A stretch of DNA of 64,000 nt, from positions 1 through 64,000 of the forward strand of contig JACRJI010000006.1 of assembly GCA_016235665.1 (NCBI GenBank), read 5' to 3'. Made by a program: the position numbers and the translations under genes. Source of the DNA: a candidate division TA06 bacterium (GTDB lineage: Bacteria; Edwardsbacteria; AC1; EtOH8). This document shows positions 1-64,000 of this stretch, one piece after another. Numbering within the stretch: the stretch's first letter is position 1; every line of letters starts with the position of its first letter. Under the pieces are notes generated by a model. The model had not been told where the DNA came from. It worked only from the letters and a program-made list of their open reading frames with translations, and did not search any database.

Positions 1-141
1 ATGATCATGCCGGGCGACAACGTGACCATCGAGGGCGAGCTGCTGACGCCGATCGCCATGGAGAAGGGCCTGAAGTTCGCCATCCGCGAGGGCGGCCGGA
101 CCGTGGGCGCCGGAACAGTCACCGAGATCCTGCCCGACTAA
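1..141 (+). CDS. tuf: Elongation factor Tu, C-terminal end (partial)
   Basis: The first 46 codons in frame 1 encode the last beta-barrel strands of EF-Tu, including the family signatures MPGDNV and [13 protein letters not shown], and end in TAA. EF-Tu delivers aminoacyl-tRNA to the ribosome as a GTP complex. The GTPase domain lies upstream of the window. Its place just before rpsJ is the usual str-S10 arrangement. The 88 bp before rpsJ are A-rich and show no terminator, so the gene is probably co-transcribed with the ribosomal operon. Confidence 0.97.
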
Positions 142-229
142 AAGACCTCTCCCGGGGAAATGGAAAATGGATAAATAGGAAATAAAACAGTCAAACCGGT
201 TATTTAAAACTCTGGAGGAGATATAAAAA

Positions 230-544
230 GTGGCGGCTCAGAACATCAGGATAAAACTAAAGGCATACGACCATGCGGTGCTGGACAAATCGGTGGCCGA
301 GATAGTCAACACGGCCAAGCAGACCGGGGCCAGGATCTCCGGGCCCATCCCGCTGCCCACCAACCGCACCGTCTATACCGTCAACCGCTCCACCCACGTG
401 GACAAGAAGTCGCGGGAGCAGTTCGAGCGGCGGATACACAAGCGCTTGATAGATATCTGGCACTCCTCTCCTCAGACCATCGACGCCCTGACCAAGCTGG
501 ACCTTCCGGCCGGGGTGGACATCGAGATCAAGACCGGATTATAA
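230..544 (+). CDS. rpsJ: 30S ribosomal protein S10
   Basis: At 104 residues it has the normal S10 length, opening [14 protein letters not shown] and holding the conserved loop GPIPLPT. S10 sits in the 30S head and also serves as NusE in antitermination complexes. The start is GTG at 230, placed by a GGAGGA ribosome site at 214-219. It is the first gene of the S10 block, after tuf. Confidence 0.98.
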
Positions 545-606
545 CAGCTGTAAGCAGATGGCTTAAAGCTCTCAAAGAGTAAACAAGTAGCAGAGTAAAA
601 GACACA

Positions 607-1245
607 ATGAACGGAATATTAGGCAGAAAAATAGGGATGACCCAGATCTTCGGGCCGGGCAATGCGGTGATTCCGGTGACGGTGATCGAAGCCGGGCCCT
701 GCGTAGTGACCCAGGTCAAGGAGGCCAAGCTTGACGGCTACTCCGCCGTGCAGCTGGGCTTTGTGGAAAAGAAAAAACAAAAGACCACCAAGGCCATGCA
801 GGGACATTTTACCAAGGCCGGAGCCCCGGCCCCCCTGCGCTTCATCAAGGAAATCAGAACGGCCCAGGCCAAGGATTTCAAACCCGGTCAGGTGATCAAG
901 GCCGACCTGTTTGCCGAGGGCGACATGGTCCGGGTCACCGGCACTATGAAGGGCCGGGGAACCCAGGGCGTGGTCAAGCGTCACGGGTTCAAGGGCGGCC
1001 CCAAGACCCACGGCCAAACCGACCGCCTGCGCCGTCCCGGATCGGCCGGAGCCGGATCCACCCCGGGCCGGGTCTATCCCGGCCGGCGTTATCCCGGACA
1101 GATGGGCAATGTCCAGATCACAGTCCGCAACCTGAAGATTGTCAAAGTGGATGCCGAAAAGAACCTGCTCCTGATCAAAGGCCCGGTGCCCGGCGCCCCC
1201 GACGGGATATTGGTCGTTCAAAAGATCATAAAAAAGAAGGCATAA
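607..1245 (+). CDS. rplC: 50S ribosomal protein L3
   Basis: The 212-residue product begins MNGILGRKIGMTQIF, the classic bacterial L3 start, and carries the central GRGTQGVVKRHGFKGG loop that reaches toward the peptidyl transferase centre. L3 is an early 23S rRNA assembly protein. The Shine-Dalgarno before the ATG is weak. Only 3 bp separate it from rplD. Confidence 0.98.
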   Translation: MNGILGRKIGMTQIFGPGNAVIPVTVIEAGPCVVTQVKEAKLDGYSAVQLGFVEKKKQKTTKAMQGHFTKAGAPAPLRFIKEIRTAQAKDFKPGQVIKADLFAEGDMVRVTGTMKGRGTQGVVKRHGFKGGPKTHGQTDRLRRPGSAGAGSTPGRVYPGRRYPGQMGNVQITVRNLKIVKVDAEKNLLLIKGPVPGAPDGILVVQKIIKKKA

Positions 1246-1248
1246 AAC

Positions 1249-1875
1249 ATGTTGTCCGCAAATCTATATGATGCCCAGGGAAAAATGACAGGGAATATAG
1301 ACCTGCCCGAGAACATCTTCGGGGTCAGGGTGAATCAGCACCTGCTTTACCTGGCAGTAAAAAATTACCTGGATAACCGGCGGCAGGGAACCGCCAATAC
1401 CCAGAATGCCGAGGACGTGCGGGGCGGCGGCAAGAAGCCGTTCAAGCAGAAAGGCACCGGCCGGGCCCGCCAGGGGAGCAACCGCTCCTCGCTGATGGTG
1501 GGAGGCTATGTGGCCCACGGCCCACATCCCCGGGACTACTCCTGGGAGATGCCCAAGACCAGCCGTCGCCAGGCCCTGAAATCGGCTTTGACCGATTCGT
1601 TCAAGACCGGCCGTCTGGCGGTGATCGACGCCGTGACCTCAGGCGGCAAGACCAAGGACGTCTACGGGGTGCTGAAGACCATGGAGCTGTCCGACAAGAA
1701 AGTACTGCTGCTGGACGTGGCCCCGACCTCGGAATTGCTGCTCTCCGGCCGCAACATCAAAGGGCTGGCCATCCGTCCGGTGCGGGAACTGAACACCTAC
1801 GAGATCATGCGGGCCGACAGAGTGCTGTTCACCAAGGCCGGCGTGGAGGCCTTAAAGGAGGTCTTTAACAAATGA
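1249..1875 (+). CDS. rplD: 50S ribosomal protein L4
   Basis: The 208-residue product has the L4 extended loop (GGGKKPFKQKGTGRARQG, about residues 60-77), which lines the nascent-peptide exit tunnel. In E. coli L4 also represses the S10 operon by acting on its leader; no such leader is recognisable upstream here. The stop overlaps the rplW start in an ATGA junction (1872-1875), implying translational coupling. Confidence 0.98.
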   Translation: MLSANLYDAQGKMTGNIDLPENIFGVRVNQHLLYLAVKNYLDNRRQGTANTQNAEDVRGGGKKPFKQKGTGRARQGSNRSSLMVGGYVAHGPHPRDYSWEMPKTSRRQALKSALTDSFKTGRLAVIDAVTSGGKTKDVYGVLKTMELSDKKVLLLDVAPTSELLLSGRNIKGLAIRPVRELNTYEIMRADRVLFTKAGVEALKEVFNK

Positions 1876-2162
1876 AAGATTTGAACAAGGTCATCAAAAA
1901 ACCCCTGATCACAGAGAAGTTCACCGCCCTGAAAGATGCCTATAACCGTTACGCTTTTGAGGTCGACAAGAACGCCAACAAGCACGACGTCAAAAGGGCC
2001 ATCGAGTCGGTCTTCAAGGTCAAGGTCACCGACGTGGCCACCATGAACGTCCGGGGCAAGATCAAACGGCAGGGCCGCAACGAGGGCAAGCGCCCCGACT
2101 GGAAGAAGGCCGTGGTGACCCTGGCCAAGGACCAAAAGCTGGAGATAGGCGACGGGGTTTAG
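1872..2162 (+). CDS. rplW: 50S ribosomal protein L23
   Basis: The 96-residue product holds KPLITEKFTALKD and YAFEVDKNANKHDVKRAIE, typical of L23, which forms the docking site for trigger factor and SRP at the tunnel exit. It starts inside the rplD stop and ends in TAG, which shows that TAG is an ordinary stop codon in this genome. Confidence 0.98.
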   Translation: MKDLNKVIKKPLITEKFTALKDAYNRYAFEVDKNANKHDVKRAIESVFKVKVTDVATMNVRGKIKRQGRNEGKRPDWKKAVVTLAKDQKLEIGDGV

Positions 2163-2227
2163 CTTTCCCGGATCTTGGTTAAAAATGATTTTTTTAAGCA
2201 CCAGCAATACTAGGAGACGATACATAA

Positions 2228-3052
2228 ATGGGGATCAAGTCTTATAAACCGGTAACTCCCGGATTAAGGCACCGCACCGGCTACACCTTTGAAGAGCTGA
2301 CCAAACCTCTGGCTCCCAAAAGCCTGAGGAAGGCCATGCGCAAAAGCGGGGGACGCAACAATCACGGACGGGTGACCGCCGACCACCGCGGAGGAGGGCA
2401 CAAAAGGGCCTACCGGATGATAGATTTCCGGCGCGATAAATTCGGGATCGCCGCCACGGTGGCCGCCATAGAGTACGATCCCAACCGCTCGGCCCGGCTG
2501 GCCCTGCTGAAGTACGCCGACGGGGAATGGCGATACATCATGGCCCCGCTGGGACTGAAGCTGGGCGACAAGGTGATGTCCGGCCCCGGCTCCGAGATCA
2601 AGAACGGCAACGCCCTGCCCCTGTCCGAGATCCCCATGGGCACCTCGGTCCACAATATCGAGGTCACCAAGGGCCGGGGCGGCCAGATGGTGCGCACCGC
2701 CGGAGGATCGGCCCAGCTGCTGGCCAAGGAAGCCGGTTACGCCCAGCTGCGGATGCCTTCGGGCGAAGTGCGGATGATCAGCCTGGAATGCTTGGCCACC
2801 GTAGGACAGGTGGGCAACCTGGAGCATGAGAATATCTCCATCGGCAAGGCCGGCCGCAACCGCTGGCTGGGGGTCAAGCCCCACAGCCGGGGCGTGGTCA
2901 AGAACCCCCACGACCACCCGATGGGCGGCGGCGAAGGCAAATCCTCGGGCGGACGTCATCCCTGCGGACCCACCGGACTCTTATCCAAAGGCAAGAAGAC
3001 CCGCAACCGTAAAAAACTTTCCAGCAAGTTTATAGTCAAGAGGAGAAAGTAA
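2228..3052 (+). CDS. rplB: 50S ribosomal protein L2
   Basis: The 274-residue product is a full-length L2, with the conserved C-terminal segment [12 protein letters not shown] near the peptidyl transferase centre. L2 is needed for subunit association and activity. The TAA stop shares one base with the rpsS ATG (TAATG at 3050-3054), and the AGGAG for rpsS lies within the last codons of rplB. Confidence 0.98.
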
Positions 3053-3420
3053 TGTCCCGCTCCCTAAAAAAAGGACCCTTCATCGATGCCAAGCTGTTTG
3101 CCAAGATCGAAGCCATGCACGCCGCCCGCGACAAGAAGGTGATCAAGACCTGGGCCCGGCGTTCCATGATCCCCCCGGAATTCGTGGGGTTCACCATTTC
3201 GGTCCACAACGGCAACAAGTTCATACCGGTCTATGTCAGCGAGAACATGGTAGGCCATAAGCTGGGAGAGTTTTCCCCCACCCGCACCTTCCGCAAGCAC
3301 GGCGCGGCCGGCAAGGAAGTGGACAAAAAGGGCGGCAAGAAGACCGAAACTACCACCGCTCCCGGCGCCCCCGGAGCGGCTCCGGCGGCAGCTCCGGCGG
3401 CAGCCCCGGCCAAAAAATAA
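3052..3420 (+). CDS. rpsS: 30S ribosomal protein S19 with Ala/Pro tail
   Basis: The core ([15 protein letters not shown] through [12 protein letters not shown]) is normal S19 of the 30S head. The protein is 122 residues, about 30 longer than usual. The excess is a low-complexity C-terminal tail of Lys, Thr, Gly, Ala and Pro, including repeated APAAA units. The tail is probably disordered and would lie near the A-site finger. Its function is unknown. Confidence 0.97.
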
Positions 3421-3439
3421 ATAAACATTATTGAGTATT

Positions 3440-3805
3440 ATGGAAGCTTTAGCCAGACAAAAATTCGTCAGGGTCACCCCGCGCAAGATGCGGATAGTGG
3501 CCGACCTGGTGCGGGGAAAGAACTGCAACCAGGCCCTGTCCATCCTGCGCTTCGTGCCCCGGGCCGCCAGCCCCCTGATCCTGAAGGCCATCCAGTCGGC
3601 GGTAGCCTCGGCGGTGGAGCAGGCAGGCAAGGCCAAGTTCGATCCCGACACCCTCAGGGTCTCCGAGATCAGGGTGGATGAAGGCGCTACCTGGAAAAGA
3701 ATGCGACCCCGGGCCCGGGGAAGGGCTGACCGCCGCTTGAAGCGGACCAGCCATTTGACGGTGCGGGTCTCGGACGGTCAACCAAAACAAGATACGGAGG
3801 AATAA
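3440..3805 (+). CDS. rplV: 50S ribosomal protein L22
   Basis: The 121-residue L22 starts at ATG 3440 (MEALARQKFVRVTPRKMRI). An in-frame TTG at 3431 is a less likely start. The long beta-hairpin containing RVDEGATWKRMRPRARG lines the exit tunnel, where macrolide-resistance changes arise in other bacteria. An ACGGAGGA site for rpsC lies in its last codons. Confidence 0.96.
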   Translation: MEALARQKFVRVTPRKMRIVADLVRGKNCNQALSILRFVPRAASPLILKAIQSAVASAVEQAGKAKFDPDTLRVSEIRVDEGATWKRMRPRARGRADRRLKRTSHLTVRVSDGQPKQDTEE

Positions 3806-3808
3806 GCC

Positions 3809-4459
3809 TTGGGTCAAAAGACAAATCCGATCGGGTTAAGGCTGGGGATCATCAAGACCTGGGATTCCCGCTGGTTCGCCAAAAAAGACTTTCCCGATCT
3901 TTTGGAAGAAGATCAGAAGATCCGCCAGTACATCCGGCAGAAGCTGGCCAACGCCGGCCTGGCCAAGATCGAAATAGAGCGCACTCCCAAAAGAGCCACC
4001 ATCACCGTCCACACTTCGCGCCCCGGGATCGTGATCGGCCGCAAGGGAGCCGACATCGAAAAGCTCAAGGCCGAGGTCCAGCTGCTGACCGGACAGAAGG
4101 AAGTGCACCTGAACATCGCCGAGGTCAAGGTTCCCGAGATCAATTCGATGCTGGTGGCCGATTCCATCGCCCGCCAGCTGGAGCAGCGGATCTCCTTCCG
4201 CCGGGCCATGAAGAAGGCGGTACAGGGATCGTTAAGGATGGGAGCCCAGGGGATCAAGATCTCCTGCGGCGGCCGCCTGGGCGGGGCCGAGATCGCCCGG
4301 ACCGAGACCTACCGCGAAGGCCGGGTCCCCCTGCACACCTTAAGGGCCGACATCGACTACGGCACCGCCACCTCCCACACCACTTTCGGATGCATCGGGA
4401 TCAAGGTCTGGATCTTCAAGGGCGAGCAGCTGCCGCCCCGCCAGGCCGTCAGACAATAG
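3809..4459 (+). CDS. rpsC: 30S ribosomal protein S3
   Basis: The 216-residue product starts at TTG 3809, giving [20 protein letters not shown], the invariant S3 start. The KH motif ([13 protein letters not shown]) and the C-terminal S3 domain ([12 protein letters not shown]) are both present. S3 shapes the mRNA entry channel. The start is set by GGAGGA 8 bp upstream and lies 3 bp after the rplV stop. Confidence 0.97.
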
Positions 4460-4525
4460 TTCATAAACAGAGCAAACAGTTTCCACACCATCAAGTCTTT
4501 TTGATACTTTGGAGATAGCACACAA

Positions 4526-4951
4526 ATGTTGATGCCAAAAAGGGTAAAACACCGCAAACAGCACCGGGGACGCATGACCGGGACGGCCAGCCGGGGACAG
4601 TACGTGGAATTCGGGGATCAGGGGCTGATGGCCACCGAATCCGCCTGGATCACCGACCGCCAGATAGAATCCGCCCGGGTGGCCCTGACCCGCTTCACCA
4701 AAAAGGGCGGCCGGGTCTGGATCAGGATCTTCCCCGACCATCCGTCCACCAAAAAACCGGCCGAGACCAGGATGGGAAAGGGCAAGGGTGCCCCGGACCA
4801 CTGGGTGGCGGTGATCAAGCCGGGCCGGGTGATGTTCGAGATCGGCGGTATTCCCCCGGAATCAGCCAAGAAGGCCCTGGGCCTGGCTTCCCACAAACTT
4901 CCCATTAAAACCAAGATCGTTGAACGCGATCGCACCATAAAGGTAATATAA
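4526..4951 (+). CDS. rplP: 50S ribosomal protein L16
   Basis: The 141-residue L16 begins [17 protein letters not shown] and contains [13 protein letters not shown] and [18 protein letters not shown], the segment near the A-site tRNA. ATG 4526 is used; ATG 4532 would shorten it by two residues. rpmC follows after a single base. Confidence 0.97.
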
Positions 4952-4952
4952 A

Positions 4953-5180
4953 ATGGCCAAGGTAAAAGAACTTCGCCAAATGACCCGGGCCGAGGTGGAG
5001 CAGAAGCTCAAGGATGAGGGGCAGAACCTCTTCCATCTGACCATCCGCCATTCCACCCAGGGGCTGCCCAAGCCCACCGAGCTCAAGAAATCCCGCCGCC
5101 AGGTGGCCCGCCTCAAGACCGTGCTTCAGGAAGACAAGCTGGGCAAAACCAAGCTGGCTTCGGGCGCCAAGACCGCATAA
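4953..5180 (+). CDS. rpmC: 50S ribosomal protein L29
   Basis: The 75-residue helical-hairpin protein has the L29 signature [21 protein letters not shown] and a basic C-terminus. L29 binds beside L23 at the tunnel exit. It is slightly longer than the usual 63-70 residues because of a short [11 protein letters not shown] tail. Confidence 0.95.
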
Positions 5181-5203
5181 TATCCAGCAATTTTAGGAGT
5201 TTT

Positions 5204-5461
5204 ATGACCGAGAGAAATTTACGCAAGGAACGGACCGGCAAGGTCACCAGCAACAAGATGACCAAGACCATTGTGGTGGCGGTGGAACGCAAGTTCAAGG
5301 ACCCGTTTTACGGCAAAGTGGTGAAGCGGACCAGCAAACTGATGGCCCACGACGAGAAGAGCGAGGCCAAAGAGGGCGACACCGTCCGGATAGTGGAGAC
5401 CAGGCCGCTCTCCAAGTGCAAGCGCTGGCGTTTGGACGGGGTCATCAGCAAAGCCAAGTAA
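5204..5461 (+). CDS. rpsQ: 30S ribosomal protein S17
   Basis: The 85-residue OB-fold protein carries [20 protein letters not shown] and [18 protein letters not shown], both diagnostic of S17, an early 16S rRNA binder. A TTTTAGGAG site precedes the ATG. Confidence 0.97.
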
Positions 5462-5519
5462 GGTTCCCGGGGTCTTTAAAAGCAATCAATAAAATCAACA
5501 GGCAACAAGGTGGGTTGAA

Positions 5520-5888
5520 ATGATACAGCAATACAGCAGACTGACCGTGGCCGACAATACCGGAGCCCGCAAATGCATGTGCATCCAGGTGATGGGCGGA
5601 CACACCCGGCGCTACGGCAGCATCGGAGACATAATCAAGATCGCCATCAAGGACGTGCTCCCCGGCGGCAGCATCAAGAAGGGCGAAGTGGCCCGGGCGG
5701 TGGTGGTCCGCACCAGGAAGGAAGTGCGGCGCCGGGACGGCTCCTACATCCGGTTCGACGAGAATGCCGCGGTGATCATCGACGACAAGAACGAACCCAA
5801 GGGCACCCGCATCTTCGGGCCGGTGGGCCGCGAGCTCCGGGAGAAGCTGTTCCTTAAAATCGTATCTTTGGCCCCCGAGGTGATATAA
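5520..5888 (+). CDS. rplN: 50S ribosomal protein L14
   Basis: The 122-residue L14 has the standard length, begins [18 protein letters not shown] and ends with a [10 protein letters not shown] segment. It sits at the subunit interface and is the target of the silencing factor RsfS. It is first in the spc-type block, and rplX follows after 9 bp. Confidence 0.98.
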
Positions 5889-5897
5889 GGAAATAAT

Positions 5898-6215
5898 ATG
5901 AAGATAAAGAAGAACGACACGGTAGTGGTGATAGCCGGAAAGGCCAAGGGCAAACGGGGCAAGGTGCTCAAACTCTTCCCCGAGAAGAGCCGGGCCATAG
6001 TGGAGGGCGTCCAGTTCATCAAGCGGCACACCAAACCCCGCAAACAGGGGCAGAAGGCAGGGATCCTGGAAAAGGAAGCTCCGGTGGCTATTTCCAACCT
6101 GATGGTGATCTGCGCCAAGTGCAACAAGGGCGTCCGGGTGGGAGCCCGGGTGCTTACCGACGGCAAACGTTCACGGGTCTGCAAGTCCTGCGGTGAGATG
6201 CTGGATAAAGCCTAA
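5898..6215 (+). CDS. rplX: 50S ribosomal protein L24 with Cys4 motif
   Basis: The 105-residue product opens with the KOW motif of L24 (KNDTVVVIAGKAKGKRGKV). The C-terminal third holds two CxxC pairs (CAKC and CKSC), a likely zinc site found in many but not all bacterial L24 proteins. L24 starts 50S assembly. Confidence 0.97.
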   Translation: MKIKKNDTVVVIAGKAKGKRGKVLKLFPEKSRAIVEGVQFIKRHTKPRKQGQKAGILEKEAPVAISNLMVICAKCNKGVRVGARVLTDGKRSRVCKSCGEMLDKA

Positions 6216-6218
6216 TAT

Positions 6219-6254
6219 CAAATCGTAAATCGTAAATCGTAAATCGAAAATCGA
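6219..6254 (+). repeat. 7-mer tandem repeats abutting the rplE start
   Basis: The 42-bp gap between rplX and rplE is almost entirely tandem copies of AAATCGT/AAATCGA: about three of the first form, then two of the second. They run to within a few bases of the rplE ATG, and no purine-rich Shine-Dalgarno is visible. The array occupies the place where the ribosome site should be, so repeat number could affect L5 translation. That effect is inference. Confidence 0.8.
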
Positions 6255-6257
6255 AAA

Positions 6258-6797
6258 ATGGCGCGTTTAAAAGAAAAATACCAAAAGGAAGTCAAGCCGG
6301 CCCTGATCAAGAAATTCGGCTATAAGAGTCCGATGCAGGCTCCGGCCCTTTCCAAGATCGTGGTCAACATGGGCTTGGGCGAGGGCATTCTGGATCCCAA
6401 GATAGTGGAGGCTGCGGCCAAGGATCTGGGGACCATCACTGGGCAGAAGCCCTCCATCCGCAAATCCAAAAAATCCATCGCCAACTTCAAACTGCGGGCC
6501 GGCCTGCCCATCGGCGCCATGGTCACTTTGCGGGGAGAAACCATGTACGAGTTCTTTGACCGGATGGTCAATGTGGCCATGCCCCGGATCCGCGATTTCA
6601 AGGGGATGCCGGCCAAATCCTTTGACGGCCGGGGGAATTACACCATGGGCATCAAGGAGCAGATCATCTTTCCCGAGATCAACTACGACAAGATATCCAA
6701 GATTGTGGGCATGGACATCACCTTTGTGACCACCGCCAAAAGCGACGAAGAGGGCAAGGAACTGCTGAGCCTGATGGGAATGCCTTTCCAAAAATAA
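6258..6797 (+). CDS. rplE: 50S ribosomal protein L5
   Basis: The 179-residue L5 contains [10 protein letters not shown], the loop [13 protein letters not shown] and [17 protein letters not shown]5 carries 5S rRNA and contacts S13 and the P-site tRNA. The ATG is preceded by a 7-mer tandem repeat rather than a Shine-Dalgarno, unlike nearly every other gene in the operon. Confidence 0.98.
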
Positions 6798-6841
6798 GCA
6801 TCAAGTCCAATATTTTTTAACAAAAAGGATATTCAAGTTCT

Positions 6842-7024
6842 ATGGCCAGAAAGGCGATGATTCAAAAGGCTGAACGGCCGAAGTTCAAAGTCCGGCACCA
6901 CAGCCGGTGCCGCCGCTGCGGAAGGTCACGGGCGTTCTACCGGGACTTCGGCATCTGCCGGATTTGCCTGCGGGAAATGACACTTAGGGGCGAGATCCCC
7001 GGAATGGTCAAGGCCAGCTGGTAG
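6842..7024 (+). CDS. rpsN: 30S ribosomal protein S14, zinc (type Z) form
   Basis: The 60-residue short S14 has the zinc ribbon [20 protein letters not shown], the ancestral C+ form. Organisms that hold a second, zinc-free S14 switch under zinc limitation; none is in this window. It ends in TAG. Confidence 0.97.
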
Positions 7025-7089
7025 GGATCAAAATTGGTCCTTAAGCCGTTACCAAGATTTACAAGAGCATTTTTAGGAGATAATACAAG

Positions 7090-7488
7090 ATGTCGATGAC
7101 CGATCCCATTGCCGATATGCTGACCAGGATCCGCAATGCCGGGAAAGCCAAGATGAAGAGGACGGATATACCGGCCTCCAAAATGAAGCTGGCGATCACC
7201 AAGATCCTTTTGCGGGAGCGCCTGATCGCCAATTTCAAGTACATCGCCGACGGCAAGCAGAACGTGATCCGCGCTTACCTGCGCTACGATGATGAGGGAA
7301 AGCATTTGATCAAGGGCCTGGTGCGCCGCAGTACTCCGGGCTTAAGAGTGTACGCCCCCAAGGACAAGCTGCCCCGGGTCCGCAGCGGAATGGGGCTGGC
7401 CATCATATCCACCTCCAAGGGCCTGATGACCGACCGGGAGGCCCGCAAGAACAAGCTGGGCGGCGAAGTGGTCTGCTACCTGTGGTAA
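7090..7488 (+). CDS. rpsH: 30S ribosomal protein S8
   Basis: The 132-residue S8 opens MTDPIADMLTRIRNAG after an extra MS (ATG 7090; ATG 7096 also possible) and ends with STSKGLMTDREARKNKLGGE. S8 organises the 16S central domain and in E. coli represses the spc operon by binding rplE mRNA. A matching site was not identified here. Confidence 0.97.
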   Translation: MSMTDPIADMLTRIRNAGKAKMKRTDIPASKMKLAITKILLRERLIANFKYIADGKQNVIRAYLRYDDEGKHLIKGLVRRSTPGLRVYAPKDKLPRVRSGMGLAIISTSKGLMTDREARKNKLGGEVVCYLW

Positions 7489-7546
7489 GTAACCTACCTG
7501 GTTTCTAAATAAGTTTTATCTACATTGAGTTAAGGAGATATATAAA

Positions 7547-8131
7547 GTGTCGCGGATAGGCAGAAAGCCAATAGAGATCCCCCAGGGGGTAAAGACCGAG
7601 GTGTCCGGCCAGAAGGTAAAGGTGACCGGGCCCAAGGGAACCCTGGAGCTGGAGATCCATCCCAACATGAAGCTGGAGCTCAAGGACGGCGTCCTGACGG
7701 TGATCCGGCCCTCGGACGAGAAGTTCGACCGGTCCCTGCACGGACTGACCCGGGCCCTGGTGTTCAATGCGGTCACCGGGGTCAGCCAGGGTTTCACCAA
7801 GGTGCTCCAGATCTACGGCATCGGGTACAAGGCCATCAAGGAGCCCAAGGGCCTGACCCTGAACCTGGGATTTTCCCACCCCATCAACCTGGAGGCCCCC
7901 AAGGGCATCGAGTTCGACATCACCGATGAGCCGGGCCTGAAGGTACTGGACAAGACCTACCAGAGCAGCCTGGTGGTCAAAGGCATTGACAAGCAGCTGG
8001 TGGGCGAAGTGGCCGCCACCATCAGACGGTTCCGCCGGCCGGAGCCGTACCAGGGCAAGGGCATCCGCTACCAGGGCGAGCACATCCGGCGCAAGGCCGG
8101 CAAGACCGCGGCCGGAGCAGCCGGGTCCTGA
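7547..8131 (+). CDS. rplF: 50S ribosomal protein L6
   Basis: The 194-residue product has two tandem L6 folds and the signature [22 protein letters not shown] near the C-terminus, split here only for naming. It ends with a short Gly/Ala tail (TAAGAAGS). The start is GTG with AAGGAG upstream at 7532-7537. L6 lies at the base of the L7/L12 stalk near the factor-binding site. Confidence 0.97.
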
Positions 8132-8190
8132 TAAAGGTCAAACCAATCCCGGGAAATATTTTCATAAAAGCAAAAATAGGTATTATTCAA

Positions 8191-8544
8191 ATGGCAGACA
8201 AGGCAAAAGAAATAAGAGACGCCCGCCTCAGGCGGCATGTACGGATCCGGCGCAAGGTTCAGGGCACGCCCGAACGGCCCCGGCTCTGCGTCTTCCGCAG
8301 CAACAAGTTCATTTATGCCCAGGTGATAGACGACACCAAGCATGCGGTGCTGGCGGCCTCCGGCAAGATGGAGGGGCTGGAAAAAGGCAAGCTGGCCCAG
8401 AGCAAGCAGGTGGGCAAAAAGATCGCCCAGCTGGCTTTGGCCAAGGGCATCAAGCAGGTGGTGTTCGACCGGGGCGGATATATTTATCACGGCAGGATCA
8501 AGGCGCTGGCCGAGTCGGCCAGAGAAGCCGGGTTGCAATTCTAA
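8191..8544 (+). CDS. rplR: 50S ribosomal protein L18
   Basis: The 117-residue L18 has the arginine-rich N-terminus used to bind 5S rRNA, then [18 protein letters not shown] and a C-terminal [18 protein letters not shown]. The ATG at 8191 follows a 59-bp gap with no strong Shine-Dalgarno. rpsE starts 24 bp later. Confidence 0.97.
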
Positions 8545-8568
8545 AAAATATTTGGGAGATTAAGACCA

Positions 8569-9153
8569 GTGGCAAGGATCAACTTGAATGGTTTGGGCGA
8601 GCTCAAGGAGCAGGTGGTCCATATCAACCGGGTGGCCAAGGTGGTAAAGGGCGGCAAGCGCTTCGGTTTTACCGCGTTGGTGACGGTGGGTGACGGGAAC
8701 GGTCATGTGGGGATCGGCAAGGGAAAGGCCCGCGAAGTTTCCGAGGCCATCCGCAAGGCCAATGAGGACGCCAAGAAAAGTCTTAAGAAATATTCGGTGG
8801 TCGACGGCAAGATCCCCTACATGGTGATGGGCAAATACGGCGCCAGCGAAGTGGTCTTAAGGCCGGCCGCCACCGGAACCGGCGTGATCGCCGGCAATGT
8901 GGTGCGCTCGGTGCTGGAGGTCTGCGGCGTCACCGACATCCTGACCAAGAGCCTGGGCTCCAACAATCCCCACAATCTTTTAAAGGCTACCATCGACGGG
9001 CTGTCCCAACTGCGCCAGCCGGCCGAGATCATGGAAGAGCGCAACCGGGGCAAGGCCGGAGCCGCCCCCGCTGCGGCCCCCGAGGCCAAACCGCAGGCGG
9101 CCGAAGAATCGAAGCCGGAAGCCCCGGCCGCAGAAACTACGGCCGCAGTCTGA
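8569..9153 (+). CDS. rpsE: 30S ribosomal protein S5 with Ala-rich tail
   Basis: The N-terminal dsRNA-binding fold ([17 protein letters not shown]) and C-terminal domain ([19 protein letters not shown]) are standard S5. The last about 30 residues are an Ala/Pro/Glu/Lys tail, taking the protein to 194 residues against about 165. The start is GTG with TTGGGAG upstream. S5 guards decoding accuracy at the mRNA entry. Confidence 0.97.
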
Positions 9154-9218
9154 CCGCGCGGCAGTCTTAAGCCAACAGTCTTTCATCATACCGCATACCG
9201 CCATAAAGGAAAATTAAC

Positions 9219-9425
9219 GTGCCCAAAAAAATATTACGAATAACTCAGGTGCACTCCACCATCGACCGGACCGAAGTCCAGTACCGGACCATCAAGGCTT
9301 TGGGTATCCGCAAGCTTTATCACACGGTGGAGAAGACCGACACTCCGCAGATCCGGGGGATGGTCAAAAAGGTGGAGCATTTGCTAAAAGTTGAGGAGAT
9401 TCAAGAAGGAGGCAGCCGCAAATGA
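9219..9425 (+). CDS. rpmD: 50S ribosomal protein L30
   Basis: The 68-residue L30 carries the LRITQVHSTIDRTEVQYRTI core. It starts at GTG and overlaps rplO by four bases (ATGA at 9422-9425), so the two are translationally coupled. A GAAGGAGG site for rplO lies in its last codons. Confidence 0.96.
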   Translation: MPKKILRITQVHSTIDRTEVQYRTIKALGIRKLYHTVEKTDTPQIRGMVKKVEHLLKVEEIQEGGSRK

Positions 9426-9889
9426 AACTGGATCAGATCAAGCCCAACAAGGGATCGGTCAAAAAAGCCAAGCGGAGAGGCTGCGGCACCGGGTCGGGCC
9501 ACGGCGGCACTTCCACCAAGGGCCACAAGGGCCAGAAATCAAGGGCCGGTTCCGGGGCCAGGGTCCCCTCCTGGTTCGAGGGCGGCCAGATGCCGTTGCA
9601 ACGCCGCCTGCCCAAGCGCGGCTTCACGGCTTTCGACAAGAAGACATTCCAGGTGGTCAACCTGACGGCGCTGGAGACCCAGGAAAAAGAGGTCACCCCC
9701 GAATCCATGTTCGCCCTGGGGTTAGTCCGGAAGAAGAACCAGCCGGTCAAGGTCCTGGGCAAGGGAGAACTCAAGAAAGCGCTGACGGTAAAGGCCCACG
9801 CCTTTTCGGCCTCGGCCCAGAAGTCCATCGAAGCCGCCGGGGGAAAGATCGAAGTGCTGAAAGCCCTCAGCAGCCACCGGACCGAATAA
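9422..9889 (+). CDS. rplO: 50S ribosomal protein L15
   Basis: The 155-residue L15 starts MKLDQIKPNKGSVKKAKRRG and carries the glycine-rich arm GCGTGSGHGGTSTKGHKGQ that threads into 23S rRNA. It ends at TAA 9889, followed by a 150-bp structured spacer before secY. Confidence 0.97.
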   Translation: MKLDQIKPNKGSVKKAKRRGCGTGSGHGGTSTKGHKGQKSRAGSGARVPSWFEGGQMPLQRRLPKRGFTAFDKKTFQVVNLTALETQEKEVTPESMFALGLVRKKNQPVKVLGKGELKKALTVKAHAFSASAQKSIEAAGGKIEVLKALSSHRTE

Positions 9890-9935
9890 AAGACGGAACC
9901 ATTCAGCCACTCTTCTATACATCAGGGTAAACTCC

Positions 9936-10015
9936 GGCACTAAGACACAAAAAATAACTATTCACAATTTGCAATTCACGGTTTAGTTTGGTGTCTTGGT
10001 GGCGCTGAATAGTTA
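9936..10015 (+). repeat. Interlocked inverted repeats between rplO and secY
   Basis: Two inverted repeats cross each other. The first pairs CACTAAGACAC (9938-9948) with GTGTCTTGGTG (9991-10001), allowing one G-U. The second pairs TAACTATTCA (9955-9964) with TGAATAGTTA (10006-10015), a perfect 10 bp. The order a-b-a'-b' is the topology of an RNA pseudoknot and not of a single hairpin. It may be an intergenic repeat element or an mRNA structure affecting secY. No T-run follows, so it is not a plain terminator. Confidence 0.6.
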
Positions 10016-10039
10016 CAAAAAGACTTAATTTAAATTTGG

Positions 10040-11362
10040 ATGCTGACGATGTGGGAGAAAATCCAGAATATATTCCGGATCCCTGAACTGAGGCGTAGGA
10101 TACTCTTTACCCTGGGGATACTGGTCGTCTACCGGATCGGGGGGCATCTGCCTACCGCCGGCATAGACACCCAGGCCCTGGCTGAGTTCTTCCGGGCCCA
10201 GCGGGGCACCCTGTTCTCGATGTACGATCTGTTCGTGGGAGGCAACCTTTCCCGGGCCACCATCTTTGCCCTGGGGATCATGCCCTACATTTCGGCCTCC
10301 ATTATCATGCAGCTTTTGGGTGCGGTGATCCCGTTCCTGGAAAAACTGCAGAAGGAAGGCGAGCAGGGCCGCAAGAAGATCACCCAGTACACCCGTTATG
10401 CCACAGTGATACTGGCCCTGTTCCAGTCCTACGGTATCGCCATTTTCCTTGAATCATTGGCCCCCAACGGTCTGGCGGTGGTGCCCAATCCCGGCTTCGG
10501 GTTCAGGATCCTGACCATGATCACCATGACCGCCGGCACCATCTTCGTGATGTGGCTGGGGGAAAAGATTACCGAGTTCGGCATAGGGAACGGCATCTCC
10601 ATGATCATCTTCGTGGGTTGTCTGGACAGCATTCCCGGCGATCTGATCAGCACCTACACTTCGTTCCGGGGCGGCGAGCTTAACATTTTGGTGCTGGCTT
10701 TCATCGCCCTCCTTATGGTGGGGGTCACTGCCATCGTGGTTCTGATGACCCAGGGTTCCCGCAAGATCCCGGTGCAGTACGCCAAGAGGATAGTGGGCCG
10801 CAAGGTCTACGGCGGACAGAGCACCTACATCCCGCTGGGCTTCAACACCGCCGGGGTGATCCCGATCATCTTCGCCCAGAGCGTGCTGGCCTTTCCCATG
10901 ACCATCGTCACCTACATCAAGGCCGACTGGGCTCAGGGGCTGGCCGGATTGTTCGCCACCGGTTCCTGGCTCTATAACCTGCTTTACGCCTTTCTGATCA
11001 TAGCCTTCGCTTATTTTTACACCGCCATTGTCATCAATCCGGCCGATATGGCCGACAACATGAAAAAGTACGGCGGCTTCATCCCCGGGATCAGACCCGG
11101 CTCCAAGACCGCGGAATATATTGAGCGGATCCTGACCCACATCACCCTGCCCGGTGCGGTGTTCTATGCCGCCATCGCCATCCTGCCCACCTTCCTGATG
11201 AGCGCCTTTCACGTCCCATTCTATTTCGGCGGCACCACTCTGCTGATTATCGTGGGCGTGGCCCTGGACACCCTGCAGCAGATAGAGTCCCATTTGCTGA
11301 TGCGCCATTACGAGGGCTTCATTAAAAAGGGCAAGATTTCGGGCCGGGCCGGGCGGATGTAA
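10040..11362 (+). CDS. secY: Protein translocase subunit SecY
   Basis: The 440-residue, ten-helix inner-membrane channel is of standard length. Recognisable segments include the plug/TM2 region GIMPYISASIIMQLLG, VQYAKRIVGRKVYGGQ and FNTAGVIPIIFAQS. SecY exports signal-peptide proteins together with SecE, SecG and SecA. ATG 10040 is used; an in-frame ATG at 10049 (MWEKIQNIF) would drop three residues. It follows a structured 150-bp spacer, and adk lies 36 bp downstream. Confidence 0.98.
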   Translation: MLTMWEKIQNIFRIPELRRRILFTLGILVVYRIGGHLPTAGIDTQALAEFFRAQRGTLFSMYDLFVGGNLSRATIFALGIMPYISASIIMQLLGAVIPFLEKLQKEGEQGRKKITQYTRYATVILALFQSYGIAIFLESLAPNGLAVVPNPGFGFRILTMITMTAGTIFVMWLGEKITEFGIGNGISMIIFVGCLDSIPGDLISTYTSFRGGELNILVLAFIALLMVGVTAIVVLMTQGSRKIPVQYAKRIVGRKVYGGQSTYIPLGFNTAGVIPIIFAQSVLAFPMTIVTYIKADWAQGLAGLFATGSWLYNLLYAFLIIAFAYFYTAIVINPADMADNMKKYGGFIPGIRPGSKTAEYIERILTHITLPGAVFYAAIAILPTFLMSAFHVPFYFGGTTLLIIVGVALDTLQQIESHLLMRHYEGFIKKGKISGRAGRM

Positions 11363-11398
11363 TCACTTGAATAATCCGGCGAAAGTTGTGATGCTAAT

Positions 11399-12049
11399 AT
11401 GAGACTGGTCCTTTTAGGCGCCCCCGGTTCCGGCAAGGGAACCCAGGCCAAGCAGATCTGCCAGAAATTCGGACTGCCGCACATTTCCACCGGCGACATC
11501 TTACGGCGGGCGGTCAAGGACGGAACCCCGCTGGGGCGGGAAGCCAAGGGGTTCATGGACCGGGGAGAACTGGTGCCAGACCATCTGATCCTGGACCTGA
11601 TCAAAGAGCGTTTCAAGTCACAGGACGCTCAAAAAGGATTTTTAGTGGACGGTTTTCCCCGGACCGTGGCTCAGGCCCAGGGTTTGGAGGATTCTCTTTT
11701 ACAGCAGAAATTGAAGATAGACCTGGCTTGTTCTTTAAATGTGGAACGGGAGGAGCTGATAAAACGGCTGACCTCCAGAAGGATCTGCTCCGGCTGCGGG
11801 GCCATCTATAACCTGCTCTTTCAGTCCCCGGTAAAAGAAGGGATCTGCGACAAGTGCGGAGGCAAACTGGAGCAAAGGGTGGACGATCAGCGACAGACCG
11901 CGGAGAACCGGCTGGAAGTGTATCTGAAACAGACCCAGCCGTTATTGGAGTACTACAACTCCCGCAAACTGCTCAAGGAAATCGACGGCAATGCCGAGCC
12001 CGGCAAAGTATTTCAGGATATCATCGCCGTGCTGCAGGAATATAAATGA
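11399..12049 (+). CDS. adk: Adenylate kinase, long form with zinc-type lid
   Basis: The 216-residue enzyme catalyses AMP + ATP = 2 ADP. The P-loop GAPGSGKGTQA is at residues 7-17. The AMP-binding segment GDILRRAVKDGTPLG is present. The LID (about 125-165) has two CxxC pairs (CSGC and CDKC), the zinc-binding form. The stop overlaps the map start by four bases (ATGA, 12046-12049). Confidence 0.98.
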   Translation: MRLVLLGAPGSGKGTQAKQICQKFGLPHISTGDILRRAVKDGTPLGREAKGFMDRGELVPDHLILDLIKERFKSQDAQKGFLVDGFPRTVAQAQGLEDSLLQQKLKIDLACSLNVEREELIKRLTSRRICSGCGAIYNLLFQSPVKEGICDKCGGKLEQRVDDQRQTAENRLEVYLKQTQPLLEYYNSRKLLKEIDGNAEPGKVFQDIIAVLQEYK

Positions 12050-12795
12050 TCGCCATCCGCCAGGCTTGGGAGATCGAGCGGATCAGGTCAGCCGGCCAGG
12101 TGATCGCCGGTCTTTGGAAGGTTCTTGGCCCCAAAGTCAGACCTGGTACGGCCACTTCCGAACTGGACAAACTGGCCTACGAATACATAATCGACAATAA
12201 GGCGGAGCCGGCCTTCAAAGGCTACCGGGGCTACCCCGCCACCCTCTGCATTTCCATCAACCACGAAGTGGTGCACGGCATACCGAGGCCGGAACGGATC
12301 CTGCGGGAGGGAGACCTGGTGGGAATAGACGTAGGAACCTCCAAGAACGGGTACATCGCCGATGCCGCCCGCAGCTATTATGTCGGCGGGGCCCCTTCTC
12401 CGGAGATCCTAAAACTCTTGGCTACAACCAAACAGGCCCTGGAATTGGGCATTCAAAGCGCTAAGGCAGGCTCCAAGGTCAGCGACATCTCCCGGGCCGT
12501 TCAGCAGGCGGCTGAGTCCGCCGGTTTTTCCGTGGTGCGCGACCTGTGCGGCCACGGGGTGGGCCAGAAACTGCATGAAGAGCCGGAGATACCGAACTAC
12601 GTCAAATCCGGGTCCAGCCCGGCCCTGGCAGAGGGAATGGTGCTGGCCATAGAGCCGATGATCAACGCCGGGGGCCACCAGGTGAAGTTTCTGTCCGACG
12701 GCTGGACAGTGGTCACCGCCGATTCCAGCCTTTCCGCCCATTTCGAGGATACGGTGGTGGTCACCGCCGGCCAACCGCTGATAGTAACCCGGTAA
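12046..12795 (+). CDS. map: Methionine aminopeptidase, type I
   Basis: The 249-residue enzyme removes the initiator methionine. The five metal ligands sit in the expected blocks: Asp in GIDVGTSKNGYIAD (two Asp), His in CGHGVGQ, Glu in LAIEPMI, and a C-terminal Glu in FEDTVVVT. The order adk-map-infA-rpmJ is common in Gram-positive and many deep-branching bacteria. Confidence 0.98.
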   Translation: MIAIRQAWEIERIRSAGQVIAGLWKVLGPKVRPGTATSELDKLAYEYIIDNKAEPAFKGYRGYPATLCISINHEVVHGIPRPERILREGDLVGIDVGTSKNGYIADAARSYYVGGAPSPEILKLLATTKQALELGIQSAKAGSKVSDISRAVQQAAESAGFSVVRDLCGHGVGQKLHEEPEIPNYVKSGSSPALAEGMVLAIEPMINAGGHQVKFLSDGWTVVTADSSLSAHFEDTVVVTAGQPLIVTR

Positions 12796-12827
12796 TATAA
12801 ACTCCAACAATTAAGATCCGACAAAAA

Positions 12828-13046
12828 ATGGCCAAACAAGAGGGGATACAGGTCGAAGGGACCGTGCTGGAAAACCTTCCCAATGCCACCTTCCGGGTGG
12901 AGCTTCCCAATGGTCATAAGATACTGGCCCACATTTCCGGCAAGATGCGGATGCACTTCATAAAGATACTGCCAGGAGACAAGGTGACCCTGGAGCTTTC
13001 CCCCTACGACCTGACCCGGGGCCGGATCATATACCGCTTCAAATAA
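12828..13046 (+). CDS. infA: Translation initiation factor IF-1
   Basis: The 72-residue S1/OB-fold protein has exactly the usual length, with [20 protein letters not shown] and the end [17 protein letters not shown]-1 covers the 30S A site during initiation. It lies 32 bp after map. Confidence 0.98.
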
Positions 13047-13083
13047 AAATCCCAGATAATAAAAAACTTAAGGATATATTCCC

Positions 13084-13197
13084 ATGAAAGTCAAGGCATC
13101 GGTCAAGGTGATCTGCGAGCACTGCAAGCTGATCAAGCGCAAGGGCGTGCTGCGGGTGGTCTGCAAGAACCCCCGCCACAAACAGCGCCAGGGTTAA
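13084..13197 (+). CDS. rpmJ: 50S ribosomal protein L36, zinc form
   Basis: The 37-residue gene begins [20 protein letters not shown] and ends with [11 protein letters not shown]. The CEHC and C-x4-H ligands form the zinc ribbon of C+ L36. The ATG follows AAGGATAT at 13071-13078. It joins infA to rpsM as in the usual alpha-operon start. Confidence 0.97.
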
Positions 13198-13249
13198 ACC
13201 CGTTCCCAAGCCAATCAATTACACAGTTATTTTTAAGAGAGGATAAAAA

Positions 13250-13633
13250 GTGGCCAGAATCGCTGGTGTGGATTTACCCCGGGAGAAAAGGGTGGAGATA
13301 GGCCTGACCTATATCTTCGGCCTGGGCCGGAGTTCGGCCAAAAAGATACTGATGTTGGCCAAGGTGGACCCCAACAAACGGGTCAAGGACCTGAGCGACG
13401 ATGAGGTGGGCCGCCTGCGCAGCATCATTGAACAGGAGTTTAAGGTGGAGGGCAACAAACGGACCGAAATCAGCCTTTCTATCAAACGCCTGGTGGAGAT
13501 CGGCAGTTACCGGGGGGTCAGACACCGCAAAGGTCTGCCGGTAAGGGGCCAGCGCACCAAGACCAACGCCCGCACCCGCAAGGGGCCGCGCAAGGGCGCT
13601 ATCGTCAAGAAAAAAGCCCCCGGCAAGAAGTAG
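13250..13633 (+). CDS. rpsM: 30S ribosomal protein S13
   Basis: The 127-residue product starts at GTG with an AGAGAGGA site, giving [20 protein letters not shown]. The helix-hairpin-helix and the C-terminal [19 protein letters not shown] match S13, which bridges the subunits through L5. The C-terminus is rich in Lys and Arg, as usual for tRNA contact. Confidence 0.98.
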
Positions 13634-13681
13634 CCCAACCCCGGTTGCCGCATTAAAGCGGGCCGGTCAAAAGTAATGCTC

Positions 13682-13704
13682 CCGGCCTTAAAAAATAAGG
13701 CCGG
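13682..13704 (+). promoter_or_regulatory. Hairpin between rpsM and rpsK
   Basis: CCGGCCTTA (13682-13690) and TAAGGCCGG (13696-13704) form a perfect 9-bp stem with a five-A loop. No T-run follows, so it is unlikely to terminate. A further GGCCGG at about 13661 could pair with the same left arm, giving two exclusive folds. It could be a processing or autoregulatory site; that is inference. Confidence 0.5.
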
Positions 13705-13738
13705 CCAGAGATAAAAGATTTTACCGAAAAGAGGGAAA

Positions 13739-14128
13739 ATGGCGGAAGAGAAAAAGCAGGTCAAGAAAAAAGAAAAGAAGATCGAATCTTCAGGCATCGC
13801 CCACATTCAGGCCACCTTCAACAACACCATCGTCACCATCACCGACAAGAGCGGCAACGTCATCTCCTGGGCCTCGTCGGGGAAGGCCGGATTCAAGGGC
13901 TCGCGCAAATCCACCCCCTTCGCCGCCCAGATGGCGGCCGAGAACTGCGCCAAGACCGCGGTCTCGCTGGGGATGCAGCGGGTGGAGGCCTGGGTCAAGG
14001 GCCCGGGCGGCGGACGGGAATCCGCCATCAGGTCGCTCCAGTCCTCGGGCCTGGCGGTGACCGTGATCCGCGACGTGACCCCGGTGCCCCACAACGGCTG
14101 CCGGGCCCCCAAGAAGCGCCGGGTCTAA
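13739..14128 (+). CDS. rpsK: 30S ribosomal protein S11
   Basis: The 129-residue product has S11 motifs [19 protein letters not shown] and the C-terminal [17 protein letters not shown]. The first 15 residues are highly charged (Lys/Glu). S11 sits on the 30S platform near the E site. The gene follows a 105-bp spacer with a hairpin. Confidence 0.98.
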
Positions 14129-14195
14129 TTTCGAATCACAGCATACCGGGAACAGACATTCGGAAAGTAATTTTTTAGGAGGTTTTTAAATATAA

Positions 14196-14825
14196 ATGGC
14201 AAGATATACCGCTGCCAGGTGTAAGCTGTGCCGCCGCGAGGGAGCCAAGTTGTTCCTGAAGGGCGAAAGATGCAACACCAAGAACTGTGCCTTTGACAAG
14301 AGACCCTATGCCCCGGGCGAACACGGTAAGGACCGGATGCGCAAGCCCACCGGTTACGCCATCCACCTGCGGGAAAAACAGAAGGTCCGCCGGATCTACG
14401 GCATCCTGGAACGCCAGTTCCGCAACTACTTCCAGAAGGCCTCCAGCATGAAGGGGGTCACCGGCGAGAACCTGCTGTCCCTGCTGGAACGCCGGCTGGA
14501 CAACATCGTCTTCCGGATGGGGCTGGCCCCATCCCGTTCGGCCGCCCGCCAGCTGGTCAATCACGGGCATTTCCTGATCAACGACAAGGTCGTCAATATT
14601 CCATCCATCCTGCTGCGCCCAGGCGACACCATCCAGGTCAAAACCAAGAGCAAGGACAATGTGATCATTGCCGGCGCCCTGGAAGCGACCAAAGGGCGGA
14701 CCCCCGTGCCCTGGCTGGAGCTCAACAAGGAGAAACTCTCGGGCAAGCTGGTCAACATCCCCACCAGGGACAGCATCGGGATGCAGATCAACGAACAGCT
14801 GATCGTGGAGTTGTACTCCAAGTAA
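14196..14825 (+). CDS. rpsD: 30S ribosomal protein S4, zinc form
   Basis: The 209-residue S4 has the N-terminal C+ zinc site (CKLC, then C and C at about 26-31) and an S4 RNA-binding domain (RLDNIVFRMGLAPSRSAARQ). It nucleates 16S rRNA folding and in many bacteria represses its own operon. An AGGAGG site precedes the ATG. A 144-bp A/T-rich spacer without a clear terminator follows. Confidence 0.98.
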   Translation: MARYTAARCKLCRREGAKLFLKGERCNTKNCAFDKRPYAPGEHGKDRMRKPTGYAIHLREKQKVRRIYGILERQFRNYFQKASSMKGVTGENLLSLLERRLDNIVFRMGLAPSRSAARQLVNHGHFLINDKVVNIPSILLRPGDTIQVKTKSKDNVIIAGALEATKGRTPVPWLELNKEKLSGKLVNIPTRDSIGMQINEQLIVELYSK

Positions 14826-14969
14826 TGCCGAAAGGATCCTATTTAAAAAGCCGTTATTAACATAATACAGCTTTCTTTGACAAGGCTTTAAAAGGGTCCT
14901 CATTCGGGAAGCCTCGCTCGGTTCAAGCGGTTTGGGCCGGGTTCAATTTCAAAACTTTTGGAGGCAATT

Positions 14970-15959
14970 ATGAGATGGAATACCCTGCAGATGCCCAAGA
15001 GCATCGTGATAGACGAAGCAACTTATGGACCCAATTACGGTAAATTCATCGCCGAGCCCCTGGAACGGGGTTACGGCCTGACCTTAGGCAACGCCCTGCG
15101 CCGGGTGCTGCTGTCATCCATCCCCGGGGCGGCCATCATGGCGGTAAAGATAGAAGGCGTGCTCCACGAGTTCTCAACCATCCCGGGCGTGGTGGAAGAC
15201 GTCACCGAGATAATCCTGAACATCAAGAAGATAAAGCTCCGCCTCCATTCCGAACATCCCAAGGTCCTGTATCTCAAGGCTTCGGGCAAGGGCGAGGTCA
15301 AGGCCTCCCAGATCGAATCCGACGCCGAGGTGGAGATCCTGAACCCCGAACAGCACATCGCCACCCTTTCCGAGGACGGGGTGTTCAAGCTGGAACTGAC
15401 CGTGGATCACGGCCGGGGCTACGTGCCGGCCGAGGTCTTCCGCAAATCGTTCAACACCATCGGGCTGATCCCGGTGGACGCCATCTTCTCGCCGGTCTCC
15501 CGGGTCAACTTTCTGGTGGAGAACTGCCGGGTGGGCGAGCGCACCGACTATGACCGCCTGATCCTGGAGGTCCACACCAACGGTTCGGTCAAGCCCGACG
15601 TGGCGGTGTCCCAGGCCGCCAAGCTGCTGCGCGACCACCTGACCCTGTTCCGCTCCTTCGGGGAAGACGGCGAAGAGGGCAAGGTCGAGGGCCTGGACGA
15701 CGACATGGTGAAGATGCGCGACATGCTGATGAAGCCGGTGGAAGAGCTGGAGCTCTCGGTGCGGTCGGCCAACTGCCTTAGGGCCAACAACATCTTCACT
15801 CTGGGCGATCTGGTGCAGAAGACCGAAAGCGAAATGCTTAAATACCGGAATTTCGGCCGCAAGTCGCTGGCCGAGCTCTCGGTGATCTTAAAGAACATGA
15901 ACCTGACCTTCGGGATGAAGGTGGACCAGTACACCGACGCCAAGAAGAAAAAAGCTTAA
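14970..15959 (+). CDS. rpoA: RNA polymerase subunit alpha
   Basis: The 329-residue alpha subunit has an N-terminal dimerisation domain (EPLERGYGLTLGNALRRVLL) and a C-terminal domain with helix-hairpin-helix (ELELSVRSANCLRANNI, KSLAEL) for UP-element and activator contact. The start is ATG 14970, set by GGAGG at 14960-14964; the in-frame TTG at 14958 lies within that ribosome site. Confidence 0.98.
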   Translation: MRWNTLQMPKSIVIDEATYGPNYGKFIAEPLERGYGLTLGNALRRVLLSSIPGAAIMAVKIEGVLHEFSTIPGVVEDVTEIILNIKKIKLRLHSEHPKVLYLKASGKGEVKASQIESDAEVEILNPEQHIATLSEDGVFKLELTVDHGRGYVPAEVFRKSFNTIGLIPVDAIFSPVSRVNFLVENCRVGERTDYDRLILEVHTNGSVKPDVAVSQAAKLLRDHLTLFRSFGEDGEEGKVEGLDDDMVKMRDMLMKPVEELELSVRSANCLRANNIFTLGDLVQKTESEMLKYRNFGRKSLAELSVILKNMNLTFGMKVDQYTDAKKKKA

Positions 15960-15974
15960 GCTTTTTCCGGGGAT

Positions 15975-16036
15975 AGACAGGATTAACATGATTTCACCGG
16001 GCTTATTTAAAAAGAATCCTGTAAATCCTGTCAAAA
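15975..16036 (+). repeat. 62-bp intergenic repeat, copy 1
   Basis: This is the first of two 62-bp direct repeats that differ at one base. The unit begins AGACAGGATTAACATGATTT and ends with two AATCCTGT-type words, so its ends are complementary (GACAGGATT with AATCCTGTC) and each copy can fold into a hairpin. It belongs to a widespread style of bacterial intergenic repeat built on GACAGGATT. It lies inside the alpha operon. Confidence 0.85.
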
Positions 16037-16068
16037 GAGAAGAATATGGCCTGAGCAATTTCCTGGGC

Positions 16069-16130
16069 AGACAGGATTAACATGATTTCACCGGGTTTAT
16101 TTAAAAAGAATCCTGTAAATCCTGTCAAAA
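16069..16130 (+). repeat. 62-bp intergenic repeat, copy 2
   Basis: This copy matches 15975-16036 except for one C/T change and starts 94 bp after it. The two hairpin copies fill most of the 213-bp rpoA-rplQ spacer. A third, degenerate relative starts at 34091. Confidence 0.85.
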
Positions 16131-16172
16131 ATCGTCAGATAAAATTAAATTTTTGAGATAGGGTAAACATAC

Positions 16173-16742
16173 ATGCGACACCGCAAAGACACCTTAAAAC
16201 TGAGCCGCAGCCATTCCCACCGCCGGGCCCTGATGTCCAACATGGTGACCTCGCTTTTCAAGCACGAGAAGATACAGACCACCTTTCCCAAGGCCCAGGC
16301 GGCCAAGCGGGTGGCCGAGCACCTGATTTCCGTCTCCAAGCAGAACGACCTGGCCGCCATCCGCCAGGTGGGCCGGGTGGTCAAGGACAAGGATGTGCTA
16401 AAGAAGCTGTTCCAGGTGATCATGCCCCGGATGAAGGACAAGAAGTCCGGCTTCATCACCGTCACCAAGTTGTGGCTGCGCAAGGGCGATGCCGCCCTGC
16501 TGTGCCTGATGGAGCTCTACGGCGCCCCGGCCAAGGCCAAGCTGGTTGAAGGCGAGAAGAAGGAAAAGGAAAAGAAGGTACACAAGCCGGCCAAGAAACA
16601 GCCGGGCAAGAAGCCCGCCTCCGCCAAGGCTCCGGCGGACAAGGTCAAGACAGAAGGCAAGCCCAAAGAGGAGAAGAAATCCGCCTCCGCTAAAGTTACT
16701 GCGGACAAGGCCGAGAAAAAGCCCGCCAACACCAAGGCTTAG
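16173..16742 (+). CDS. rplQ: 50S ribosomal protein L17 with repetitive tail
   Basis: Residues 1 to about 118 are a complete L17 (MRHRKDTLKLSRSHSHRRAL through LCLMELYGAPAKAKL). The remaining about 70 residues are a Lys/Ala/Pro tail with repeated SAKxxADK motifs. At DNA level these are palindromic repeats at about 16617-16643, 16683-16710 and 16724-16752. The TAG stop at 16740-16742 lies inside the third repeat. The frame stays open for eight more codons (ADKAEVKK) to a TAA at 16767-16769, as if a longer tail had been cut by a recent mutation. Confidence 0.95.
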   Translation: MRHRKDTLKLSRSHSHRRALMSNMVTSLFKHEKIQTTFPKAQAAKRVAEHLISVSKQNDLAAIRQVGRVVKDKDVLKKLFQVIMPRMKDKKSGFITVTKLWLRKGDAALLCLMELYGAPAKAKLVEGEKKEKEKKVHKPAKKQPGKKPASAKAPADKVKTEGKPKEEKKSASAKVTADKAEKKPANTKA

Positions 16743-16752
16743 GCGGACAAGG
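16617..16752 (+). repeat. Three palindromic coding repeats in the rplQ tail
   Basis: Copies at about 16617-16643, 16683-16710 and 16724-16752 share the pattern TCCGCYAARG...GCGGACAAG. The first has TCCGCC and GGCGGA arms, the second TCCGC and GCGGA. Translated, they give SAKAPADK, SAKVTADK and NTKA-stop-ADK. A related ending (GGCGGACAAG on the minus strand) occurs in the terminator element at 54059-54126. This suggests a dispersed palindromic element that tolerates coding insertion. Confidence 0.65.
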
Positions 16753-16790
16753 CTGAAGTAAAGAAGTAAGCTTTTAGGATGAGTTTTTAC

Positions 16791-16828
16791 AGCGCAAGGT
16801 TTAGAAATAAACCTTGCGCTATTTTGTT
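16791..16828 (+). terminator. Rho-independent terminator of the ribosomal operon
   Basis: AGCGCAAGGTTTA (16791-16803) and TAAACCTTGCGCT (16808-16820) form a perfect 13-bp stem with a GAAA loop, followed by ATTTTGTT. It lies 48 bp after the rplQ stop and just before the AT-rich region, so it marks the end of the tuf-rplQ transcription unit. Confidence 0.93.
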
Positions 16829-16880
16829 ACATGTTGAAACAATTAAGTAAAAATAAATTTATACTGTCATAAAATAGTGC

Positions 16881-16910
16881 TTGACAAATATGTATCGGAA
16901 ATGATATTAT
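16881..16910 (+). promoter_or_regulatory. Sigma70-type promoter for the RHS gene
   Basis: TTGACA (16881-16886) and TATTAT (16905-16910) are separated by 18 bp in a very AT-rich stretch. The start codon of the RHS gene is 64 bp beyond the -10 box, with TTAGGAGAAG as ribosome site. The placement right after the operon terminator supports independent expression. Confidence 0.7.
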
Positions 16911-16973
16911 AACATCCTATTTTATTTTTATAATAAAATGCAAAAAATAATTACAATAAATTAGGAGAAGATC

Positions 16974-19900
16974 ATGGACCACAATATGCGTCCAGTAAAA
17001 TTATTAAGAAAAAATGACAGGCTTAGCAGGTTTATTGTTAATCTTACGACCATGATATTTTTGATATTGTTTTTAACGGGATCATCAACGGTATTTGCTA
17101 ATGGTGAACTCGTTTATTCTGGGGTTGGAACCGTTCATTCTCTGGGTTGGGAGGACTTTGAAAACAGTCAATTCAAAAAGAAAGAGGAACCTGCAAAAGC
17201 AGCTACTTCGTTATTTGTGCCCGGCGCGCATACCGAAAAGAACCCCGGCATACGCGACTTAAACTACAGCGAAGGTTCGGAAGGTATAAACCCTCTTAAC
17301 GGCGGTGTGTTTTTACACCAAAGCGATCTGGGATTGACCGGCAGGAACGGCGGCCTGCCGATGACTCGTTTTTACAGCAGCAAAAGAGTGTGGCGGCAGA
17401 CAATTGCCAATGAGGTTTCATCGCGCCAGGCTGTTAATTATAACGAATATAATACGTATTATACCCATGTCCCGCCCAGCGGCATCATGGGTCAGGGCTG
17501 GGATTTTAACATGGGGCGGATGTATTTACCGATCAATGATTCTTTAGGCGCAGGCTGGCCACCAGCCAGGTACAAATATGAAGAGCCATCAGGCATATCG
17601 CATAGTCTTGATACGATTGGTAATACCTCCAACTATAGGTCTGCAGACGGCCAGTATTTGCGTTTAAACAATTACTCAACAAGCTGTACTTTAAGGATTT
17701 CCTCCGGCAGCGAAGTAACATTTGCCGACGGGCTTGATTATATGTATCTGCCCAATTGGATACAGGATGCGTTAGGTTATGGCAGTGTATTGCTGCCGGT
17801 AAAGGTAACCGACCGTAACGGCAACTACATTAATATAAGCTATAAAGGCGATCCCGTAGGGAATGAAGTAAGATATATACAGATAGACTCCATAGTCAGC
17901 AGCAACGGCTCAAAAATGTTTTGTTATGCCTCTTACAAAAAATATACTCCGGTAAACGATTCGGTGCTGTTGATGGACAGCATGAAAACTAGGGGTTATA
18001 ACGGCGTCAATCAAACGGTAAAATATCATTATAAATTATACAAGACCACGTCCCAGCCTTTTGAATATTATGGCCAGGATTATGTGTTTGACGAGGAGCG
18101 CTGGTGCGCAGTGGCTTTAACGGACACCATACGGCGGTATTGTCTTAGCGCGGTGCTGTTTCCCAACGGCGATTCCGTAGCCTACGATTATAACCAGTAT
18201 TTTGAACTTTCCAAGCAGACACTGCCGACCGGTGGAAGCAGTGAATACAGCTATGGCAATTATGGGTTCCCCTTATTGGACAACAATAACAATTACACCC
18301 GTTTTACCAGGGCGGCAGACACATTGAAGGCCAAGGAAAACGATGGTTCTCTGGTTTCCAAGATCACATTTACCAGAAATGTGGTGGCCGGATACTATTC
18401 CAACCCGACCGATGTCAGAATTACCGATTCGCAGGGCGGGGAGACCAGGACTTATTTCATGTACAGCCAAACTCCGTTCAAAAGCGGCGGTTATGGGAAA
18501 GTTGAAAAAGAAGTGCATTATGATTTTGCCGGGAATGTGATAGACAGCGTTAAATACACTACAATATCGGATGATCTTTATTTAGGGACGCCGCTGACCT
18601 ACGGCCGCAATATGCGTCCGGACTCCATAGTAAGCTATATCGGCAGTAAAAAATACTGCACCCGGTACCGGCAGTACGATGGTTATGGCAATTTCCAGAG
18701 GATAGACAACCTGGGCGACATGGGCACCACCGCCGACAACAATTCAGTTTTCACCACTTATCTGCATAACAGCAAAACACAGTATAATTTTGACAATAAA
18801 CACATACTCAATCTGCCTTGCAGTACCTATGTAAAACCGGACAGCGCTTCCACCGTGGTGCTGTCGAAGACCAAGTTCTTCTACGACGATACCACCAGGA
18901 CCGACACTACCAGCTACAGTTCCTATCCGCCGGTCAACTGGCAAAGCCCGGGAATGATACGGGGCAACATTACCAGGGCCTGCCGCTGGAAGGCCGGGGC
19001 GCTGTACGACACCACCCAGATATTTTATGACAAGCTGGGCAATGTAATAAAGACCATAAACGCCAAGGGCGATTCATCCAAGGTATCCTATTCTGCTTTG
19101 GGAAGCTACTATCCCGATAAGTTCCAGTATGCCTGGCCCTGCAGCACCGTTAGTTATGTTGCCAACGGGGCAAACGTGCTGGCTTTAAGCAGCATAACAG
19201 ATTACGACAGTTGTACCGGCCTTGTTTTATGGTCAGCAGGCGCCAACCGGGACACCACCCGTTTTGAGTACGATACATACGGACGTCCCATAAAGGCAGT
19301 CAAACCCGGGGAATGGGCCGGGAGCTGGGGCTCCACCTATCCTTCGGCCGTCACTCATTATTACGACAGCGGCTATCCCCGGTCAACCGTAGACTCGGTA
19401 AAGATAACCGGCACCAAGTATGCGGTCAGCAAGACCTTTTATAACGGGTTTGGCCGGGCCATACAAGCCCAAAAGACGGAGTTGAATGGTTATGCAACCA
19501 TAGCAAATACGGCTTACGATTCATTGGGGCGGGTGCAAAAGGCATCCAATCCAATTGCCACAGTCACTACTTTCGGAACCTATGTAAGTACGGACTACTG
19601 GTCCAGCCAGCCCAAGGTACGGTATTATTACGACGCCATAGGCCGTCCGCTTAAGACCGTTTACCAGGACTCCACCCGCGATTCCGTGGCTTTTGGCGAT
19701 AACTGGGTGAAGACCTGGGACGCCAAGGGCGACACCGCCATCGCCAAGGTGAACGGCCCCGGCATGGCCGATACCACCATCAATGGCCTGGGTTTGTTGA
19801 CCATAGTCAAACACGACAAACTGGGCCGCGACAGCGTGATCATCGACGCCGCCGGCAAAAGCACCTATTGCTATTATGACACCTTAGGGCGCACCAAGGG

Positions 19901-22148
19901 CGCCAACGGAACTGACGCCTCGTCCAGCTATACCTATAAAGGCGCCGCCCTGGACTTTTTACTGGAATATGACGCGGTGGACAATATTACCTGCCGCAAG
20001 AACGCCAAGGGCGTGGTTAACTACACTTACGACGCACTTAAGCGGGTCACCAAGGTTGACTCGGCGGGGTCGGATAGAGTATTATATAAGTACGACAGCT
20101 ATACCGACTGCAATTATTCCCCGTCCGATACTTTGTACGCCAAGGGCCGGATAACCAGGCTGATCACAGCGGGCATAGATACCACCTGGTTTGCCTACGA
20201 CAAGGCCGGCCGGTTGGTCAAAAGAGTATATGCCTATGCCGGGATGAACGGCGGCCGCGATTCCATCCGTTATGCCTATAACTCGGCCGATGCCTGCACC
20301 GCCCTGACTTATCCGGATGGAACAGTCGCAAAGTACAGTTACAATACCCTGGGCCAGTTGATGTCGGTTAAGAGCGCTTCTTATTATTATGTGGACTCCA
20401 CCTATTACAACGTTACCAACCTAGCCAAAAAGATACAATATTCCAATTACACCAGCGACAGCATGTTCTATGATAACCGCTTAAGGATCAACCGGTTGAA
20501 GACTACGAATTACGTTTGGGAAATCCCGGCGACCTATTCAAGAATGGACCTGAGCTACAGTTACTGGGAAGACGGCTACATCAAAAAGATACAGGACAAT
20601 CTTAATTCGTCCTACACCCAGTATTACGACTCCAGCATCAGTTACGACGCCGCCGGACGGCTTACGGTTTGCAAGACGGGGTCAACAGTCATATCCTACA
20701 CCTACGACAACGTGGGCAACCGGACCGCGGAGGTGATTGGCGGCACCAGCAGAGCGCTAACCTACACCTCGGGGACCAACAAGCTGGCCACCGCCAATAT
20801 AAAGGGTACAACTTATTGGTATATACACGACAATGCCGGCAACGTAACAGGTAAGGAAGCCTCGGGCGGTTATTATTACTCTTATGATTATAATAACATG
20901 TTGTGCAAGATGAACCAGCTAGACGCCATGGACAGGACGGTCCGCACGGTCACCAATTACTACGGCATGGGCGGCAGCACCCGGGTGAAGAAGAAGGACA
21001 GCCAATTAGGCAGCCGCTATTACACCTACGAGGGGCTTAACCCGCTTTGCGAATACGATTCCACCGGCACGGTCAAAAAGAAATATGTTTACGCCTTTGG
21101 CGAGTGCATAGCCTATGAGGACAGCGTTAGCAATGTTTACTGGATGCACCACGACGCCATAGGCAGCGTTAAGGTAATTACCGATTGCAACGGCGACTCC
21201 GTTTCCACCTACAAGTATTACCCGTTTGGGGACTCGCTTTTAACCCGGGGCAGCGCCAAGAACGATATGCAGTTTACCGGCAAGCCGAATATTGCAGGCA
21301 TAGAGGCCTACGATTTTAATGCCAGGTACTACGACCCGGAGATTGGCCGGTTTTACAGCATTGACCCGCTGTGGAACCCGGCGGTAAGCCCGTATGCGTA
21401 TTGTAATAATAACCCGGTGAATTTTACGGACCCGACGGGGAAGAAGGCAGACCCTGTACAGCAAGAAAAAGCATTACAACAAGCTTTGCATGATTTATAC
21501 TCTGGACATGTTAGTTCTTTTACACTCGTTGATGGCGATATACGAATTACTTATGCTCTGATGTGGGTAGAGGATCACACCCGACCAATTTGTGGTGCTG
21601 ATGGTGAAGGATTTAGCGGGTACTATGTCCAGAATCGTTTATTTACGGAACTGATGAATGCTGTAAAAGGAGGGAATGGCGGCGGAAATACCAATTCCGG
21701 GCCTACCCCGCCTAAAACGACGCCAGGGTCAGAGCTGGGTGCAACTACTGGTGGGAGCGGAAGAAGTGGGGCTACTGATCCTACCGGGAATGGCGGGGTC
21801 CCGACATCGCAGGGGAGAGATTTACCTTCACAAATAGCAAATGCGTGGAAAAATCTTAATACAAGTGTAATTGATGGAATAAACAGAATGTTAAACTCTT
21901 ATCCTGGTCAGGTTGGTACTACAGCATTACCAACTGCTTATTGCGGTAGTTTCCCAGTAGCAGAGGGGTTAGGTGCCGGTATAGTTGCACCACAAACCGT
22001 AAAAGCTGCAATGTATGAGGAATTTCATAGATCAATGTTAGACTCTCTTGATGCGGCTATTCAAAGGGGTGGTGGATTCGGTGATAATTGTCCTACCGAT
22101 AACAGTGATTCAACTGTATTTGATGATTATGGGAAGCGCCATCCATAA
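16974..22148 (+). CDS. RHS/YD-repeat protein with variable C-terminal tip
   Basis: This 1724-residue protein has a hydrophobic N-terminal segment (about 22-44, a signal peptide or anchor). Many YD repeats follow (such as YDSLGRV, YDALKRV, YDAAGRLT, YDNVGNRT) from about 400 to 1400. The RHS core end (ARYYDPEIGRFYSIDP, then DPTG at 1486-1489) is intact. In RHS proteins the repeats form a shell around a C-terminal toxic or adhesive domain. The tip here (1490-1724) has a Gly/Thr/Pro linker at about 1560-1620 and a final about 105 residues I do not recognise. GC falls sharply at the tip, which suggests exchange of the tip by recombination. Confidence 0.9.
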   Translation: MDHNMRPVKLLRKNDRLSRFIVNLTTMIFLILFLTGSSTVFANGELVYSGVGTVHSLGWEDFENSQFKKKEEPAKAATSLFVPGAHTEKNPGIRDLNYSEGSEGINPLNGGVFLHQSDLGLTGRNGGLPMTRFYSSKRVWRQTIANEVSSRQAVNYNEYNTYYTHVPPSGIMGQGWDFNMGRMYLPINDSLGAGWPPARYKYEEPSGISHSLDTIGNTSNYRSADGQYLRLNNYSTSCTLRISSGSEVTFADGLDYMYLPNWIQDALGYGSVLLPVKVTDRNGNYINISYKGDPVGNEVRYIQIDSIVSSNGSKMFCYASYKKYTPVNDSVLLMDSMKTRGYNGVNQTVKYHYKLYKTTSQPFEYYGQDYVFDEERWCAVALTDTIRRYCLSAVLFPNGDSVAYDYNQYFELSKQTLPTGGSSEYSYGNYGFPLLDNNNNYTRFTRAADTLKAKENDGSLVSKITFTRNVVAGYYSNPTDVRITDSQGGETRTYFMYSQTPFKSGGYGKVEKEVHYDFAGNVIDSVKYTTISDDLYLGTPLTYGRNMRPDSIVSYIGSKKYCTRYRQYDGYGNFQRIDNLGDMGTTADNNSVFTTYLHNSKTQYNFDNKHILNLPCSTYVKPDSASTVVLSKTKFFYDDTTRTDTTSYSSYPPVNWQSPGMIRGNITRACRWKAGALYDTTQIFYDKLGNVIKTINAKGDSSKVSYSALGSYYPDKFQYAWPCSTVSYVANGANVLALSSITDYDSCTGLVLWSAGANRDTTRFEYDTYGRPIKAVKPGEWAGSWGSTYPSAVTHYYDSGYPRSTVDSVKITGTKYAVSKTFYNGFGRAIQAQKTELNGYATIANTAYDSLGRVQKASNPIATVTTFGTYVSTDYWSSQPKVRYYYDAIGRPLKTVYQDSTRDSVAFGDNWVKTWDAKGDTAIAKVNGPGMADTTINGLGLLTIVKHDKLGRDSVIIDAAGKSTYCYYDTLGRTKGANGTDASSSYTYKGAALDFLLEYDAVDNITCRKNAKGVVNYTYDALKRVTKVDSAGSDRVLYKYDSYTDCNYSPSDTLYAKGRITRLITAGIDTTWFAYDKAGRLVKRVYAYAGMNGGRDSIRYAYNSADACTALTYPDGTVAKYSYNTLGQLMSVKSASYYYVDSTYYNVTNLAKKIQYSNYTSDSMFYDNRLRINRLKTTNYVWEIPATYSRMDLSYSYWEDGYIKKIQDNLNSSYTQYYDSSISYDAAGRLTVCKTGSTVISYTYDNVGNRTAEVIGGTSRALTYTSGTNKLATANIKGTTYWYIHDNAGNVTGKEASGGYYYSYDYNNMLCKMNQLDAMDRTVRTVTNYYGMGGSTRVKKKDSQLGSRYYTYEGLNPLCEYDSTGTVKKKYVYAFGECIAYEDSVSNVYWMHHDAIGSVKVITDCNGDSVSTYKYYPFGDSLLTRGSAKNDMQFTGKPNIAGIEAYDFNARYYDPEIGRFYSIDPLWNPAVSPYAYCNNNPVNFTDPTGKKADPVQQEKALQQALHDLYSGHVSSFTLVDGDIRITYALMWVEDHTRPICGADGEGFSGYYVQNRLFTELMNAVKGGNGGGNTNSGPTPPKTTPGSELGATTGGSGRSGATDPTGNGGVPTSQGRDLPSQIANAWKNLNTSVIDGINRMLNSYPGQVGTTALPTAYCGSFPVAEGLGAGIVAPQTVKAAMYEEFHRSMLDSLDAAIQRGGGFGDNCPTDNSDSTVFDDYGKRHP

Positions 22149-22167
22149 TAATTAAGACAACTGTTAT

Positions 22168-23511
22168 ATGAAAAAATATTTATTACGCATATTCATATTA
22201 TTATTATTATTTGTACAAATTGCATCTGCAACGACAAGAGACACCTTATCTGCGCAAATAAATGGAACAATAAAATGGATTACACACAAAAAAAGCAATT
22301 ATGCTGTTGCAAGATCAATACTTTTGGACGTCAAAAAGCAACTGCCAGATACTGCTTTTGGAGGTAAATGCTTTTATGCATTGTGTTTGGCTTACAGAGG
22401 TATGTGTAATCATGAAGCAACTTATTATTATGCCACCAAGGCTTTAAACAATGCAAAAACATGGGGCGATTCTGCTTTAGCTTTCGCAATCCAGGGGGAG
22501 GCGCTTTATAATATTGGTATTTATGAAAGGGCCGGGTTATCTTTGGGAAATGCAAGAGTATTAGCCTTGACAAATGATGAAAAATATTTTAAACTCTTTC
22601 AATATCTTGACAGTGTGAGAATCGGTGGTGAGGAAGCCCGTGACGATGAAAAAACCAAGCCATATTTGCAAAAATTATTTTTTATAATTAAAAGAGCTAT
22701 ATTTTACATCGGAGATCGTTACACCTGGGCGTACACAATATTTAATGGTAATAATTGGTATTTCCTAATTAATTCAATGTTTCTTACGGCATGTTATTTA
22801 CTGTTTATTAAAGTAAAATATAAAGCCAATATATTATTAAATTATGCGTACAACTATTATTTACTGTATTTTAGTATTTTACTCCTGTGGAATGTCATTA
22901 TAACCAATTATTTAATTTATAATGGGCGCATTGACTATTTTACAAATTGGAATGATGAAATGCCAATGCTAAGCCTATGCTTTTCCCAGTTAATCTTTGC
23001 CTTGGCGTATGTTGTTTTTGATTATACTAAAAAATGGAAAATTGCTAAAGAAATAATCCAGTGCATAAAAGACATACCTTTGGTTAAACAGATAAAATGG
23101 GCAGTAATTGGCATAGTAATCATGGTGACAATCCGTATTGTATTGGCTGTAGTAAAATTGTATCCAATTGTATTGAGCAGTTTGTTTATAAAACCCGGTT
23201 TGTTCAATACCCGTTATTTTATTATTTATGTAATTGCGATAACAATTGCAGCTCCTATATTTGAAGAAGTGTTCATGAGGTGGCTCGTCTATCGCTCGGT
23301 GAGGAAAGTTACTAATTTATGGGTTGGTTTATTGGCAACAACAATAATAGGTTTACTTTTGCACGGGCAAACTTATAGTAACATCAGTGTGTTTTATTTA
23401 ATAAACCTTATATTGATATCTACAGTATCGTCGATATTGGTAGAAAAAACAGGTTCAATATTGCCGTCAATTATTGTTCATATGTTTAACAATGTAATTT
23501 CATTCATATAA
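22168..23511 (+). CDS. Membrane protein with C-terminal CPBP protease motifs
   Basis: The 447-residue, strongly AT-rich gene lies 19 bp after the RHS stop with no terminator between, so the two are likely co-transcribed. It has an N-terminal signal peptide and a soluble segment (about 25-170) with a helical, TPR-like look. Several membrane helices follow, and then the CPBP (Rce1-like) motifs: E366-E367-x3-R371, H399 and H438-x3-N442. CPBP proteins act as intramembrane proteases and include bacteriocin immunity proteins. A role in protecting against, or maturing, the RHS product is inference. The start has only a weak ribosome site. Confidence 0.75.
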   Translation: MKKYLLRIFILLLLFVQIASATTRDTLSAQINGTIKWITHKKSNYAVARSILLDVKKQLPDTAFGGKCFYALCLAYRGMCNHEATYYYATKALNNAKTWGDSALAFAIQGEALYNIGIYERAGLSLGNARVLALTNDEKYFKLFQYLDSVRIGGEEARDDEKTKPYLQKLFFIIKRAIFYIGDRYTWAYTIFNGNNWYFLINSMFLTACYLLFIKVKYKANILLNYAYNYYLLYFSILLLWNVIITNYLIYNGRIDYFTNWNDEMPMLSLCFSQLIFALAYVVFDYTKKWKIAKEIIQCIKDIPLVKQIKWAVIGIVIMVTIRIVLAVVKLYPIVLSSLFIKPGLFNTRYFIIYVIAITIAAPIFEEVFMRWLVYRSVRKVTNLWVGLLATTIIGLLLHGQTYSNISVFYLINLILISTVSSILVEKTGSILPSIIVHMFNNVISFI

Positions 23512-23561
23512 CAATAATTGTTATGGGTTATGGTAAAGAGGCTTCACTTAACCAGAAAGAG

Positions 23562-23600
23562 GGCGGAAGGAAATTAATCCTTGCGCCTTTTTTGTTTTTA
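23562..23600 (+). terminator. Terminator after the CPBP gene
   Basis: GGCGGAAGGA (23562-23571) pairs with TCCTTGCGCC (23578-23587) except for one mismatch, followed by a long T-rich run. It closes the AT-rich RHS-CPBP unit. The ATG of the next gene is only 30 bp beyond the stem. Confidence 0.8.
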
Positions 23601-23616
23601 TTGTATTATTCAATCA

Positions 23617-24729
23617 ATGAGAATAAAGACATTCCTTCTTATACTATCAGCAGTAGCCTGCTTTCCCCCCCTCAAATTACACGCCCAGGTCAAAGGCATG
23701 TGGGTGGTGCGCTATTCCCTGACCAGCCCGACCAGCGTCAGGAAGATCGTCCGCTCGGCCCGGCAGGCCGGCATCACCGATCTGTTTGTCCAGTTCTTCG
23801 CCAAGGGCGAGGCCTATTACTATTCCCAAAACCTGCCCACCGCCGCTTGCGTCTCCAAGGACTTCGACCCCCTGGCCCTGATGCTGAAAGAATGCAAGGC
23901 CGGCGGCATCAAGATGCACGCCTGGATCAACGTCTACTTCATCTGGTCATCCGAGGCGGATCCCAGGGACCGGAGGCATGTCTATTACAAGGGCAAGGGG
24001 TGGTTCGCCGCCGATTCCGAGGGCCGTTCGTTAAAGGACTACAGCCAGAAAGAGCTGGACCGGAAAGGACTGGAAGGGGTCTATCTTTCAGCGGCCAGCC
24101 CCGAGGTCAAGCAATATCTTCGGGAACTGGTGCGGGAGATCCTCTTCAAATACGACGTGGACGGCATCCACCTGGACTACGTGCGCTACGGCAACCTCAA
24201 CTATTCCTACGACCTTTCCAGCCGCAATGCCTTTTACAGCCAGTACAAGGTGGACCCCATGGCCTTTTTCACCGGGGACCCCGGCCTAAAGCCTTATTGG
24301 GATACCTGGTATCTGTGGAGGATGTACAACATCTCGGACCTGGTCTCCCAGCTGAAGATGGACATCGTAAAATTCAATCCCTGGGTCAAGCTCTCGGCTG
24401 CGGTCAAGCCCGATCCCGACGAGGCCCGGGCCGGTTTCGGCCAGGACTGGCCCAACTGGCTGCTGAACCGCTGGGTGGATTTCGTGGTGCTGATGGATTA
24501 CTCCAAGGACACTCCCACCGTCCTGCGGCTGGCCCAGAAATCGGTGCGCTACAAGGGGGCGGGACAGGTCTACGTGGGGCTGGGAGCCTGGCGCGACAGC
24601 ATGGAGGGTATCATGGAGAAGACCCGGGAACTGCGGCGGGCGGGCATCAACGACATCGTGCTGTTCTCCTACGACGGCCTGGCCCAGCGGGGGATAAGTT
24701 TTGAGGAACTTAAAGCCAGGGGGTTTTAA
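23617..24729 (+). CDS. Secreted GHL10-type glycoside hydrolase-like protein
   Basis: The 370-residue protein starts at ATG 23617 and has a signal peptide (MRIKTFLLILSAVACFPPL, cleavage near HAQ). It then follows the GHL10/YngK (DUF187) TIM-barrel pattern: an opening KGMWVVRYSL, the HAWINVYF strand, and the DGIHLDYVRYG catalytic-strand motif. Members hydrolyse or bind glycans outside the cytoplasm; the substrate is not evident. GC is high again, unlike the preceding gene. A frame-shifted reading of the same region is a shadow. Confidence 0.85.
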   Translation: MRIKTFLLILSAVACFPPLKLHAQVKGMWVVRYSLTSPTSVRKIVRSARQAGITDLFVQFFAKGEAYYYSQNLPTAACVSKDFDPLALMLKECKAGGIKMHAWINVYFIWSSEADPRDRRHVYYKGKGWFAADSEGRSLKDYSQKELDRKGLEGVYLSAASPEVKQYLRELVREILFKYDVDGIHLDYVRYGNLNYSYDLSSRNAFYSQYKVDPMAFFTGDPGLKPYWDTWYLWRMYNISDLVSQLKMDIVKFNPWVKLSAAVKPDPDEARAGFGQDWPNWLLNRWVDFVVLMDYSKDTPTVLRLAQKSVRYKGAGQVYVGLGAWRDSMEGIMEKTRELRRAGINDIVLFSYDGLAQRGISFEELKARGF

Positions 24730-24777
24730 CAGTAAACTGTGAATAGGGAAACGTGAATTGTAGAGAGGAATAGTTTG

Positions 24778-25002
24778 ATGAATAAACAGAAAGCACTTAA
24801 ATGGCTGAACCTGGCGCTGTTTGCGCTGTTCGCAGTCCAGGCGGTGACCGGGGTGCTGGCCTTTACCGGGCTGCTGGAGAACGCCGAGGTGGCCGGGGAG
24901 ATACATGAATATGCCGGACTGGCCATGGTCCTGGTTGTCCTGGCGCACCTGTGGCTGAACTGGGGCTGGGTGAAACTTAACTTCCTTGCCAGAAAAAAAT
25001 AG
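24778..25002 (+). CDS. Small two-helix membrane protein, DUF4405-like
   Basis: The 74-residue product has two hydrophobic helices (about 10-30 and 48-68) with His in each half (GEIHEYAGL and LAHLWLNWGWV). This resembles DUF4405/cytochrome-b-like small proteins that could bind haem. GAGAGG precedes the ATG, which is preferred over the TTG three bases upstream. The function is unknown. Confidence 0.65.
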   Translation: MNKQKALKWLNLALFALFAVQAVTGVLAFTGLLENAEVAGEIHEYAGLAMVLVVLAHLWLNWGWVKLNFLARKK

Positions 25003-25027
25003 GAAATGGGAAATTGGAAACTGGAAC
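25003..25027 (+). repeat. A-rich GGAAAYTGG-like tandem words
   Basis: Directly after the stop of the small membrane gene come three to four degenerate copies of a GGAAAYTGG-type word. A similar A-rich text lies between tuf and rpsJ (about 160-185). It looks like a simple intergenic repeat without coding capacity. Confidence 0.4.
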
Positions 25028-25099
25028 TTTGTCCGTTGGACTTTGTTTGGGGCACCCTTTTGCAGCTAATTCCGGTAAAACCAAAAATCAGGGAGCAGT

Positions 25100-26350
25100 A
25101 TGAGCCAGATACGACGCCTGTTTGAAGAGGATCTTGACCGCTATGTCAACATCGTGGCCGAGGCCTATCCCGGGTTCAAGATCGTCACGCCCGAGGACAA
25201 GCAAAAACTCAAGGAACGTTTGGTAAAACACCAGGAGGATGATCCCGGAGTCAGTTTCTGGGGCCTTTTCCGCGAAGAGAAAATGCTGGGCGGGATGCGG
25301 CTGCACGACCTGAACCTGCAAATGTACGAGACCCAGATCAAAGCCGGCGGGGTGGGGATGGTGGCGGTGGACCTGCTTCACAAAAAGGAAAAGATCTGCC
25401 GGGAGATGATCGCCTATTTTCTGGAACACTACCGCCAGAAAGGTTACAACCTGGCCACCCTGTATCCCTTCCGTCCGGACTTTTACAAGAAGATGGGTTT
25501 TGGCTTCGGTACCCGGGCCTTTCAGTTCAGGACCAGGCCCGATCAGCTGCCCAAGGGAAGCGCCAAGAGCCATGTCAAACGGCTGGAGACCGGAGATCTC
25601 AAGGAATATCTGGCCTGCGCCCGGCAGTTCGGCCGGGAGCATCACGGAATGATGGAGAAGACCCAGGCCGAGGCCGAGGGCCTGCTGAAAAGCCCGGATT
25701 CCAAGGTTTATGGATATAAGAAGGCCGACCAGGTATTGGGGTATGTGACCTTCTCCTTTAAGCCGGCCGACGCCAATTTCCTGCAGACCGAGATGGTGGT
25801 GCGGGAATTAGTTTATCAGGATCCGGAGGTCCTCATGGAACTGATGACCTTCCTGCACAGCCAGGCCGACCAGATTAAGCAGGTGGTCTTCATCACCCAG
25901 GATGAGCACTTGAACTGGCTGTTCGGTGACATCCGGGACGGCTCTGAGAACCTGATCCCGCCGCTGTTCCAGCAGACCGCCGCCGAGGGTTACGGGATGA
26001 TGTACCGGTCGCTCAATACCAGAAGGCTGTTTGAGGAGATGAAAGGGCATAATTTCGGCGAACAGAACTGCAAATTGAAACTTAACATCGCCGACAGTTT
26101 CCTGCCGGCCAATGCCGGGGCGCTGGTGGCCCAGGTGGAGTTTGGCGCCCTGACCATATCAGACGAACAGGAATACGACGCGGAGATCTGGCTTGATGTT
26201 TCCGAGTTCTCCTCCCTGCTGATGGGAGCGGTGGATTACAAAACGCTTCACCGCCTGGGCCTGTCCCGGATCTCCGATCCGGCCTATTTGAACACGGTAG
26301 ACCGGATTTTCCGGGCCCAAAACAAGCCCATCTGCTACACCTATTTTTAG
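25100..26350 (+). CDS. Eis-like GNAT N-acetyltransferase
   Basis: The 416-residue protein has an N-terminal GNAT fold (GGMRLHDLNLQ, then GGVGMVAVDLLHKKEKICREM, which contains the acetyl-CoA loop and the R/K-rich helix). A second GNAT-like region and a C-terminal SCP2-like domain give the three-part Eis architecture. Eis proteins acetylate amines, including aminoglycosides and peptides, but the substrate here cannot be told. It is single-gene, with GGGAG before ATG 25100. Confidence 0.85.
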   Translation: MSQIRRLFEEDLDRYVNIVAEAYPGFKIVTPEDKQKLKERLVKHQEDDPGVSFWGLFREEKMLGGMRLHDLNLQMYETQIKAGGVGMVAVDLLHKKEKICREMIAYFLEHYRQKGYNLATLYPFRPDFYKKMGFGFGTRAFQFRTRPDQLPKGSAKSHVKRLETGDLKEYLACARQFGREHHGMMEKTQAEAEGLLKSPDSKVYGYKKADQVLGYVTFSFKPADANFLQTEMVVRELVYQDPEVLMELMTFLHSQADQIKQVVFITQDEHLNWLFGDIRDGSENLIPPLFQQTAAEGYGMMYRSLNTRRLFEEMKGHNFGEQNCKLKLNIADSFLPANAGALVAQVEFGALTISDEQEYDAEIWLDVSEFSSLLMGAVDYKTLHRLGLSRISDPAYLNTVDRIFRAQNKPICYTYF

Positions 26351-26547
26351 CAGGTAATCCTCCTTCGCAGAATACTTCACCGCCGGATACTGGGCCCTAG
26401 GGCAAGCCCGGGATAAACATAGTCGAAGTATGGCGGGACTTTGTTTTATGCTTGAATGCAGGGTTGGATTGTGATAAAATAAAATTCTGCAATCAGCAAA
26501 ACCAGGCATAATTTACGGGCCTTTTCAATACAACCAAAGGATCTATT

Positions 26548-27606
26548 TTGCAATTAGGAATCATCGGCCTGCCCCAGTCGGGCAAGACAACGATCTTCAA
26601 CGCCCTGACCAAGTCCTGCATTAAAGTAGGTGAATACTCCACCGGCTGCGACGTCCACATGGGCGTGGTCAAGGTACCGGACCCCCGGCTGGACAAGCTG
26701 ACCGCCATGTTCAACCCCAAGAAGAAGGTCCCGGCCACCATCACCTATGTGGACATCGGCGGCATGGCCAAGGGGGTCTCGGATTCCGGGGGACTGGGCA
26801 CCGAGTTCCTGACCCAGATGCACAAGGTGGATGCCATGATCCTGGTTTTACGCGGCTTCGCCGACGCCTCCGGCGCCCCATCCCCGGTGGACGATTACCA
26901 GACCATTGCCACCGAGCTGCTGCTGTCCGACCTGTCCATGGTGGAGCGGCGGATCGAGCGGGTCAAAATAGACATTAAAAAAGTAAAACGGCCGGAGCTG
27001 GACAAGGAACTGGCGATCCTGGATAAATGCCGGGTCCACCTGGAGGCCGAAAAGCCGCTGCACATGCTGGACCTTTTCCCGGAAGAATCCAAGGCCCTCC
27101 GCAGTTTTCAGCTGTTGACCGAGAAGCCGCTGCTGCCGGTGCTGAATTACGGGGAAGGCGTGGATTACTCTGCCCTGCAAAGCGCCTTGTCCTCGGCCAG
27201 CGGCCAGGAGGCCACCGCCCTATGCGGAGCCATCGAGATGGACATCGCCCAGATGTCGGACGAGGAGGCCAAAGAATTCCTGGCCGAGATGAAGATCGCC
27301 GAGCCGGCCCTGAACAAGATGATCCGAACCTCGTACCGGCTGCTGGGCCAGATATCCTTTTTCACCGTGGGCGAGGACGAGTGCCGGGCCTGGACCATTC
27401 CTTTAAACACCAAGGCCCCCCAGGCGGCCGGGGCCATCCACTCCGACCTGGAGCGGGGATTCATCCGGGCCGAGACGGTCTCCTACGACCACCTGACCGA
27501 AGTAGGCACCTACGCCGCCGCCAGGGAAAAGGGCTATGTCAGGCAGGAGGGCAAGGAGTACATAGTCAAGGACGGGGACGTGATCAACATCAAGTTCAAT
27601 GTCTGA
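26548..27606 (+). CDS. ychF: YchF/OLA1-family ATPase
   Basis: The 352-residue Obg-like protein has P-loop GLPQSGKTT, switch II VDIGGMAKGVS and a C-terminal TGS domain (YVRQEGKEYIVKDGDVINIKF). The family prefers ATP over GTP, binds ribosomes and affects stress responses. The start is TTG at 26548, with AAAGGA at 26536-26541. The 197-bp gap before it contains imperfect inverted repeats around GGGCCCTAGGGC but no clear promoter. Confidence 0.93.
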   Translation: MQLGIIGLPQSGKTTIFNALTKSCIKVGEYSTGCDVHMGVVKVPDPRLDKLTAMFNPKKKVPATITYVDIGGMAKGVSDSGGLGTEFLTQMHKVDAMILVLRGFADASGAPSPVDDYQTIATELLLSDLSMVERRIERVKIDIKKVKRPELDKELAILDKCRVHLEAEKPLHMLDLFPEESKALRSFQLLTEKPLLPVLNYGEGVDYSALQSALSSASGQEATALCGAIEMDIAQMSDEEAKEFLAEMKIAEPALNKMIRTSYRLLGQISFFTVGEDECRAWTIPLNTKAPQAAGAIHSDLERGFIRAETVSYDHLTEVGTYAAAREKGYVRQEGKEYIVKDGDVINIKFNV

Positions 27607-27656
27607 TCCTTCGATAGGCCAGGCACGGCGCCAACCTTAGGATGACATGTAAAACC

Positions 27657-28439
27657 ATGAAGACAGGCTTCGTACAATTCAACCCGGCTTTCGGCCAGGT
27701 CAGCAAGAACCTCCAGACCATTCACCGGCTGGTCTCTTCCGTCAAGGCCGACCTGCTGGTGCTGCCGGAGCTGTGCCTGTCCGGTTATAACTTTGCCTCC
27801 AAGGACGAGGTCCGGCAGTTATCGGAAACCTCCGAAGGGCCTTCCATCAAAGCCCTTAAACTGCTGTCAAAGAAAACGGGGACCATCCTGGTGGCGGGAT
27901 TCGCCGAGCAGGCCGGGAACAAAGTATACAATTCGTCCATTCTGATTCGTCCTTCGGGCAAGACCGATATCTATCGCAAGACACATCTCTTCTGGAATGA
28001 GAAAAAGTGGTTCATCCCTGGCGATACCGGTTTCAAGGTCTTCCGGGCCGGACAGGTGAAGATCGGGATGATGATCTGCTACGACTGGTTCTTTCCCGAG
28101 GCCGCCCGCAGTATGGCTCTTAATGGCGCCCAGATCATCTGCCACCCGGCCAACCTGGTCCTGCCTTATTGCCCAAGATCCATGCCGGTGCGGGCGCTGG
28201 AGAACAAGGTGTTCACCATCACCGCCAACCGGACGGGCCGGGAAAAGCGGGGACGGCACGACCTGCGCTTCATCGGGCAGAGCATAATGGCCAGCCCGGA
28301 TCAGAGCATCCTGGCCAAGGCTCCCGGGAAAAACGAGGCCGTGAGGGTGGTTGACATCGACCCCAAAGTAGCGGATAATAAGAGGGTGACGCCGCTAAAC
28401 CACCTGTTCCGCGATAGATGCCCGAAATATTATGTTTGA
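27657..28439 (+). CDS. Carbon-nitrogen hydrolase (nitrilase superfamily)
   Basis: The 260-residue enzyme (ATG 27657; ATG 27642 would add five residues) has the Glu-Lys-Cys triad: E38 in LPELCLSGY, K108 in YRKTHLF and C141 in MICYDWFFPEAAR. Family members hydrolyse amides or carbamoyl compounds, such as omega-amidase or N-carbamoylputrescine amidase. The exact substrate is not clear. It ends just before a palindromic repeat that separates it from thiL. Confidence 0.88.
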   Translation: MKTGFVQFNPAFGQVSKNLQTIHRLVSSVKADLLVLPELCLSGYNFASKDEVRQLSETSEGPSIKALKLLSKKTGTILVAGFAEQAGNKVYNSSILIRPSGKTDIYRKTHLFWNEKKWFIPGDTGFKVFRAGQVKIGMMICYDWFFPEAARSMALNGAQIICHPANLVLPYCPRSMPVRALENKVFTITANRTGREKRGRHDLRFIGQSIMASPDQSILAKAPGKNEAVRVVDIDPKVADNKRVTPLNHLFRDRCPKYYV

Positions 28440-28447
28440 AAGGTTTG

Positions 28448-28480
28448 CCACCGCCTTTGGCGGGGTGCCGCCACAGGCGG
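28448..28480. repeat. GC-rich double-hairpin palindromic element
   Basis: A 33-bp element begins CCACCGCCT and contains two adjacent CCGCC/GGCGG stems. It sits between the nitrilase-like gene and thiL. The reverse complement of the 34-bp insert at 45916-45949 has the same layout and nearly the same words, so these are copies of one dispersed element. Confidence 0.75.
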
Positions 28481-28546
28481 CAAAATGTTGGAAATGCTAT
28501 AACGGCTAAGATTTTCTTACTCAAAACTCTGTATTTTTGTGCATCT

Positions 28547-29569
28547 GTGGCAAAAAAGATATCTGACATAGGCGAGTTCGGCCTGATAGAACGGATCAAA
28601 AAAACGACTGGAAAAATTTCCAAGAACAGCAGGGTCCTGTTGGGAATAGGCGATGATGCCGCTCTTTTCAAGCTGACCCCGGGCAAAATATGCGCCGCCA
28701 CAACGGATACCATGGTGGAGGGTATACATTTCGATCTTCGCTACGCATCGTTCTTTGACCTGGGATACAAGGCCATGGCCTCCAACCTTTCCGACATCTC
28801 GGCCATGGGGGGGAACCCTTCGTTGGCTTTGGTAACATTGACGCTTCCTTCAAAAACCAGCGTCAAGCAAATAGACCAACTTTATGCCGGAATGCAAGCG
28901 CTGGCAAAAAAACACGGGGTTGTTGTCGCCGGGGGCGACATCGTCAAAAGCCGGGAGCTCTCCGTAACCCTGACACTGCTTGGTGAGTGCGATCCCAAAA
29001 ATACCGGACTGCGCTCCGGAGCCAGGTCCGGGGATGCAGTGCTGGTGACGGGCGATCTGGGGGGGAGCCAGGCGGGCTTTGAACTGCTGAATGCAAAATG
29101 CAGAATACAACCCTTCGATGTCGCTCAGGGCAAGAATCTAAAATTGGTTAGAAAGCACCTGCGGCCGGAACCCAGGGTAGCAGAAGCCAAGTTACTGGTT
29201 TCCCGGTTCAAACTGCACGGGATGATTGATATTTCGGACGGACTTGCCTCGGAACTGCATCACCTGTCCAAAGCCAGCAAGACCGGCATCATCATGGACC
29301 AGGGGGCCCTGCCGGTGGCAGAGCAGGCGATAATCATCGGGAAGATGCTGGGCCGCGATCCCCTAAGATACTGCCTTTACGGCGGGGAGGAGTATGAGCT
29401 GCTTTTCACCCTGCCGCCCCGGGAAGCCATAAAAGCCAAAGCCCAGATCCAAAAGCTGGGAACGGCCTGCACCATCATCGGGCGGGTGGTCAAAGGCGGT
29501 CAGGTCAGCATCATCGCCCAAAACGGCAAAAGAGAAAAATTAACAAACCAGGGTTATACCCATTTTTAA
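28547..29569 (+). CDS. thiL: Thiamine-monophosphate kinase
   Basis: The 340-residue enzyme phosphorylates thiamine phosphate to the diphosphate cofactor. Motifs are KISDIGEFGLIERI, VLLGIGDDAALF, TDTMVEGIHFD, GYKAMASNLSDISAMGG and the C-terminal GGEEYELLFT. The start is taken as GTG 28547, because the frame upstream runs through the palindromic element and has no homology. No good Shine-Dalgarno is visible. glnA follows 22 bp later. Confidence 0.9.
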   Translation: MAKKISDIGEFGLIERIKKTTGKISKNSRVLLGIGDDAALFKLTPGKICAATTDTMVEGIHFDLRYASFFDLGYKAMASNLSDISAMGGNPSLALVTLTLPSKTSVKQIDQLYAGMQALAKKHGVVVAGGDIVKSRELSVTLTLLGECDPKNTGLRSGARSGDAVLVTGDLGGSQAGFELLNAKCRIQPFDVAQGKNLKLVRKHLRPEPRVAEAKLLVSRFKLHGMIDISDGLASELHHLSKASKTGIIMDQGALPVAEQAIIIGKMLGRDPLRYCLYGGEEYELLFTLPPREAIKAKAQIQKLGTACTIIGRVVKGGQVSIIAQNGKREKLTNQGYTHF

Positions 29570-29591
29570 CTCCAAAAAGCGGGAGACAAAA

Positions 29592-31010
29592 ATGACCTTA
29601 AAGCAGATCTTCGCCATGGCTAAAAAGAACAAGGTGGAATTTGTCGCGGTAAAATTCGTGGACCTGCTGGGGAAATGGCACCAGATAACGGTTCCCTCTC
29701 ACGAGCTTAAGCCGGAGCTTTTTGAGCGCGGCCGGGGCATAGGATTTGACGGCTCCAGCGTGGCCGGGTTTACCCAGGTCAAGGCCGGGGACATGATAGT
29801 GATCCCGGCCCCGGATACCGTCTTCATGGATCCTTTTGCCAAGCTGCCCACCCTGTCTTTCCTGGGCGAGGTGATAGACGTGGCCACCGGCGAGAAGTTC
29901 GACCGCAATCCCCGCTTTATCGCCGAGAAGGCCGAGCAGTACCTGGCCAAGACCGGCTACGCCCCCCAGAGCTTCTGGGGCCCGGAGTTCGAGTTCTACC
30001 TGTTTGATTCTGCTCGTTATCAGAACGATGCCCAGCACAGTTTTTTTGAGGTCGACGCCCGCGAGGCCCACTGGAACAGCGGCAAGGACGAAAACCCCAA
30101 TTTGGGGAACAAGATCGCCCACAAGGGCGGCTATCATGCCGCACCGCCCCACGACCGGTTCTTCGATTTCCGTTCCTCTCTCTGCAAAACCATGGAACAG
30201 TGCGGGATACCGGTGAAATACCACCACCACGAGGTGGGCGGGGCCGGGCAGATGGAGATCGAGGTAATGTTCGACACCCTGACCAAGATGGCCGACCGGG
30301 CCATGCTGGTCAAATACATAGTCCGCAACGCCTGCTTCCAGGCCGGGCTGACCTGCACCTTCATGCCCAAGCCGCTGTTCGGAGAGCCCGGCAGCGGGAT
30401 GCACGTCCACCAGTACCTGGCCAAGGACGGCAGTTCACTGTTCTATAAAAAGGGCGGGCTGGTGAACATGTCCGACCTGGCCCTGCATTATCTGGGCGGC
30501 CTGCTGAAGCACGCCCCGGCCCTGCTGGCCTTCACCAATCCCTCCACCAACTCCTACCGCCGGCTGGTGCCGGGCTACGAGGCCCCGGTCAGGTCGTCCT
30601 ACTCGGTGGGCAACCGCACCGCGGCGGTCCGGATCCCCGGCTACCTGACCGATCCCAAGACCATGCGCTACGAGTTCCGCCCGCCCGACGCCACCTGTAA
30701 CCCCTACCTGGCCTTTGCCGCCATGCTGATGGCCGGGATCGACGGTATCAAGAACAAAATAGACCCGGGCCAGCCGCTGAACAAGGACCTGTTCAGCCTT
30801 TCCAAGGCCGACCTGGAGAAGATCCCCACCCTGCCTGCCTCGCTGCCCGAGGCGCTGGAAGCCTTGCGCCGCGACCACCAGTTCCTGCTGCAAGGTGGAG
30901 TGTTCAATAAGGACCTGATAGAAGTCTGGACCCAGCTGAAGAGCAAAGAATCCGAGGTCCTGGCCCTAAGGCCCCATCCCTATGAATACGAGCTATACTA
31001 CGACTGCTGA
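29592..31010 (+). CDS. glnA: Glutamine synthetase, type I
   Basis: The 472-residue GSI makes glutamine from glutamate, ammonia and ATP. Conserved parts are GIGFDGSSVAGF, the metal-binding EFEFYLFD, the ATP segment MPKPLFGEPGSGMHVHQ and NRTAAVRIPGY. At the site where GSI-beta enzymes carry the adenylylated Tyr (NLY-DLP in E. coli), this protein has DLF-SLS with Phe at 401. Adenylylation at that residue is therefore not possible. GGGAG precedes the ATG. Confidence 0.96.
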   Translation: MTLKQIFAMAKKNKVEFVAVKFVDLLGKWHQITVPSHELKPELFERGRGIGFDGSSVAGFTQVKAGDMIVIPAPDTVFMDPFAKLPTLSFLGEVIDVATGEKFDRNPRFIAEKAEQYLAKTGYAPQSFWGPEFEFYLFDSARYQNDAQHSFFEVDAREAHWNSGKDENPNLGNKIAHKGGYHAAPPHDRFFDFRSSLCKTMEQCGIPVKYHHHEVGGAGQMEIEVMFDTLTKMADRAMLVKYIVRNACFQAGLTCTFMPKPLFGEPGSGMHVHQYLAKDGSSLFYKKGGLVNMSDLALHYLGGLLKHAPALLAFTNPSTNSYRRLVPGYEAPVRSSYSVGNRTAAVRIPGYLTDPKTMRYEFRPPDATCNPYLAFAAMLMAGIDGIKNKIDPGQPLNKDLFSLSKADLEKIPTLPASLPEALEALRRDHQFLLQGGVFNKDLIEVWTQLKSKESEVLALRPHPYEYELYYDC

Positions 31011-31050
31011 TCTCATAAAACAAAAAGATCAAAACGGAAAAGGAGCCAAG

Positions 31051-32955
31051 ATGAAAAAACTTATTGCGTTTGCGGCCGTTTTTGCCCTGTTGCTGGTCAC
31101 GGCGGCAAACATAGCCGCCAGCCAGCGGGTGGTAGTGGCTGAGGATTTCACCGGCACCTGGTGTCCCTGGTGCCCCAGCGCCGCCCGGGGGCTTGACCAA
31201 TTGCATGAAGAAACCGGAGATTCGCTGATTGTATTGGCATATCATGCCGGAGATCCTTATTCTACTGTCGAGTTGGACAGCAGGATTGCATATTACAGCG
31301 ATCTGGTTCCCGGTTATCCGACAGTGATATTCGATGGTATTGACACCATTGTCGGGGGCAATACTACGACCATGTATGAATATTACCGGCCTTTATTTGA
31401 CGGTCATAAGGCTGTCACCAGCCCGTTAGAGATAAACCTGGGCCTGTTAAGCCACGACCTTTTGGCGCGGACCGGAACCATGGAGGTGAAAGTAAAAAAC
31501 ACCGGGGCCTTCCCTGATTCGGGCACCCTGCATTTCATCGTGCATGAGAGGAACATCCCCGAGGTCTGGCAGGGCGGCTTGACGGAGGTGGATTTCGTGG
31601 CCCGGGATATGATCCCGGACCAGAATGGCGAAGCCTTTTCCTTGGCGGCTGGGGATAGCCTGGTGACCACCCGTGATTTCACCATTGCCCCGGATTGGGC
31701 CTTCGGCAACTGCCAGTTCGTGGCTTTTGTCCAGCGGGCTAACAGGCAGATAGTGCAGGGCTCCCAGCTTTATGGTCCGAGCCTTTCGCAGATAAGCGAC
31801 AGTCTGGTGGAAGTGGGGAACGGCAACGGCTTCAATGAACCGGGCGAATCCTTAAATCTTTTTGTGCGAGTGAGCAACCGTTATTCCCCGACCACTGCCG
31901 CTGTAGTGGCTGCTTCGACCCCGGACACATTTGTTACCATCACCAATGGGTTGTGGGACATCGGGACAATGGCGGCCGGCGATACTTCCGACAATTATTC
32001 CACCCCGTTTTCCATCAATGTTAAATCTTCGGCCACCATGCCCGATGGACATCCCGTCACAGTGTATATATACAAGAAGATATACAGCTCGCTATATCAG
32101 GATACCATCATCAGTGATTTCGATTCGGTTAGTTTTGTGGTGGGTTCTCCGGCCGCGATATATTCCGAAAATTTTGAAGACGGACTGGCTGATTGGAAGG
32201 TAGGCTATACTGCTTACACTACCGGGACAAACTGGGATACCACCCAGAGTGATTACCACAGTGCCAACAGCTGCATAGTCAACTCCGAGTTCGGTGATTA
32301 TGCCAACAAGCAGAACCGGTGGATCCGAATGCTGAACTACATAGATCTGACAAGTTATTCGGCGGCAAAATTATCATGGTACGAAAAATATGATATAGTT
32401 GCAGGGGACAAATGCCAGCCGGAAGTATCCACCGACAGTGCCGGAAGCACTTGGAGCACTCTGTCGGCATTTTATAGCGGGAGTGTCGGTTCCTGGCAGA
32501 AAAGAACAGTGGACATAACAGGTTACTGCAATAACAAAAAATATTTCCGGGTCGGTTATCGCCTTTTGACCGATACCATAAATGTGGCCAAGGGTTGGTA
32601 TGTCGACGACATGACCATAGAAGGGTACTTGAAGACCGGGGTTGAGGGAAATCCCTTGGAAACAAACCTATCTGGTCCGGATTTGGTACTTTATAACTGC
32701 GTTCCCAACCCCAGCCGGGGAAACCTGAGCCTTAGCTACCAGATACCGGCCAGGGGAAGGATTGAACTCGGCATTTACGACATAACCGGTAGGCTGGTCA
32801 AAACGCTGATTAGTCAGACCCAGCCGGCAGGAAAATATCAGGTGAGCTGGGACGGCCGTAACGAGAAAGGGCAAAAAGCTGCCAACGGTGTTTATTTTTA
32901 CAGCCTTAAAGCCGGGGACAGGACAGCCACCAAAAAGCTGGTGCTGATCAAATAA
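31051..32955 (+). CDS. Secreted Omp28/thioredoxin-like protein with C-terminal sorting-type domain
   Basis: The 634-residue protein starts at ATG 31051, behind AGGAG. A signal peptide (about 1-23) precedes a thioredoxin-like domain with CPWC at 38-41 (EDFTGTWCPWCPSAARG), as in Omp28-like proteins. A beta-rich middle region follows (NFEDGLADWKVG, a jellyroll-like segment). The end (VPNPSRGNLSLSYQ, YDITGRLVKTL, NGVYFYSLKAGD) is the FlgD-like/type IX secretion C-terminal domain. It is probably exported and attached to the surface. The PorV/PorQ-like gene at 37734 fits this idea. Confidence 0.85.
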   Translation: MKKLIAFAAVFALLLVTAANIAASQRVVVAEDFTGTWCPWCPSAARGLDQLHEETGDSLIVLAYHAGDPYSTVELDSRIAYYSDLVPGYPTVIFDGIDTIVGGNTTTMYEYYRPLFDGHKAVTSPLEINLGLLSHDLLARTGTMEVKVKNTGAFPDSGTLHFIVHERNIPEVWQGGLTEVDFVARDMIPDQNGEAFSLAAGDSLVTTRDFTIAPDWAFGNCQFVAFVQRANRQIVQGSQLYGPSLSQISDSLVEVGNGNGFNEPGESLNLFVRVSNRYSPTTAAVVAASTPDTFVTITNGLWDIGTMAAGDTSDNYSTPFSINVKSSATMPDGHPVTVYIYKKIYSSLYQDTIISDFDSVSFVVGSPAAIYSENFEDGLADWKVGYTAYTTGTNWDTTQSDYHSANSCIVNSEFGDYANKQNRWIRMLNYIDLTSYSAAKLSWYEKYDIVAGDKCQPEVSTDSAGSTWSTLSAFYSGSVGSWQKRTVDITGYCNNKKYFRVGYRLLTDTINVAKGWYVDDMTIEGYLKTGVEGNPLETNLSGPDLVLYNCVPNPSRGNLSLSYQIPARGRIELGIYDITGRLVKTLISQTQPAGKYQVSWDGRNEKGQKAANGVYFYSLKAGDRTATKKLVLIK

Positions 32956-32996
32956 GAACTTATTTAGTGAAACCTCAAACCCACAACAGGAGCGTG

Positions 32997-34067
32997 ATGG
33001 ATAATTTATATGCCGTAGTTCTGGCCGGCGGGCGGGGGGAACGGTTTTGGCCCAAAAGCCGCAGCAACATGCCAAAGCAGCTTTTGACCCTGACAGGCCA
33101 AAGTTCAATGCTGGGCGAGACCCTGAAACGGGTGGGATCGCTGGCCCCGGTGGGGAGGCAGTGGGTGGTCACCGGCGAGGATCTAGTGAAATCCATAGAA
33201 AAGATAGGAATCGTTGGACCCCGGCTGATCGGGGAGCCGGCCGGAAAGAACACCGCTCCGGCCATCGCGGTGGCCGCGGCCGAGATCTCCCGGGAAAACG
33301 CCGAGGCTGTGATGATGGTTCTTCCGTCAGATCATTTCATCAACGACATTCCCAGGTTCCAGCAGGCTTTGGAGCAGGGCGTGGCGCTGGCCCGGCGGGG
33401 ATATCTGGTGACCATCGGCATTAATCCGGACCGTCCCGAGACCGGCTATGGTTACATCGAACGGGGCGAGATGTTGCCCGATTGCAGTATTCCTTGCTTT
33501 GTAGTCAAGAGTTTCAGGGAAAAGCCGGACCAGGTCACCGCTCAAAAGTTCGTCAAAAGCGGTTACTTTTACTGGAACGGAGGGATCTTCGTCTGGAAGG
33601 CCAAGACCATTCTGGAGCAGATCGAAAAGCATCTGCCGGAACTATCCAAAAAACTGAACGCCTGGCAGAAGCTTGGTGGTTTAAGCGCCGGTCAGGAAAA
33701 ATTCGCAGAGTTCTACCGCGAAGTGGAAAAGATATCAATCGACTATGGAGTGATGGAGAAGGCGGAGAGAGTGGCGGTGATAAAGGGAGATTTCGGCTGG
33801 GACGATCTGGGGTCCTGGGAGGCAGTGGAGCGTTTCCATCCCCGGGATCAGCACCAGAATGTGCTGGTGGGCAACTGCCTGGCCATAGATTCCCAGAACA
33901 ACCTGGTCTACAGCGACGACGGGGTAGTGGCAGCGCTGGGGCTCAAGGACATCATCATCGTGCAATCCCAGGGCGCAGTGCTGGTCTGCCACCGGTCAAA
34001 AGTGCAGGAGGTTCGCAAGGTACTCGAAGAATTGAAGAAAATGCCCGACGGGAAGAAGTTCATGTAG
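32997..34067 (+). CDS. manC: Mannose-1-phosphate guanylyltransferase
   Basis: The 356-residue nucleotidyltransferase makes GDP-mannose. It carries VVLAGGRGERFWPKSR, KQLLTL, GEPAGKNTAPAIA, MVLPSDHFI and GVMEKAERVAVI, all typical of GMP/ManC. It is the short form, without the isomerase domain of bifunctional enzymes. The start is ATG 32997, with CAGGAG upstream. It would supply the glycan genes at 38775-44028. Confidence 0.92.
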   Translation: MDNLYAVVLAGGRGERFWPKSRSNMPKQLLTLTGQSSMLGETLKRVGSLAPVGRQWVVTGEDLVKSIEKIGIVGPRLIGEPAGKNTAPAIAVAAAEISRENAEAVMMVLPSDHFINDIPRFQQALEQGVALARRGYLVTIGINPDRPETGYGYIERGEMLPDCSIPCFVVKSFREKPDQVTAQKFVKSGYFYWNGGIFVWKAKTILEQIEKHLPELSKKLNAWQKLGGLSAGQEKFAEFYREVEKISIDYGVMEKAERVAVIKGDFGWDDLGSWEAVERFHPRDQHQNVLVGNCLAIDSQNNLVYSDDGVVAALGLKDIIIVQSQGAVLVCHRSKVQEVRKVLEELKKMPDGKKFM

Positions 34068-34090
34068 GCAGATATTATTACAATAGACGA

Positions 34091-34120
34091 GACAGGATTG
34101 GCATGATTTTTTCATCGGGA
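34091..34120 (+). repeat. Degenerate relative of the 62-bp repeat
   Basis: GACAGGATTGGCATGATTTT followed by a TCGGG word matches the left half of the repeats at 15975 and 16069 with a few changes. The right, complementary half is missing. It lies in the spacer before the SPOR lipoprotein. Confidence 0.55.
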
Positions 34121-34211
34121 CAAACCAAGGATATTATTCATGCGAGCAAGGGATAAATCAACCGTATTTCCATTCACTTTTTTGTCTATTACACAGGAGA
34201 TCTACCCAAAA

Positions 34212-34685
34212 ATGAAGCACAAGATCCTTTTGGCTGCGGTCCTGCCACTGATTTTCGCGGGATGTTTCGGCAAAAAGCAGGAAGTTCAAAAGCCCCTGGC
34301 CGAGCCGGTGGCCGAGGCTCCGGCCAAAACACCATTTCCGGAACAGCCGGCCGCCCAGGCTCCGGCGCCCCAGTCTGAAGCCCCGGCCCCGCAGGATAAC
34401 TCCGGGATGACGATACCTTCCGGCAGCAAGGGGCCGGTGAACCAGGTGTACGGATGGCGAGTTCAGCTGTTCGTCTCCGGCTCCATCGAGAACGCCCGCC
34501 GGGTGGCCGAGGAGGCCCGCTGGAAGTTCAAGGACCAGCAGATCTACATCGCCGAAGCCCTGCCCTATTATAAGGTGCAGGCCGGCAACTGCCTGACCCG
34601 CCAGGACGCCGACAATCTTAAGGCCCGGGCCAAGGCCCTGGGCTATCAGGGATCATTCGTAGTGGAGATGGACCTGACCCGTTGA
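34212..34685 (+). CDS. SPOR-domain lipoprotein
   Basis: The 157-residue protein starts at ATG 34212. Its signal peptide ends in a near-lipobox (IFAGC, Cys about 18). An Ala/Pro/Glu-rich linker follows, then a C-terminal SPOR domain (VYGWRVQLFVSGSIENARRV ... YYKVQAGNCLTRQDA). SPOR domains bind denuded septal peptidoglycan. A role in the cell envelope or division site is likely. Confidence 0.85.
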   Translation: MKHKILLAAVLPLIFAGCFGKKQEVQKPLAEPVAEAPAKTPFPEQPAAQAPAPQSEAPAPQDNSGMTIPSGSKGPVNQVYGWRVQLFVSGSIENARRVAEEARWKFKDQQIYIAEALPYYKVQAGNCLTRQDADNLKARAKALGYQGSFVVEMDLTR

Positions 34686-34721
34686 TGCCAGGCGACCCAA
34701 AGAATAATTTATAAGGAACCC

Positions 34722-36818
34722 ATGAAACCAGTAGATTTTTCATGCCCTTCTCTGCCTGCTTTTACACTACGGCGGACAGGCTGGTTTCCTTATGGTATCC
34801 GGTTAATCCGGATCAGGAATCTAAAGTTTTTACTGCCGGCCGTTTTGATGATGGCCGGTCAGGCATTCTGCCAGATGACTTTGCACAAGGCTGCCGATCC
34901 AATGGGGCAGGATGTCTCCGGCGACCGGCAGGTGGTGGTGGCCGGAAGGGAGGCTTCCCAGCCTTTGGTGGTCCAGGTCACCAATGCCAAAGGCAAACCT
35001 CTGTCCGGGGTCAAAGTACTGTTCGATGTGGCCGGGGGCCAGGCTGCACGGCTGGATAGCACCCAGGCCAAAACCGATATCCAGGGCTATGCCCGGTGCC
35101 GGGTCACGTCCCTGACCGGTCCCCAGCCGGTCTACATCAACGCCTGGCTGGCTGGCAATCCGGAGCGGAGGGTGACCTTTACTCTGCACTCTTTTCTGCC
35201 TCACTGGTGGCTGTTCGCTCTGCTTGGTTCTTTGGGCGGGGTGGCCCTGTTCCTTTTCGGCCTGCGCTTCAGTTCCCGGGGCCTGCAAAAGGCGGCCGGG
35301 GTCAAGTTAAAGCAGATGCTGTGGAGCCTTACCGACAACAGCCTGATGGGGATGGGGGTGGGGGCCCTGGTGACGGTGATCATCCAGTCGTCCACCGCCA
35401 CCACCGTGATGCTGGTCTCGCTAACCAATGCCGGGCTGATCGGCCTGCGCCAGGTGCTGGGGGTGATCCTGGGGGCCGACATCGGCACCACCGTTACCGT
35501 TCAGCTGATTGCCTTCAAGCTTTCCGACTATTCCCTGATCCTGGTGGCTTTGGGGTTTTTATTGATGACCATTGCCGGCAAAAAGGCCTGGCGCTATTAT
35601 CCCCAGATAATGTTCGGGGCCGGGTTGATATTCTTTGGGCTTAAACTCACCTCCGAAGCCATCGCTCCGCTAAAAGTTTTGCCCTGGTTCACCCAGATGT
35701 TCCTGCACCTGGATGGACGGCCCCTGCTGGGCATTTTGATCGGCACGGCCTTTACCCTGCTGGTCCATTCCAGCGCCGCTACCATCGGGATCCTTCTGAC
35801 CCTGGCCTTTCAGGGACTGATCCCGCTGCCGGCCGCCATCCCGGTGATCATCGGGGCCAACATCGGCACCTGCGGCAGCGCCCTGATCGCTGCCTGGGGC
35901 CAGACCAAGGAGGCGGTGCTGGTGGCCTGGGGCCACACCATCTTCAAGGTCGGGGCCGGACTGCTGGCCTTCATTCTGATCAATCCCTTTACCTCATTGG
36001 TGCTCCGGATGGGCGGGGAACCGGCCCGGCAGATAGCCAACGCCCACACCTTGTTCAACCTGGCGGCGGCTTTGATCTTTCTGCCCTTCCTGATACCTTA
36101 CGAAAAACTGCTGCGGCGGATAGTCCCCGATCAGCTGGACCGCCCAAAAGCCTTCGGGCCAAAGTATTTGGATGAAAGGGTGCTGGAAACCCCGTCCCTG
36201 GCCATCGGGCAGGTCTCCCAGGAGATATTAAGAATGGCCGACATAGTCAAGGGAATGCTGGGCCGTTCCATGGAAGCCCTGGAGAAGAATGACACCCAGC
36301 TGCTGCAGCAATTGGTGGATGAAGACGACAAGGTGGACCTATTGGAGGAGGCCATCACGCCCTATGTGGCCAAGATCGCCCAGCAGGAACTTTCGGGCGA
36401 CCAGTCGGACCGGGGGATCAAACTCTTATATGTGGTCAACGATCTGGAGCATATCGGTGACGTGATCAGCAAAAACATCATGGGCCATGTCCGGAAAAAG
36501 ATCGACGGACAGTTGGCCTTTTCCCAGGAGGGCTTGTGTGACCTGCGGGATATCCACCGCCAGACCATGACCACCCTAGACCTGGCCATCGGGGCCTTTG
36601 CCGCCAATGATGCCGGGCTGGCCCGCCGGGCACTGGAGCGCAAGGATATTGTCTACGTCATGGAACGGGAGTTTTATAAAAAACATTTGGATCGGCTGCA
36701 AAAGGGTTTGAAGGAATCCCGGGAGACCAGCACCATTCACCTGGACCTGCTGAGCGACTTTGAACGGATAAACTTCAATGCCAGCCAGATGGGGGCTTCC
36801 ATCCTACCCAAGGAATAA
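34722..36818 (+). CDS. Na/Pi cotransporter-like protein with Ig-like N-terminus and PhoU C-terminus
   Basis: The 698-residue protein has three parts. First is a signal/TM segment (about 35-50). Next is a Big-1-like extracytoplasmic domain (about 65-150; KGKPLSGVKVLFDVAGG, then TDIQGYARCRVTS). Then comes the NptA/Na-Pi-2 core with its two QSSTA-type repeats (VIIQSSTATTVMLVS, LVHSSAATIGILLT). A PhoU-like helical region (about 490-690) ends it. Na/Pi-2 plus PhoU is common; the Ig-like N-terminus is unusual. Confidence 0.88.
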   Translation: MKPVDFSCPSLPAFTLRRTGWFPYGIRLIRIRNLKFLLPAVLMMAGQAFCQMTLHKAADPMGQDVSGDRQVVVAGREASQPLVVQVTNAKGKPLSGVKVLFDVAGGQAARLDSTQAKTDIQGYARCRVTSLTGPQPVYINAWLAGNPERRVTFTLHSFLPHWWLFALLGSLGGVALFLFGLRFSSRGLQKAAGVKLKQMLWSLTDNSLMGMGVGALVTVIIQSSTATTVMLVSLTNAGLIGLRQVLGVILGADIGTTVTVQLIAFKLSDYSLILVALGFLLMTIAGKKAWRYYPQIMFGAGLIFFGLKLTSEAIAPLKVLPWFTQMFLHLDGRPLLGILIGTAFTLLVHSSAATIGILLTLAFQGLIPLPAAIPVIIGANIGTCGSALIAAWGQTKEAVLVAWGHTIFKVGAGLLAFILINPFTSLVLRMGGEPARQIANAHTLFNLAAALIFLPFLIPYEKLLRRIVPDQLDRPKAFGPKYLDERVLETPSLAIGQVSQEILRMADIVKGMLGRSMEALEKNDTQLLQQLVDEDDKVDLLEEAITPYVAKIAQQELSGDQSDRGIKLLYVVNDLEHIGDVISKNIMGHVRKKIDGQLAFSQEGLCDLRDIHRQTMTTLDLAIGAFAANDAGLARRALERKDIVYVMEREFYKKHLDRLQKGLKESRETSTIHLDLLSDFERINFNASQMGASILPKE

Positions 36819-36880
36819 TGCCAGTTTAAAACCTTCAGGTTTCCCATGTCAAATTAACCCACCGGATATATGGAGGGATT

Positions 36881-37183
36881 ATGCCTAAATTGACCAATTA
36901 CATGGAACGGATAGTCAAGGAGGAACTGGCCCGGGTGATGCTGTCCCGGCCCGGGATCTGCAGCTGCCGGGTTTGCCAGCTGGACGTGATGGCCCTGGCC
37001 CTTAACCAGCTGCCATCGCAATACGTGGTCAGCGAGGGGGGGCACATCCATACCATGGTCAACATGGCCCACGACCAGTTCAAAACCCAGGTGCTGGTGG
37101 CCATCGTCAACGCAATCAATTCGGTCAGCACTCATCCCCGCCACAAGCTGAAAAAGGGCCTGAACACAGTCACCCGGCAATAA
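36881..37183 (+). CDS. ComFB-domain protein
   Basis: The 100-residue protein has the ComFB pattern: an N-terminal helix, CSCRVCQLDVMALALNQLPS with a Cys cluster, and a C-terminal HPRH. ComFB proteins were named in the Bacillus comF operon, and cyanobacterial members are reported to bind cyclic di-GMP. No competence gene is nearby. GGAGG lies directly before the ATG. Confidence 0.85.
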   Translation: MPKLTNYMERIVKEELARVMLSRPGICSCRVCQLDVMALALNQLPSQYVVSEGGHIHTMVNMAHDQFKTQVLVAIVNAINSVSTHPRHKLKKGLNTVTRQ

Positions 37184-37244
37184 ACGCCTTGGCCTTGACC
37201 CAGGACGTGTCCAACTTCGCAACTGTATTTTTATTTCAAAACGG

Positions 37245-37273
37245 TTGACAAACAGGTAAATTTAAAGTATCAT
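37245..37273 (+). promoter_or_regulatory. Sigma70-type promoter upstream of 37390
   Basis: TTGACA (37245-37250) and TATCAT (37268-37273) are spaced by 17 bp. The predicted start is about 110 bp before the small acidic ORF at 37390 and would also serve the PorV/PorQ-like gene. The rest of the 206-bp gap shows nothing else convincing. Confidence 0.7.
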
Positions 37274-37389
37274 ATTTTTACAGGGTGTTTTCAAGGTTTC
37301 CATATATTGTAAAAAGCCCGGGCCGGGGCAAATTTTCAAGGAGAGAACTGTGTACCTTTACGGTGATTAATATTTAGCGAAAGAAATCA

Positions 37390-37728
37390 ATGACTTATTT
37401 TAAAAGCTACATCAAGAACAAGATCGTACCCCAAAAATGCTGGGATGACATCTTTGAACTGCTGGCCAGCGTCAGCAGTCCCGATGTTGAGGACTGGCTG
37501 GAGGAGCGTGGGCAGAGCGGTTTTACCATCGAGGAATTCATATATTTCCTGAATTCGCTGGACGAGGAAGAGATCCAGGACTGGCTTTGGGAACACCGGG
37601 AGGATTTTTCGGCGGTGCTCTCCCGCCCATCATTCAATTTTGACGACAGCCGAATGGTGGATTCCAACAATCGCTGGTGTAACGTGCTGTTCCTGTCGGC
37701 CAATAAAAGATCTGATATTAAGGAGTAA
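37390..37728 (+). CDS. Hypothetical small acidic protein
   Basis: I do not recognise this 112-residue protein. It is acidic, rich in Trp, Glu and Asp, and mostly helical (DVEDWLEERGQSGFTIEEF and EEEIQDWLWEHRED), with no signal peptide or membrane helix. It lies 5 bp before the PorV/PorQ-like gene and shares its promoter. Confidence 0.7.
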   Translation: MTYFKSYIKNKIVPQKCWDDIFELLASVSSPDVEDWLEERGQSGFTIEEFIYFLNSLDEEEIQDWLWEHREDFSAVLSRPSFNFDDSRMVDSNNRWCNVLFLSANKRSDIKE

Positions 37729-37733
37729 AAACC

Positions 37734-38708
37734 ATGAAGAAGACCCTCCTGTTCCTGGCGGTAATGACGTCGTCGGCAGTGTTTGCTTTGGCTCAGGATT
37801 GCGGGTTCTCATTTCTGCGGCTGCCCCTCAAGGCCCGGGCCGTATCCATGGGCGAAGCCCTGGTTGGGGCTTCCGACGACCTGGCCGGACTGCCATACAA
37901 TCCAGCCGGTTTGTCGCTGATCAATACCAGGCAGGGTTCGGCCGGCTACACCAATTATGCCGCCGACATCCAGGCCGGCAGCATCAACTATGTCCAGCCC
38001 CGGGACCAATGGAGCACATACAGCGTCGGGATCTCCTACCTCAACAGCGGCTCCATCAAAGAGACTACCCTGGACCTGCCCACAGGCACCGGAAACACCT
38101 TCAGTTATAATACACTGGCACTGTCGCTGGGATACGGCCGGATAATAAACTCACAGCTTTTTGCCGGGGCCGCGCTGAAAGGGGTCTACGACAAGGTGCA
38201 GGAATACTCGGCCTCCGCGGTGGCCGTGGACCTGGGGGTGTTGTACGAGATCGACATGGATCAGGCTGCCAGAGCGCTGTTCAAAGCCAAGAGTTCCCGC
38301 AATTACGGCAGCAGCCTGACCGCCGGGTTTTCGGTGCTGAATCTGGGCGTGGCCGCCAAGGCCTTCGTCACCGAAAAGGAGAAACTTCCCCTGACCTTTC
38401 GGGGTGGGCTGGCTTACCGGCCGGTAATGAACCGGTTGACAATTGCCCTGGCGGCATCCAAGGTTGTGGATACAGGGGTCCAGGCTCAGCTGGGCTTGGA
38501 GTATTTTGTCAGGGAGGCTTTGGCCCTCCGGCTGGGATATAACGGCGTCATGGGGGAGATAGAGACAGGCTCCAATCTTGACGACATTACTGGGTGGGCC
38601 TGCGGCCTGGGTGTCTGCATAAAAAAATATCGTTTTGACGTGGCCTACACCCCCATGGCCGGCCTGGGTAAACTGCCCTTGCGGGCTGACATCTCGGTGG
38701 AGTTTTAA
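37734..38708 (+). CDS. PorV/PorQ-like outer-membrane protein
   Basis: The 324-residue protein has a signal peptide (MKKTLLFLAVMTSSAVFALA) and the motif LKARAVSMGEALVGASDDLAGLPYNPAGLS, typical of the PorV/PorQ (UPF0164) beta-barrel family. The rest shows alternating barrel strands ending in Phe. In type IX secretion PorV shuttles cargo at the outer membrane. In other FCB groups relatives act without a full T9SS. No other T9SS core gene is in the window. Confidence 0.82.
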   Translation: MKKTLLFLAVMTSSAVFALAQDCGFSFLRLPLKARAVSMGEALVGASDDLAGLPYNPAGLSLINTRQGSAGYTNYAADIQAGSINYVQPRDQWSTYSVGISYLNSGSIKETTLDLPTGTGNTFSYNTLALSLGYGRIINSQLFAGAALKGVYDKVQEYSASAVAVDLGVLYEIDMDQAARALFKAKSSRNYGSSLTAGFSVLNLGVAAKAFVTEKEKLPLTFRGGLAYRPVMNRLTIALAASKVVDTGVQAQLGLEYFVREALALRLGYNGVMGEIETGSNLDDITGWACGLGVCIKKYRFDVAYTPMAGLGKLPLRADISVEF

Positions 38709-38722
38709 ACAGGCATTTTAAC

Positions 38723-38747
38723 GGGCGGCTTTAAAACCGCCCTTTTT
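38723..38747 (+). terminator. Terminator after the PorV/PorQ-like gene
   Basis: GGGCGG (38723-38728) and CCGCCC (38737-38742) pair across an A/T-rich loop and are followed by TTTTT. It lies 14 bp past the stop codon. Confidence 0.85.
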
Positions 38748-38774
38748 AAATCAACCGCATCCGGATCCCGTGGC

Positions 38775-39863
38775 ATGAGCAATTCCGAGTTCATAGAAAT
38801 TATAAACGACCAGCCGGAACACAGCGGGACAGGGGTCTATGCCTGGAACCTTTACCGGAACCTCAAAGACCTGACGCCGGTGAAAATGGCCTATTATAAC
38901 AGCCAAAAAGGCAATTGCGAGTTCTACGGGGCCAGGGGGCTGGAGTCCACTATAAATGTCGGGATCAAGAGCCCCAAACCGCTTTTTTGGCGGCAGTGCA
39001 GCCGGTCTTACCGGCATCAAAAGAATGTCCATACTCTCAGCCAGAACCTGTCGTTCTTAAAGGCCGGCGAAAAAAGAATAGTCACCTGCCTGGACCTGAT
39101 CCCCCTTTTCATGCCCTCGTCTCTGCTTGAGAAATGCTGGAGGACCTTTCTCTACTCGGGGATAAAGAAAGCCGACCATGTGATATCAATCTCCCAAGCC
39201 ACCAAGAACGACCTGGTAAGGGTTTTCAAAATGGATCCCCAAAAAATCACCCCGGTCTTGCTGGGAGTTACACCTGAATACAAACCGTACAGCAAAACTG
39301 CCAGCCGGCAGCTATTGGGGCTTTCCCTGGATGAAAAGGTAATTTTGCAGGTGGGCACCTCCGCGCCCCGGAAGAATTTTATCACGGTACTTAAGGCCTT
39401 TAGCCAGATTTCCCGGGAAAATTCCCATGCCAGACTGGTCAAAGTAGGCCCGGCCGGGAAAGGGGATCTGGAGTTCATCGCCCGGGAAAATATTTCCTCC
39501 AGGGTCCTGGTCAGGGAATCGGTGGCCAAGGAACATTTGCCGCATTATTATGCCGCCGCCGATGTCTTTGTTTTTCCCTCTCTGTACGAAGGATTCGGCC
39601 TGCCGGCGTTGGAGGCCATGGCCTGCGGTTGCCCGGTCATAGCCGCCGATAATTCATCCATTCCCGAAGTGGTGAGCGGGGCCGGGATAATGATCGATCC
39701 CCTGAATGACATATTATGGAGGGAAAAGATCCTTTGGGTCCTGTCGGACCAGAGTTTGTCACAAAAAATGACGGCCGAGGGGTTGAAACAAGCCAGGCTT
39801 TTTACCTGGCAGAAGACCGCAGAGGAAACGTTTAAGGTTTATCGAAAAATGTTTAATCAATAG
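38775..39863 (+). CDS. Glycosyltransferase, GT4-type
   Basis: The 362-residue GT-B enzyme has the C-terminal nucleotide-sugar motif FPSLYEGFGLPALEAMACGCPVIA and the N-terminal GTGVYAW loop. No signal peptide is seen, so it probably acts on the cytoplasmic face of the membrane. It has its own terminator and is separate from the following methyltransferase unit. The sugar and acceptor are unknown. Confidence 0.88.
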   Translation: MSNSEFIEIINDQPEHSGTGVYAWNLYRNLKDLTPVKMAYYNSQKGNCEFYGARGLESTINVGIKSPKPLFWRQCSRSYRHQKNVHTLSQNLSFLKAGEKRIVTCLDLIPLFMPSSLLEKCWRTFLYSGIKKADHVISISQATKNDLVRVFKMDPQKITPVLLGVTPEYKPYSKTASRQLLGLSLDEKVILQVGTSAPRKNFITVLKAFSQISRENSHARLVKVGPAGKGDLEFIARENISSRVLVRESVAKEHLPHYYAAADVFVFPSLYEGFGLPALEAMACGCPVIAADNSSIPEVVSGAGIMIDPLNDILWREKILWVLSDQSLSQKMTAEGLKQARLFTWQKTAEETFKVYRKMFNQ

Positions 39864-39893
39864 GACAAAACGGATCATTTCCAACAAGGGTAT

Positions 39894-39927
39894 GGCAGGC
39901 TTTATGAAGAAGGCCTGCCCATTTTTT
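39894..39927 (+). terminator. Terminator after the glycosyltransferase
   Basis: GGCAGGC (39894-39900) pairs with GCCTGCC (39913-39919), extended by CTT/AAG with a bulge, and is followed by ATTTTTTATT. It lies 30 bp beyond the stop. Confidence 0.88.
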
Positions 39928-39928
39928 A

Positions 39929-39958
39929 TTGACCTGATTTGAATAATTGTGGTATAGT
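39929..39958 (+). promoter_or_regulatory. Sigma70-type promoter for the methyltransferase operon
   Basis: TTGACC (39929-39934) and TATAGT (39953-39958) are separated by 18 bp. This follows directly on the terminator and lies about 50 bp before the GTG of the methyltransferase gene. Confidence 0.65.
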
Positions 39959-40006
39959 TACATTAAGCTATATAACAAAACCATAAATTGTTTTAAACCG
40001 GAGTAA

Positions 40007-40666
40007 GTGAAAGAAGACAGTTATTATAAACAGCGGGTGGAGGCAGAGGTCACCAAAAGAACCTACCTCTCGTCCAAATATTCCGACTGGCATCAGGAGA
40101 TATTAAGCTATGCCAAGGGAACCGTGCTTGATCTGGGAGCCGGCGACGGGGCGTTCACCAGCCCGATGGCGCTGCAGGGATTGAGGGTTGTAGCCTGCGA
40201 TCTTTCCAGGACCCGCCTGCAAAATCTAAAGACCAGCACCTCCGAATTGGTCGAACTGGATGCAACGGCAATTCCGTTCAAACAGTCAGCCTTTGATACT
40301 GTGTTATTCGTAGAAGTGCTGGAACACTTGCCGGATAGGGCAGCCCAGCAAAAACTGCTGGCGGAACTGGGCCAAGTCCTTAAGCGAGATGGTGTCATAG
40401 TGATTACCACTCCAAACCGTCCGGTTTATAGGTTCATGAGCTTCCTCTGGAAATGGTTCGGAGGCCAGGAGCCTGACCCCACCCATTATGCCGAACTGAG
40501 CTGGCCGGAACTGGAGGAACTTTGCCGGGAGACGTTTGACATAAGCTATGTTCGGGGGAAAGCCGGTCTGATCCCGGTCAAAGCAGTGCAAAAATACTTT
40601 TCCAAATATTTGTTTTTGTGTTACGATATCATGGTAGTGCTGAAACATAAGTCAAAGACAGTATGA
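40007..40666 (+). CDS. Class I SAM-dependent methyltransferase
   Basis: The 219-residue protein has motif I VLDLGAGDGAFTSPMAL, motif II (RVVACDLSRTRL) and VEVLEHLPDR, as in UbiE/Methyltransf_11. The start is GTG at 40007, after CCGGAG. The stop overlaps the next start (ATGA at 40663-40666). Its place in an operon with a flippase-like protein and YfhO suggests modification of a lipid or glycan; the substrate is not known. Confidence 0.85.
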   Translation: MKEDSYYKQRVEAEVTKRTYLSSKYSDWHQEILSYAKGTVLDLGAGDGAFTSPMALQGLRVVACDLSRTRLQNLKTSTSELVELDATAIPFKQSAFDTVLFVEVLEHLPDRAAQQKLLAELGQVLKRDGVIVITTPNRPVYRFMSFLWKWFGGQEPDPTHYAELSWPELEELCRETFDISYVRGKAGLIPVKAVQKYFSKYLFLCYDIMVVLKHKSKTV

Positions 40667-41577
40667 AGCGCTTTTTATCAGGGACGGCCCTAAAAAAAGC
40701 CGCCGCCTTTTTGGTGATCCTTGTCATTGCCTATTTCCTGGGAAGGCAGTTATACAGTGGCTGGCAGGATATTCCTTTTTCCAGCCTAAAGTTCAATTAT
40801 TTCTGGCTGGTCTTCTCATACCTGGGTTTGTTTGCTTCTTTCGCCTGCTCAATAAAAGCCTGGGAGATCATTCTGGAAGGGCTGGGATCCAAGATGAGCT
40901 TTACCCGGTCATGGTGGGTGATCACTGCTTCCTTCCTAGCAAAATATATTCCCGGGCATGTCTGGGCTGTGGGCGGCAGGATGATACTGTGCAAGGCCGA
41001 GGGCATCTCCGAAAAGATCAGCGGTACGGCCATGATCATAGAAATGATGGGCCTTTTGCTGGGTTCTCTTTTGGCAGGCATAGCCGGCATTCCCTTTCTC
41101 TTAACCCAGGGAGTTCCTTCATGGGTCTGGCTGATGACCGTTCCGGCTGGGGTTTTGTTGATTCTTTTGTTCTCCCCTTTGCTTTTCTCCCTCTTGCGCT
41201 GGTCGGCCAAAATAATCCTGAAGCGGGAGGTAGCACTGGCCGCCAGCCCCGCCAGGTTTGGTGCGGCAGTGTTGTTGTATTTTATCTCCGCCCTGATTCA
41301 GGGGGCGGCATTCTTCTGCCTGATCCGTGCCATATATCCCATCGGCCTAAAATTCCTGCCGGGAGCCATAGGCCTTTATAACGGAGCCTGGGCGGTGGGT
41401 TTTTTAAGCCTGATAACTCCCGGCGGGTTGGGGGTAAGGGAAGGGGCCATGGCCTTTTTATTGGAATATTTCATCCCGGTTCCGCTGGCGATCATCATCT
41501 CGATCCTGGCCAGATTGTGGATCACGCTGTTTGAGGTTCTGGTGGCCTTGATCGGTTTGAAATTCAGAAAACAGTAA
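40663..41577 (+). CDS. UPF0104/LPG-synthase-TM-type membrane protein
   Basis: The 304-residue protein has about eight hydrophobic helices and the family motif SFLAKYIPGHVWAVGGRM plus ITPGGLGVREGAMAFLL. This is the lysylphosphatidylglycerol synthetase/flippase transmembrane domain (YbhN-like, PF03706) without the synthetase half. Members are thought to move or modify lipids. It is translationally coupled to the methyltransferase and lies 12 bp before YfhO. Confidence 0.86.
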   Translation: MKRFLSGTALKKAAAFLVILVIAYFLGRQLYSGWQDIPFSSLKFNYFWLVFSYLGLFASFACSIKAWEIILEGLGSKMSFTRSWWVITASFLAKYIPGHVWAVGGRMILCKAEGISEKISGTAMIIEMMGLLLGSLLAGIAGIPFLLTQGVPSWVWLMTVPAGVLLILLFSPLLFSLLRWSAKIILKREVALAASPARFGAAVLLYFISALIQGAAFFCLIRAIYPIGLKFLPGAIGLYNGAWAVGFLSLITPGGLGVREGAMAFLLEYFIPVPLAIIISILARLWITLFEVLVALIGLKFRKQ

Positions 41578-41589
41578 TTAGAAAAGATC

Positions 41590-44028
41590 ATGAAGAAAAA
41601 ACAAAATCCCAAAGCAATACCGGCCACTACAACTCCGGTTCTGGCAAGCGGTGATCTGTTGAACAATTTTTGGCTGGCGGCCGGTCTTCTACTGGCCATG
41701 AGCCTGCTTTTTTTCAACCGGGCGCTGTTATCCGGACAGATGCTTTTCGGCAGCGATTTCGTGGCAGGCGGGTATATGACCCGTAATTTCATCGTGGAAA
41801 GCATAAAACAATTTGGGACAGTACCATTGTGGGATCCCCAGATATACGGCGGAGTGCCTTTGGCCAGCGTAGGAACCATGTCCGGCGATTACTGGTACTT
41901 TCCGATGACCGTTTTATACTGGCTTAAGCTGGCGCCGGAAAAGATCGTCGCCGCCAGTTATTTTCTGCATGTACTGCTGGCCGGCATTGGAACCTACCTA
42001 TTCCTGAGGGCCAAGCGCTTTTCCGGCACAGCCTCATTTATTTCAGCCGTGGGTTACATGTTCACCGGTTCCATGGTCAGCCTGATCTATGCCGGTCACG
42101 ACGCCAAGATCGCGGTCTCGGCCCTGCTGCCGTGGCTGCTGCTGTTCATAGATAAAACAGTGGATACCCGGAAGCTTTTATGGGCATTGCTGGCCGGGTT
42201 GGTGATCGGCCTGTCTCTGATGTCGCCCCACGTTCAGATGTCCTATTACCTGCTTTTAGCAGGATTCTTTTTTGCCCTGGCCAGAATATATCAGAGATTC
42301 AAGGCCGACAAGAATAGGAACAACGTCCTTAAAACCGTCGGGCTGGGCCTGGCCATGCTTGTGACCGGTTTCTCGCTTTACGCGGTCCAGGCGTTGACCC
42401 TGCAGGACTACATCAAATTCTCGGCCCGGGGCCAGGACAAAGGGTATGCTTATGCCACCTCATATTCCATGCCGCCGGAAGAGACAATCAACATCGTCTG
42501 GCCGGAGTTCTCCGGGATGTTAGACAAGGATTCCGGCGAACGCCCCACCCATTGGTACTGGGGCCGACGCGACCTTAAACTTCACACCGAATACGTCGGG
42601 GTGATCCCATTTCTGCTGGCCCTGATCGGATTGATATACAGCAAAAGGAAAAAGCTGAAACTGTTCTTCATATTACTCGGGATATTTGCCCTGATCGTGG
42701 CCTTCGGCGGATTTACTCCGTTGTATTACCTGGTCTATTATCTTATCCCCGGAATGTCAAAGTTTCGCAGTCCGGCCATGATCTTCAACCTGTTCTCCTT
42801 CGCCGTGGCGGTGCTGGCGGCCGCAGGGGTCCAATCGCTGATGGAGGGCCAGTTTGGCAAAAAACTATTCCGCCACCTGCTGATCGGACTGGGTTCAGTA
42901 TTGCTGCTGGGTTTTGTTTTTACCGGAGCCAAGGACGGAATGACCTCAATGCTTTCCGGGTTTGCCGCCCGGGGCTGGGGCGCCCAAGCCTTGTGGCAGG
43001 GTTACGGGGAAATGGTCAAGGGATACTGGATAGCTTTTGTGATCCTGCTGATGGGGGTTCTGCTGATCTGGCTGTTGGCAAAACGGAAAGTTTCCCTGAC
43101 CTGGTGGACAGCCATGGCCGGTCTGCTGATATTTGCCGAAATGTGGAGGGTGGATGCCAAGTTCATGAAAGCGGTTTCCCCCGCAGACTATTTTTCCAAA
43201 GACGAAGTGGTCCGGGTGCTGAAAAGTGACAAATCCCTTTACCGGGTGATGCCCTTGCAGGTACATCAGTCCGGGAATTATCTTAAACTATTCAATATCC
43301 AGACCGTCGGCGGAGAGAGCCCCAACCCCCTGCGTCGGTATAACGAATTTGTGGGGATCAACGCCCAAAGGCTGCTGCCGGATTTTCACAACATCCTGGA
43401 CATGAACGGGCTTAATTTCATGTCCATTCTGGGAGTAAAATACCTTTTACTGCAGCAGCCTTTGAACCATCCAGATTTCACGATTTACGATTCCTGCTAT
43501 GGAGGGCAGGTCAAGATATACCAGTACCAAAAAGCCCTGCCCCGGGCCTGGTTAGCTGGAAATTACGAAGTGATCGCCAGGGAAACGGAGATCCTGGAAC
43601 GCATCAAACAGCCAGGCTTTGATCCCTCCCGAAGCGTTATTTTGGAAGAACAGCCGGAGGGGTTCGTTTCCGCCAAACAGGTCCCGGGAAACGTAGTGAT
43701 CGATGAATACCAGCCCAACCAGATAAAACTATCAGTTGAAGTCTTGGCCCCGGCCATAATGGTGATCAGCGAAAACCATTACCCGGCCTGGCAGGCTTAT
43801 CTGGATGGCCAGCCGGTCAAAACCTACCGGGCCGACTACACTTTCCGGGCGGTTGTGGTGCCGGCCGGAAAGCACAAAGTTGAGTTTAAGTACCAGTCTA
43901 CGCCGTACAATACAGGACGGGCCATAAGTCTTATCTCTGCGCTGGTTGTGCTGTTGGGAATAATCGGGCTGGGCGCCTGGGAACTGGCCGGAAACAAAAG
44001 GAAAAAAGCAGAAGAGATTGCTTCATAA
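41590..44028 (+). CDS. YfhO-family membrane protein
   Basis: The 812-residue protein has about twelve membrane helices and a soluble C-terminal domain (about 510-770). The N-terminal part has DPQIYGGVPLASV, typical of YfhO/GT-C-like proteins, in which B. subtilis YfhO helps glycosylate teichoic acid. The C-terminal ISENHYPAWQAYLDGQPV is also characteristic. With the neighbouring genes it probably acts on a polyprenyl-linked sugar at the outer face of the inner membrane. Confidence 0.88.
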   Translation: MKKKQNPKAIPATTTPVLASGDLLNNFWLAAGLLLAMSLLFFNRALLSGQMLFGSDFVAGGYMTRNFIVESIKQFGTVPLWDPQIYGGVPLASVGTMSGDYWYFPMTVLYWLKLAPEKIVAASYFLHVLLAGIGTYLFLRAKRFSGTASFISAVGYMFTGSMVSLIYAGHDAKIAVSALLPWLLLFIDKTVDTRKLLWALLAGLVIGLSLMSPHVQMSYYLLLAGFFFALARIYQRFKADKNRNNVLKTVGLGLAMLVTGFSLYAVQALTLQDYIKFSARGQDKGYAYATSYSMPPEETINIVWPEFSGMLDKDSGERPTHWYWGRRDLKLHTEYVGVIPFLLALIGLIYSKRKKLKLFFILLGIFALIVAFGGFTPLYYLVYYLIPGMSKFRSPAMIFNLFSFAVAVLAAAGVQSLMEGQFGKKLFRHLLIGLGSVLLLGFVFTGAKDGMTSMLSGFAARGWGAQALWQGYGEMVKGYWIAFVILLMGVLLIWLLAKRKVSLTWWTAMAGLLIFAEMWRVDAKFMKAVSPADYFSKDEVVRVLKSDKSLYRVMPLQVHQSGNYLKLFNIQTVGGESPNPLRRYNEFVGINAQRLLPDFHNILDMNGLNFMSILGVKYLLLQQPLNHPDFTIYDSCYGGQVKIYQYQKALPRAWLAGNYEVIARETEILERIKQPGFDPSRSVILEEQPEGFVSAKQVPGNVVIDEYQPNQIKLSVEVLAPAIMVISENHYPAWQAYLDGQPVKTYRADYTFRAVVVPAGKHKVEFKYQSTPYNTGRAISLISALVVLLGIIGLGAWELAGNKRKKAEEIAS

Positions 44029-44040
44029 AACAGATGTAAA

Positions 44041-44069
44041 AAAGCCCCCCGCCAAAGGCGGGGGGCTTT
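44041..44069. terminator. Bidirectional terminator between YfhO and GIY-YIG genes
   Basis: AAAGCCCCCCGCC (44041-44053) and GGCGGGGGGCTTT (44057-44069) form a perfect 13-bp stem with an AAA loop, with A-runs on the left and T-runs on the right. It serves the plus-strand YfhO gene and the converging minus-strand GIY-YIG gene, whose stop codon it overlaps. The CCGCC-AAA-GGCGG core matches the palindromic elements elsewhere in the window. Confidence 0.9.
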
Positions 44070-44355
44070 ACTTTTGTATCAATGCCTTTATTAAAAGAGT
44101 TTTTTGTATTCGGGTCAGTGTTTTTATTTCCAGTTCCCGGCGCAAGGCCCGGCCTTTGGTTGGCAGTATTTCCTGATAGACTGCCTTCACCGGCAGTCTT
44201 GATCTGGTATATTTGGAAGCAGTACCTGTGGCATGGTTTTTTAAACGCTTGGCCAGATCGTTGGTAATGCCGGTGTAGTAGCTTCCATCGCTGCATTTAA
44301 GGATGTAAACCAGCCATTCTTTGGCAGTTGTGGTTTTTGTTTTATTTGAGATCAC
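44068..44355 (-). CDS. GIY-YIG domain protein (UPF0213-like)
   Basis: The 95-residue protein has VYILKCSDGSYYTGITNDLAKRL, with GIY-YIG as YIL and YTG plus the catalytic Arg, and a C-terminal helix. It is the small stand-alone YhbQ-type nuclease-like form. It is convergent with YfhO. The 19-bp gap to the EamA stop suggests one minus-strand unit with EamA upstream. Confidence 0.85.
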   Translation of the reverse strand: MISNKTKTTTAKEWLVYILKCSDGSYYTGITNDLAKRLKNHATGTASKYTRSRLPVKAVYQEILPTKGRALRRELEIKTLTRIQKTLLIKALIQK

Positions 44356-44374
44356 TTATTTTCCTTTAATCCGG

Positions 44375-45271
44375 TCATTTAAAAAACAACAGCCAGACAC
44401 CGGCCACCGCCACCACAGCTCCGATGATCTCCATTAAACTGACCCGCTGTTTGAACAGGATCACCGAGGGCGGGATGATCAGCACCGGCACCAAGGCCAT
44501 GATGGTGGAGGCTATCCCGGTAGAAGTATGCTGGACCGCCAGCAGGGAAAACGACACGCCCAAAAATGGTCCAAAAGCAGTGCCAAGGGACAGCTGGCCC
44601 ATCAGGCTGCGATCCTTGAATATCCCCGGCAAGCGGCGCCAACCGCCCAGTGCGGTGTACAGGATGGCGAACCCGGCCAACCCGGTAATCACCCTGATCT
44701 GGGCCGAGGCAAAGGGATGGTATCCCTGCATCCCGTATTTGGAAAGAACCAACCCTCCGGCCTGCCCCAGCGCCCCGCCCAGGGCCAGCAGCACTCCGGC
44801 CACCGGATGCTTGAAGGATAACTGGTTCGATCCGGCATCTTTCTTCAAAACCACCAGGGAGATACCCAGCAGGGTCAGGGCCATTCCCCAGATGTCTACA
44901 GAAACTAGTTTTTCCCCCAGCCACAGCCAGCCCATCAGCGCCGCCATGGGCGGGGCCAGGGCCATCACCAGCATGGCCACCCGGGCGCTGATGATGGTGT
45001 AGGATTTGAACAAACAATAGTCTCCGATGACGAACCCGGCCACCCCCGACAGCGAAAGCCACAGCCAGGTATGGGCGGAGGCGTCAAACGGCAGGAACAT
45101 GCCCCGGGTGACCAGGGTAAAACAGCCCAAAAGCAGCGCTCCCAGTGCCAGCTTGATCAGATTGACCGCTACTGAGCCGATCTTTTTGGAGGCCGGCTCA
45201 AAGGCCAGGGCGGTGACCGTCCAGCAGATGGCTGTTATCAGGGCGGCAATTTCACCAAGATGTGATGACAT
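44375..45271 (-). CDS. EamA/DMT-family transporter
   Basis: The 298-residue protein has ten hydrophobic helices arranged as two EamA repeats, with the typical ITAICWTVTALAFEPASK start and ALVPVLIIPPSVILFKQRV late in the second repeat. It exports or imports small metabolites; the substrate cannot be assigned. ATG 45271 gives the full first helix. Confidence 0.88.
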   Translation of the reverse strand: MSSHLGEIAALITAICWTVTALAFEPASKKIGSVAVNLIKLALGALLLGCFTLVTRGMFLPFDASAHTWLWLSLSGVAGFVIGDYCLFKSYTIISARVAMLVMALAPPMAALMGWLWLGEKLVSVDIWGMALTLLGISLVVLKKDAGSNQLSFKHPVAGVLLALGGALGQAGGLVLSKYGMQGYHPFASAQIRVITGLAGFAILYTALGGWRRLPGIFKDRSLMGQLSLGTAFGPFLGVSFSLLAVQHTSTGIASTIMALVPVLIIPPSVILFKQRVSLMEIIGAVVAVAGVWLLFFK

Positions 45272-45316
45272 AAAGATAGCAGAACCTTTTTATGACAGAG
45301 ATATTTGAATGACAAA

Positions 45317-45340
45317 GGCCGATGGCATAAGCCGTCGGCC
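45317..45340 (-). terminator. Possible terminator downstream of tRNA-Ser
   Basis: GGCCGATGGC (45317-45326) and GCCGTCGGCC (45331-45340) form a 10-bp stem with one G-U and an ATAA loop. On the minus strand it is followed by TTTGTC, a weak U-tract, about 105 nt after the tRNA 3' end. Confidence 0.45.
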
Positions 45341-45444
45341 GGGATTTAAAATAATGTTGAGAGACTGCTGGTTTTTAGGTTGACAATAGACTCTGGCTCG
45401 CCAGACGAAGTCTCTTACTTGGCTTACTTTTATATGACGTAGTA

Positions 45445-45538
45445 TGGCGGAGAGTCAGGGATTTGAACCCCGGATCCCGTTCATCACGGGATACACGATT
45501 TCGAGTCGTGCGCCTTCAGCCAGCTCGGCCAACTCTCC
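45445..45538 (-). tRNA. tRNA-Ser (CGA)
   Basis: On the minus strand the acceptor arm GGAGAGT pairs with ACTCTCC and is followed by discriminator G and an encoded CCA (complement of 45445-45447). The anticodon loop CTCGAAA reads CGA between CACGA and TCGTG stems. A long variable arm (ATCCCGT/ACGGGAT) and the T-loop GGTTCAAATC are present. The total of 94 nt with CCA fits a class II serine tRNA. Confidence 0.96.
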
Positions 45539-45581
45539 GCTTATTTAATCAACAATTAATGGGAAACAAGTAAATGATTGG

Positions 45582-45653
45582 TCATGCGCCTTTTCCGCCT
45601 TGGGCGGGACCTCGTCTGCCCCGCTAAAAGCGGCTACTACAGCGGTGACAGCA
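45582..45653. repeat. Left tRNA-Ser-derived repeat with palindromic insert
   Basis: TCATGCGCCTT (45582-45592) matches the tRNA-Ser segment at 45506-45516 with one change. It is followed at once by a CCGCCTTGGGCGG palindrome, as in the right-hand copy at 45905. The block ends with GCGGTGACAGC, close to GCGGTGGCAGC of the right copy. It lies between the intact tRNA and the GIY-YIG gene and forms a degenerate direct repeat with 45905-45954. Confidence 0.65.
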
Positions 45654-45659
45654 TTCCAT

Positions 45660-45902
45660 TTAGGGATTTACCAATTTCTTAAAAGCATTGCCGCCTTTGT
45701 ATCTCTTGATCTGCCGCTCTCGACGGTAAGCATCGTCTCTGGTCTTAAATTCTTCAGAATGCACCAAAACAAAAGGTCCTTGATTCTTAATTGATTTGGT
45801 TTGATTGGCGTTATGTCGTTGTAACCGCTGTGCCAAGTCTGAAGTGTAGCCGGTATAATATTTATTTGTCGTAGTACTTTGTATGATATAGACACAATAC
45901 AT
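45660..45902 (-). CDS. GIY-YIG endonuclease-like protein
   Basis: The 80-residue protein is a complete small GIY-YIG domain: MYCVYIIQSTTTNKYYTGYT with the YIx-YTG pair, an Arg in DLAQRLQRHN, and Glu in RRERQIKRYKGG. Relatives are abundant in FCB bacteria and often sit beside tRNA genes. Its start codon lies 2 bp from a split copy of the tRNA-Ser 5' half, and its stop is close to another partial copy. This context suggests a mobile cassette; that is inference. Confidence 0.88.
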   Translation of the reverse strand: MYCVYIIQSTTTNKYYTGYTSDLAQRLQRHNANQTKSIKNQGPFVLVHSEEFKTRDDAYRRERQIKRYKGGNAFKKLVNP

Positions 45903-45904
45903 AA

Positions 45905-46034
45905 TCGTGCGCCTTTCCCGCCTTGGGCGGAACCCCGCTGAGGCGGTGGCAGCCAGCTCGGCTCACCTCCGCTTGGGGCGGAGGGACCCCGCCGCTATTA
46001 TATTTCTTTCTTTGAGGCGGTGGCAACTCTCCGC
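45905..46034 (-). pseudogene. Duplicated 5' part of tRNA-Ser split by two palindromic inserts
   Basis: Three blocks match tRNA-Ser exactly and in order: 45905-45915 equals 45506-45516, 45950-45962 equals 45517-45529, and 46024-46034 equals 45530-45540. Together they give 35 identical bases, covering the anticodon-stem side through the D arm to the 5' end plus two bases. Between them are inserts of 34 bp (45916-45949) and 61 bp (45963-46023). Both inserts end in GAGGCGGTGG and carry CCGC/GCGG stems. It cannot make a tRNA. Confidence 0.85.
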
Positions 46035-46064
46035 AAAAAGGTAATGGATCATGGGTTATAGATA

Positions 46065-46529
46065 TTAGGGTTTTACTGAACGTCTTTTTTTAAAGAAATC
46101 TCTCAGCATTTGCGAAGCCTCATTTTCTAGCAAGCCTCTCTCAATCAGTATCCGGTGGTTAAGGCGGGAGTCCTCGACGATATTGAACACCGAGCCGCAG
46201 GCCCCGGCCTTGGGGTCGGATGCAGCAAACACCAGCCGGTCTATCCGGGCCAGTACCATAGCTCCGGCGCACATGGCGCAGGGCTCCAGGGTCACGTACA
46301 AGGTGCAGCCGGTAAGCCGCCAGCGGCCCAGTTTTTTGGCGGCCTGCCTTAGGGCAATGATCTCGGCGTGGCGGGAGGCGTCCTTTTTTGTCTCCACCTG
46401 GTTCCAGCCCCGGCCCACGATCTTTTCCCCACAAACAACCACGGCCCCCACCGGGACTTCGTGGTTCAGGGCCGCTTTTCGGGCCAGGTCTATTGCCCGG
46501 CCCATCAAATTTTGGTCGTTACGGTTCAT
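46065..46529 (-). CDS. tadA: tRNA-specific adenosine deaminase
   Basis: The 154-residue zinc deaminase makes inosine at the wobble base of tRNA. The active-site HAEIIALRQA (His and catalytic Glu) and the PCAMCAGAMV cysteines are present, together with ASDPKAGACGSV and the C-terminal LRDFFKKRR that TadA uses for tRNA. It is the first gene of the minus-strand block; the HK gene diverges from it. Confidence 0.94.
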   Translation of the reverse strand: MNRNDQNLMGRAIDLARKAALNHEVPVGAVVVCGEKIVGRGWNQVETKKDASRHAEIIALRQAAKKLGRWRLTGCTLYVTLEPCAMCAGAMVLARIDRLVFAASDPKAGACGSVFNIVEDSRLNHRILIERGLLENEASQMLRDFFKKRRSVKP

Positions 46530-46830
46530 AAAGTCACAACATATATTATTGTAACATTGAGGGGGTTATCTTGTCAATGGTGATTGCAGCTGTCGTAAAA
46601 AAATATAGTCCTGCTACTTGAATATCAGCGAATTTTATGTAATATTCAATAGATAGGATTGATTGGTACTTAAATCCAGGAAGGTGTAAACCGAGGCTCA
46701 TATTAACGCCGTGAGCCATAGTTTCAAATGATTTCCCCAGTATTTAATTAAAAAATCTACATTATACAGGGTTAGAATGTTATTTCCTGAACCAAAGAAA
46801 TGAATATAATTATATTTAAGGTATAGTGTC
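46530..46830. other. Divergent intergenic gap, tadA to histidine kinase
   Basis: The 301-bp AT-rich gap between divergent genes should hold promoters for both. A TATAAT at 46805-46810 lies 20 bp before the kinase ATG but has no convincing -35 at the right distance. No RNA gene, repeat or strong hairpin was seen. Confidence 0.4.
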
Positions 46831-49800
46831 ATGAAAAAGGCAATTATAAAGTGGATTTCAAATAGCCGGATTCTCTTCATTGTGTTGTCAGTGGCGATAG
46901 TAGCATTTGCATCAGCCTTGTACGTCTACGAAGCTAAAAGAAACCTGCGCGATTTTTATTTGGATTTAAAAGAAGTATCCGACTCAAAAGTCCATATTTT
47001 GCTCAACTGGATAGATGAAAGGGAAAACGATGCCCGGAATATCCAGGAAAGCAATGTCTTCAGCATGTGGACGAATAGCTGGATGAAAAGCAGGGATCCC
47101 TATAGCATGCACATGATGCAAGATCACATTAATGCTATAAACAGCACCTTTGTTTATTCGGATGTACTATTATACGATCTGAACGGCGACTTGAATGCCA
47201 TAATAGTAGGCGACACTGAACCTAAGAACCCCGACACCGGGAGATTGGTGATTGAATCGTTCCAAACCGGCAAAGTCGTATGGGGCGAGTTTTATCTCTG
47301 CAGTGAATGCAAGAAAGACGAAGTCGACATATTCGTCCCCATCCATTATCCCCCATCGGGCAGGGGCAGGGTCATTGCGGTTCTGCAGATGAGCGTAGCT
47401 GCAGCTAAATACCTGGACAGTTTTATATCGGAATGGCCCCCGCTTACCGCCACCGGAGACGTGCTGGTGTTGCGACAGTCCGAATTGAGCCGTTTTAACA
47501 ATGCCAGATACGATCAGAACAGGTACCCCAAAGGCATTCCCTTAGAAAAGGCAATGACCGCCGATACCAACGCTATAACTGCCGGAACATTTAACCATCG
47601 GGGCGCCGAGATTCTATGTGCCGTAAAAAAAGTGCCGGGCAAGCCGTGGTACATTGCGGCCGTAATGAGCGGCAGCGAGGTTCGCAGGGCAATGAAATCT
47701 TGGGTGCTGAGCCTGTTGCTGTCCGTGCTTTTTCTGAACGCGATGTTGTGGATCGTAAACGCGCTGGTGATTGCCACCAATAAGAGGAACCAGTACAAAA
47801 AGCAGTATGAGATGGAGTTGGAACAGAAGATACTTCTTCAGCATATTGATTATATAACAAAATACGCCAACGACATAATATTTCTCATTGATGAAACCGG
47901 CAGAATTGTGCAAGCCAACGATAGGGCTTTTGCCACTTACGGATACAATATTGATGAAATTACAAAACTGCGGGTGCTCGACCTAAGAACCGAAAGATTC
48001 CGGGCGAGCTATGAATCGGATTTTAAAAGGGCGGCCGAAAAAGGCGGAATCATATATGAAACAGAGCATCAGCGAAAAGACGGTTCTGTTTTGCCGGTAG
48101 AGGTAAGCCTTAGAAGATTTGAGATTGGAAAGAAGCGGTATTTTCAAGCCATAATCCGGGATATAACCGATAGAAAGAATAGCGAGACGGCTTTAAAAGC
48201 CAGCGAACAGCAGAAAGACCTGATTTTAAACTCGGTTCCGGTGGCCATATATATATCCAACCTCGACCCCCAGACCGATACTGCCTGGATAAGCGGGAAC
48301 GTGAAGATGGTTACCGGGTTCAGCGCCGAGGAATACCTGTCCCAGCCTGATTTTTGGCGGAAACGTCTGCATCCCGAAGATAGGGAGATAGTGCTTAAGG
48401 CTTTTGAGAATGCGACGGAAGAAGGGGAGGGCGATATTGAGTACAGGTGGCTGCATAAAAACGGCCGCTATCGGTGGTACCAGGACCGGTTCTTGGTAAG
48501 GGATATCGGCGGAACCCGCGAAATCTTGGGGCTGATAAACGATATCCACGACCACAAGATGAGCCACAAGCGGGAGACCATATTGTATGCCATTTCCCAG
48601 GCTTCTCACACTTCATCCGATCTTAGGGAACTGTACAAACATCTGCACGAAATAGTATCCGAGCTTATCCCGGCCAGGAACTTCTACATATCACTGCTCA
48701 GCGAAGACGGCAAGATGCTGCACTTTCCGTACTATGTGGACGAAGTCGAATCCCATCAACCACCTCGTACCCTGGGCTTGGGCCTGACCGAATACGTGCT
48801 TAAGACAAAGTCCCCGCTTTTGATTACACCCCAGCTTTACAGAGAGTTGCAGGAGCACAAAAAGCTTGAGGCGGTGGGAGCTTTATTTCACAACTGGCTG
48901 GGCGTACCGCTTACGACTGAAGGTAAAATCATCGGCGTACTGGCGGTGCAAAGCTACAATGAGGGGGAGCAATACGATGAAATCGACAGGGATATGCTGG
49001 TATTTGTGTCGGATCACATTGCTGAGGCTATATCCCGAAAGAGAGGCCAGGAGGCTCTGCAAGAAAGCGAGGCCAAGCACAGCCACCTGCTTTCCAGTAT
49101 AGCCTTGCCGGTGCTTTCGCTTCAAGAGGACCTGACTGTTTATTACTGCAATCAAGCTTATGCTGATTTTGTTGGTTTAAGCATCGAGCAAATAGAAGGC
49201 AGGAAACTATTGGAATTGTTTCCCGATTTTGAAAAGACCAATAGTTATGATGCATATCTGGCTTGTCTCCAAACCGGCCAGCCGCAGGTAGTGGAAGGGG
49301 TCATGAAGGATGGTGTCTATCTTTGTGCCAGTATTTATAAGACATCCAACGGATTGCTTGCTGTCTGTGAGGACATCACTGAACGCAGAATGGCGGAAAA
49401 CGCTTTGGAGCAATCGGAATATCGCTACCGGACAACATTAGATGCTGTCAACGAGATGATCCATGTAATCGACAAAGATTATAATATTCAATTAATGAAC
49501 AAAACATTTATTGATTACTGCAGGAATAACGGGATATGTGAAGATTGCAACGGTAAAAATATATTTGACATATTTCCCTTCTTGCCGCAAAGCGTTAATG
49601 AGGAATATGCAAAAGTATTCTCAGGCAAGGAAAGTGTGATTTCCGAAGATGTGATTATCATTAACAAGCGGGAGATAATAACAAAAACCAGAAAGATACC
49701 CATCCTGGAAAACGGCCAGGTAGTGAGGGTCGTCACCGTAATAACTGATATTACCGACCTTAAAAAACAGGAAGACGCAATAAGAGAAAGCCGGGAAAAA

Positions 49801-52464
49801 TACCAAAGTGTATTCGATAATTCTAATGACGGTATATTCATTATGAAAGATGACACCTTCGTTGACTGCAATAAGGCCTTATTGACCATGTTTGCCATGG
49901 ATCGCAGAGAAGATATCGTGGGAAAAACGCCCGAAACGACATCTCCCGAATACCAGGACAATGGTTTAACATCTAAAGAATACGGAAGGCAATTGATAGA
50001 CAAAGCCCTTTCCGGGAAGATTCAGTTTTTCGACTGGAAACACAGAAAAAAGGCAGGCGAGATATTTGAGTGCGAGATATCTCTCAGCAGGTTGGAATTA
50101 AAAGGGGAATATTATCTGATGGCTATACTGCGGGATGTGACCGAGAAAAAAGAATCCGAAAGAAAGCTGCGCGAAAACGAACAAAGATACACCATAGTTG
50201 TTGAAAAAACCGGACATTTAGTTTACGATTACAACGTGGCTACGGGAAAGATAAAATGGTCTGGAGCAGTTAAGGAAGTAACGGGTTATGGCAGCAAAGA
50301 AATCGAAAAGATCGGCATAGAAGAGTGGGAGGCTCTTATACATCCAGATGATAAGGAGTTTGTACTGAATCACCTTGAAGCGTGTCTGTCTACTGTAAGC
50401 TCATTTGACGTAGAATACCGGTTAAAAAAGGCTGATGGGCAGTATATCTTTGTGTCGGATCACGGGATCTTCCTCCCGGGAAAGGAAGGGAAAGCGGAAA
50501 GAATGCTGGGCACGATGGCTGATGTTACTGAAAGAAAGAGAATGGATATTTCTTTAAAGCAAAGCGAGGAAAGGTATAAAACTCTGTTCACTGATACCCT
50601 TGAATCGTTAAGTATTACTAAAAAGGGAATACTATGTGATGTCAACAGCGCTTGGCTTAAACTTCATAAATATGACAATAAGGATGAAGTGATTGGGAAG
50701 GATATCACTGAAATACTGGCGCCCCAGGATCGGGGTGTTATCATAGAAAGAAGAGCGAGAGTCTTTTCAAACGATACTGAAAGAATATTTGAAGCGCGCG
50801 ATATGACCAAAGCAGGTGAGATCATAGAAGTGGAAGTGAGTTCAAGCACGATCATTTTGGACGGGGAGGAAGCCATAATATCAGCTATACAGAACATTTC
50901 TAAGAAGAAACAGGACGAAAAAAGGCTCCGGGAACTAAATAAGAGGTTTGAGTACGTATTAGGAGCCACTAAAACTGGCTTTGACATAATAGATCCTGAA
51001 CACAATATAATTTACATAAACCCTGAATGGGAAAAAGAGTATGGGACGTGTGAAAAAGACAAATGTTATAAATATTTCATGAACAGGGATAGTGTTTGCG
51101 AAAACTGCGGAATAGATACTGCCCTGAAAACAAAAACCACCACCATTACCGAAGAGTTCTTGATTAAGGAAAAGCGCTGGGTTGAAGTTCACACCATACC
51201 ATACAGGAACGAAGACGGAGGATGGGTGGTGGCCGAGTTCAATATTGACATAACCCAAAGAAAACGCGACCAGAAAATAATGGAGAACAGGCAGAAGGCT
51301 CTGCAGGAAGTCTATAAGATCGCCACATCTTTGGATGAGACGTTTCAGGGTATCTGCGACCGGGTAGCGATAAATCTGTCGCAGATCCTTGAAGTTCCCC
51401 ACATGGCGGTACAGTTGTTGAAAAACGGAAAGATCAATGTGATTTCATATTATGGTGAGGGAAAAATTGAGAATAATATGATACTTCCTTTGGAGGGCTC
51501 ACCTTGCGAGAAAGCCTACCAGAAAGGCCAGCCACTGGAAATCAACGGCTCATTGCGCCAGATATTCCCGAAGTTCTTTTTAAATGAGAAGTACGACCTG
51601 AATTCATATTTGGGAATGCCAATAAAGAACCGGAAAGGAAAGGTAACGGGATTGATATGCATATATGATTACCGCCAGCACATCTTCAATCAGGAGGAAA
51701 TGGTATTATTGGAGATATTCGCTCATTACATAGGATATGAGATCGAGCGGTCAGAAATGGAGAACAGCCTGAGAGAAGCCGATAAAGGAAAACTGTTAAG
51801 CGATATTGCTTCGGGAGTGGCGCATGAGGTTCGTAATCCATTGCATGCCATCCAGGCTATAACAGAAGCCATGGCCAAGGGTATTGACGGCAACCCTGAT
51901 TATGCCGAATACCTGATGCATATTAAAATGCAGGTAAGCCGGCTGTCGCAACTGATGAAAGACCTGTTGGAACTGGGCAAGCCAGTACCGTCATCGGAAT
52001 TTATAAGGGAGCCGGTCTTGGGAATTGTTGTTACAGCAAAAAAATATTGGCAGGATGCACAAACGGACACCAAAAATAACATCGAGTTGCAGAATAACCT
52101 GGATTCTGAAATATATATTTACGCTGATGCGGCCAAGATCCAGGAAGTGGTCATAAACCTCCTGGATAATGCGGTGCAACACAGTCCTGCCGGGAAGAGT
52201 GTCACAATTGAACTTTCCCAACAGGGACACGAAAATGTGACGATTAAAATAATTGACCAGGGAACCGGGGTTAAACCCCAAACCGAAGAGAAAGTGTTTG
52301 AACCTTTCTATACTACCAGAAGAAAAGGCACTGGCCTGGGCCTGGCGATATGCAAACGCATCATCGAAAGCCACGAAGGCAATATCCAGTTAACGAATAA
52401 TATAAACATGCCCGGGTGCACGGTGCAGTTTACTTTACCTGTTTGCAAGGAGGAAAAAGCGTGA
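46831..52464 (+). CDS. Giant hybrid-free sensor histidine kinase with 8 PAS and 2 GAF domains
   Basis: The 1877-residue kinase has two membrane helices (about 13-33 and 290-312) around a Cache-like periplasmic domain. Then come PAS1 (about 335-450), PAS2 (452-580), GAF1 (583-745), PAS3 to PAS8 (about 747-1482) and GAF2 (1485-1650). HisKA has H1665 in SGVAHEVRNPL, and HATPase has NLLDNAVQHSP and GTGLGLAICKRI. PAS8 has a CYKYF...CENC cysteine cluster that could bind metal or sense redox. The C-terminus overlaps the NtrC-type gene (GTGA at 52461-52464), making a two-component pair. Confidence 0.92.
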   Translation: MKKAIIKWISNSRILFIVLSVAIVAFASALYVYEAKRNLRDFYLDLKEVSDSKVHILLNWIDERENDARNIQESNVFSMWTNSWMKSRDPYSMHMMQDHINAINSTFVYSDVLLYDLNGDLNAIIVGDTEPKNPDTGRLVIESFQTGKVVWGEFYLCSECKKDEVDIFVPIHYPPSGRGRVIAVLQMSVAAAKYLDSFISEWPPLTATGDVLVLRQSELSRFNNARYDQNRYPKGIPLEKAMTADTNAITAGTFNHRGAEILCAVKKVPGKPWYIAAVMSGSEVRRAMKSWVLSLLLSVLFLNAMLWIVNALVIATNKRNQYKKQYEMELEQKILLQHIDYITKYANDIIFLIDETGRIVQANDRAFATYGYNIDEITKLRVLDLRTERFRASYESDFKRAAEKGGIIYETEHQRKDGSVLPVEVSLRRFEIGKKRYFQAIIRDITDRKNSETALKASEQQKDLILNSVPVAIYISNLDPQTDTAWISGNVKMVTGFSAEEYLSQPDFWRKRLHPEDREIVLKAFENATEEGEGDIEYRWLHKNGRYRWYQDRFLVRDIGGTREILGLINDIHDHKMSHKRETILYAISQASHTSSDLRELYKHLHEIVSELIPARNFYISLLSEDGKMLHFPYYVDEVESHQPPRTLGLGLTEYVLKTKSPLLITPQLYRELQEHKKLEAVGALFHNWLGVPLTTEGKIIGVLAVQSYNEGEQYDEIDRDMLVFVSDHIAEAISRKRGQEALQESEAKHSHLLSSIALPVLSLQEDLTVYYCNQAYADFVGLSIEQIEGRKLLELFPDFEKTNSYDAYLACLQTGQPQVVEGVMKDGVYLCASIYKTSNGLLAVCEDITERRMAENALEQSEYRYRTTLDAVNEMIHVIDKDYNIQLMNKTFIDYCRNNGICEDCNGKNIFDIFPFLPQSVNEEYAKVFSGKESVISEDVIIINKREIITKTRKIPILENGQVVRVVTVITDITDLKKQEDAIRESREKYQSVFDNSNDGIFIMKDDTFVDCNKALLTMFAMDRREDIVGKTPETTSPEYQDNGLTSKEYGRQLIDKALSGKIQFFDWKHRKKAGEIFECEISLSRLELKGEYYLMAILRDVTEKKESERKLRENEQRYTIVVEKTGHLVYDYNVATGKIKWSGAVKEVTGYGSKEIEKIGIEEWEALIHPDDKEFVLNHLEACLSTVSSFDVEYRLKKADGQYIFVSDHGIFLPGKEGKAERMLGTMADVTERKRMDISLKQSEERYKTLFTDTLESLSITKKGILCDVNSAWLKLHKYDNKDEVIGKDITEILAPQDRGVIIERRARVFSNDTERIFEARDMTKAGEIIEVEVSSSTIILDGEEAIISAIQNISKKKQDEKRLRELNKRFEYVLGATKTGFDIIDPEHNIIYINPEWEKEYGTCEKDKCYKYFMNRDSVCENCGIDTALKTKTTTITEEFLIKEKRWVEVHTIPYRNEDGGWVVAEFNIDITQRKRDQKIMENRQKALQEVYKIATSLDETFQGICDRVAINLSQILEVPHMAVQLLKNGKINVISYYGEGKIENNMILPLEGSPCEKAYQKGQPLEINGSLRQIFPKFFLNEKYDLNSYLGMPIKNRKGKVTGLICIYDYRQHIFNQEEMVLLEIFAHYIGYEIERSEMENSLREADKGKLLSDIASGVAHEVRNPLHAIQAITEAMAKGIDGNPDYAEYLMHIKMQVSRLSQLMKDLLELGKPVPSSEFIREPVLGIVVTAKKYWQDAQTDTKNNIELQNNLDSEIYIYADAAKIQEVVINLLDNAVQHSPAGKSVTIELSQQGHENVTIKIIDQGTGVKPQTEEKVFEPFYTTRRKGTGLGLAICKRIIESHEGNIQLTNNINMPGCTVQFTLPVCKEEKA

Positions 52465-53786
52465 AGCCGGTAATACTGTTGATCGACGACGAGGAAGCGA
52501 TCCAATTCGCCTTTACCAAATATCTGGGCAAGTCCGGCTACGAGGTCATCACGGCTTCCACCCTGGCCCAGGCCCGGATCGCCCTGACCCAGAGGAATTA
52601 CGACATCATCCTACTGGACCTCTCCCTGCCGGACGGCAACGGGCTGGAGATGATCGGCGAGATCCGCCAGAGCCAGGCCGACGTAGCCCTGGTTGTGATA
52701 ACCGGAAAAGGCGATGTGCCGCTGGCGGTAAAAGCCATGCAGCTGGGAGCCGATAATTTCATGACCAAGCCCACCGACATGGACGAACTTGAGGTGTATC
52801 TGAGGAAAAGCATGGAGCTGAAGGGCCTGCGCCGCCAGGATACCGCCCGGAAGCTGATGGATAAAAAACAGGAGCCCTTTTTCGGCAAGGGGGCGGCCAT
52901 GAAAAAAGTGCTGGAGTTCTCTAGCGTGGCGGCCGGCAAGGACTGCGCCCTGATCCTGCACGGGGAAACCGGCACCGGCAAGGGGGTGCTGGCCCGCTGG
53001 ATCCACGACCACAGCGTTCGCAGCGCCCAGGCCTTTGTGGAGGTGAACTGCTCGGCCTTAAAAGGCGATCTTTTGAACAGCGAGCTGTTCGGCCACGCCA
53101 AGGGAGCCTTTACCTCGGCACACCAGGACCGGCCCGGTCTTTTTGAGGTGGCCGACGGCGGCACGTTGTTCCTGGACGAGATTGGGGATATGGAGCTGGC
53201 GGCCCAGGCCCAGTTCCTGAAGGTTATAGAAGAAAAGCAATACCGGCGGCTGGGGGAGGTCAAACTGCGCCACAGCGATTTCCGGCTTATCTGCGCCACC
53301 AACCGGGACCTTTTGGAGGAGACCAAGCAGGGCCGTTTCCGGCTGGATCTGTATTACCGGATCAATGTTTTCCCCATCTATATTCCGGCTTTAAGGGAAA
53401 GGACCGAGGATCTGGAGATGCTGGTAAAATACCTGCTTTTCACATTAAATTATCATCAGCAGGAGATACCGCCCGGGGTGATAAAACTGCTGAGAGCCTA
53501 TAACTGGCCGGGCAATATCCGGGAACTGAAAAATATCCTGGAACGGGGGCTTTTGCTGGCTCAGGGAAATAAGCTGGAGCCCGGGCATTTTACCGGGCTG
53601 GAACAGGCCATGGAAAACACAGACGATGCGAAGTCCGGCAGTAAAACCATCGGAGGGGCCGAGGGCTTGCATATAAAAAATATCCTGGCTCAATTCAACA
53701 ATGACACCGTGGGGGCGGCCAAAGCGTTGGGCATTTCCCGGCCAACCTTGTACCGTAAAATAAAAAAATATAAATTGACTATCTAA
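52461..53786 (+). CDS. NtrC-family sigma54-dependent response regulator
   Basis: The 441-residue protein starts at GTG 52461, with AAGGAGG at 52447. The receiver has phospho-acceptor D53 in IILLDLSLPDG. The AAA+ domain has Walker A GETGTGKGVLAR and Walker B GGTLFLDEIGD. A Fis-type HTH (AAKALGISRPTLYRKIKKYKL) ends it. The sigma54-contact loop reads GAFTSA (215-220), where the consensus is GAFTGA. It is translationally coupled to the upstream kinase. Confidence 0.93.
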   Translation: MKPVILLIDDEEAIQFAFTKYLGKSGYEVITASTLAQARIALTQRNYDIILLDLSLPDGNGLEMIGEIRQSQADVALVVITGKGDVPLAVKAMQLGADNFMTKPTDMDELEVYLRKSMELKGLRRQDTARKLMDKKQEPFFGKGAAMKKVLEFSSVAAGKDCALILHGETGTGKGVLARWIHDHSVRSAQAFVEVNCSALKGDLLNSELFGHAKGAFTSAHQDRPGLFEVADGGTLFLDEIGDMELAAQAQFLKVIEEKQYRRLGEVKLRHSDFRLICATNRDLLEETKQGRFRLDLYYRINVFPIYIPALRERTEDLEMLVKYLLFTLNYHQQEIPPGVIKLLRAYNWPGNIRELKNILERGLLLAQGNKLEPGHFTGLEQAMENTDDAKSGSKTIGGAEGLHIKNILAQFNNDTVGAAKALGISRPTLYRKIKKYKLTI

Positions 53787-53825
53787 CTAACTCAGGAACC
53801 GAATGTGGGTACGGGGGCTATTCTG

Positions 53826-53906
53826 AACTCAACCCCTTCGCTTCCCCTTCTCTTACTCCAAGATAGCCCTAATTTATCCAAGAGAAGGGGACAGAGGGGA
53901 TGAGTT
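53826..53906. repeat. Nested inverted repeat in the regulator-receiver gap
   Basis: CCCCTTCTCTT (53844-53854) pairs perfectly with AAGAGAAGGGG (53880-53890). Outside it, AACTCAACCCC (53826-53836) pairs with GGGGATGAGTT (53896-53906) with one mismatch. The nested structure without a T-run looks like a dispersed intergenic repeat more than a terminator. Confidence 0.6.
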
Positions 53907-54014
53907 AGAGAAAAGCTGTTTTTATACTACTACTCAATACGATAGGTTCACACCCAATGTAACTTCACTGAGCAGAATAGATAGTCATTAAACACAAAAT
54001 AAACATATAATATC

Positions 54015-54038
54015 AGCCCAGCCCCAAAGGGCTGGGCT
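54015..54038. repeat. Perfect 10-bp hairpin AGCCCAGCCC
   Basis: AGCCCAGCCC (54015-54024) and GGGCTGGGCT (54029-54038) form a perfect stem with a CAAA loop. No T-run follows directly. It could be a repeat or part of a termination region with the element at 54059. Confidence 0.55.
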
Positions 54039-54058
54039 ATGGACAAAAACACATATAG

Positions 54059-54126
54059 CCGTCCCGCAACTTGTCCGCCATAGTCTGCCATAAAGCAGAC
54101 GAAGGAGGATTGCGGGGCGGTTTTTT
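54059..54126 (+). terminator. Terminator whose loop carries a palindromic element
   Basis: CCGTCCCGCAA (54059-54069) pairs with TTGCGGGGCGG (54110-54120) with one G-U, followed by TTTTTT. The 40-nt loop is itself palindromic (TCTGC/GCAGA) and, on the minus strand, ends in GGCGGACAAG, like the repeats in rplQ. It probably ends transcripts from the kinase-regulator pair. The rest of the 523-bp gap (53787-54309) holds the repeats and promoter listed separately. Confidence 0.75.
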
Positions 54127-54232
54127 ATTTATGATAAGCAATTATCATTACTAAGATTTATTAGCAACAACCACAACTGTGCCGATGTTTGTAATGTTAA
54201 GCGGGACAACATATTGCAAGCCACATACGTAT

Positions 54233-54261
54233 TTGGCACGAATTTTGTATCTTATTATGAT
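54233..54261 (+). promoter_or_regulatory. Overlapping sigma54-like and sigma70-like promoter
   Basis: TGGCACG-N4-TTGTA at 54234-54249 has GG and GT separated by 10 bp; the sigma54 consensus has GG-N10-GC, so one key base differs. The same bases also give TTGGCA (54233-54238), 17 bp and TATGAT (54256-54261), a good sigma70 match. The receiver ATG is about 50 bp downstream, after AGGAGC. Which sigma factor is used cannot be decided from sequence. Confidence 0.5.
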
Positions 54262-54309
54262 CGTCACAACTAAAAAAACAATAATCGTTAATATATAGGA
54301 GCAACCGAG

Positions 54310-54681
54310 ATGAGTCAAAGAATATTGATCGTCGATGACGAAACAGCAATCTTACTGGCGTTTAAAAAATTATTGCAAACCAAGGACATTGCCGTGGATG
54401 CGGCCGAGACCATGGGTGAGGCCGAAAATTTCCTATGTAAGAATTTTTATGATGCAGCCATTGTGGATCTTCGTCTGACCGGTGTTACCGGGGAAGAGGG
54501 TCTGGAGATAATAAAATACATCAAGGAATTCAGCGCCCAGACCCATGTCATTCTGGTAACCGGATACGGCAGCCCCAAGGTGATGGAAAAAGCCCAGGCC
54601 TTGGGCGCGGCCTTTTACTTTGAAAAGCCGGTATCCGGTGAGACCCTGAGGAATGCCCTTAAAAGCCTGGGAGTGGAATAA
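54310..54681 (+). CDS. Stand-alone receiver domain
   Basis: The 123-residue protein is a single receiver: DDE at 9-11, phospho-acceptor D53 in AAIVDLRLTG, Thr in LVTGYG and Lys in FEKPVS. It has no output domain. It precedes cheA by 122 bp and may be a phosphate partner of CheA or of the large kinase. Its similarity to NtrC-type receivers (GYGSPKVMEKAQALGA) favours the latter. Confidence 0.88.
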   Translation: MSQRILIVDDETAILLAFKKLLQTKDIAVDAAETMGEAENFLCKNFYDAAIVDLRLTGVTGEEGLEIIKYIKEFSAQTHVILVTGYGSPKVMEKAQALGAAFYFEKPVSGETLRNALKSLGVE

Positions 54682-54803
54682 GAATATATAGGATTTTCGG
54701 GAAAATTAATATATCTTCTAAGAGAACCTCAATACACGCTGGCGTAAAAAGCATTACTAAGACGGTCAACAAGGCAACAGCTAAACTTGAAATCAAAAGA
54801 AAC

Positions 54804-56834
54804 ATGGACCTTAATAAACTGGCCATATTGTTAATTGGACTTGGCCCTGAAAACCTGGAAGGGCTGGATGATCTCAAAAAGGAGATCAGGGCTGCCATAG
54901 CTGGAACGCAGGGCAGGCAAAAAAAACTGTTGAGCGATGCTCTGGATACCGCCGAGGCCATGTCCGGCCATGATCCCGAGACCTGCCAGATAGGTCTAGA
55001 CAGGATCGATGAGCTGCTGGAACAGGCCATGGAAAATCCCCGGCCGGCATCCAAACGGGCCCGGAGCAAAATATCCGAAACGATGCCTGAAACCACCGAC
55101 AGATCAGGGTCTTTCATCATGCCGCAGGAACTGGACGCGGAACTGCTGTCAGAGTTCGTGGCCGAAAACCTGGAATATGTGTCCCAAGCCGAATCGGCCC
55201 TGCTGGAATGGGAGAAAAACCCTGGCAATCAAGAACTTTTGAACACCATCTTCAGGGCTTTTCATACCATCAAGGGTACCGCTTCGTTTGTAAATCTCGA
55301 CCAGATCAAAGACATGGCCCACCAGGTGGAATCGATGCTGGCCAAGGTGCGGGACAGACAGGCGGAATATTCGGCTAAAGATGCCGATCTGGCCCTGAAA
55401 GCGCTGGATGTCCTGAAACATATTTTAATCCGGCTGAAAACTGCCTTCCCCGGACAGCCGGTGATGCTGCCGGACCAGTATGAGCCGGTGATGGCCGCCC
55501 TGAAGTCCTTGGAAAATGCCGGCCAAACTGCGCCTGCCGCGGCCTCTCCTGCCGTCCTGGCCTTCCAACCCGGTTTTAAGGAATGGCTGGCGCAAAATAA
55601 TGAGACTGCCACTGAAGGTCAGAGCTGGGGCAGCGCCAAGATCTCCGATGAGCAAGCAGACTCTACCATTCGTCTCCGTACCGATCGGCTTGACAAGTTG
55701 ATAGATATGGTGGGCGAACTGGTGATTGCCCATTCCATGGAATCCCAGGATCCGGTGGTAAGCCAGTTGGAGAATCATGATCTGGCAAAGAAGGTGGCTC
55801 ACACCGGCAAGATCGTACGCGAACTGCAGGAGTTGTCGATGACGATGCGGATGGTGCCGCTAAAGGCTACTTTCCAGAGGATGGCCCGGGTGGTCCGGGA
55901 TCTGGCAGTCAAGGGCGGCAAGGCGGTACGCTTTGTCACCGAGGGGGACGACACCGAGATCGACCGCAACATGGTTGATACCATCAGCGAACCGCTGCTG
56001 CACATGCTGCGAAATGCCATCGACCACGGCATCGAGCCGGCGGTCCTGCGGCGGACGGCCGGCAAGAAGGAATCCGGTATGGTGCGGCTGAGGGCCTACC
56101 ATTCCGGCAGCAACGTGGTGATCGAGGTGGATGACGACGGCCGGGGGCTTGATCGCCAGGCCATACTGGCCAAAGCTCTGGAGAAGGGCCTGGCATCTGG
56201 CGGTGAAAACCTGCAGGAAAGTGAGGTCTTTGCCCTGATCTTCCGTCCGGGATTTTCGACGGCGGAGCAGGTGACCGAGGTCTCGGGACGGGGAGTGGGC
56301 ATGGACGTGGTCAAGCGCGGAGTGGAGTCGCTGAAGGGCCGGATCGAGGTCCGGTCCGAGCCGGGCCGGGGCAGTACCTTCAGCCTGCAGCTGCCGCTGA
56401 CCATGGCCATAACCGACGGGATGCTGGTACGGGTGGGCAGCGAGCGGTTCATCATTCCTACCAATGCCATCAACATTACTCTGCGGGCCAGCCATGACAA
56501 CTACTTTACAACGGCCGGCCGGGGCGAGATGGTGAACCATCATGGAGAAATGGTTCCATTGTACCGGATCCACCGCATTTTCAGGATCGAGGGGGCCGGG
56601 GAGGACCCGCTCAAGGCATCGCTGGTCCTGATCGGCGCCGATCGCCGCAAGACGGCGTTCATGGTGGACGAGATATTGGGACAACTTCAGGTGGTGGAGA
56701 AGAGTCTGGGAAGAGACCTGAGCAGTATCCCGGGTATTGCCGCCGGAGCTATCCTGGGAGATGGGCGGGTGGGGTTGATATTAGACATGCCAGCCATGAT
56801 CAAGCTCGCACAGGAGGGTTCATCCTTGGAGTAA
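54804..56834 (+). CDS. cheA: Chemotaxis histidine kinase CheA
   Basis: The 676-residue kinase has an N-terminal extension of about 110 residues not matching P1. Then comes an HPt domain with H154 in AFHTIKGTASF, the dimerisation domain (LDKLIDMVGELVIAHS), an ATPase (LRNAIDHGIEPA, DDDGRGLD, GRGVGMDVVK) and a C-terminal CheW-like domain. CheA passes phosphate to CheY and CheB. No clear P2 domain is seen. The ATG has a weak ribosome site. Confidence 0.93.
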   Translation: MDLNKLAILLIGLGPENLEGLDDLKKEIRAAIAGTQGRQKKLLSDALDTAEAMSGHDPETCQIGLDRIDELLEQAMENPRPASKRARSKISETMPETTDRSGSFIMPQELDAELLSEFVAENLEYVSQAESALLEWEKNPGNQELLNTIFRAFHTIKGTASFVNLDQIKDMAHQVESMLAKVRDRQAEYSAKDADLALKALDVLKHILIRLKTAFPGQPVMLPDQYEPVMAALKSLENAGQTAPAAASPAVLAFQPGFKEWLAQNNETATEGQSWGSAKISDEQADSTIRLRTDRLDKLIDMVGELVIAHSMESQDPVVSQLENHDLAKKVAHTGKIVRELQELSMTMRMVPLKATFQRMARVVRDLAVKGGKAVRFVTEGDDTEIDRNMVDTISEPLLHMLRNAIDHGIEPAVLRRTAGKKESGMVRLRAYHSGSNVVIEVDDDGRGLDRQAILAKALEKGLASGGENLQESEVFALIFRPGFSTAEQVTEVSGRGVGMDVVKRGVESLKGRIEVRSEPGRGSTFSLQLPLTMAITDGMLVRVGSERFIIPTNAINITLRASHDNYFTTAGRGEMVNHHGEMVPLYRIHRIFRIEGAGEDPLKASLVLIGADRRKTAFMVDEILGQLQVVEKSLGRDLSSIPGIAAGAILGDGRVGLILDMPAMIKLAQEGSSLE

Positions 56835-56898
56835 AGAAAAGGTTTCCTAAGAACACGAAAAAATCAGCAACTAACAATTAAACAATAAAAAGGAGGAA

Positions 56899-57606
56899 AT
56901 GTCAAACATGAAACCGATCGTGAAACTGACCATGATACTGGCTCTGCTGGCCCTGCCGGCCTTCGCGGCCCGGCCTCTGGACACCGATGATGCCGGAACG
57001 GTGGAAAAAGGTAAGTTTGAAACCGAAATATCATTTGACTACTGCCAGTACCGTCCGGATGGGGTTTGCCATTCACCGGGGTTCGGATTAAAGCATGGTC
57101 TGACGGATCTTTTTGACCTAGGGCTGGGTTTTTCCCATAGCACGGACAAGGATGCAGACGGCAACACTATCGGCTGGGGGATGTCCCCCCTGGAGATGGG
57201 TTTTAAAATGGCGCTGCTTAAAGAGCATCAGACATTGCCGGACATATCCCTCAGCGCCGGATACGAAGCGGGGGAGACGGAGTACGGGCTGAATCTCATT
57301 CTCAGCCGGGGATTTGGGAAATTAGGACTGCATTACAACCTGGGTTACAATTCCCCAGGGGAAGCCATGGTCAAGGGCAGCATTGCCACTTCAATTGCGG
57401 CCGAATATACTTTTATGGAGAAATACCGGTTATGCGCCGAGCTGAACGGTGAACTTCTTGACGACCTGACTGAAGTCGTCGGGAACAGCGGGTTGATAGG
57501 CGGTTCGGTAACCATCGGTTGGGTTGCCTGGGACCTGGGCGTCCGGATCTACGACCAGCGCGGTGCCAAGTACGCAGTCACCAGTGGTTTGACAGCAGGT
57601 TTCTGA
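56899..57606 (+). CDS. Outer-membrane barrel protein (Phenol_MetA_deg-like)
   Basis: The 235-residue protein has a signal peptide (MKPIVKLTMILALLALPAFA) and then RPLDTDDAGTVEKGKFETEI, the opening typical of the MetA-pathway/transporter-like outer-membrane barrel family. Alternating strands run to a C-terminal Phe (GLTAGF). ATG 56899 is very close to AGGAGG; ATG 56908 is the alternative. It sits inside the chemotaxis cluster between cheA and cheW, an unusual place. Confidence 0.75.
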   Translation: MSNMKPIVKLTMILALLALPAFAARPLDTDDAGTVEKGKFETEISFDYCQYRPDGVCHSPGFGLKHGLTDLFDLGLGFSHSTDKDADGNTIGWGMSPLEMGFKMALLKEHQTLPDISLSAGYEAGETEYGLNLILSRGFGKLGLHYNLGYNSPGEAMVKGSIATSIAAEYTFMEKYRLCAELNGELLDDLTEVVGNSGLIGGSVTIGWVAWDLGVRIYDQRGAKYAVTSGLTAGF

Positions 57607-57809
57607 TCCAATACCTGGCGCGACAGCGGGGTCCCGCCAAAGACGGTAAAGTAATGCAAAAACCATGGCCCATTTACAAAGAGAAGGATCCAGCAATCAG
57701 GGGGTATTTTGGAAAGCCAATTATGGCAGAAAACCCATTTAACATGAACGGAGGCTCAACTATGGAAACCAATAATCATATCGAATTAACCGAAAAGGAG
57801 GTGAATAAC

Positions 57810-58403
57810 ATGAACAGCACAACAGTTGCCAAGGACAACACAACCCTGAATGCCGCAATTAAGGAGGCCAGGTTAGACAGCCGGGCAGGAAAGTATCTGA
57901 CCTTCTTTTTAGAGAACGAGGAGTACGGAGTTGAAATCCTAAAAGTTCAGGAGATCATCGGCCGGATGCCGATCACCCCGGTGCCTCGGACGCCCAGCTA
58001 CATCCGGGGGGTCATCAACCTGCGGGGTAAGATCCACCCGCTGATGGACCTCAAGGTCAAGTTCGGAATGGAGCGGACGGAGATCACCGACGAAACCTGT
58101 ATCATCGTCATCAAGACCAGCACCATCATGATGGGCATCCTGGTGGACCGTGTGTCCGAGGTGGCCAACATCGCCGCCGGAGAGATCGAGGACACGCCAT
58201 CCTTTGGAGCTGGTATAGACACCGAGTATCTTTTGGGGGTGGGCAAGACCGGAGGTAAGGTGCGCCTGCTGCTGGACATCGAGAAGGTAATCACCGCCAA
58301 GGACATCATTCAGCTGAAGAAGGCGGCTGGAAGCGCGGAGAGCCAGAATGCCGAGACTGAGACCGAGACCAAGACGGAACAGAAAAACGAAAAAACGAAA
58401 TAA
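57810..58403 (+). CDS. cheW: Chemotaxis coupling protein CheW
   Basis: The 197-residue CheW couples receptors to CheA. It has KYLTFFLENEEYGVEILKVQEI, PVPRTPSYIRGVINLRGKI and the second barrel (ILVDRVSEVANI). The start is ATG 57810, behind AAAGGAGGT at 57794-57802; in-frame ATGs at 57762 and 57723 are possible. The C-terminus is a Glu/Thr/Lys-rich tail. Confidence 0.9.
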   Translation: MNSTTVAKDNTTLNAAIKEARLDSRAGKYLTFFLENEEYGVEILKVQEIIGRMPITPVPRTPSYIRGVINLRGKIHPLMDLKVKFGMERTEITDETCIIVIKTSTIMMGILVDRVSEVANIAAGEIEDTPSFGAGIDTEYLLGVGKTGGKVRLLLDIEKVITAKDIIQLKKAAGSAESQNAETETETKTEQKNEKTK

Positions 58404-58416
58404 ATAAGGAGGGAAC

Positions 58417-60513
58417 ATGCTCAACAACATCAAATTGGGAACGAAATTGATAGCTTCGTTCATAATCATGGCTATCATATCGGCAATCTTGGGTATCATT
58501 ACTCTCATCAGCTACGGCGATGTGAGTGAACAGTTTACCCTGTTGCGAAAAGATATCGTTCCCGGGGCACTTTTCATGGTGCAGACCCGGTCTGGATTGA
58601 ATTCGCTGATGGCGGAAACCGGCCAGGTTATCATAGATAAAGATTTTAGCCACAAAAAGGAAATGGCCCAGACTGCCGCAACCCTTATCCAGGATGCCAA
58701 GTCCCATACAGAGCATGAGAAGCATATCGGAACTGCGGAAGGAGATGACGCCCAGAAGGTAGAGGATGGGATTCTTGGAGTCATTGACCTTTCCGAACAA
58801 ACCGTGAAGGCGGTAGAAACGGGAAAAACACAGGAAGAAATCGATGTGTTCTACGATCAAATGTTTGCGGATATGCAAGAATTAGACGAACGCGTCACCA
58901 ACCATTTGGCTACGCATATGGGAGAAGTGGATCTGGTTGAAAAGATGGTGTCCCAAACAATCAGCAGCGGGATAACCATAATCTGGGTTACCCTCGTGAT
59001 AGCTTTGCTTTTGGGCATCTTCCTTGCGGCTATCCTGACCCGCAATATCTCCAAGCCCATTCAGGAAGGCGTGATGATGATGGAAGAGATAGGCAAGGGT
59101 CACCTGAGCCAGCGGCTGAAAATGGACCGCAAGGACGAGATCGGCCTCTTGGCAAGGGCCATGGATGCATTCGCCGACGACTTACAGACCAAGGTGGTGG
59201 GCACAATACAAAAAATGGCCAACAGCGATCTCAGCATGGAGATCGTGCCCAAGGACGCGCTGGACGAAATATCTCCAGCCATGAAAAAAACGATCGAATC
59301 CTTCCGCACCGTGGTGACCGAAGTACAGATCCTTACCAAGGCCACAATGGAAGGCCGTCTGAATGTCAGGGGCAATGTTGACAAACTGCAGGGCGTGTAC
59401 CGGGATGTGGTGCAGGGTTTCAATTCATCGTTGGACGCGGTGACCGGTCCGCTGAACGAATTGGCCGCCATAATGGAAAAAATAGCCGCCAGAGACCTTT
59501 CGGCGCGGGTTAAAGGCGATTACAAGGGCGATTTTGATTCATTCAAGACCGCCGTCAACACAGCCGTGGAGAACCTCGACAAGGCCATGCAGCAAGTGGC
59601 CATCGGCGCTGAGCAGGTGGCATCGGCCTCGGTGCAGGTGAGCACCGGCGGGCAGGCCCTGTCGCAGGGAACATCCGAGCAGGCTTCATCGCTCGAGGAG
59701 GTATCCTCCAGCCTGCAGGAGATGTCGTCCATGATCCGAAAAAACACCGCCAATGCCAAGGAAGCCAAGGGGGTGGCCGATCAGACCAGGGAAAGTTCGG
59801 ACAAAGGCGTGGAGAGCATGAGCAAGCTTTCCGGCGCAATCAATAAGATAAAGGCTTCTTCCGATTCCACCGCCAAGATAGTGAAGACCATTGACGAGAT
59901 CGCCTTCCAGACCAATCTGCTGGCTTTGAACGCCGCAGTGGAAGCTGCCCGGGCCGGGGATGCCGGCAAGGGTTTCGCGGTGGTGGCCGAGGAGGTCCGC
60001 AATCTGGCCATGCGCAGCGCCGAAGCGGCCAAGAACACCGCCAACCTGATCGAGGACGCGGTAAAGAACTCGGAGAACGGGGTGGTCATCAATGCCGAGG
60101 TTCTCAAGAATTTCCAGGAGATCATCGAAAGGGCCAACAAGGTAAGCCAGGTGGTGGCAGAGATCGCCGCCGCCTCGGAACAGCAAGACCAGGGGATAAG
60201 CCAGGTGAACAAGGCGGTGGAGCAGATGAACCAGGTGACCCAGCAGAACGCCGCCAACGCCGAGGAGTCGGCCAGCGCCGCGGAGGAGATGTCATCCCAG
60301 TCCGAGGAGATGCGGAGCATGGTTCAGGGCTTTAAGCTGACCGGTTCCAGTGATTTCAACCAGGCCCTAAAGGCCAGCAGTCAGTCGGGTCACTATTTGC
60401 ACAACCTGGTCATGGGTAAAAAGGGCGGCAAGGCCGCGGCCGGGATCCAGCCAGATCCCCGCAAGATAATTCCCCTGGACGAAAAGGATCACAACATACT
60501 CAAGACCTTCTGA
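58417..60513 (+). CDS. Methyl-accepting chemotaxis protein with poly-HAMP
   Basis: The 698-residue receptor has two TM helices (about 10-30 and 185-208) around a four-helix-type sensor. HAMP follows (NISKPIQEGVMMMEEIGKGH), then at least one more HAMP-like unit (IMEKIAARDLSARVKGDYKG). The signalling tip is IDEIAFQTNLLALNAAVEAARAG, followed by the return helix. AAGGAGG lies before the ATG, 13 bp after cheW. No C-terminal CheR-tether pentapeptide is present. Confidence 0.93.
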   Translation: MLNNIKLGTKLIASFIIMAIISAILGIITLISYGDVSEQFTLLRKDIVPGALFMVQTRSGLNSLMAETGQVIIDKDFSHKKEMAQTAATLIQDAKSHTEHEKHIGTAEGDDAQKVEDGILGVIDLSEQTVKAVETGKTQEEIDVFYDQMFADMQELDERVTNHLATHMGEVDLVEKMVSQTISSGITIIWVTLVIALLLGIFLAAILTRNISKPIQEGVMMMEEIGKGHLSQRLKMDRKDEIGLLARAMDAFADDLQTKVVGTIQKMANSDLSMEIVPKDALDEISPAMKKTIESFRTVVTEVQILTKATMEGRLNVRGNVDKLQGVYRDVVQGFNSSLDAVTGPLNELAAIMEKIAARDLSARVKGDYKGDFDSFKTAVNTAVENLDKAMQQVAIGAEQVASASVQVSTGGQALSQGTSEQASSLEEVSSSLQEMSSMIRKNTANAKEAKGVADQTRESSDKGVESMSKLSGAINKIKASSDSTAKIVKTIDEIAFQTNLLALNAAVEAARAGDAGKGFAVVAEEVRNLAMRSAEAAKNTANLIEDAVKNSENGVVINAEVLKNFQEIIERANKVSQVVAEIAAASEQQDQGISQVNKAVEQMNQVTQQNAANAEESASAAEEMSSQSEEMRSMVQGFKLTGSSDFNQALKASSQSGHYLHNLVMGKKGGKAAAGIQPDPRKIIPLDEKDHNILKTF

Positions 60514-60640
60514 TCCAGAATTATTAGGCACAGAGCTGCACCGGCAGCTGGCTGAAGAAAATGCGGGCATAGTCGGTGCGGCCTGTGTCCTAAAAAAATA
60601 ATCGCCCAAGCAAAACCGAAACCGGCAACCCAATAAGATA

Positions 60641-61555
60641 ATGATGACCGATGCCAAGAACATAGATCAAGATGAGGCAGTGGACTTTTACTCGCTAAAA
60701 TTGTCTAAGAAACAGTTCCGCCATATCAGCAATACCGTTTACAAGGTGTCGGGGATAGACCTGCACCAGGGCAAGGAGGAGCTGGTAAAGGCCCGGCTGC
60801 TGAAGCGGCTGAGGCATCTGCGTCTGAGCAATTTCGAACACTATCTTAAATATCTGGAGCAGGACCAGAGCGGGCTGGAGGTCCAGTCCATGGTGGACAT
60901 GCTGACCACCAACAAGACCCATTTTTTCAGGGAATCGGAGCATCTGGATTTTCTCAAGCACGAGATCGTCCCCAAGCTTGACCGGGAAAAGGTCAGGATA
61001 TGGAGCGCCGGATGCTCCTCGGGCGAGGAGCCTTATTCCATAGCCATTACCCTGATGGAAGCCCTGCCTGACATAGAGAAGACGGACGTCAGGATTTTGG
61101 CCACGGACATCTCGGAACGGATGATCGCCAAAGCCAGGGAAGGCCTTTACGAGCAGGAAACCCTTAAAACCCTGCCTCCGCAGTTGTGCCACAAATATTT
61201 CCGTATTTTACCGTCCTCCCAGTCACGCCGGTACCAGACGATAGACCGGGTTCAGTCCCTGGTGTCATTTGCCATGCTTAATCTGATGGAGGAATGGCCT
61301 ATGGCCGGGCCTTTCGATGTTATATTCTGCCGCAATGTGATGATCTACTTCGACAAGCCCACCCAGGAGCGTCTGGTGCGGAGGTTCTGGCCGCTGCTGA
61401 AGGAAGGGGGTTATCTGATGGTGGGGCATTCAGAGAGCCTGACCTTTCTGTCCCACGAATACCGCTATGTTCAGCCGGCGGTTTACCAGAAAATAAAGGG
61501 TTACGCCAAGAATCTCAAGCGGCCGGCCATGGCGGTCCAGGAGGTTGCATCATGA
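60641..61555 (+). CDS. cheR: Chemotaxis methyltransferase CheR
   Basis: The 304-residue enzyme methylates receptor glutamates using SAM. It has the N-terminal helical domain, then TTNKTHFFRESEHLDFL, RIWSAGCSSGEEPYSIAI (SAM site), ILATDISERM and FDVIFCRNVMIYFDK. The stop overlaps the cheD start (ATGA at 61552-61555). No strong ribosome site precedes ATG 60641. Confidence 0.95.
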   Translation: MMTDAKNIDQDEAVDFYSLKLSKKQFRHISNTVYKVSGIDLHQGKEELVKARLLKRLRHLRLSNFEHYLKYLEQDQSGLEVQSMVDMLTTNKTHFFRESEHLDFLKHEIVPKLDREKVRIWSAGCSSGEEPYSIAITLMEALPDIEKTDVRILATDISERMIAKAREGLYEQETLKTLPPQLCHKYFRILPSSQSRRYQTIDRVQSLVSFAMLNLMEEWPMAGPFDVIFCRNVMIYFDKPTQERLVRRFWPLLKEGGYLMVGHSESLTFLSHEYRYVQPAVYQKIKGYAKNLKRPAMAVQEVAS

Positions 61556-62034
61556 TCCATACGGTGGGGGTGGCCGGCATGATGGTGTCCCGGCAAAGCT
61601 CGGATATCCTGATAACTCATGCCTTAGGCAGCTGCCTGGGGATCACAGTATACGATTTCAAACAGAACATTGGAGGTTTATTGCATCCCATGCTGCCGGA
61701 TTCCGGCATAGATAAAGCCAAGGTTGAGGCCAATCCCTTCATGTTCGTGGACAGCGGCCTGAGATTGCTGCTGGATAAGTTCTACCAGGCCGGATCGGAA
61801 AAAAGGAACTTGATAATCCGGGCGGCCGGAGGGTCCAGTTCCAAGACTAATGAAGAGGATGATTTTTTCCAGATCGGCCGCCGCAATTTCGTGAGTCTCA
61901 GAAAATTCCTGTGGGACGAGGGGCTGATGCTCAAAGCGTACGACATCGGCGGTTACGGCTCGCGGACGGTGACCCTGGAGATCGGCGGGGGCCGGATGAC
62001 CATAAAAATAAACGGCAATGTCAAATATATATAA
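61552..62034 (+). CDS. cheD: Chemoreceptor glutamine deamidase CheD
   Basis: The 160-residue deamidase has the catalytic C28 in THALGSCLGITVYD and H45 in GGLLHPMLPDS. CheD deamidates receptor Gln residues and, in Bacillus, stimulates CheC. Here CheX is the phosphatase-type partner nearby. It is translationally coupled to cheR. Confidence 0.94.
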   Translation: MIHTVGVAGMMVSRQSSDILITHALGSCLGITVYDFKQNIGGLLHPMLPDSGIDKAKVEANPFMFVDSGLRLLLDKFYQAGSEKRNLIIRAAGGSSSKTNEEDDFFQIGRRNFVSLRKFLWDEGLMLKAYDIGGYGSRTVTLEIGGGRMTIKINGNVKYI

Positions 62035-62125
62035 ACACCGACCCCGGAAGGCGTTCTTTTAATGTCTTCAGGTTTGGTTAATACGGATCAGCAATAATAA
62101 AAAACGGGAATTGGGGGATAGAAAA

Positions 62126-62518
62126 ATGGCTTTGAATACTCTGGTGGTCGATGACAGTTCGGTGATGCGCACGATCATCATCAAAACCCTGAAGCTGGCC
62201 GGGCTGTCTTTAGGGGAAGTGCTGGAAGCCGGCAACGGCCAGGAGGGCTTGAAGCTACTAGAGGACAACTGGGTGGACCTGGCTCTGGTGGACATCCACA
62301 TGCCGGTGATGGACGGCGAGGAGATGATAAACCGGCTTAGGAAGAACAAGGAATACCACGACCTGCCGGTGATCATCGTCAGCTCCGAAAGCGACAGCGC
62401 CAGGATAGAGATGCTGCAGAAAAAAGGCGCCACCTTTATGCATAAACCATTCACTCCGGAAACATTAAGAGAAGCCATAATAGAAGCTACGGGGGTGAGC
62501 CATGAAGACCAGAGTTGA
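62126..62518 (+). CDS. cheY: CheY-type response regulator
   Basis: The 130-residue receiver has DDS at the acidic pocket (VVDDSSVMRTI), D56 in LVDIHMPVMDG, SSE and Lys in MHKPFTPETLR. ATG 62126 is used, with GGGGGA upstream. It overlaps the CheX gene by 17 bp, implying tight coupling of regulator and phosphatase. Confidence 0.88.
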   Translation: MALNTLVVDDSSVMRTIIIKTLKLAGLSLGEVLEAGNGQEGLKLLEDNWVDLALVDIHMPVMDGEEMINRLRKNKEYHDLPVIIVSSESDSARIEMLQKKGATFMHKPFTPETLREAIIEATGVSHEDQS

Positions 62519-62978
62519 AAACGCGCTCAAAGAAGCGGGGCTTAAGACCTTCGAAGGAATTTGCTTCATGTACCCGGTGCCCGAGTTAAAGGAGATCCAG
62601 GAAATGCTTCCCCTGGAGGCCGCCGCCGAGGTGAAATACCGGGGAGATTTTTCCGGACGGATGATGATCGAGACACGGGGCGGCCTGTTCCAGGCCATCG
62701 CGGTCAACATGCTTTCCAGCCAGGACCCGACCGGGGAGCAAAAGATGGACGCCCTGGGGGAGGTAGCCAACATCATCTGCGGGAATGTGATCCCGGCCCT
62801 GGGGGGTATCAGCCAGGGATACAGGATAGAAGCTCCGAGATGTATACCGTTGAACGAAGTTCAAAATAATCTTTTAGGAGAACCCCTGGTGTCAATGGTA
62901 TTTAATTTGAACCAGGGCCGGGCCGATCTGAAATTTTATGTGGACGGGTATTATCCCGCCCCGGAGAAAAATACTTGA
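62502..62978 (+). CDS. cheX: CheX-like chemotaxis phosphatase
   Basis: The 158-residue protein has one CheC/CheX motif with the catalytic E-x-x-N in GEVANIICGNVIPAL and the following GISQGYRIEAP. CheX dephosphorylates CheY-P. The stop overlaps the cheB TTG start (TTGA at 62975-62978). Confidence 0.86.
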   Translation: MKTRVENALKEAGLKTFEGICFMYPVPELKEIQEMLPLEAAAEVKYRGDFSGRMMIETRGGLFQAIAVNMLSSQDPTGEQKMDALGEVANIICGNVIPALGGISQGYRIEAPRCIPLNEVQNNLLGEPLVSMVFNLNQGRADLKFYVDGYYPAPEKNT

Positions 62979-64000
62979 TTAAAGTGCTGGTGGTCGACGA
63001 CTCGGCCCTGGTCCGCAAGATACTGACCGAGGAGTTGACCAAACATAAGGACATAACGGTGGTGGGCAGCGCCATTGACCCCTACGTGGCCCGCGACAAG
63101 ATAGTGCGCCTTAAGCCGGACGTCATCACTCTGGACCTGGAAATGCCCAGGATGGACGGGCTGTCATTTTTATCCAAGCTGATGCGTTATCATCCCCTGC
63201 CGGTGGTAGTGGTCAGCTCGCTTACCCCGGCCAACAGCCAGAACGCCATCAGGGCTTTGGAACTGGGGGCGGTGGATGTTATCTGCAAGCCCGGCTCCAG
63301 CCTATCTTCGCCGGACATTTCGCGGCAATTGGCCAATGCCATCAGGGCTGCCGCCAAGGCCCGGATCGCCGGTCCAGCACCCGAGACCGCCGAAGCGGCC
63401 GACCGGGGCCGGCCATACAATTTTTCGCTTAAAACGACCCATAAGGTCATTGCCGTTGGAGCCTCAACCGGTGGTACCATTGCCATAGAAACTTTGCTGA
63501 GGGATCTTCCTTCCAACATTCCCGGGTTAGTGATTGTCCAGCATATGCCGGAGCATTTTACCGCCACTTTTGCCCAGAGGCTGGATTCGATCTGCATGAT
63601 CGAGGTCAAGGAGGCCGAGGACGGCGATGCCGTAGTACCGGGGCGGGCCCTGATAGCACCGGGCGGCCGCCACATGGTGCTGGAGCGAAGCGGGGCCTTC
63701 TACCAGGTCAGGATCAAGGACGGGCCCATGGTCCACCACCAGCGCCCCAGCGTAGATGTGCTTTTCCATACGGCGGCCAAGCAGGCCGGCGAGAATGCCA
63801 TCGGAGTCATCCTGACCGGCATGGGGGTGGACGGGGCGGCCGGTCTGCTGGCCATGAAGGAAAGGGGGGCTTACACCATAGCCCAGGACGAGGCCAGCTC
63901 GGTGGTATACGGCATGCCGGGCGAGGCGGTCAAAATTGGGGCTGCCTGCCGGGAACTGCCCCTGTCCGGGATCGGCGCTAAAATACTTGAGTTTCTGACC
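62975..64000 (+). CDS. cheB: Chemotaxis methylesterase CheB (C-terminus cut by window)
   Basis: The start is TTG 62975, inside the CheX stop. The receiver holds DDSALVRKIL and D54 in TLDLEMPRMDG. A linker follows, then the methylesterase domain with AVGASTGGT (catalytic Ser), IVQHMPEHFTATFAQRLD (His) and GVILTGMGVDGAAG (Asp). All 342 codons are open to the last base of the window, so only a few C-terminal residues are missing. CheB removes receptor methyl groups. Confidence 0.93.
   Translation, partial: MIKVLVVDDSALVRKILTEELTKHKDITVVGSAIDPYVARDKIVRLKPDVITLDLEMPRMDGLSFLSKLMRYHPLPVVVVSSLTPANSQNAIRALELGAVDVICKPGSSLSSPDISRQLANAIRAAAKARIAGPAPETAEAADRGRPYNFSLKTTHKVIAVGASTGGTIAIETLLRDLPSNIPGLVIVQHMPEHFTATFAQRLDSICMIEVKEAEDGDAVVPGRALIAPGGRHMVLERSGAFYQVRIKDGPMVHHQRPSVDVLFHTAAKQAGENAIGVILTGMGVDGAAGLLAMKERGAYTIAQDEASSVVYGMPGEAVKIGAACRELPLSGIGAKILEFLT

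Follow-up and report, generated by a model that had tools for sequence, protein, structure and literature searches.

Annotation of the window (the whole 64,000-nucleotide stretch of candidate division TA06 DNA analyzed here) revealed an RHS polymorphic toxin gene followed, 19 bp downstream and on the same strand, by a gene encoding a CPBP protein. Such a pairing hints at a form of toxin immunity that has drawn little notice so far. In the reading we favour, with a probability of about 0.6, the CPBP protein would be the cognate immunity factor of a horizontally moved polymorphic-toxin cassette, the toxin tip acting in the cell envelope and the CPBP protein guarding the producer from the inner membrane. 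Established by sequence comparison are the cassette organisation, the swapping of tips and partner genes, the conservation of the CPBP active site and the repeated presence of CPBP genes among RHS cassettes. The coordinates, lengths and spacing of the two genes given in the first-pass annotation of this locus were correct on re-checking.

RHS toxin/immunity cassettes of the WapA and Rhs type combine an RHS shell, a DPxG boundary and a variable tip with a partner gene immediately downstream; tip and partner are swapped as a unit, and orphan cassettes occur in arrays, as described in the available portion of the survey by Zhang et al. (2012; PMC3482391). The window pair is like these cassettes in all of the above, but its partner is a 447-aa CPBP predicted glutamic intramembrane protease and the fold of its tip is unrecognised. 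The same portion of that survey contains no mention of CAAX and names CPBP only as a relative of PrsW.

The RHS gene (16974..22148, forward strand), defined by profile and open reading frame analysis, encodes a protein of 1,724 aa. Its N-terminus resembles a signal peptide, with a hydrophobic segment starting at residue 17, and Sec export of the protein is therefore likely. A DUF6531-like match at residues 104-137 lies slightly below the Pfam cut-off, RHS repeats are present (PF05593, E 7e-17 in the Pfam search), and the RHS-associated core was recognized in the NCBIfam search by TIGR03696 (residues 1415-1489, E 2e-19). As already annotated, the core is intact to its end at DPTG (residues 1486-1489), a boundary of the DPxG form seen in RHS polymorphic toxins. 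A two-aspartate motif (21363..21443, forward strand) is composed of D1464 (DPLWN) and D1486 (DPTGK). The same motif with a 17-residue spacing goes with self-cleavage in Photorhabdus Rhs1 (PMC8636562), and in the window protein the spacing is exactly 17 residues.

Beyond the core lies a variable tip of 235 aa (21441..22145, forward strand), composed of a segment of about 80 aa, a Gly/Pro linker and a C-terminal module of about 112 aa ending in ...DDYGKRHP. Sequence searches of Pfam, PHROG and PDB gave no meaningful E-value, in agreement with the initial description of the tip as unrecognised, and neither these nor the genome searches revealed a known toxin domain, which is common in RHS toxins although not obligatory. 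Structure prediction and a search for the tip behind other N-termini had both been proposed at the outset. No fold was obtained from the former (the AlphaFold model, made without an alignment, had a pLDDT of 36 and was uninformative), while the latter returned only Gly/Pro-linker noise in 386 genomes and no relative in collections of genome contigs and plasmids. One weak match to the pre-linker part, in locus L082, was taken as chance, 386 genomes having been searched. No transmembrane anchor is present at the C-terminus of the tip, whose maximal 19-residue hydropathy is 1.04. The description of the tip as low in GC holds for the pre-linker segment (0.42) and the C-terminal module (0.41) but not for the linker (0.62), and the whole tip stands at 0.45.

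The partner gene (22168..23511, forward strand) is intact and encodes a CPBP (Rce1-like) predicted glutamic intramembrane protease placed in the immunity-gene slot. Its assignment as a CPBP-motif gene was borne out by a PF02517 match at residues 351-444 (E 1.9e-14; 54.1 bits against a Pfam cut-off of 22.4). In an alignment of 20 sequences residues E366, E367, R371, H399, H438 and N442 are invariant, and the EExxxR, FxxxH and HxxxN motifs were counted as present, with G395 replacing F in the second of them. The active site is thus conserved and proteolysis is predicted. The N-terminal extension (22168..22740, forward strand) comprises a predicted signal peptide (residues 1-24) and about 170 residues predicted to lie outside the inner membrane, with a TPR-like pattern; several transmembrane segments follow. 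The extension has no Pfam match, and its PDB matches to TPR proteins are weak (E 0.05-0.4), so that its TPR-like identity is a suggestion. Among the matches listed from 386 genomes, distant relatives of the CPBP protein align only from residue ~264 onward; the N-terminal domain thus appears private to the window protein, being found nowhere else in this sample.

Other CPBP genes are present in the same family of genomes: PF02517 gave 2-4 matches per genome and 26 in total in 10 genomes, and the source genome itself carries two further CPBP genes, both on contig C16. Discovery of the window CPBP gene alone in relatives, which the first-pass annotation had named as grounds for abandoning the pairing, did not occur, as no orthologue was present in the nine family members examined.

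Both genes lie between one promoter-like site and one terminator, as originally proposed. The former (TTGACA-18-TATTAT with TG; 16881..16910, forward strand) is a consensus match only, albeit 11/12 and the best of the region, and the good Shine-Dalgarno-like AGGAGA before the RHS ATG is likewise only a consensus match. The terminator after the pair (about 23556..23594, forward strand), missed by a simple scan, folds to -21 kcal/mol (z -4.8) and lies at the right-hand boundary of the island. At the left edge stands the terminator of the rplQ operon (16791..16820, forward strand), whose hairpin also occurs in a congener with an empty site; the 3' half of the right-hand terminator matches the rplQ terminator of that empty site. 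The GC content is 0.32 in the CPBP gene, compared with 0.49 in the core. A stepwise decrease in GC through core, tip and next gene is the usual pattern of RHS cassettes, the means over 209 of them being 0.48, 0.42 and 0.36, respectively, and the window pair follows it.

The RHS-CPBP pair is located between rplQ and a gene for a GHL10 glycosidase-like protein. This gap is a hotspot for RHS cassettes, because it is empty in one congener (G002), where rplQ and the GHL10 gene are adjacent, contains other cassettes in two relatives (in G005 a full RHS gene of 1,503 aa and two orphan cassettes of tip and partner, in G009 four such tip/partner cassettes) and harbours a lone gene in a further one (G007). 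The lone gene encodes a 155-aa membrane protein, also present in G009, which is a probable orphan immunity gene. This multi-TM protein was located at the site in the two genomes at L063:8495-8962 and L058:2506-2973, and no RHS gene accompanies it in G007. Two relatives carry, in the same hotspot beside rplQ, an open reading frame resembling DUF559 endonucleases (L058:1782-2150 and L062:2862-3134; recognized by eye only). At 16560-16742 the rplQ gene of the window has a long Lys/Ala/Pro-rich C-terminal tail containing short repeated units, which is variable among relatives.

Exchange of tip and partner was also seen at a different locus. An RHS protein of G009 encoded away from the rplQ-GHL10 site (L074) shares 50% identity with the window protein over residues 561-1508, and beyond residue 1508 the two differ completely, both in the tip and in the next gene. 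Similarity that ends at the core together with a changed next gene is the mark of a polymorphic toxin, and it points to the window RHS gene being one. On these grounds we regard the window CPBP gene as the occupant of the immunity slot. Phospholipase A2, M23 peptidase, CHAP/NlpC-like and PPPDE-peptidase-like domains occur among the tips of this family, some scoring slightly under the Pfam cut-off, and most tips are closely followed by an unrelated gene for a signal-peptide, lipoprotein-like or multi-TM protein.

CPBP genes beside other RHS genes were sought from both sides, as the first-pass annotation had advised. A screen starting from RHS genes covered 284 distinct RHS open reading frames and 221 next-gene slots (the CPBP profile recovered 26/26 control loci). 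A CPBP gene occupied two of these slots, that of the window and that of another genome (G428), where tip stop and CPBP start share a 4-bp overlap and a further RHS cassette comes next. In a third genome (G400) a CPBP gene is flanked by two cassettes of an RHS array, and no recognised tip immediately precedes it. A screen starting from CPBP genes (113 loci) added a gene of G688 situated 108 bp after an RHS tip, although most CPBP genes were not directly behind one. All three additional CPBP genes exceed the Pfam cut-off. In the RHS array of G428 (L327; C9:329700-348000) numerous short tip cassettes follow one another, in several cases with a multi-TM gene behind them, and the CPBP-like gene occupies one slot. 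The RHS-CPBP pairing is thus rare, as had been supposed (one of about 220 next-gene slots besides the window), but recurs; its recurrence beyond the window is thin. No similarity was found among the tips of the window, G428 and G688, and one common mechanism for CPBP-linked tips is therefore not established. The suggestion that these tips are unusually amphipathic, as expected of pore-forming peptides, was unsupported (percentiles 85, 86 and 72 among 260 tips).

Such counts bear on whether the CPBP gene could be passenger DNA that landed behind the RHS gene by chance, which we consider unlikely. CPBP genes are common in the family, most are distant from RHS genes, and CaaX proteases have been noted in laterally transferred islands (PMC5380434). 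With CPBP genes forming about 0.1% of genes in the family (26 matches in 10 genomes, the gene number being estimated from genome size), roughly 0.2 chance occurrences are expected in the approximately 220 slots other than the window, versus one observed. From the opposite direction, with about 1.5 RHS cores per genome in the phylum sample, some 110 CPBP loci would have about 0.04 RHS neighbours by chance and one was observed. Both counts are rough, and in one family the G428 protein was used to draw part of the second sample. Stronger evidence than either count is the position of the G428 gene, inside an RHS array and overlapping its tip gene; the G688 gene is another case. At the window itself, a chance arrival accords poorly with the 19-bp spacing on the same strand between a shared promoter-like site and a terminator, and with the fact that the CPBP gene fills the slot holding a partner gene in other cassettes.

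Short bacteriocin peptides are what CPBP/Abi immunity proteins protect against, mainly in Gram-positive bacteria. The first-pass annotation had pointed to this function, and for some species a role of CPBP/Abi proteins in bacteriocin immunity is reported (reviewed in PMC9298176). The window protein resembles those of Kjos et al. (2010), as far as they are presented in that review: it belongs to the same family, has the EExxxR and HxxxN motifs and is encoded beside a toxin gene. Unlike them, it has a signal peptide and a TPR-like domain, and its gene lies downstream of an RHS gene, with no bacteriocin peptide gene adjacent. Some bacteriocin systems link CAAX proteases to immunity, others to processing or regulation (PMC9298176), and family membership alone thus does not settle the role.

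A processing role, in which the CPBP protein would release the RHS tip in the manner of PrsW or MrtX/MrtJ instead of conferring immunity, also seems improbable. Its protease active site is intact, and PrsW, a distantly related membrane peptidase, is described in the available portion of the survey of polymorphic toxins as their releasing peptidase (PMC3482391); there, however, PrsW is fused at the toxin N-terminus, whereas the window protease is encoded by a separate downstream gene. Pairs of one CPBP sorting enzyme and one exported target are known among MrtX/MrtJ-type myxosortases (PMC11980579). Their targets possess a Cys motif, a C-terminal TM helix and an Arg-rich tail, and the window tip has no such end. 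NCBIfam matches of the window CPBP protein to sorting enzymes are weak and far below cut-off (MrtS, 21/130 bits; MrtJ, 14/75 bits), so that neither the target end nor the enzyme score expected of a CTERM sorting pair was found. More than 200 other RHS tips manage with no CPBP neighbour. Since the RHS protein carries its own two-aspartate self-cleavage motif and its tip has no CTERM-type anchor, a maturation role is disfavoured. Immunity and maturation had initially been proposed side by side; cassette swapping and the three further RHS-associated CPBP genes argue for a toxin with a gene in its immunity slot, while maturation has been weakened.

We regard it as very unlikely that the tip is no antibacterial toxin but a degenerate or structural end of the RHS protein, with the pair serving at the surface or in signalling: the tip is Gly/Pro-rich, has no catalytic signature and matches no toxin fold or relative, but many genuine toxin tips have no known relatives, the frame is open with the self-cleavage motif in place, the genes are organised as a cassette and other tips at the rplQ-GHL10 site are recognisable enzymes.

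Under the immunity reading, the Sec-exported RHS protein would pack its variable C-terminal tip in a shell and release it through self-cleavage at D1486, and the tip would probably exert its toxic effect in the envelope of a neighbouring competitor. The CPBP protein, predicted to reside in the inner membrane with its additional signal peptide and its TPR-like domain facing the periplasm, may shield the producing cell by trapping the tip, and perhaps cleaving it, in or at the membrane. Among toxin-immunity partners of this kind, most of those characterised act by binding. Immunity might here be enzymatic, with the protease, which has an added exported TPR-like docking domain, recognising an envelope-acting tip and destroying it at the inner membrane; we regard this as a doubtful possibility, which if true would give RHS systems an active form of immunity in place of mere binding.

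If the CPBP protein is an immunity factor, the large families of RHS toxins and of CPBP proteases become linked, some of the many bacterial CPBP genes lacking a function would gain one, and an unrecognised class of RHS tips acting at the membrane is predicted. As the pairing recurs in other genomes, the idea is open to ordinary toxin/immunity assays. RHS cassettes, CPBP bacteriocin immunity, CPBP sorting proteases and PrsW release peptidases are all described in the literature. CPBP genes have also been counted in interbacterial-toxin loci, those of the Morganella T6SS, where the available portion of the report lists them as 'miscellaneous' and states no role or RHS pairing (PMC13129497). Beyond these counts no published RHS-CPBP pairing was found, which is weak evidence of absence, as the search covered searchable papers and few subscription ones.

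Four more RHS loci were identified in the source genome, on contigs C4, C10, C12 and C14 (L067-L070), those on C10, C12 and C14 being arrays. Their tips are of the M23-peptidase, CHAP/NlpC-like, HExxH-like and papain-like types, and most are followed by a small gene encoding a signal-peptide or membrane protein.

Follow-up and report, generated by a model that had tools for sequence, protein, structure and literature searches.

Slx1-like GIY-YIG nuclease genes beside tRNA genes and hairpin-bearing tRNA fragments in many bacterial phyla

Slx1-like GIY-YIG nuclease genes are found beside tRNA genes in many bacterial phyla, on the same strand as the tRNA and usually next to a broken copy of it. 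We consider it probable that the nuclease gene, together with part of the tRNA that it targets, forms a selfish, horizontally spreading, homing-like cassette, of which the window (the whole 64,000-nucleotide stretch from a candidate division TA06 bacterium analyzed here) carries one copy. The genomes themselves show the association, the strand, the anatomy of the loci, and orthologous sites with and without the gene. They also show that the catalytic residues are intact, that the gene is under purifying selection, and that the tRNA kind follows the protein tree across phyla. DNA cutting and homing rest on inference alone, as does the role of the hairpins.

The tRNA-Ser locus and its nuclease

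The features of the locus are listed in Table 1. In tRNA orientation, the broken 5′ half, the GIY-YIG gene, and the decayed copy are all located upstream of tRNA-Ser(CGA). A preliminary description of the DNA had reported three exact tRNA blocks in order at 45905-46034, and joining them does give a contiguous 5′ half that runs from tRNA nucleotide 33 to 1 plus two upstream bases. The inserts that it placed between the blocks, of 34 bp (45916-45949) and 61 bp (45963-46023), are present and each terminates in GAGGCGGTGG (plus strand), and the gene starts 2 bp from the nearest tRNA block, as had been stated. Folding of the 61-bp insert gives a pair of neighboring hairpins (dG -24 kcal/mol, z -4.2). 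The degenerate copy proposed at 45582-45653 is real but keeps little of the tRNA, being mainly the second half of the palindrome and ~11 tRNA bases.

Table 1. Features of the tRNA-Ser locus in the window
Feature	Position	Strand	Support and remarks
Intact tRNA-Ser(CGA)	45445..45538	-	Found by ARAGORN and as Rfam RF00005 (52.9 bits); G006 and G007 have it at their empty sites too
Second, decayed tRNA copy	45582..45653	-	~11 tRNA bases and a palindromic insert bearing a further nested palindrome; alignable with the same-locus tRNA copies of G002, G008, and G001
GIY-YIG (Slx1/UPF0213-like) nuclease gene, 80 aa	45660..45902	-	PF01541, E=9e-19
tRNA-Ser block, tRNA nt 23-33	45905..45915	-	Exact match
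Palindromic insert 2, 34 bp, D loop (tRNA nt 22/23 junction)	45916..45949	-	Strong hairpin; position identical in G001, G003, and G008
tRNA-Ser block, tRNA nt 10-22	45950..45962	-	Exact match
Palindromic double-hairpin insert 1, 61 bp, tRNA nt 9/10 junction	45963..46023	-	Position identical in G001, G002, and G008
tRNA-Ser block, tRNA nt 1-9 and two upstream bases	46024..46034	-	Exact match
tadA-like deaminase gene	46065..46529	-	Pfam; conserved neighbor marking the orthologous locus, outside the cassette

The arrangement is not due to chance, because the same anatomy recurs at the second such GIY-YIG gene of this genome, beside tRNA-Asn, and at dozens of loci in other phyla. The window protein has four matches in its own genome (G000). 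The tRNA-Asn locus starts with a 5′ portion of the tRNA that bears two 15-bp hairpins; the intact tRNA-Asn and then the GIY-YIG gene come next, and a 3′ portion carrying the same hairpin closes the series. A partial tRNA copy above the score threshold was found at only 1 of 35 other G000 tRNA genes examined, and that one is the tRNA-Asn locus. Elsewhere in the genome (L010:1505-1550; G000 C16:160881-160927), a 5′ fragment of tRNA-Arg, interrupted by a GC-rich double hairpin, lies between intact tRNA-Arg and tRNA-Pro genes. It has no GIY-YIG gene nearby and is read as a hairpin-marked remnant.

The window encodes another GIY-YIG protein (95 aa, 44068-44355, minus strand) that belongs to a sister family and has no adjoining tRNA of its own. 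This gene was rejected as a component of the system, since the sister family is mostly not bound to tRNA genes.

The nuclease is a standalone GIY-YIG domain with Slx1-type sequence and fold. Its PDB profile matches are 1zg2, 1ywl, and SLX1, and its AlphaFold model (pLDDT 90.8) has UPF0213 1zg2 and Slx1 as the best folds in Foldseek. The catalytic residues Y5, G18, R26, H30, and E62 are invariant in an alignment of 37 relatives. Slx1 and UPF0213 GIY-YIG proteins have been characterized as lacking a conserved C-terminal Asn (PMC1564403); in the 37-sequence alignment N72, within YKGGNAF, is nearly invariant, and its correspondence to the UvrC-type Asn is unresolved. A dN/dS of ~0.1-0.2 between close pairs indicates purifying selection. 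The separate DNA-binding region expected of a homing endonuclease is missing, as the 80 residues hold PF01541 only. Matches of homing-endonuclease models to the protein are confined to the GIY-YIG part, with TIGR01453 far below cut-off. No relative was found in IMG/VR by single-protein and profile searches, or in the phage records searched, and plasmid matches are distant GIY-YIG proteins with <60% identity.

Association with tRNA genes, gain and loss

Relatives were collected by protein sequence alone from 145 genomes and 85,000 species genomes, which gave 74 further loci and 78 in all. An intact tRNA gene lies within 300 bp of 69 of these 78 genes, and the gene is on the strand of the tRNA in all 69. 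In the sister family, to which the 95-aa window protein belongs, only 4 of 30 control loci are tRNA-adjacent (Fisher p=1.8e-13). Nine loci have no intact tRNA within that distance, and five of them match the sister family better. A further profile-found sample agrees: all 10 new loci at ~75 bits or more adjoin a same-strand tRNA. The spacing between gene and tRNA is usually <50 bp, or the two overlap. A distant relative in the cultured carrier Portibacter marinus (L123) is located 52 bp away from tRNA-Pro. Four sister-family members (L164, L165, L167, L183) have a tRNA gene <200 bp away, and a minority of that family may behave alike.

Most loci also carry a partial copy of the same tRNA (57 of 69, compared with 1 of the 35 control tRNAs of G000; Fisher p=4e-16). 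The usual orders are a broken tRNA 5′ part followed by the gene and the intact tRNA, or an intact tRNA followed by the gene and a broken tRNA 3′ part. The preliminary description had called for tRNA pieces to co-occur with GIY-YIG genes in related genomes, and these counts bear it out strongly. Its mobile cassette of tRNA fragment, palindrome, and nuclease gene is supported as well, with the amendment that the intact tRNA also belongs to the unit. Its choice of tRNA-Ser as the target also needs correction: the element is not tRNA-Ser-specific, and the main set includes 14 tRNA kinds in carriers from many phyla.

Often the gene runs into the intact tRNA at its 5′ end, and the tRNA sequence therefore encodes the C-terminus of the protein. 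At six tRNA-Ser loci (L113, L114, L116, L118-L120), the GIY-YIG frame crosses the first half of the tRNA and reaches its stop codon in the anticodon loop, giving the common C-terminus ..GEVAEWSKAA.C.

The kind of tRNA follows the protein tree, with 27 changes, whereas shuffling gives 39.7 (minimum 33); relatives from different phyla often have the same tRNA kind. The tRNA-encoded C-termini were trimmed for this tree; the protein is short and many forks are unresolved. As far as the tree can be trusted, such tracking would be expected if each lineage had adapted to one tRNA target and moved horizontally.

Orthologous sites were compared in related genomes. The tadA-like gene precedes the tRNA in G002, G003, G004, G006, G007, and G008. 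Within the same family, G006 and G007 have an empty tadA-tRNA-Ser site, with nothing but a single tRNA. In G003 a fragment carrying a single hairpin insert is found together with the decayed remains of a GIY-YIG gene, and the intact tRNA beside them is identical to that of G006. Fragments without a GIY-YIG gene are found in G002 and G008, and the tRNA-Ser site is occupied by the gene in G000 and G001, the other-side neighbor in G001 not being tadA. The tRNA-Asn site is occupied in G000, has a fragment only in G002, and is empty in G003-G006; the tRNA-Gln site is occupied in G004 and G005 and empty in G000-G002. This pattern of occupied, fragment-bearing, and empty sites indicates that the unit is gained and lost at tRNA genes. 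The comparisons are between species, not strains, and mostly involve metagenome assemblies. Both the occupied and the empty sites that the preliminary description looked for in relatives thus exist, and a GIY-YIG gene that stands beside its target and is present or absent at orthologous sites is what is expected of a free-standing homing gene.

The upstream flank of the broken copy is unlike that of the intact copy in 33 of 40 cases and common to both in 7 of 40, which indicates that the repeat begins at the tRNA itself. The remaining broken copies form tandem units that take in the end of a GIY-YIG gene (L064, L090, L095) or the upstream region of the tRNA (L082, L088). These units point to repeated rounds. 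At L064/L219 (G005) and L090, the broken tRNA is preceded by the 3′-end remnant of a second GIY-YIG gene, a trace that suggests insertion more than once or amplification in tandem. The two tRNA copies at a locus are usually identical to each other. This identity fits in-place duplication or gene conversion better than an imported tRNA part, and it counts against the homing-like cassette.

Hairpin inserts in the broken tRNA copies

The broken tRNA copies bear GC-rich single hairpins (e.g. TCCCGCCnnnGGCGGGA) or double hairpins (CCACCGCC..GGCGGGGTCCCGCC..GGCGGGA). Such inserts occur in unrelated phyla, with L075 representing a form without the GC core, and the double-hairpin shape is constant though its sequence varies (L075, L115, L117). 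GC-rich palindromes are found within 90 bp on the broken-copy side at 43 of 69 loci, compared with 4 in control stretches. By inspection, the hairpin nearest to the nuclease gene is typically separated from it by ~7-16 tRNA bases.

Among clean palindromic inserts, 17 of 23 fall within tRNA loops, against an expectation of 31% (p=3e-5). Inserts in the T loop are located at or beside TTC^RAA, and two in the anticodon loop are located mid-loop. At some loci the hairpin substitutes for part or all of a tRNA arm instead of occupying a loop, which counts against the explanation that we prefer; at tRNA-Gly and tRNA-Tyr loci, the anticodon arm is substituted almost exactly. The idea that hairpins rewrite whole tRNA arms as tRNA-like RNA was not adopted, because at tRNA-Asn the replacement affects just one strand of each stem. 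L132 and L057 carry, downstream of their intact tRNA, the 3′ end of a T arm that has a hairpin inserted in its T loop, and an inverted copy of this T arm comes before it (GAACCCC..GGGGTTC).

The hairpin core does not form a dispersed repeat, and the junction pattern occurs in zero to a few copies per genome. A dispersed palindromic repeat class (REP, RPE, or MITE) requires many genomic copies and was rejected on this count. Hairpin-bearing copies without a GIY-YIG gene are found at L010, L132, L137, and L207. In a distant genome (L201:~1490-1525; G103 C31), the same double hairpin is in frame within an apparent protein-coding gene with no tRNA near, so the hairpin is not strictly limited to tRNA copies.

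Mechanism, rival explanations, and known systems

In the homing-like cassette that we favor, the nuclease would cut the tRNA gene or resolve hairpins there, a step inferred without cleavage data. Repair would then set the nuclease gene inside the tRNA gene, with the matching tRNA part restoring an intact tRNA alongside, and the displaced tRNA half would stay on the far side. This half would gather hairpin inserts, mostly in tRNA loops and typically ~10 nt from the nuclease gene. The hairpins may either destroy the target site or form a structure on which the nuclease acts; their role is inferred. Arrays of broken tRNA copies would be the residue of repeated rounds and losses. It counts against this reading that an intact tRNA beside the gene would keep a tRNA-internal target, which implies that the site needs flanking DNA, that cutting is rare, or that the substrate is a DNA structure. 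By inference, three things speak for structure-selective activity: membership of an Slx1-like family, the absence of a DNA-binding domain, and the placing of inserts in tRNA loops. That an 80-aa protein lacks the separate DNA-binding domain of classical homing endonucleases counts against homing.

The loci could instead arise by SegB-like segmental amplification, where breaks made by the nuclease are repaired into tandem partial tRNA duplications and the gene would be less an invader than a resident that amplifies tRNA genes, perhaps usefully. The GIY-YIG nuclease SegB of phage T6 drives tandem amplification of a tRNA-Tyr-segB segment and leaves C-terminally truncated segB copies (PMC13096335), and the tandem units that include the GIY-YIG 3′ end (L064, L090) or the tRNA upstream region (L082, L088) are in keeping with it. 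We consider this unlikely, because the broken and intact copies have common upstream flanks in so few cases, the extra tRNA copies are broken and would not raise tRNA dosage, and the gene is missing at orthologous sites. Ordinary tandem tRNA duplication followed by decay, with the GIY-YIG gene as a bystander, had been named in the preliminary description as the finding that would overturn it. Partial tRNA copies do adjoin intact tRNAs, yet they are practically limited to GIY-YIG loci and start at the tRNA end, the upstream flanks are mostly unlike, and the tRNA association spans phyla; this alternative is not supported and we give it hardly any weight.

Other alternatives concern the hairpins. 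They may be a palindromic element that moves on its own and favors tRNA loops, with the GIY-YIG gene having invaded the same redundant tRNA copies separately. The constant double-hairpin shape despite sequence variation, the hairpin copies that have no GIY-YIG gene, and the copy within the G103 protein gene would all suit such an element. Its core pattern is not dispersed, with a few copies per genome at most, and the inserts are strongly concentrated beside GIY-YIG genes, which leaves this explanation doubtful, if somewhat less so than the amplification of segments. The hairpins may also act on RNA, either blocking the processing or degradation of the broken tRNA or stabilizing a nuclease mRNA co-transcribed with the tRNA. 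Here the co-stranded, closely spaced or overlapping gene and tRNA and the position of hairpins in the nuclease leader or trailer are favorable, but several inserts are distant from the gene, beyond further tRNA sequence, and a role in RNA seems rather improbable.

The nearest experimental precedent is SegB of phage T6. In phages T4 and T6, as here, the GIY-YIG nuclease gene adjoins a variety of tRNA genes, its 3′ end has sequence in common with the 5′ end of the tRNA, and tRNA-nuclease units occur in tandem (PMC13096335). Unlike SegB, the cassette protein is a bare 80-aa Slx1/UPF0213-type domain, is encoded in bacterial chromosomes, and is accompanied by hairpin inserts and broken tRNA copies. 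In sequence and fold it is like the standalone Slx1/UPF0213 (COG2827-type) GIY-YIG proteins. Prokaryotic Slx1-like proteins have been described as vertically inherited, with a predicted role in DNA repair (PMC1564403). The cassette branch differs from them in being tied to tRNA genes and patchy.

Other known elements resemble parts of the cassette. Organelle genomes carry double-hairpin elements, which are short, mobile, GC-rich double hairpins. The inserts resemble these in form but are bacterial and, for the most part, lie within broken copies of a tRNA next to members of a single nuclease family. In the Allomyces mitochondrial endonuclease element with partial atp6 duplication, an endonuclease gene arrives with a duplicate part of its target and restores the target gene; there, the target is a mitochondrial protein-coding gene and no tRNA is involved. 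tRNA genes are well-known landing sites of integrase-borne islands, which insert at the tRNA gene and leave an intact tRNA and a tRNA fragment. A tRNA-integrating island was rejected, because no integrase is found among the open reading frames around the window locus; the sole cassette gene is the 80-aa nuclease, and displaced tRNA parts are 5′ as well as 3′. A group I intron with an endonuclease in the tRNA gene was also rejected, because Rfam gives tRNA only in the window and an uninterrupted intact tRNA lies alongside.

No prior description of a tRNA-nested GIY-YIG cassette was found in the open-licence literature searched, and given that scope, its absence is not proof. A bolder claim, which we offer tentatively and with clearly less confidence than the cassette itself, is that an 80-aa structure-selective (Slx1-like) nuclease recognizes the hairpin-forming DNA of tRNA arms and double-hairpin inserts, inserts into tRNA genes of many isotypes in different bacterial phyla, and restores the tRNA at every insertion without the help of an integrase, a transposase, or a self-splicing RNA. 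This would be a new class of minimal mobile element. A tRNA-occupying, bare GIY-YIG family, present at no fewer than 14 tRNA kinds (at least 14) in many phyla, would give a role to the common and functionally vague Slx1/UPF0213-like family. It would also account for puzzling partial tRNA genes in genome annotations and would offer a very small, lab-testable nuclease system aimed at tRNA genes.
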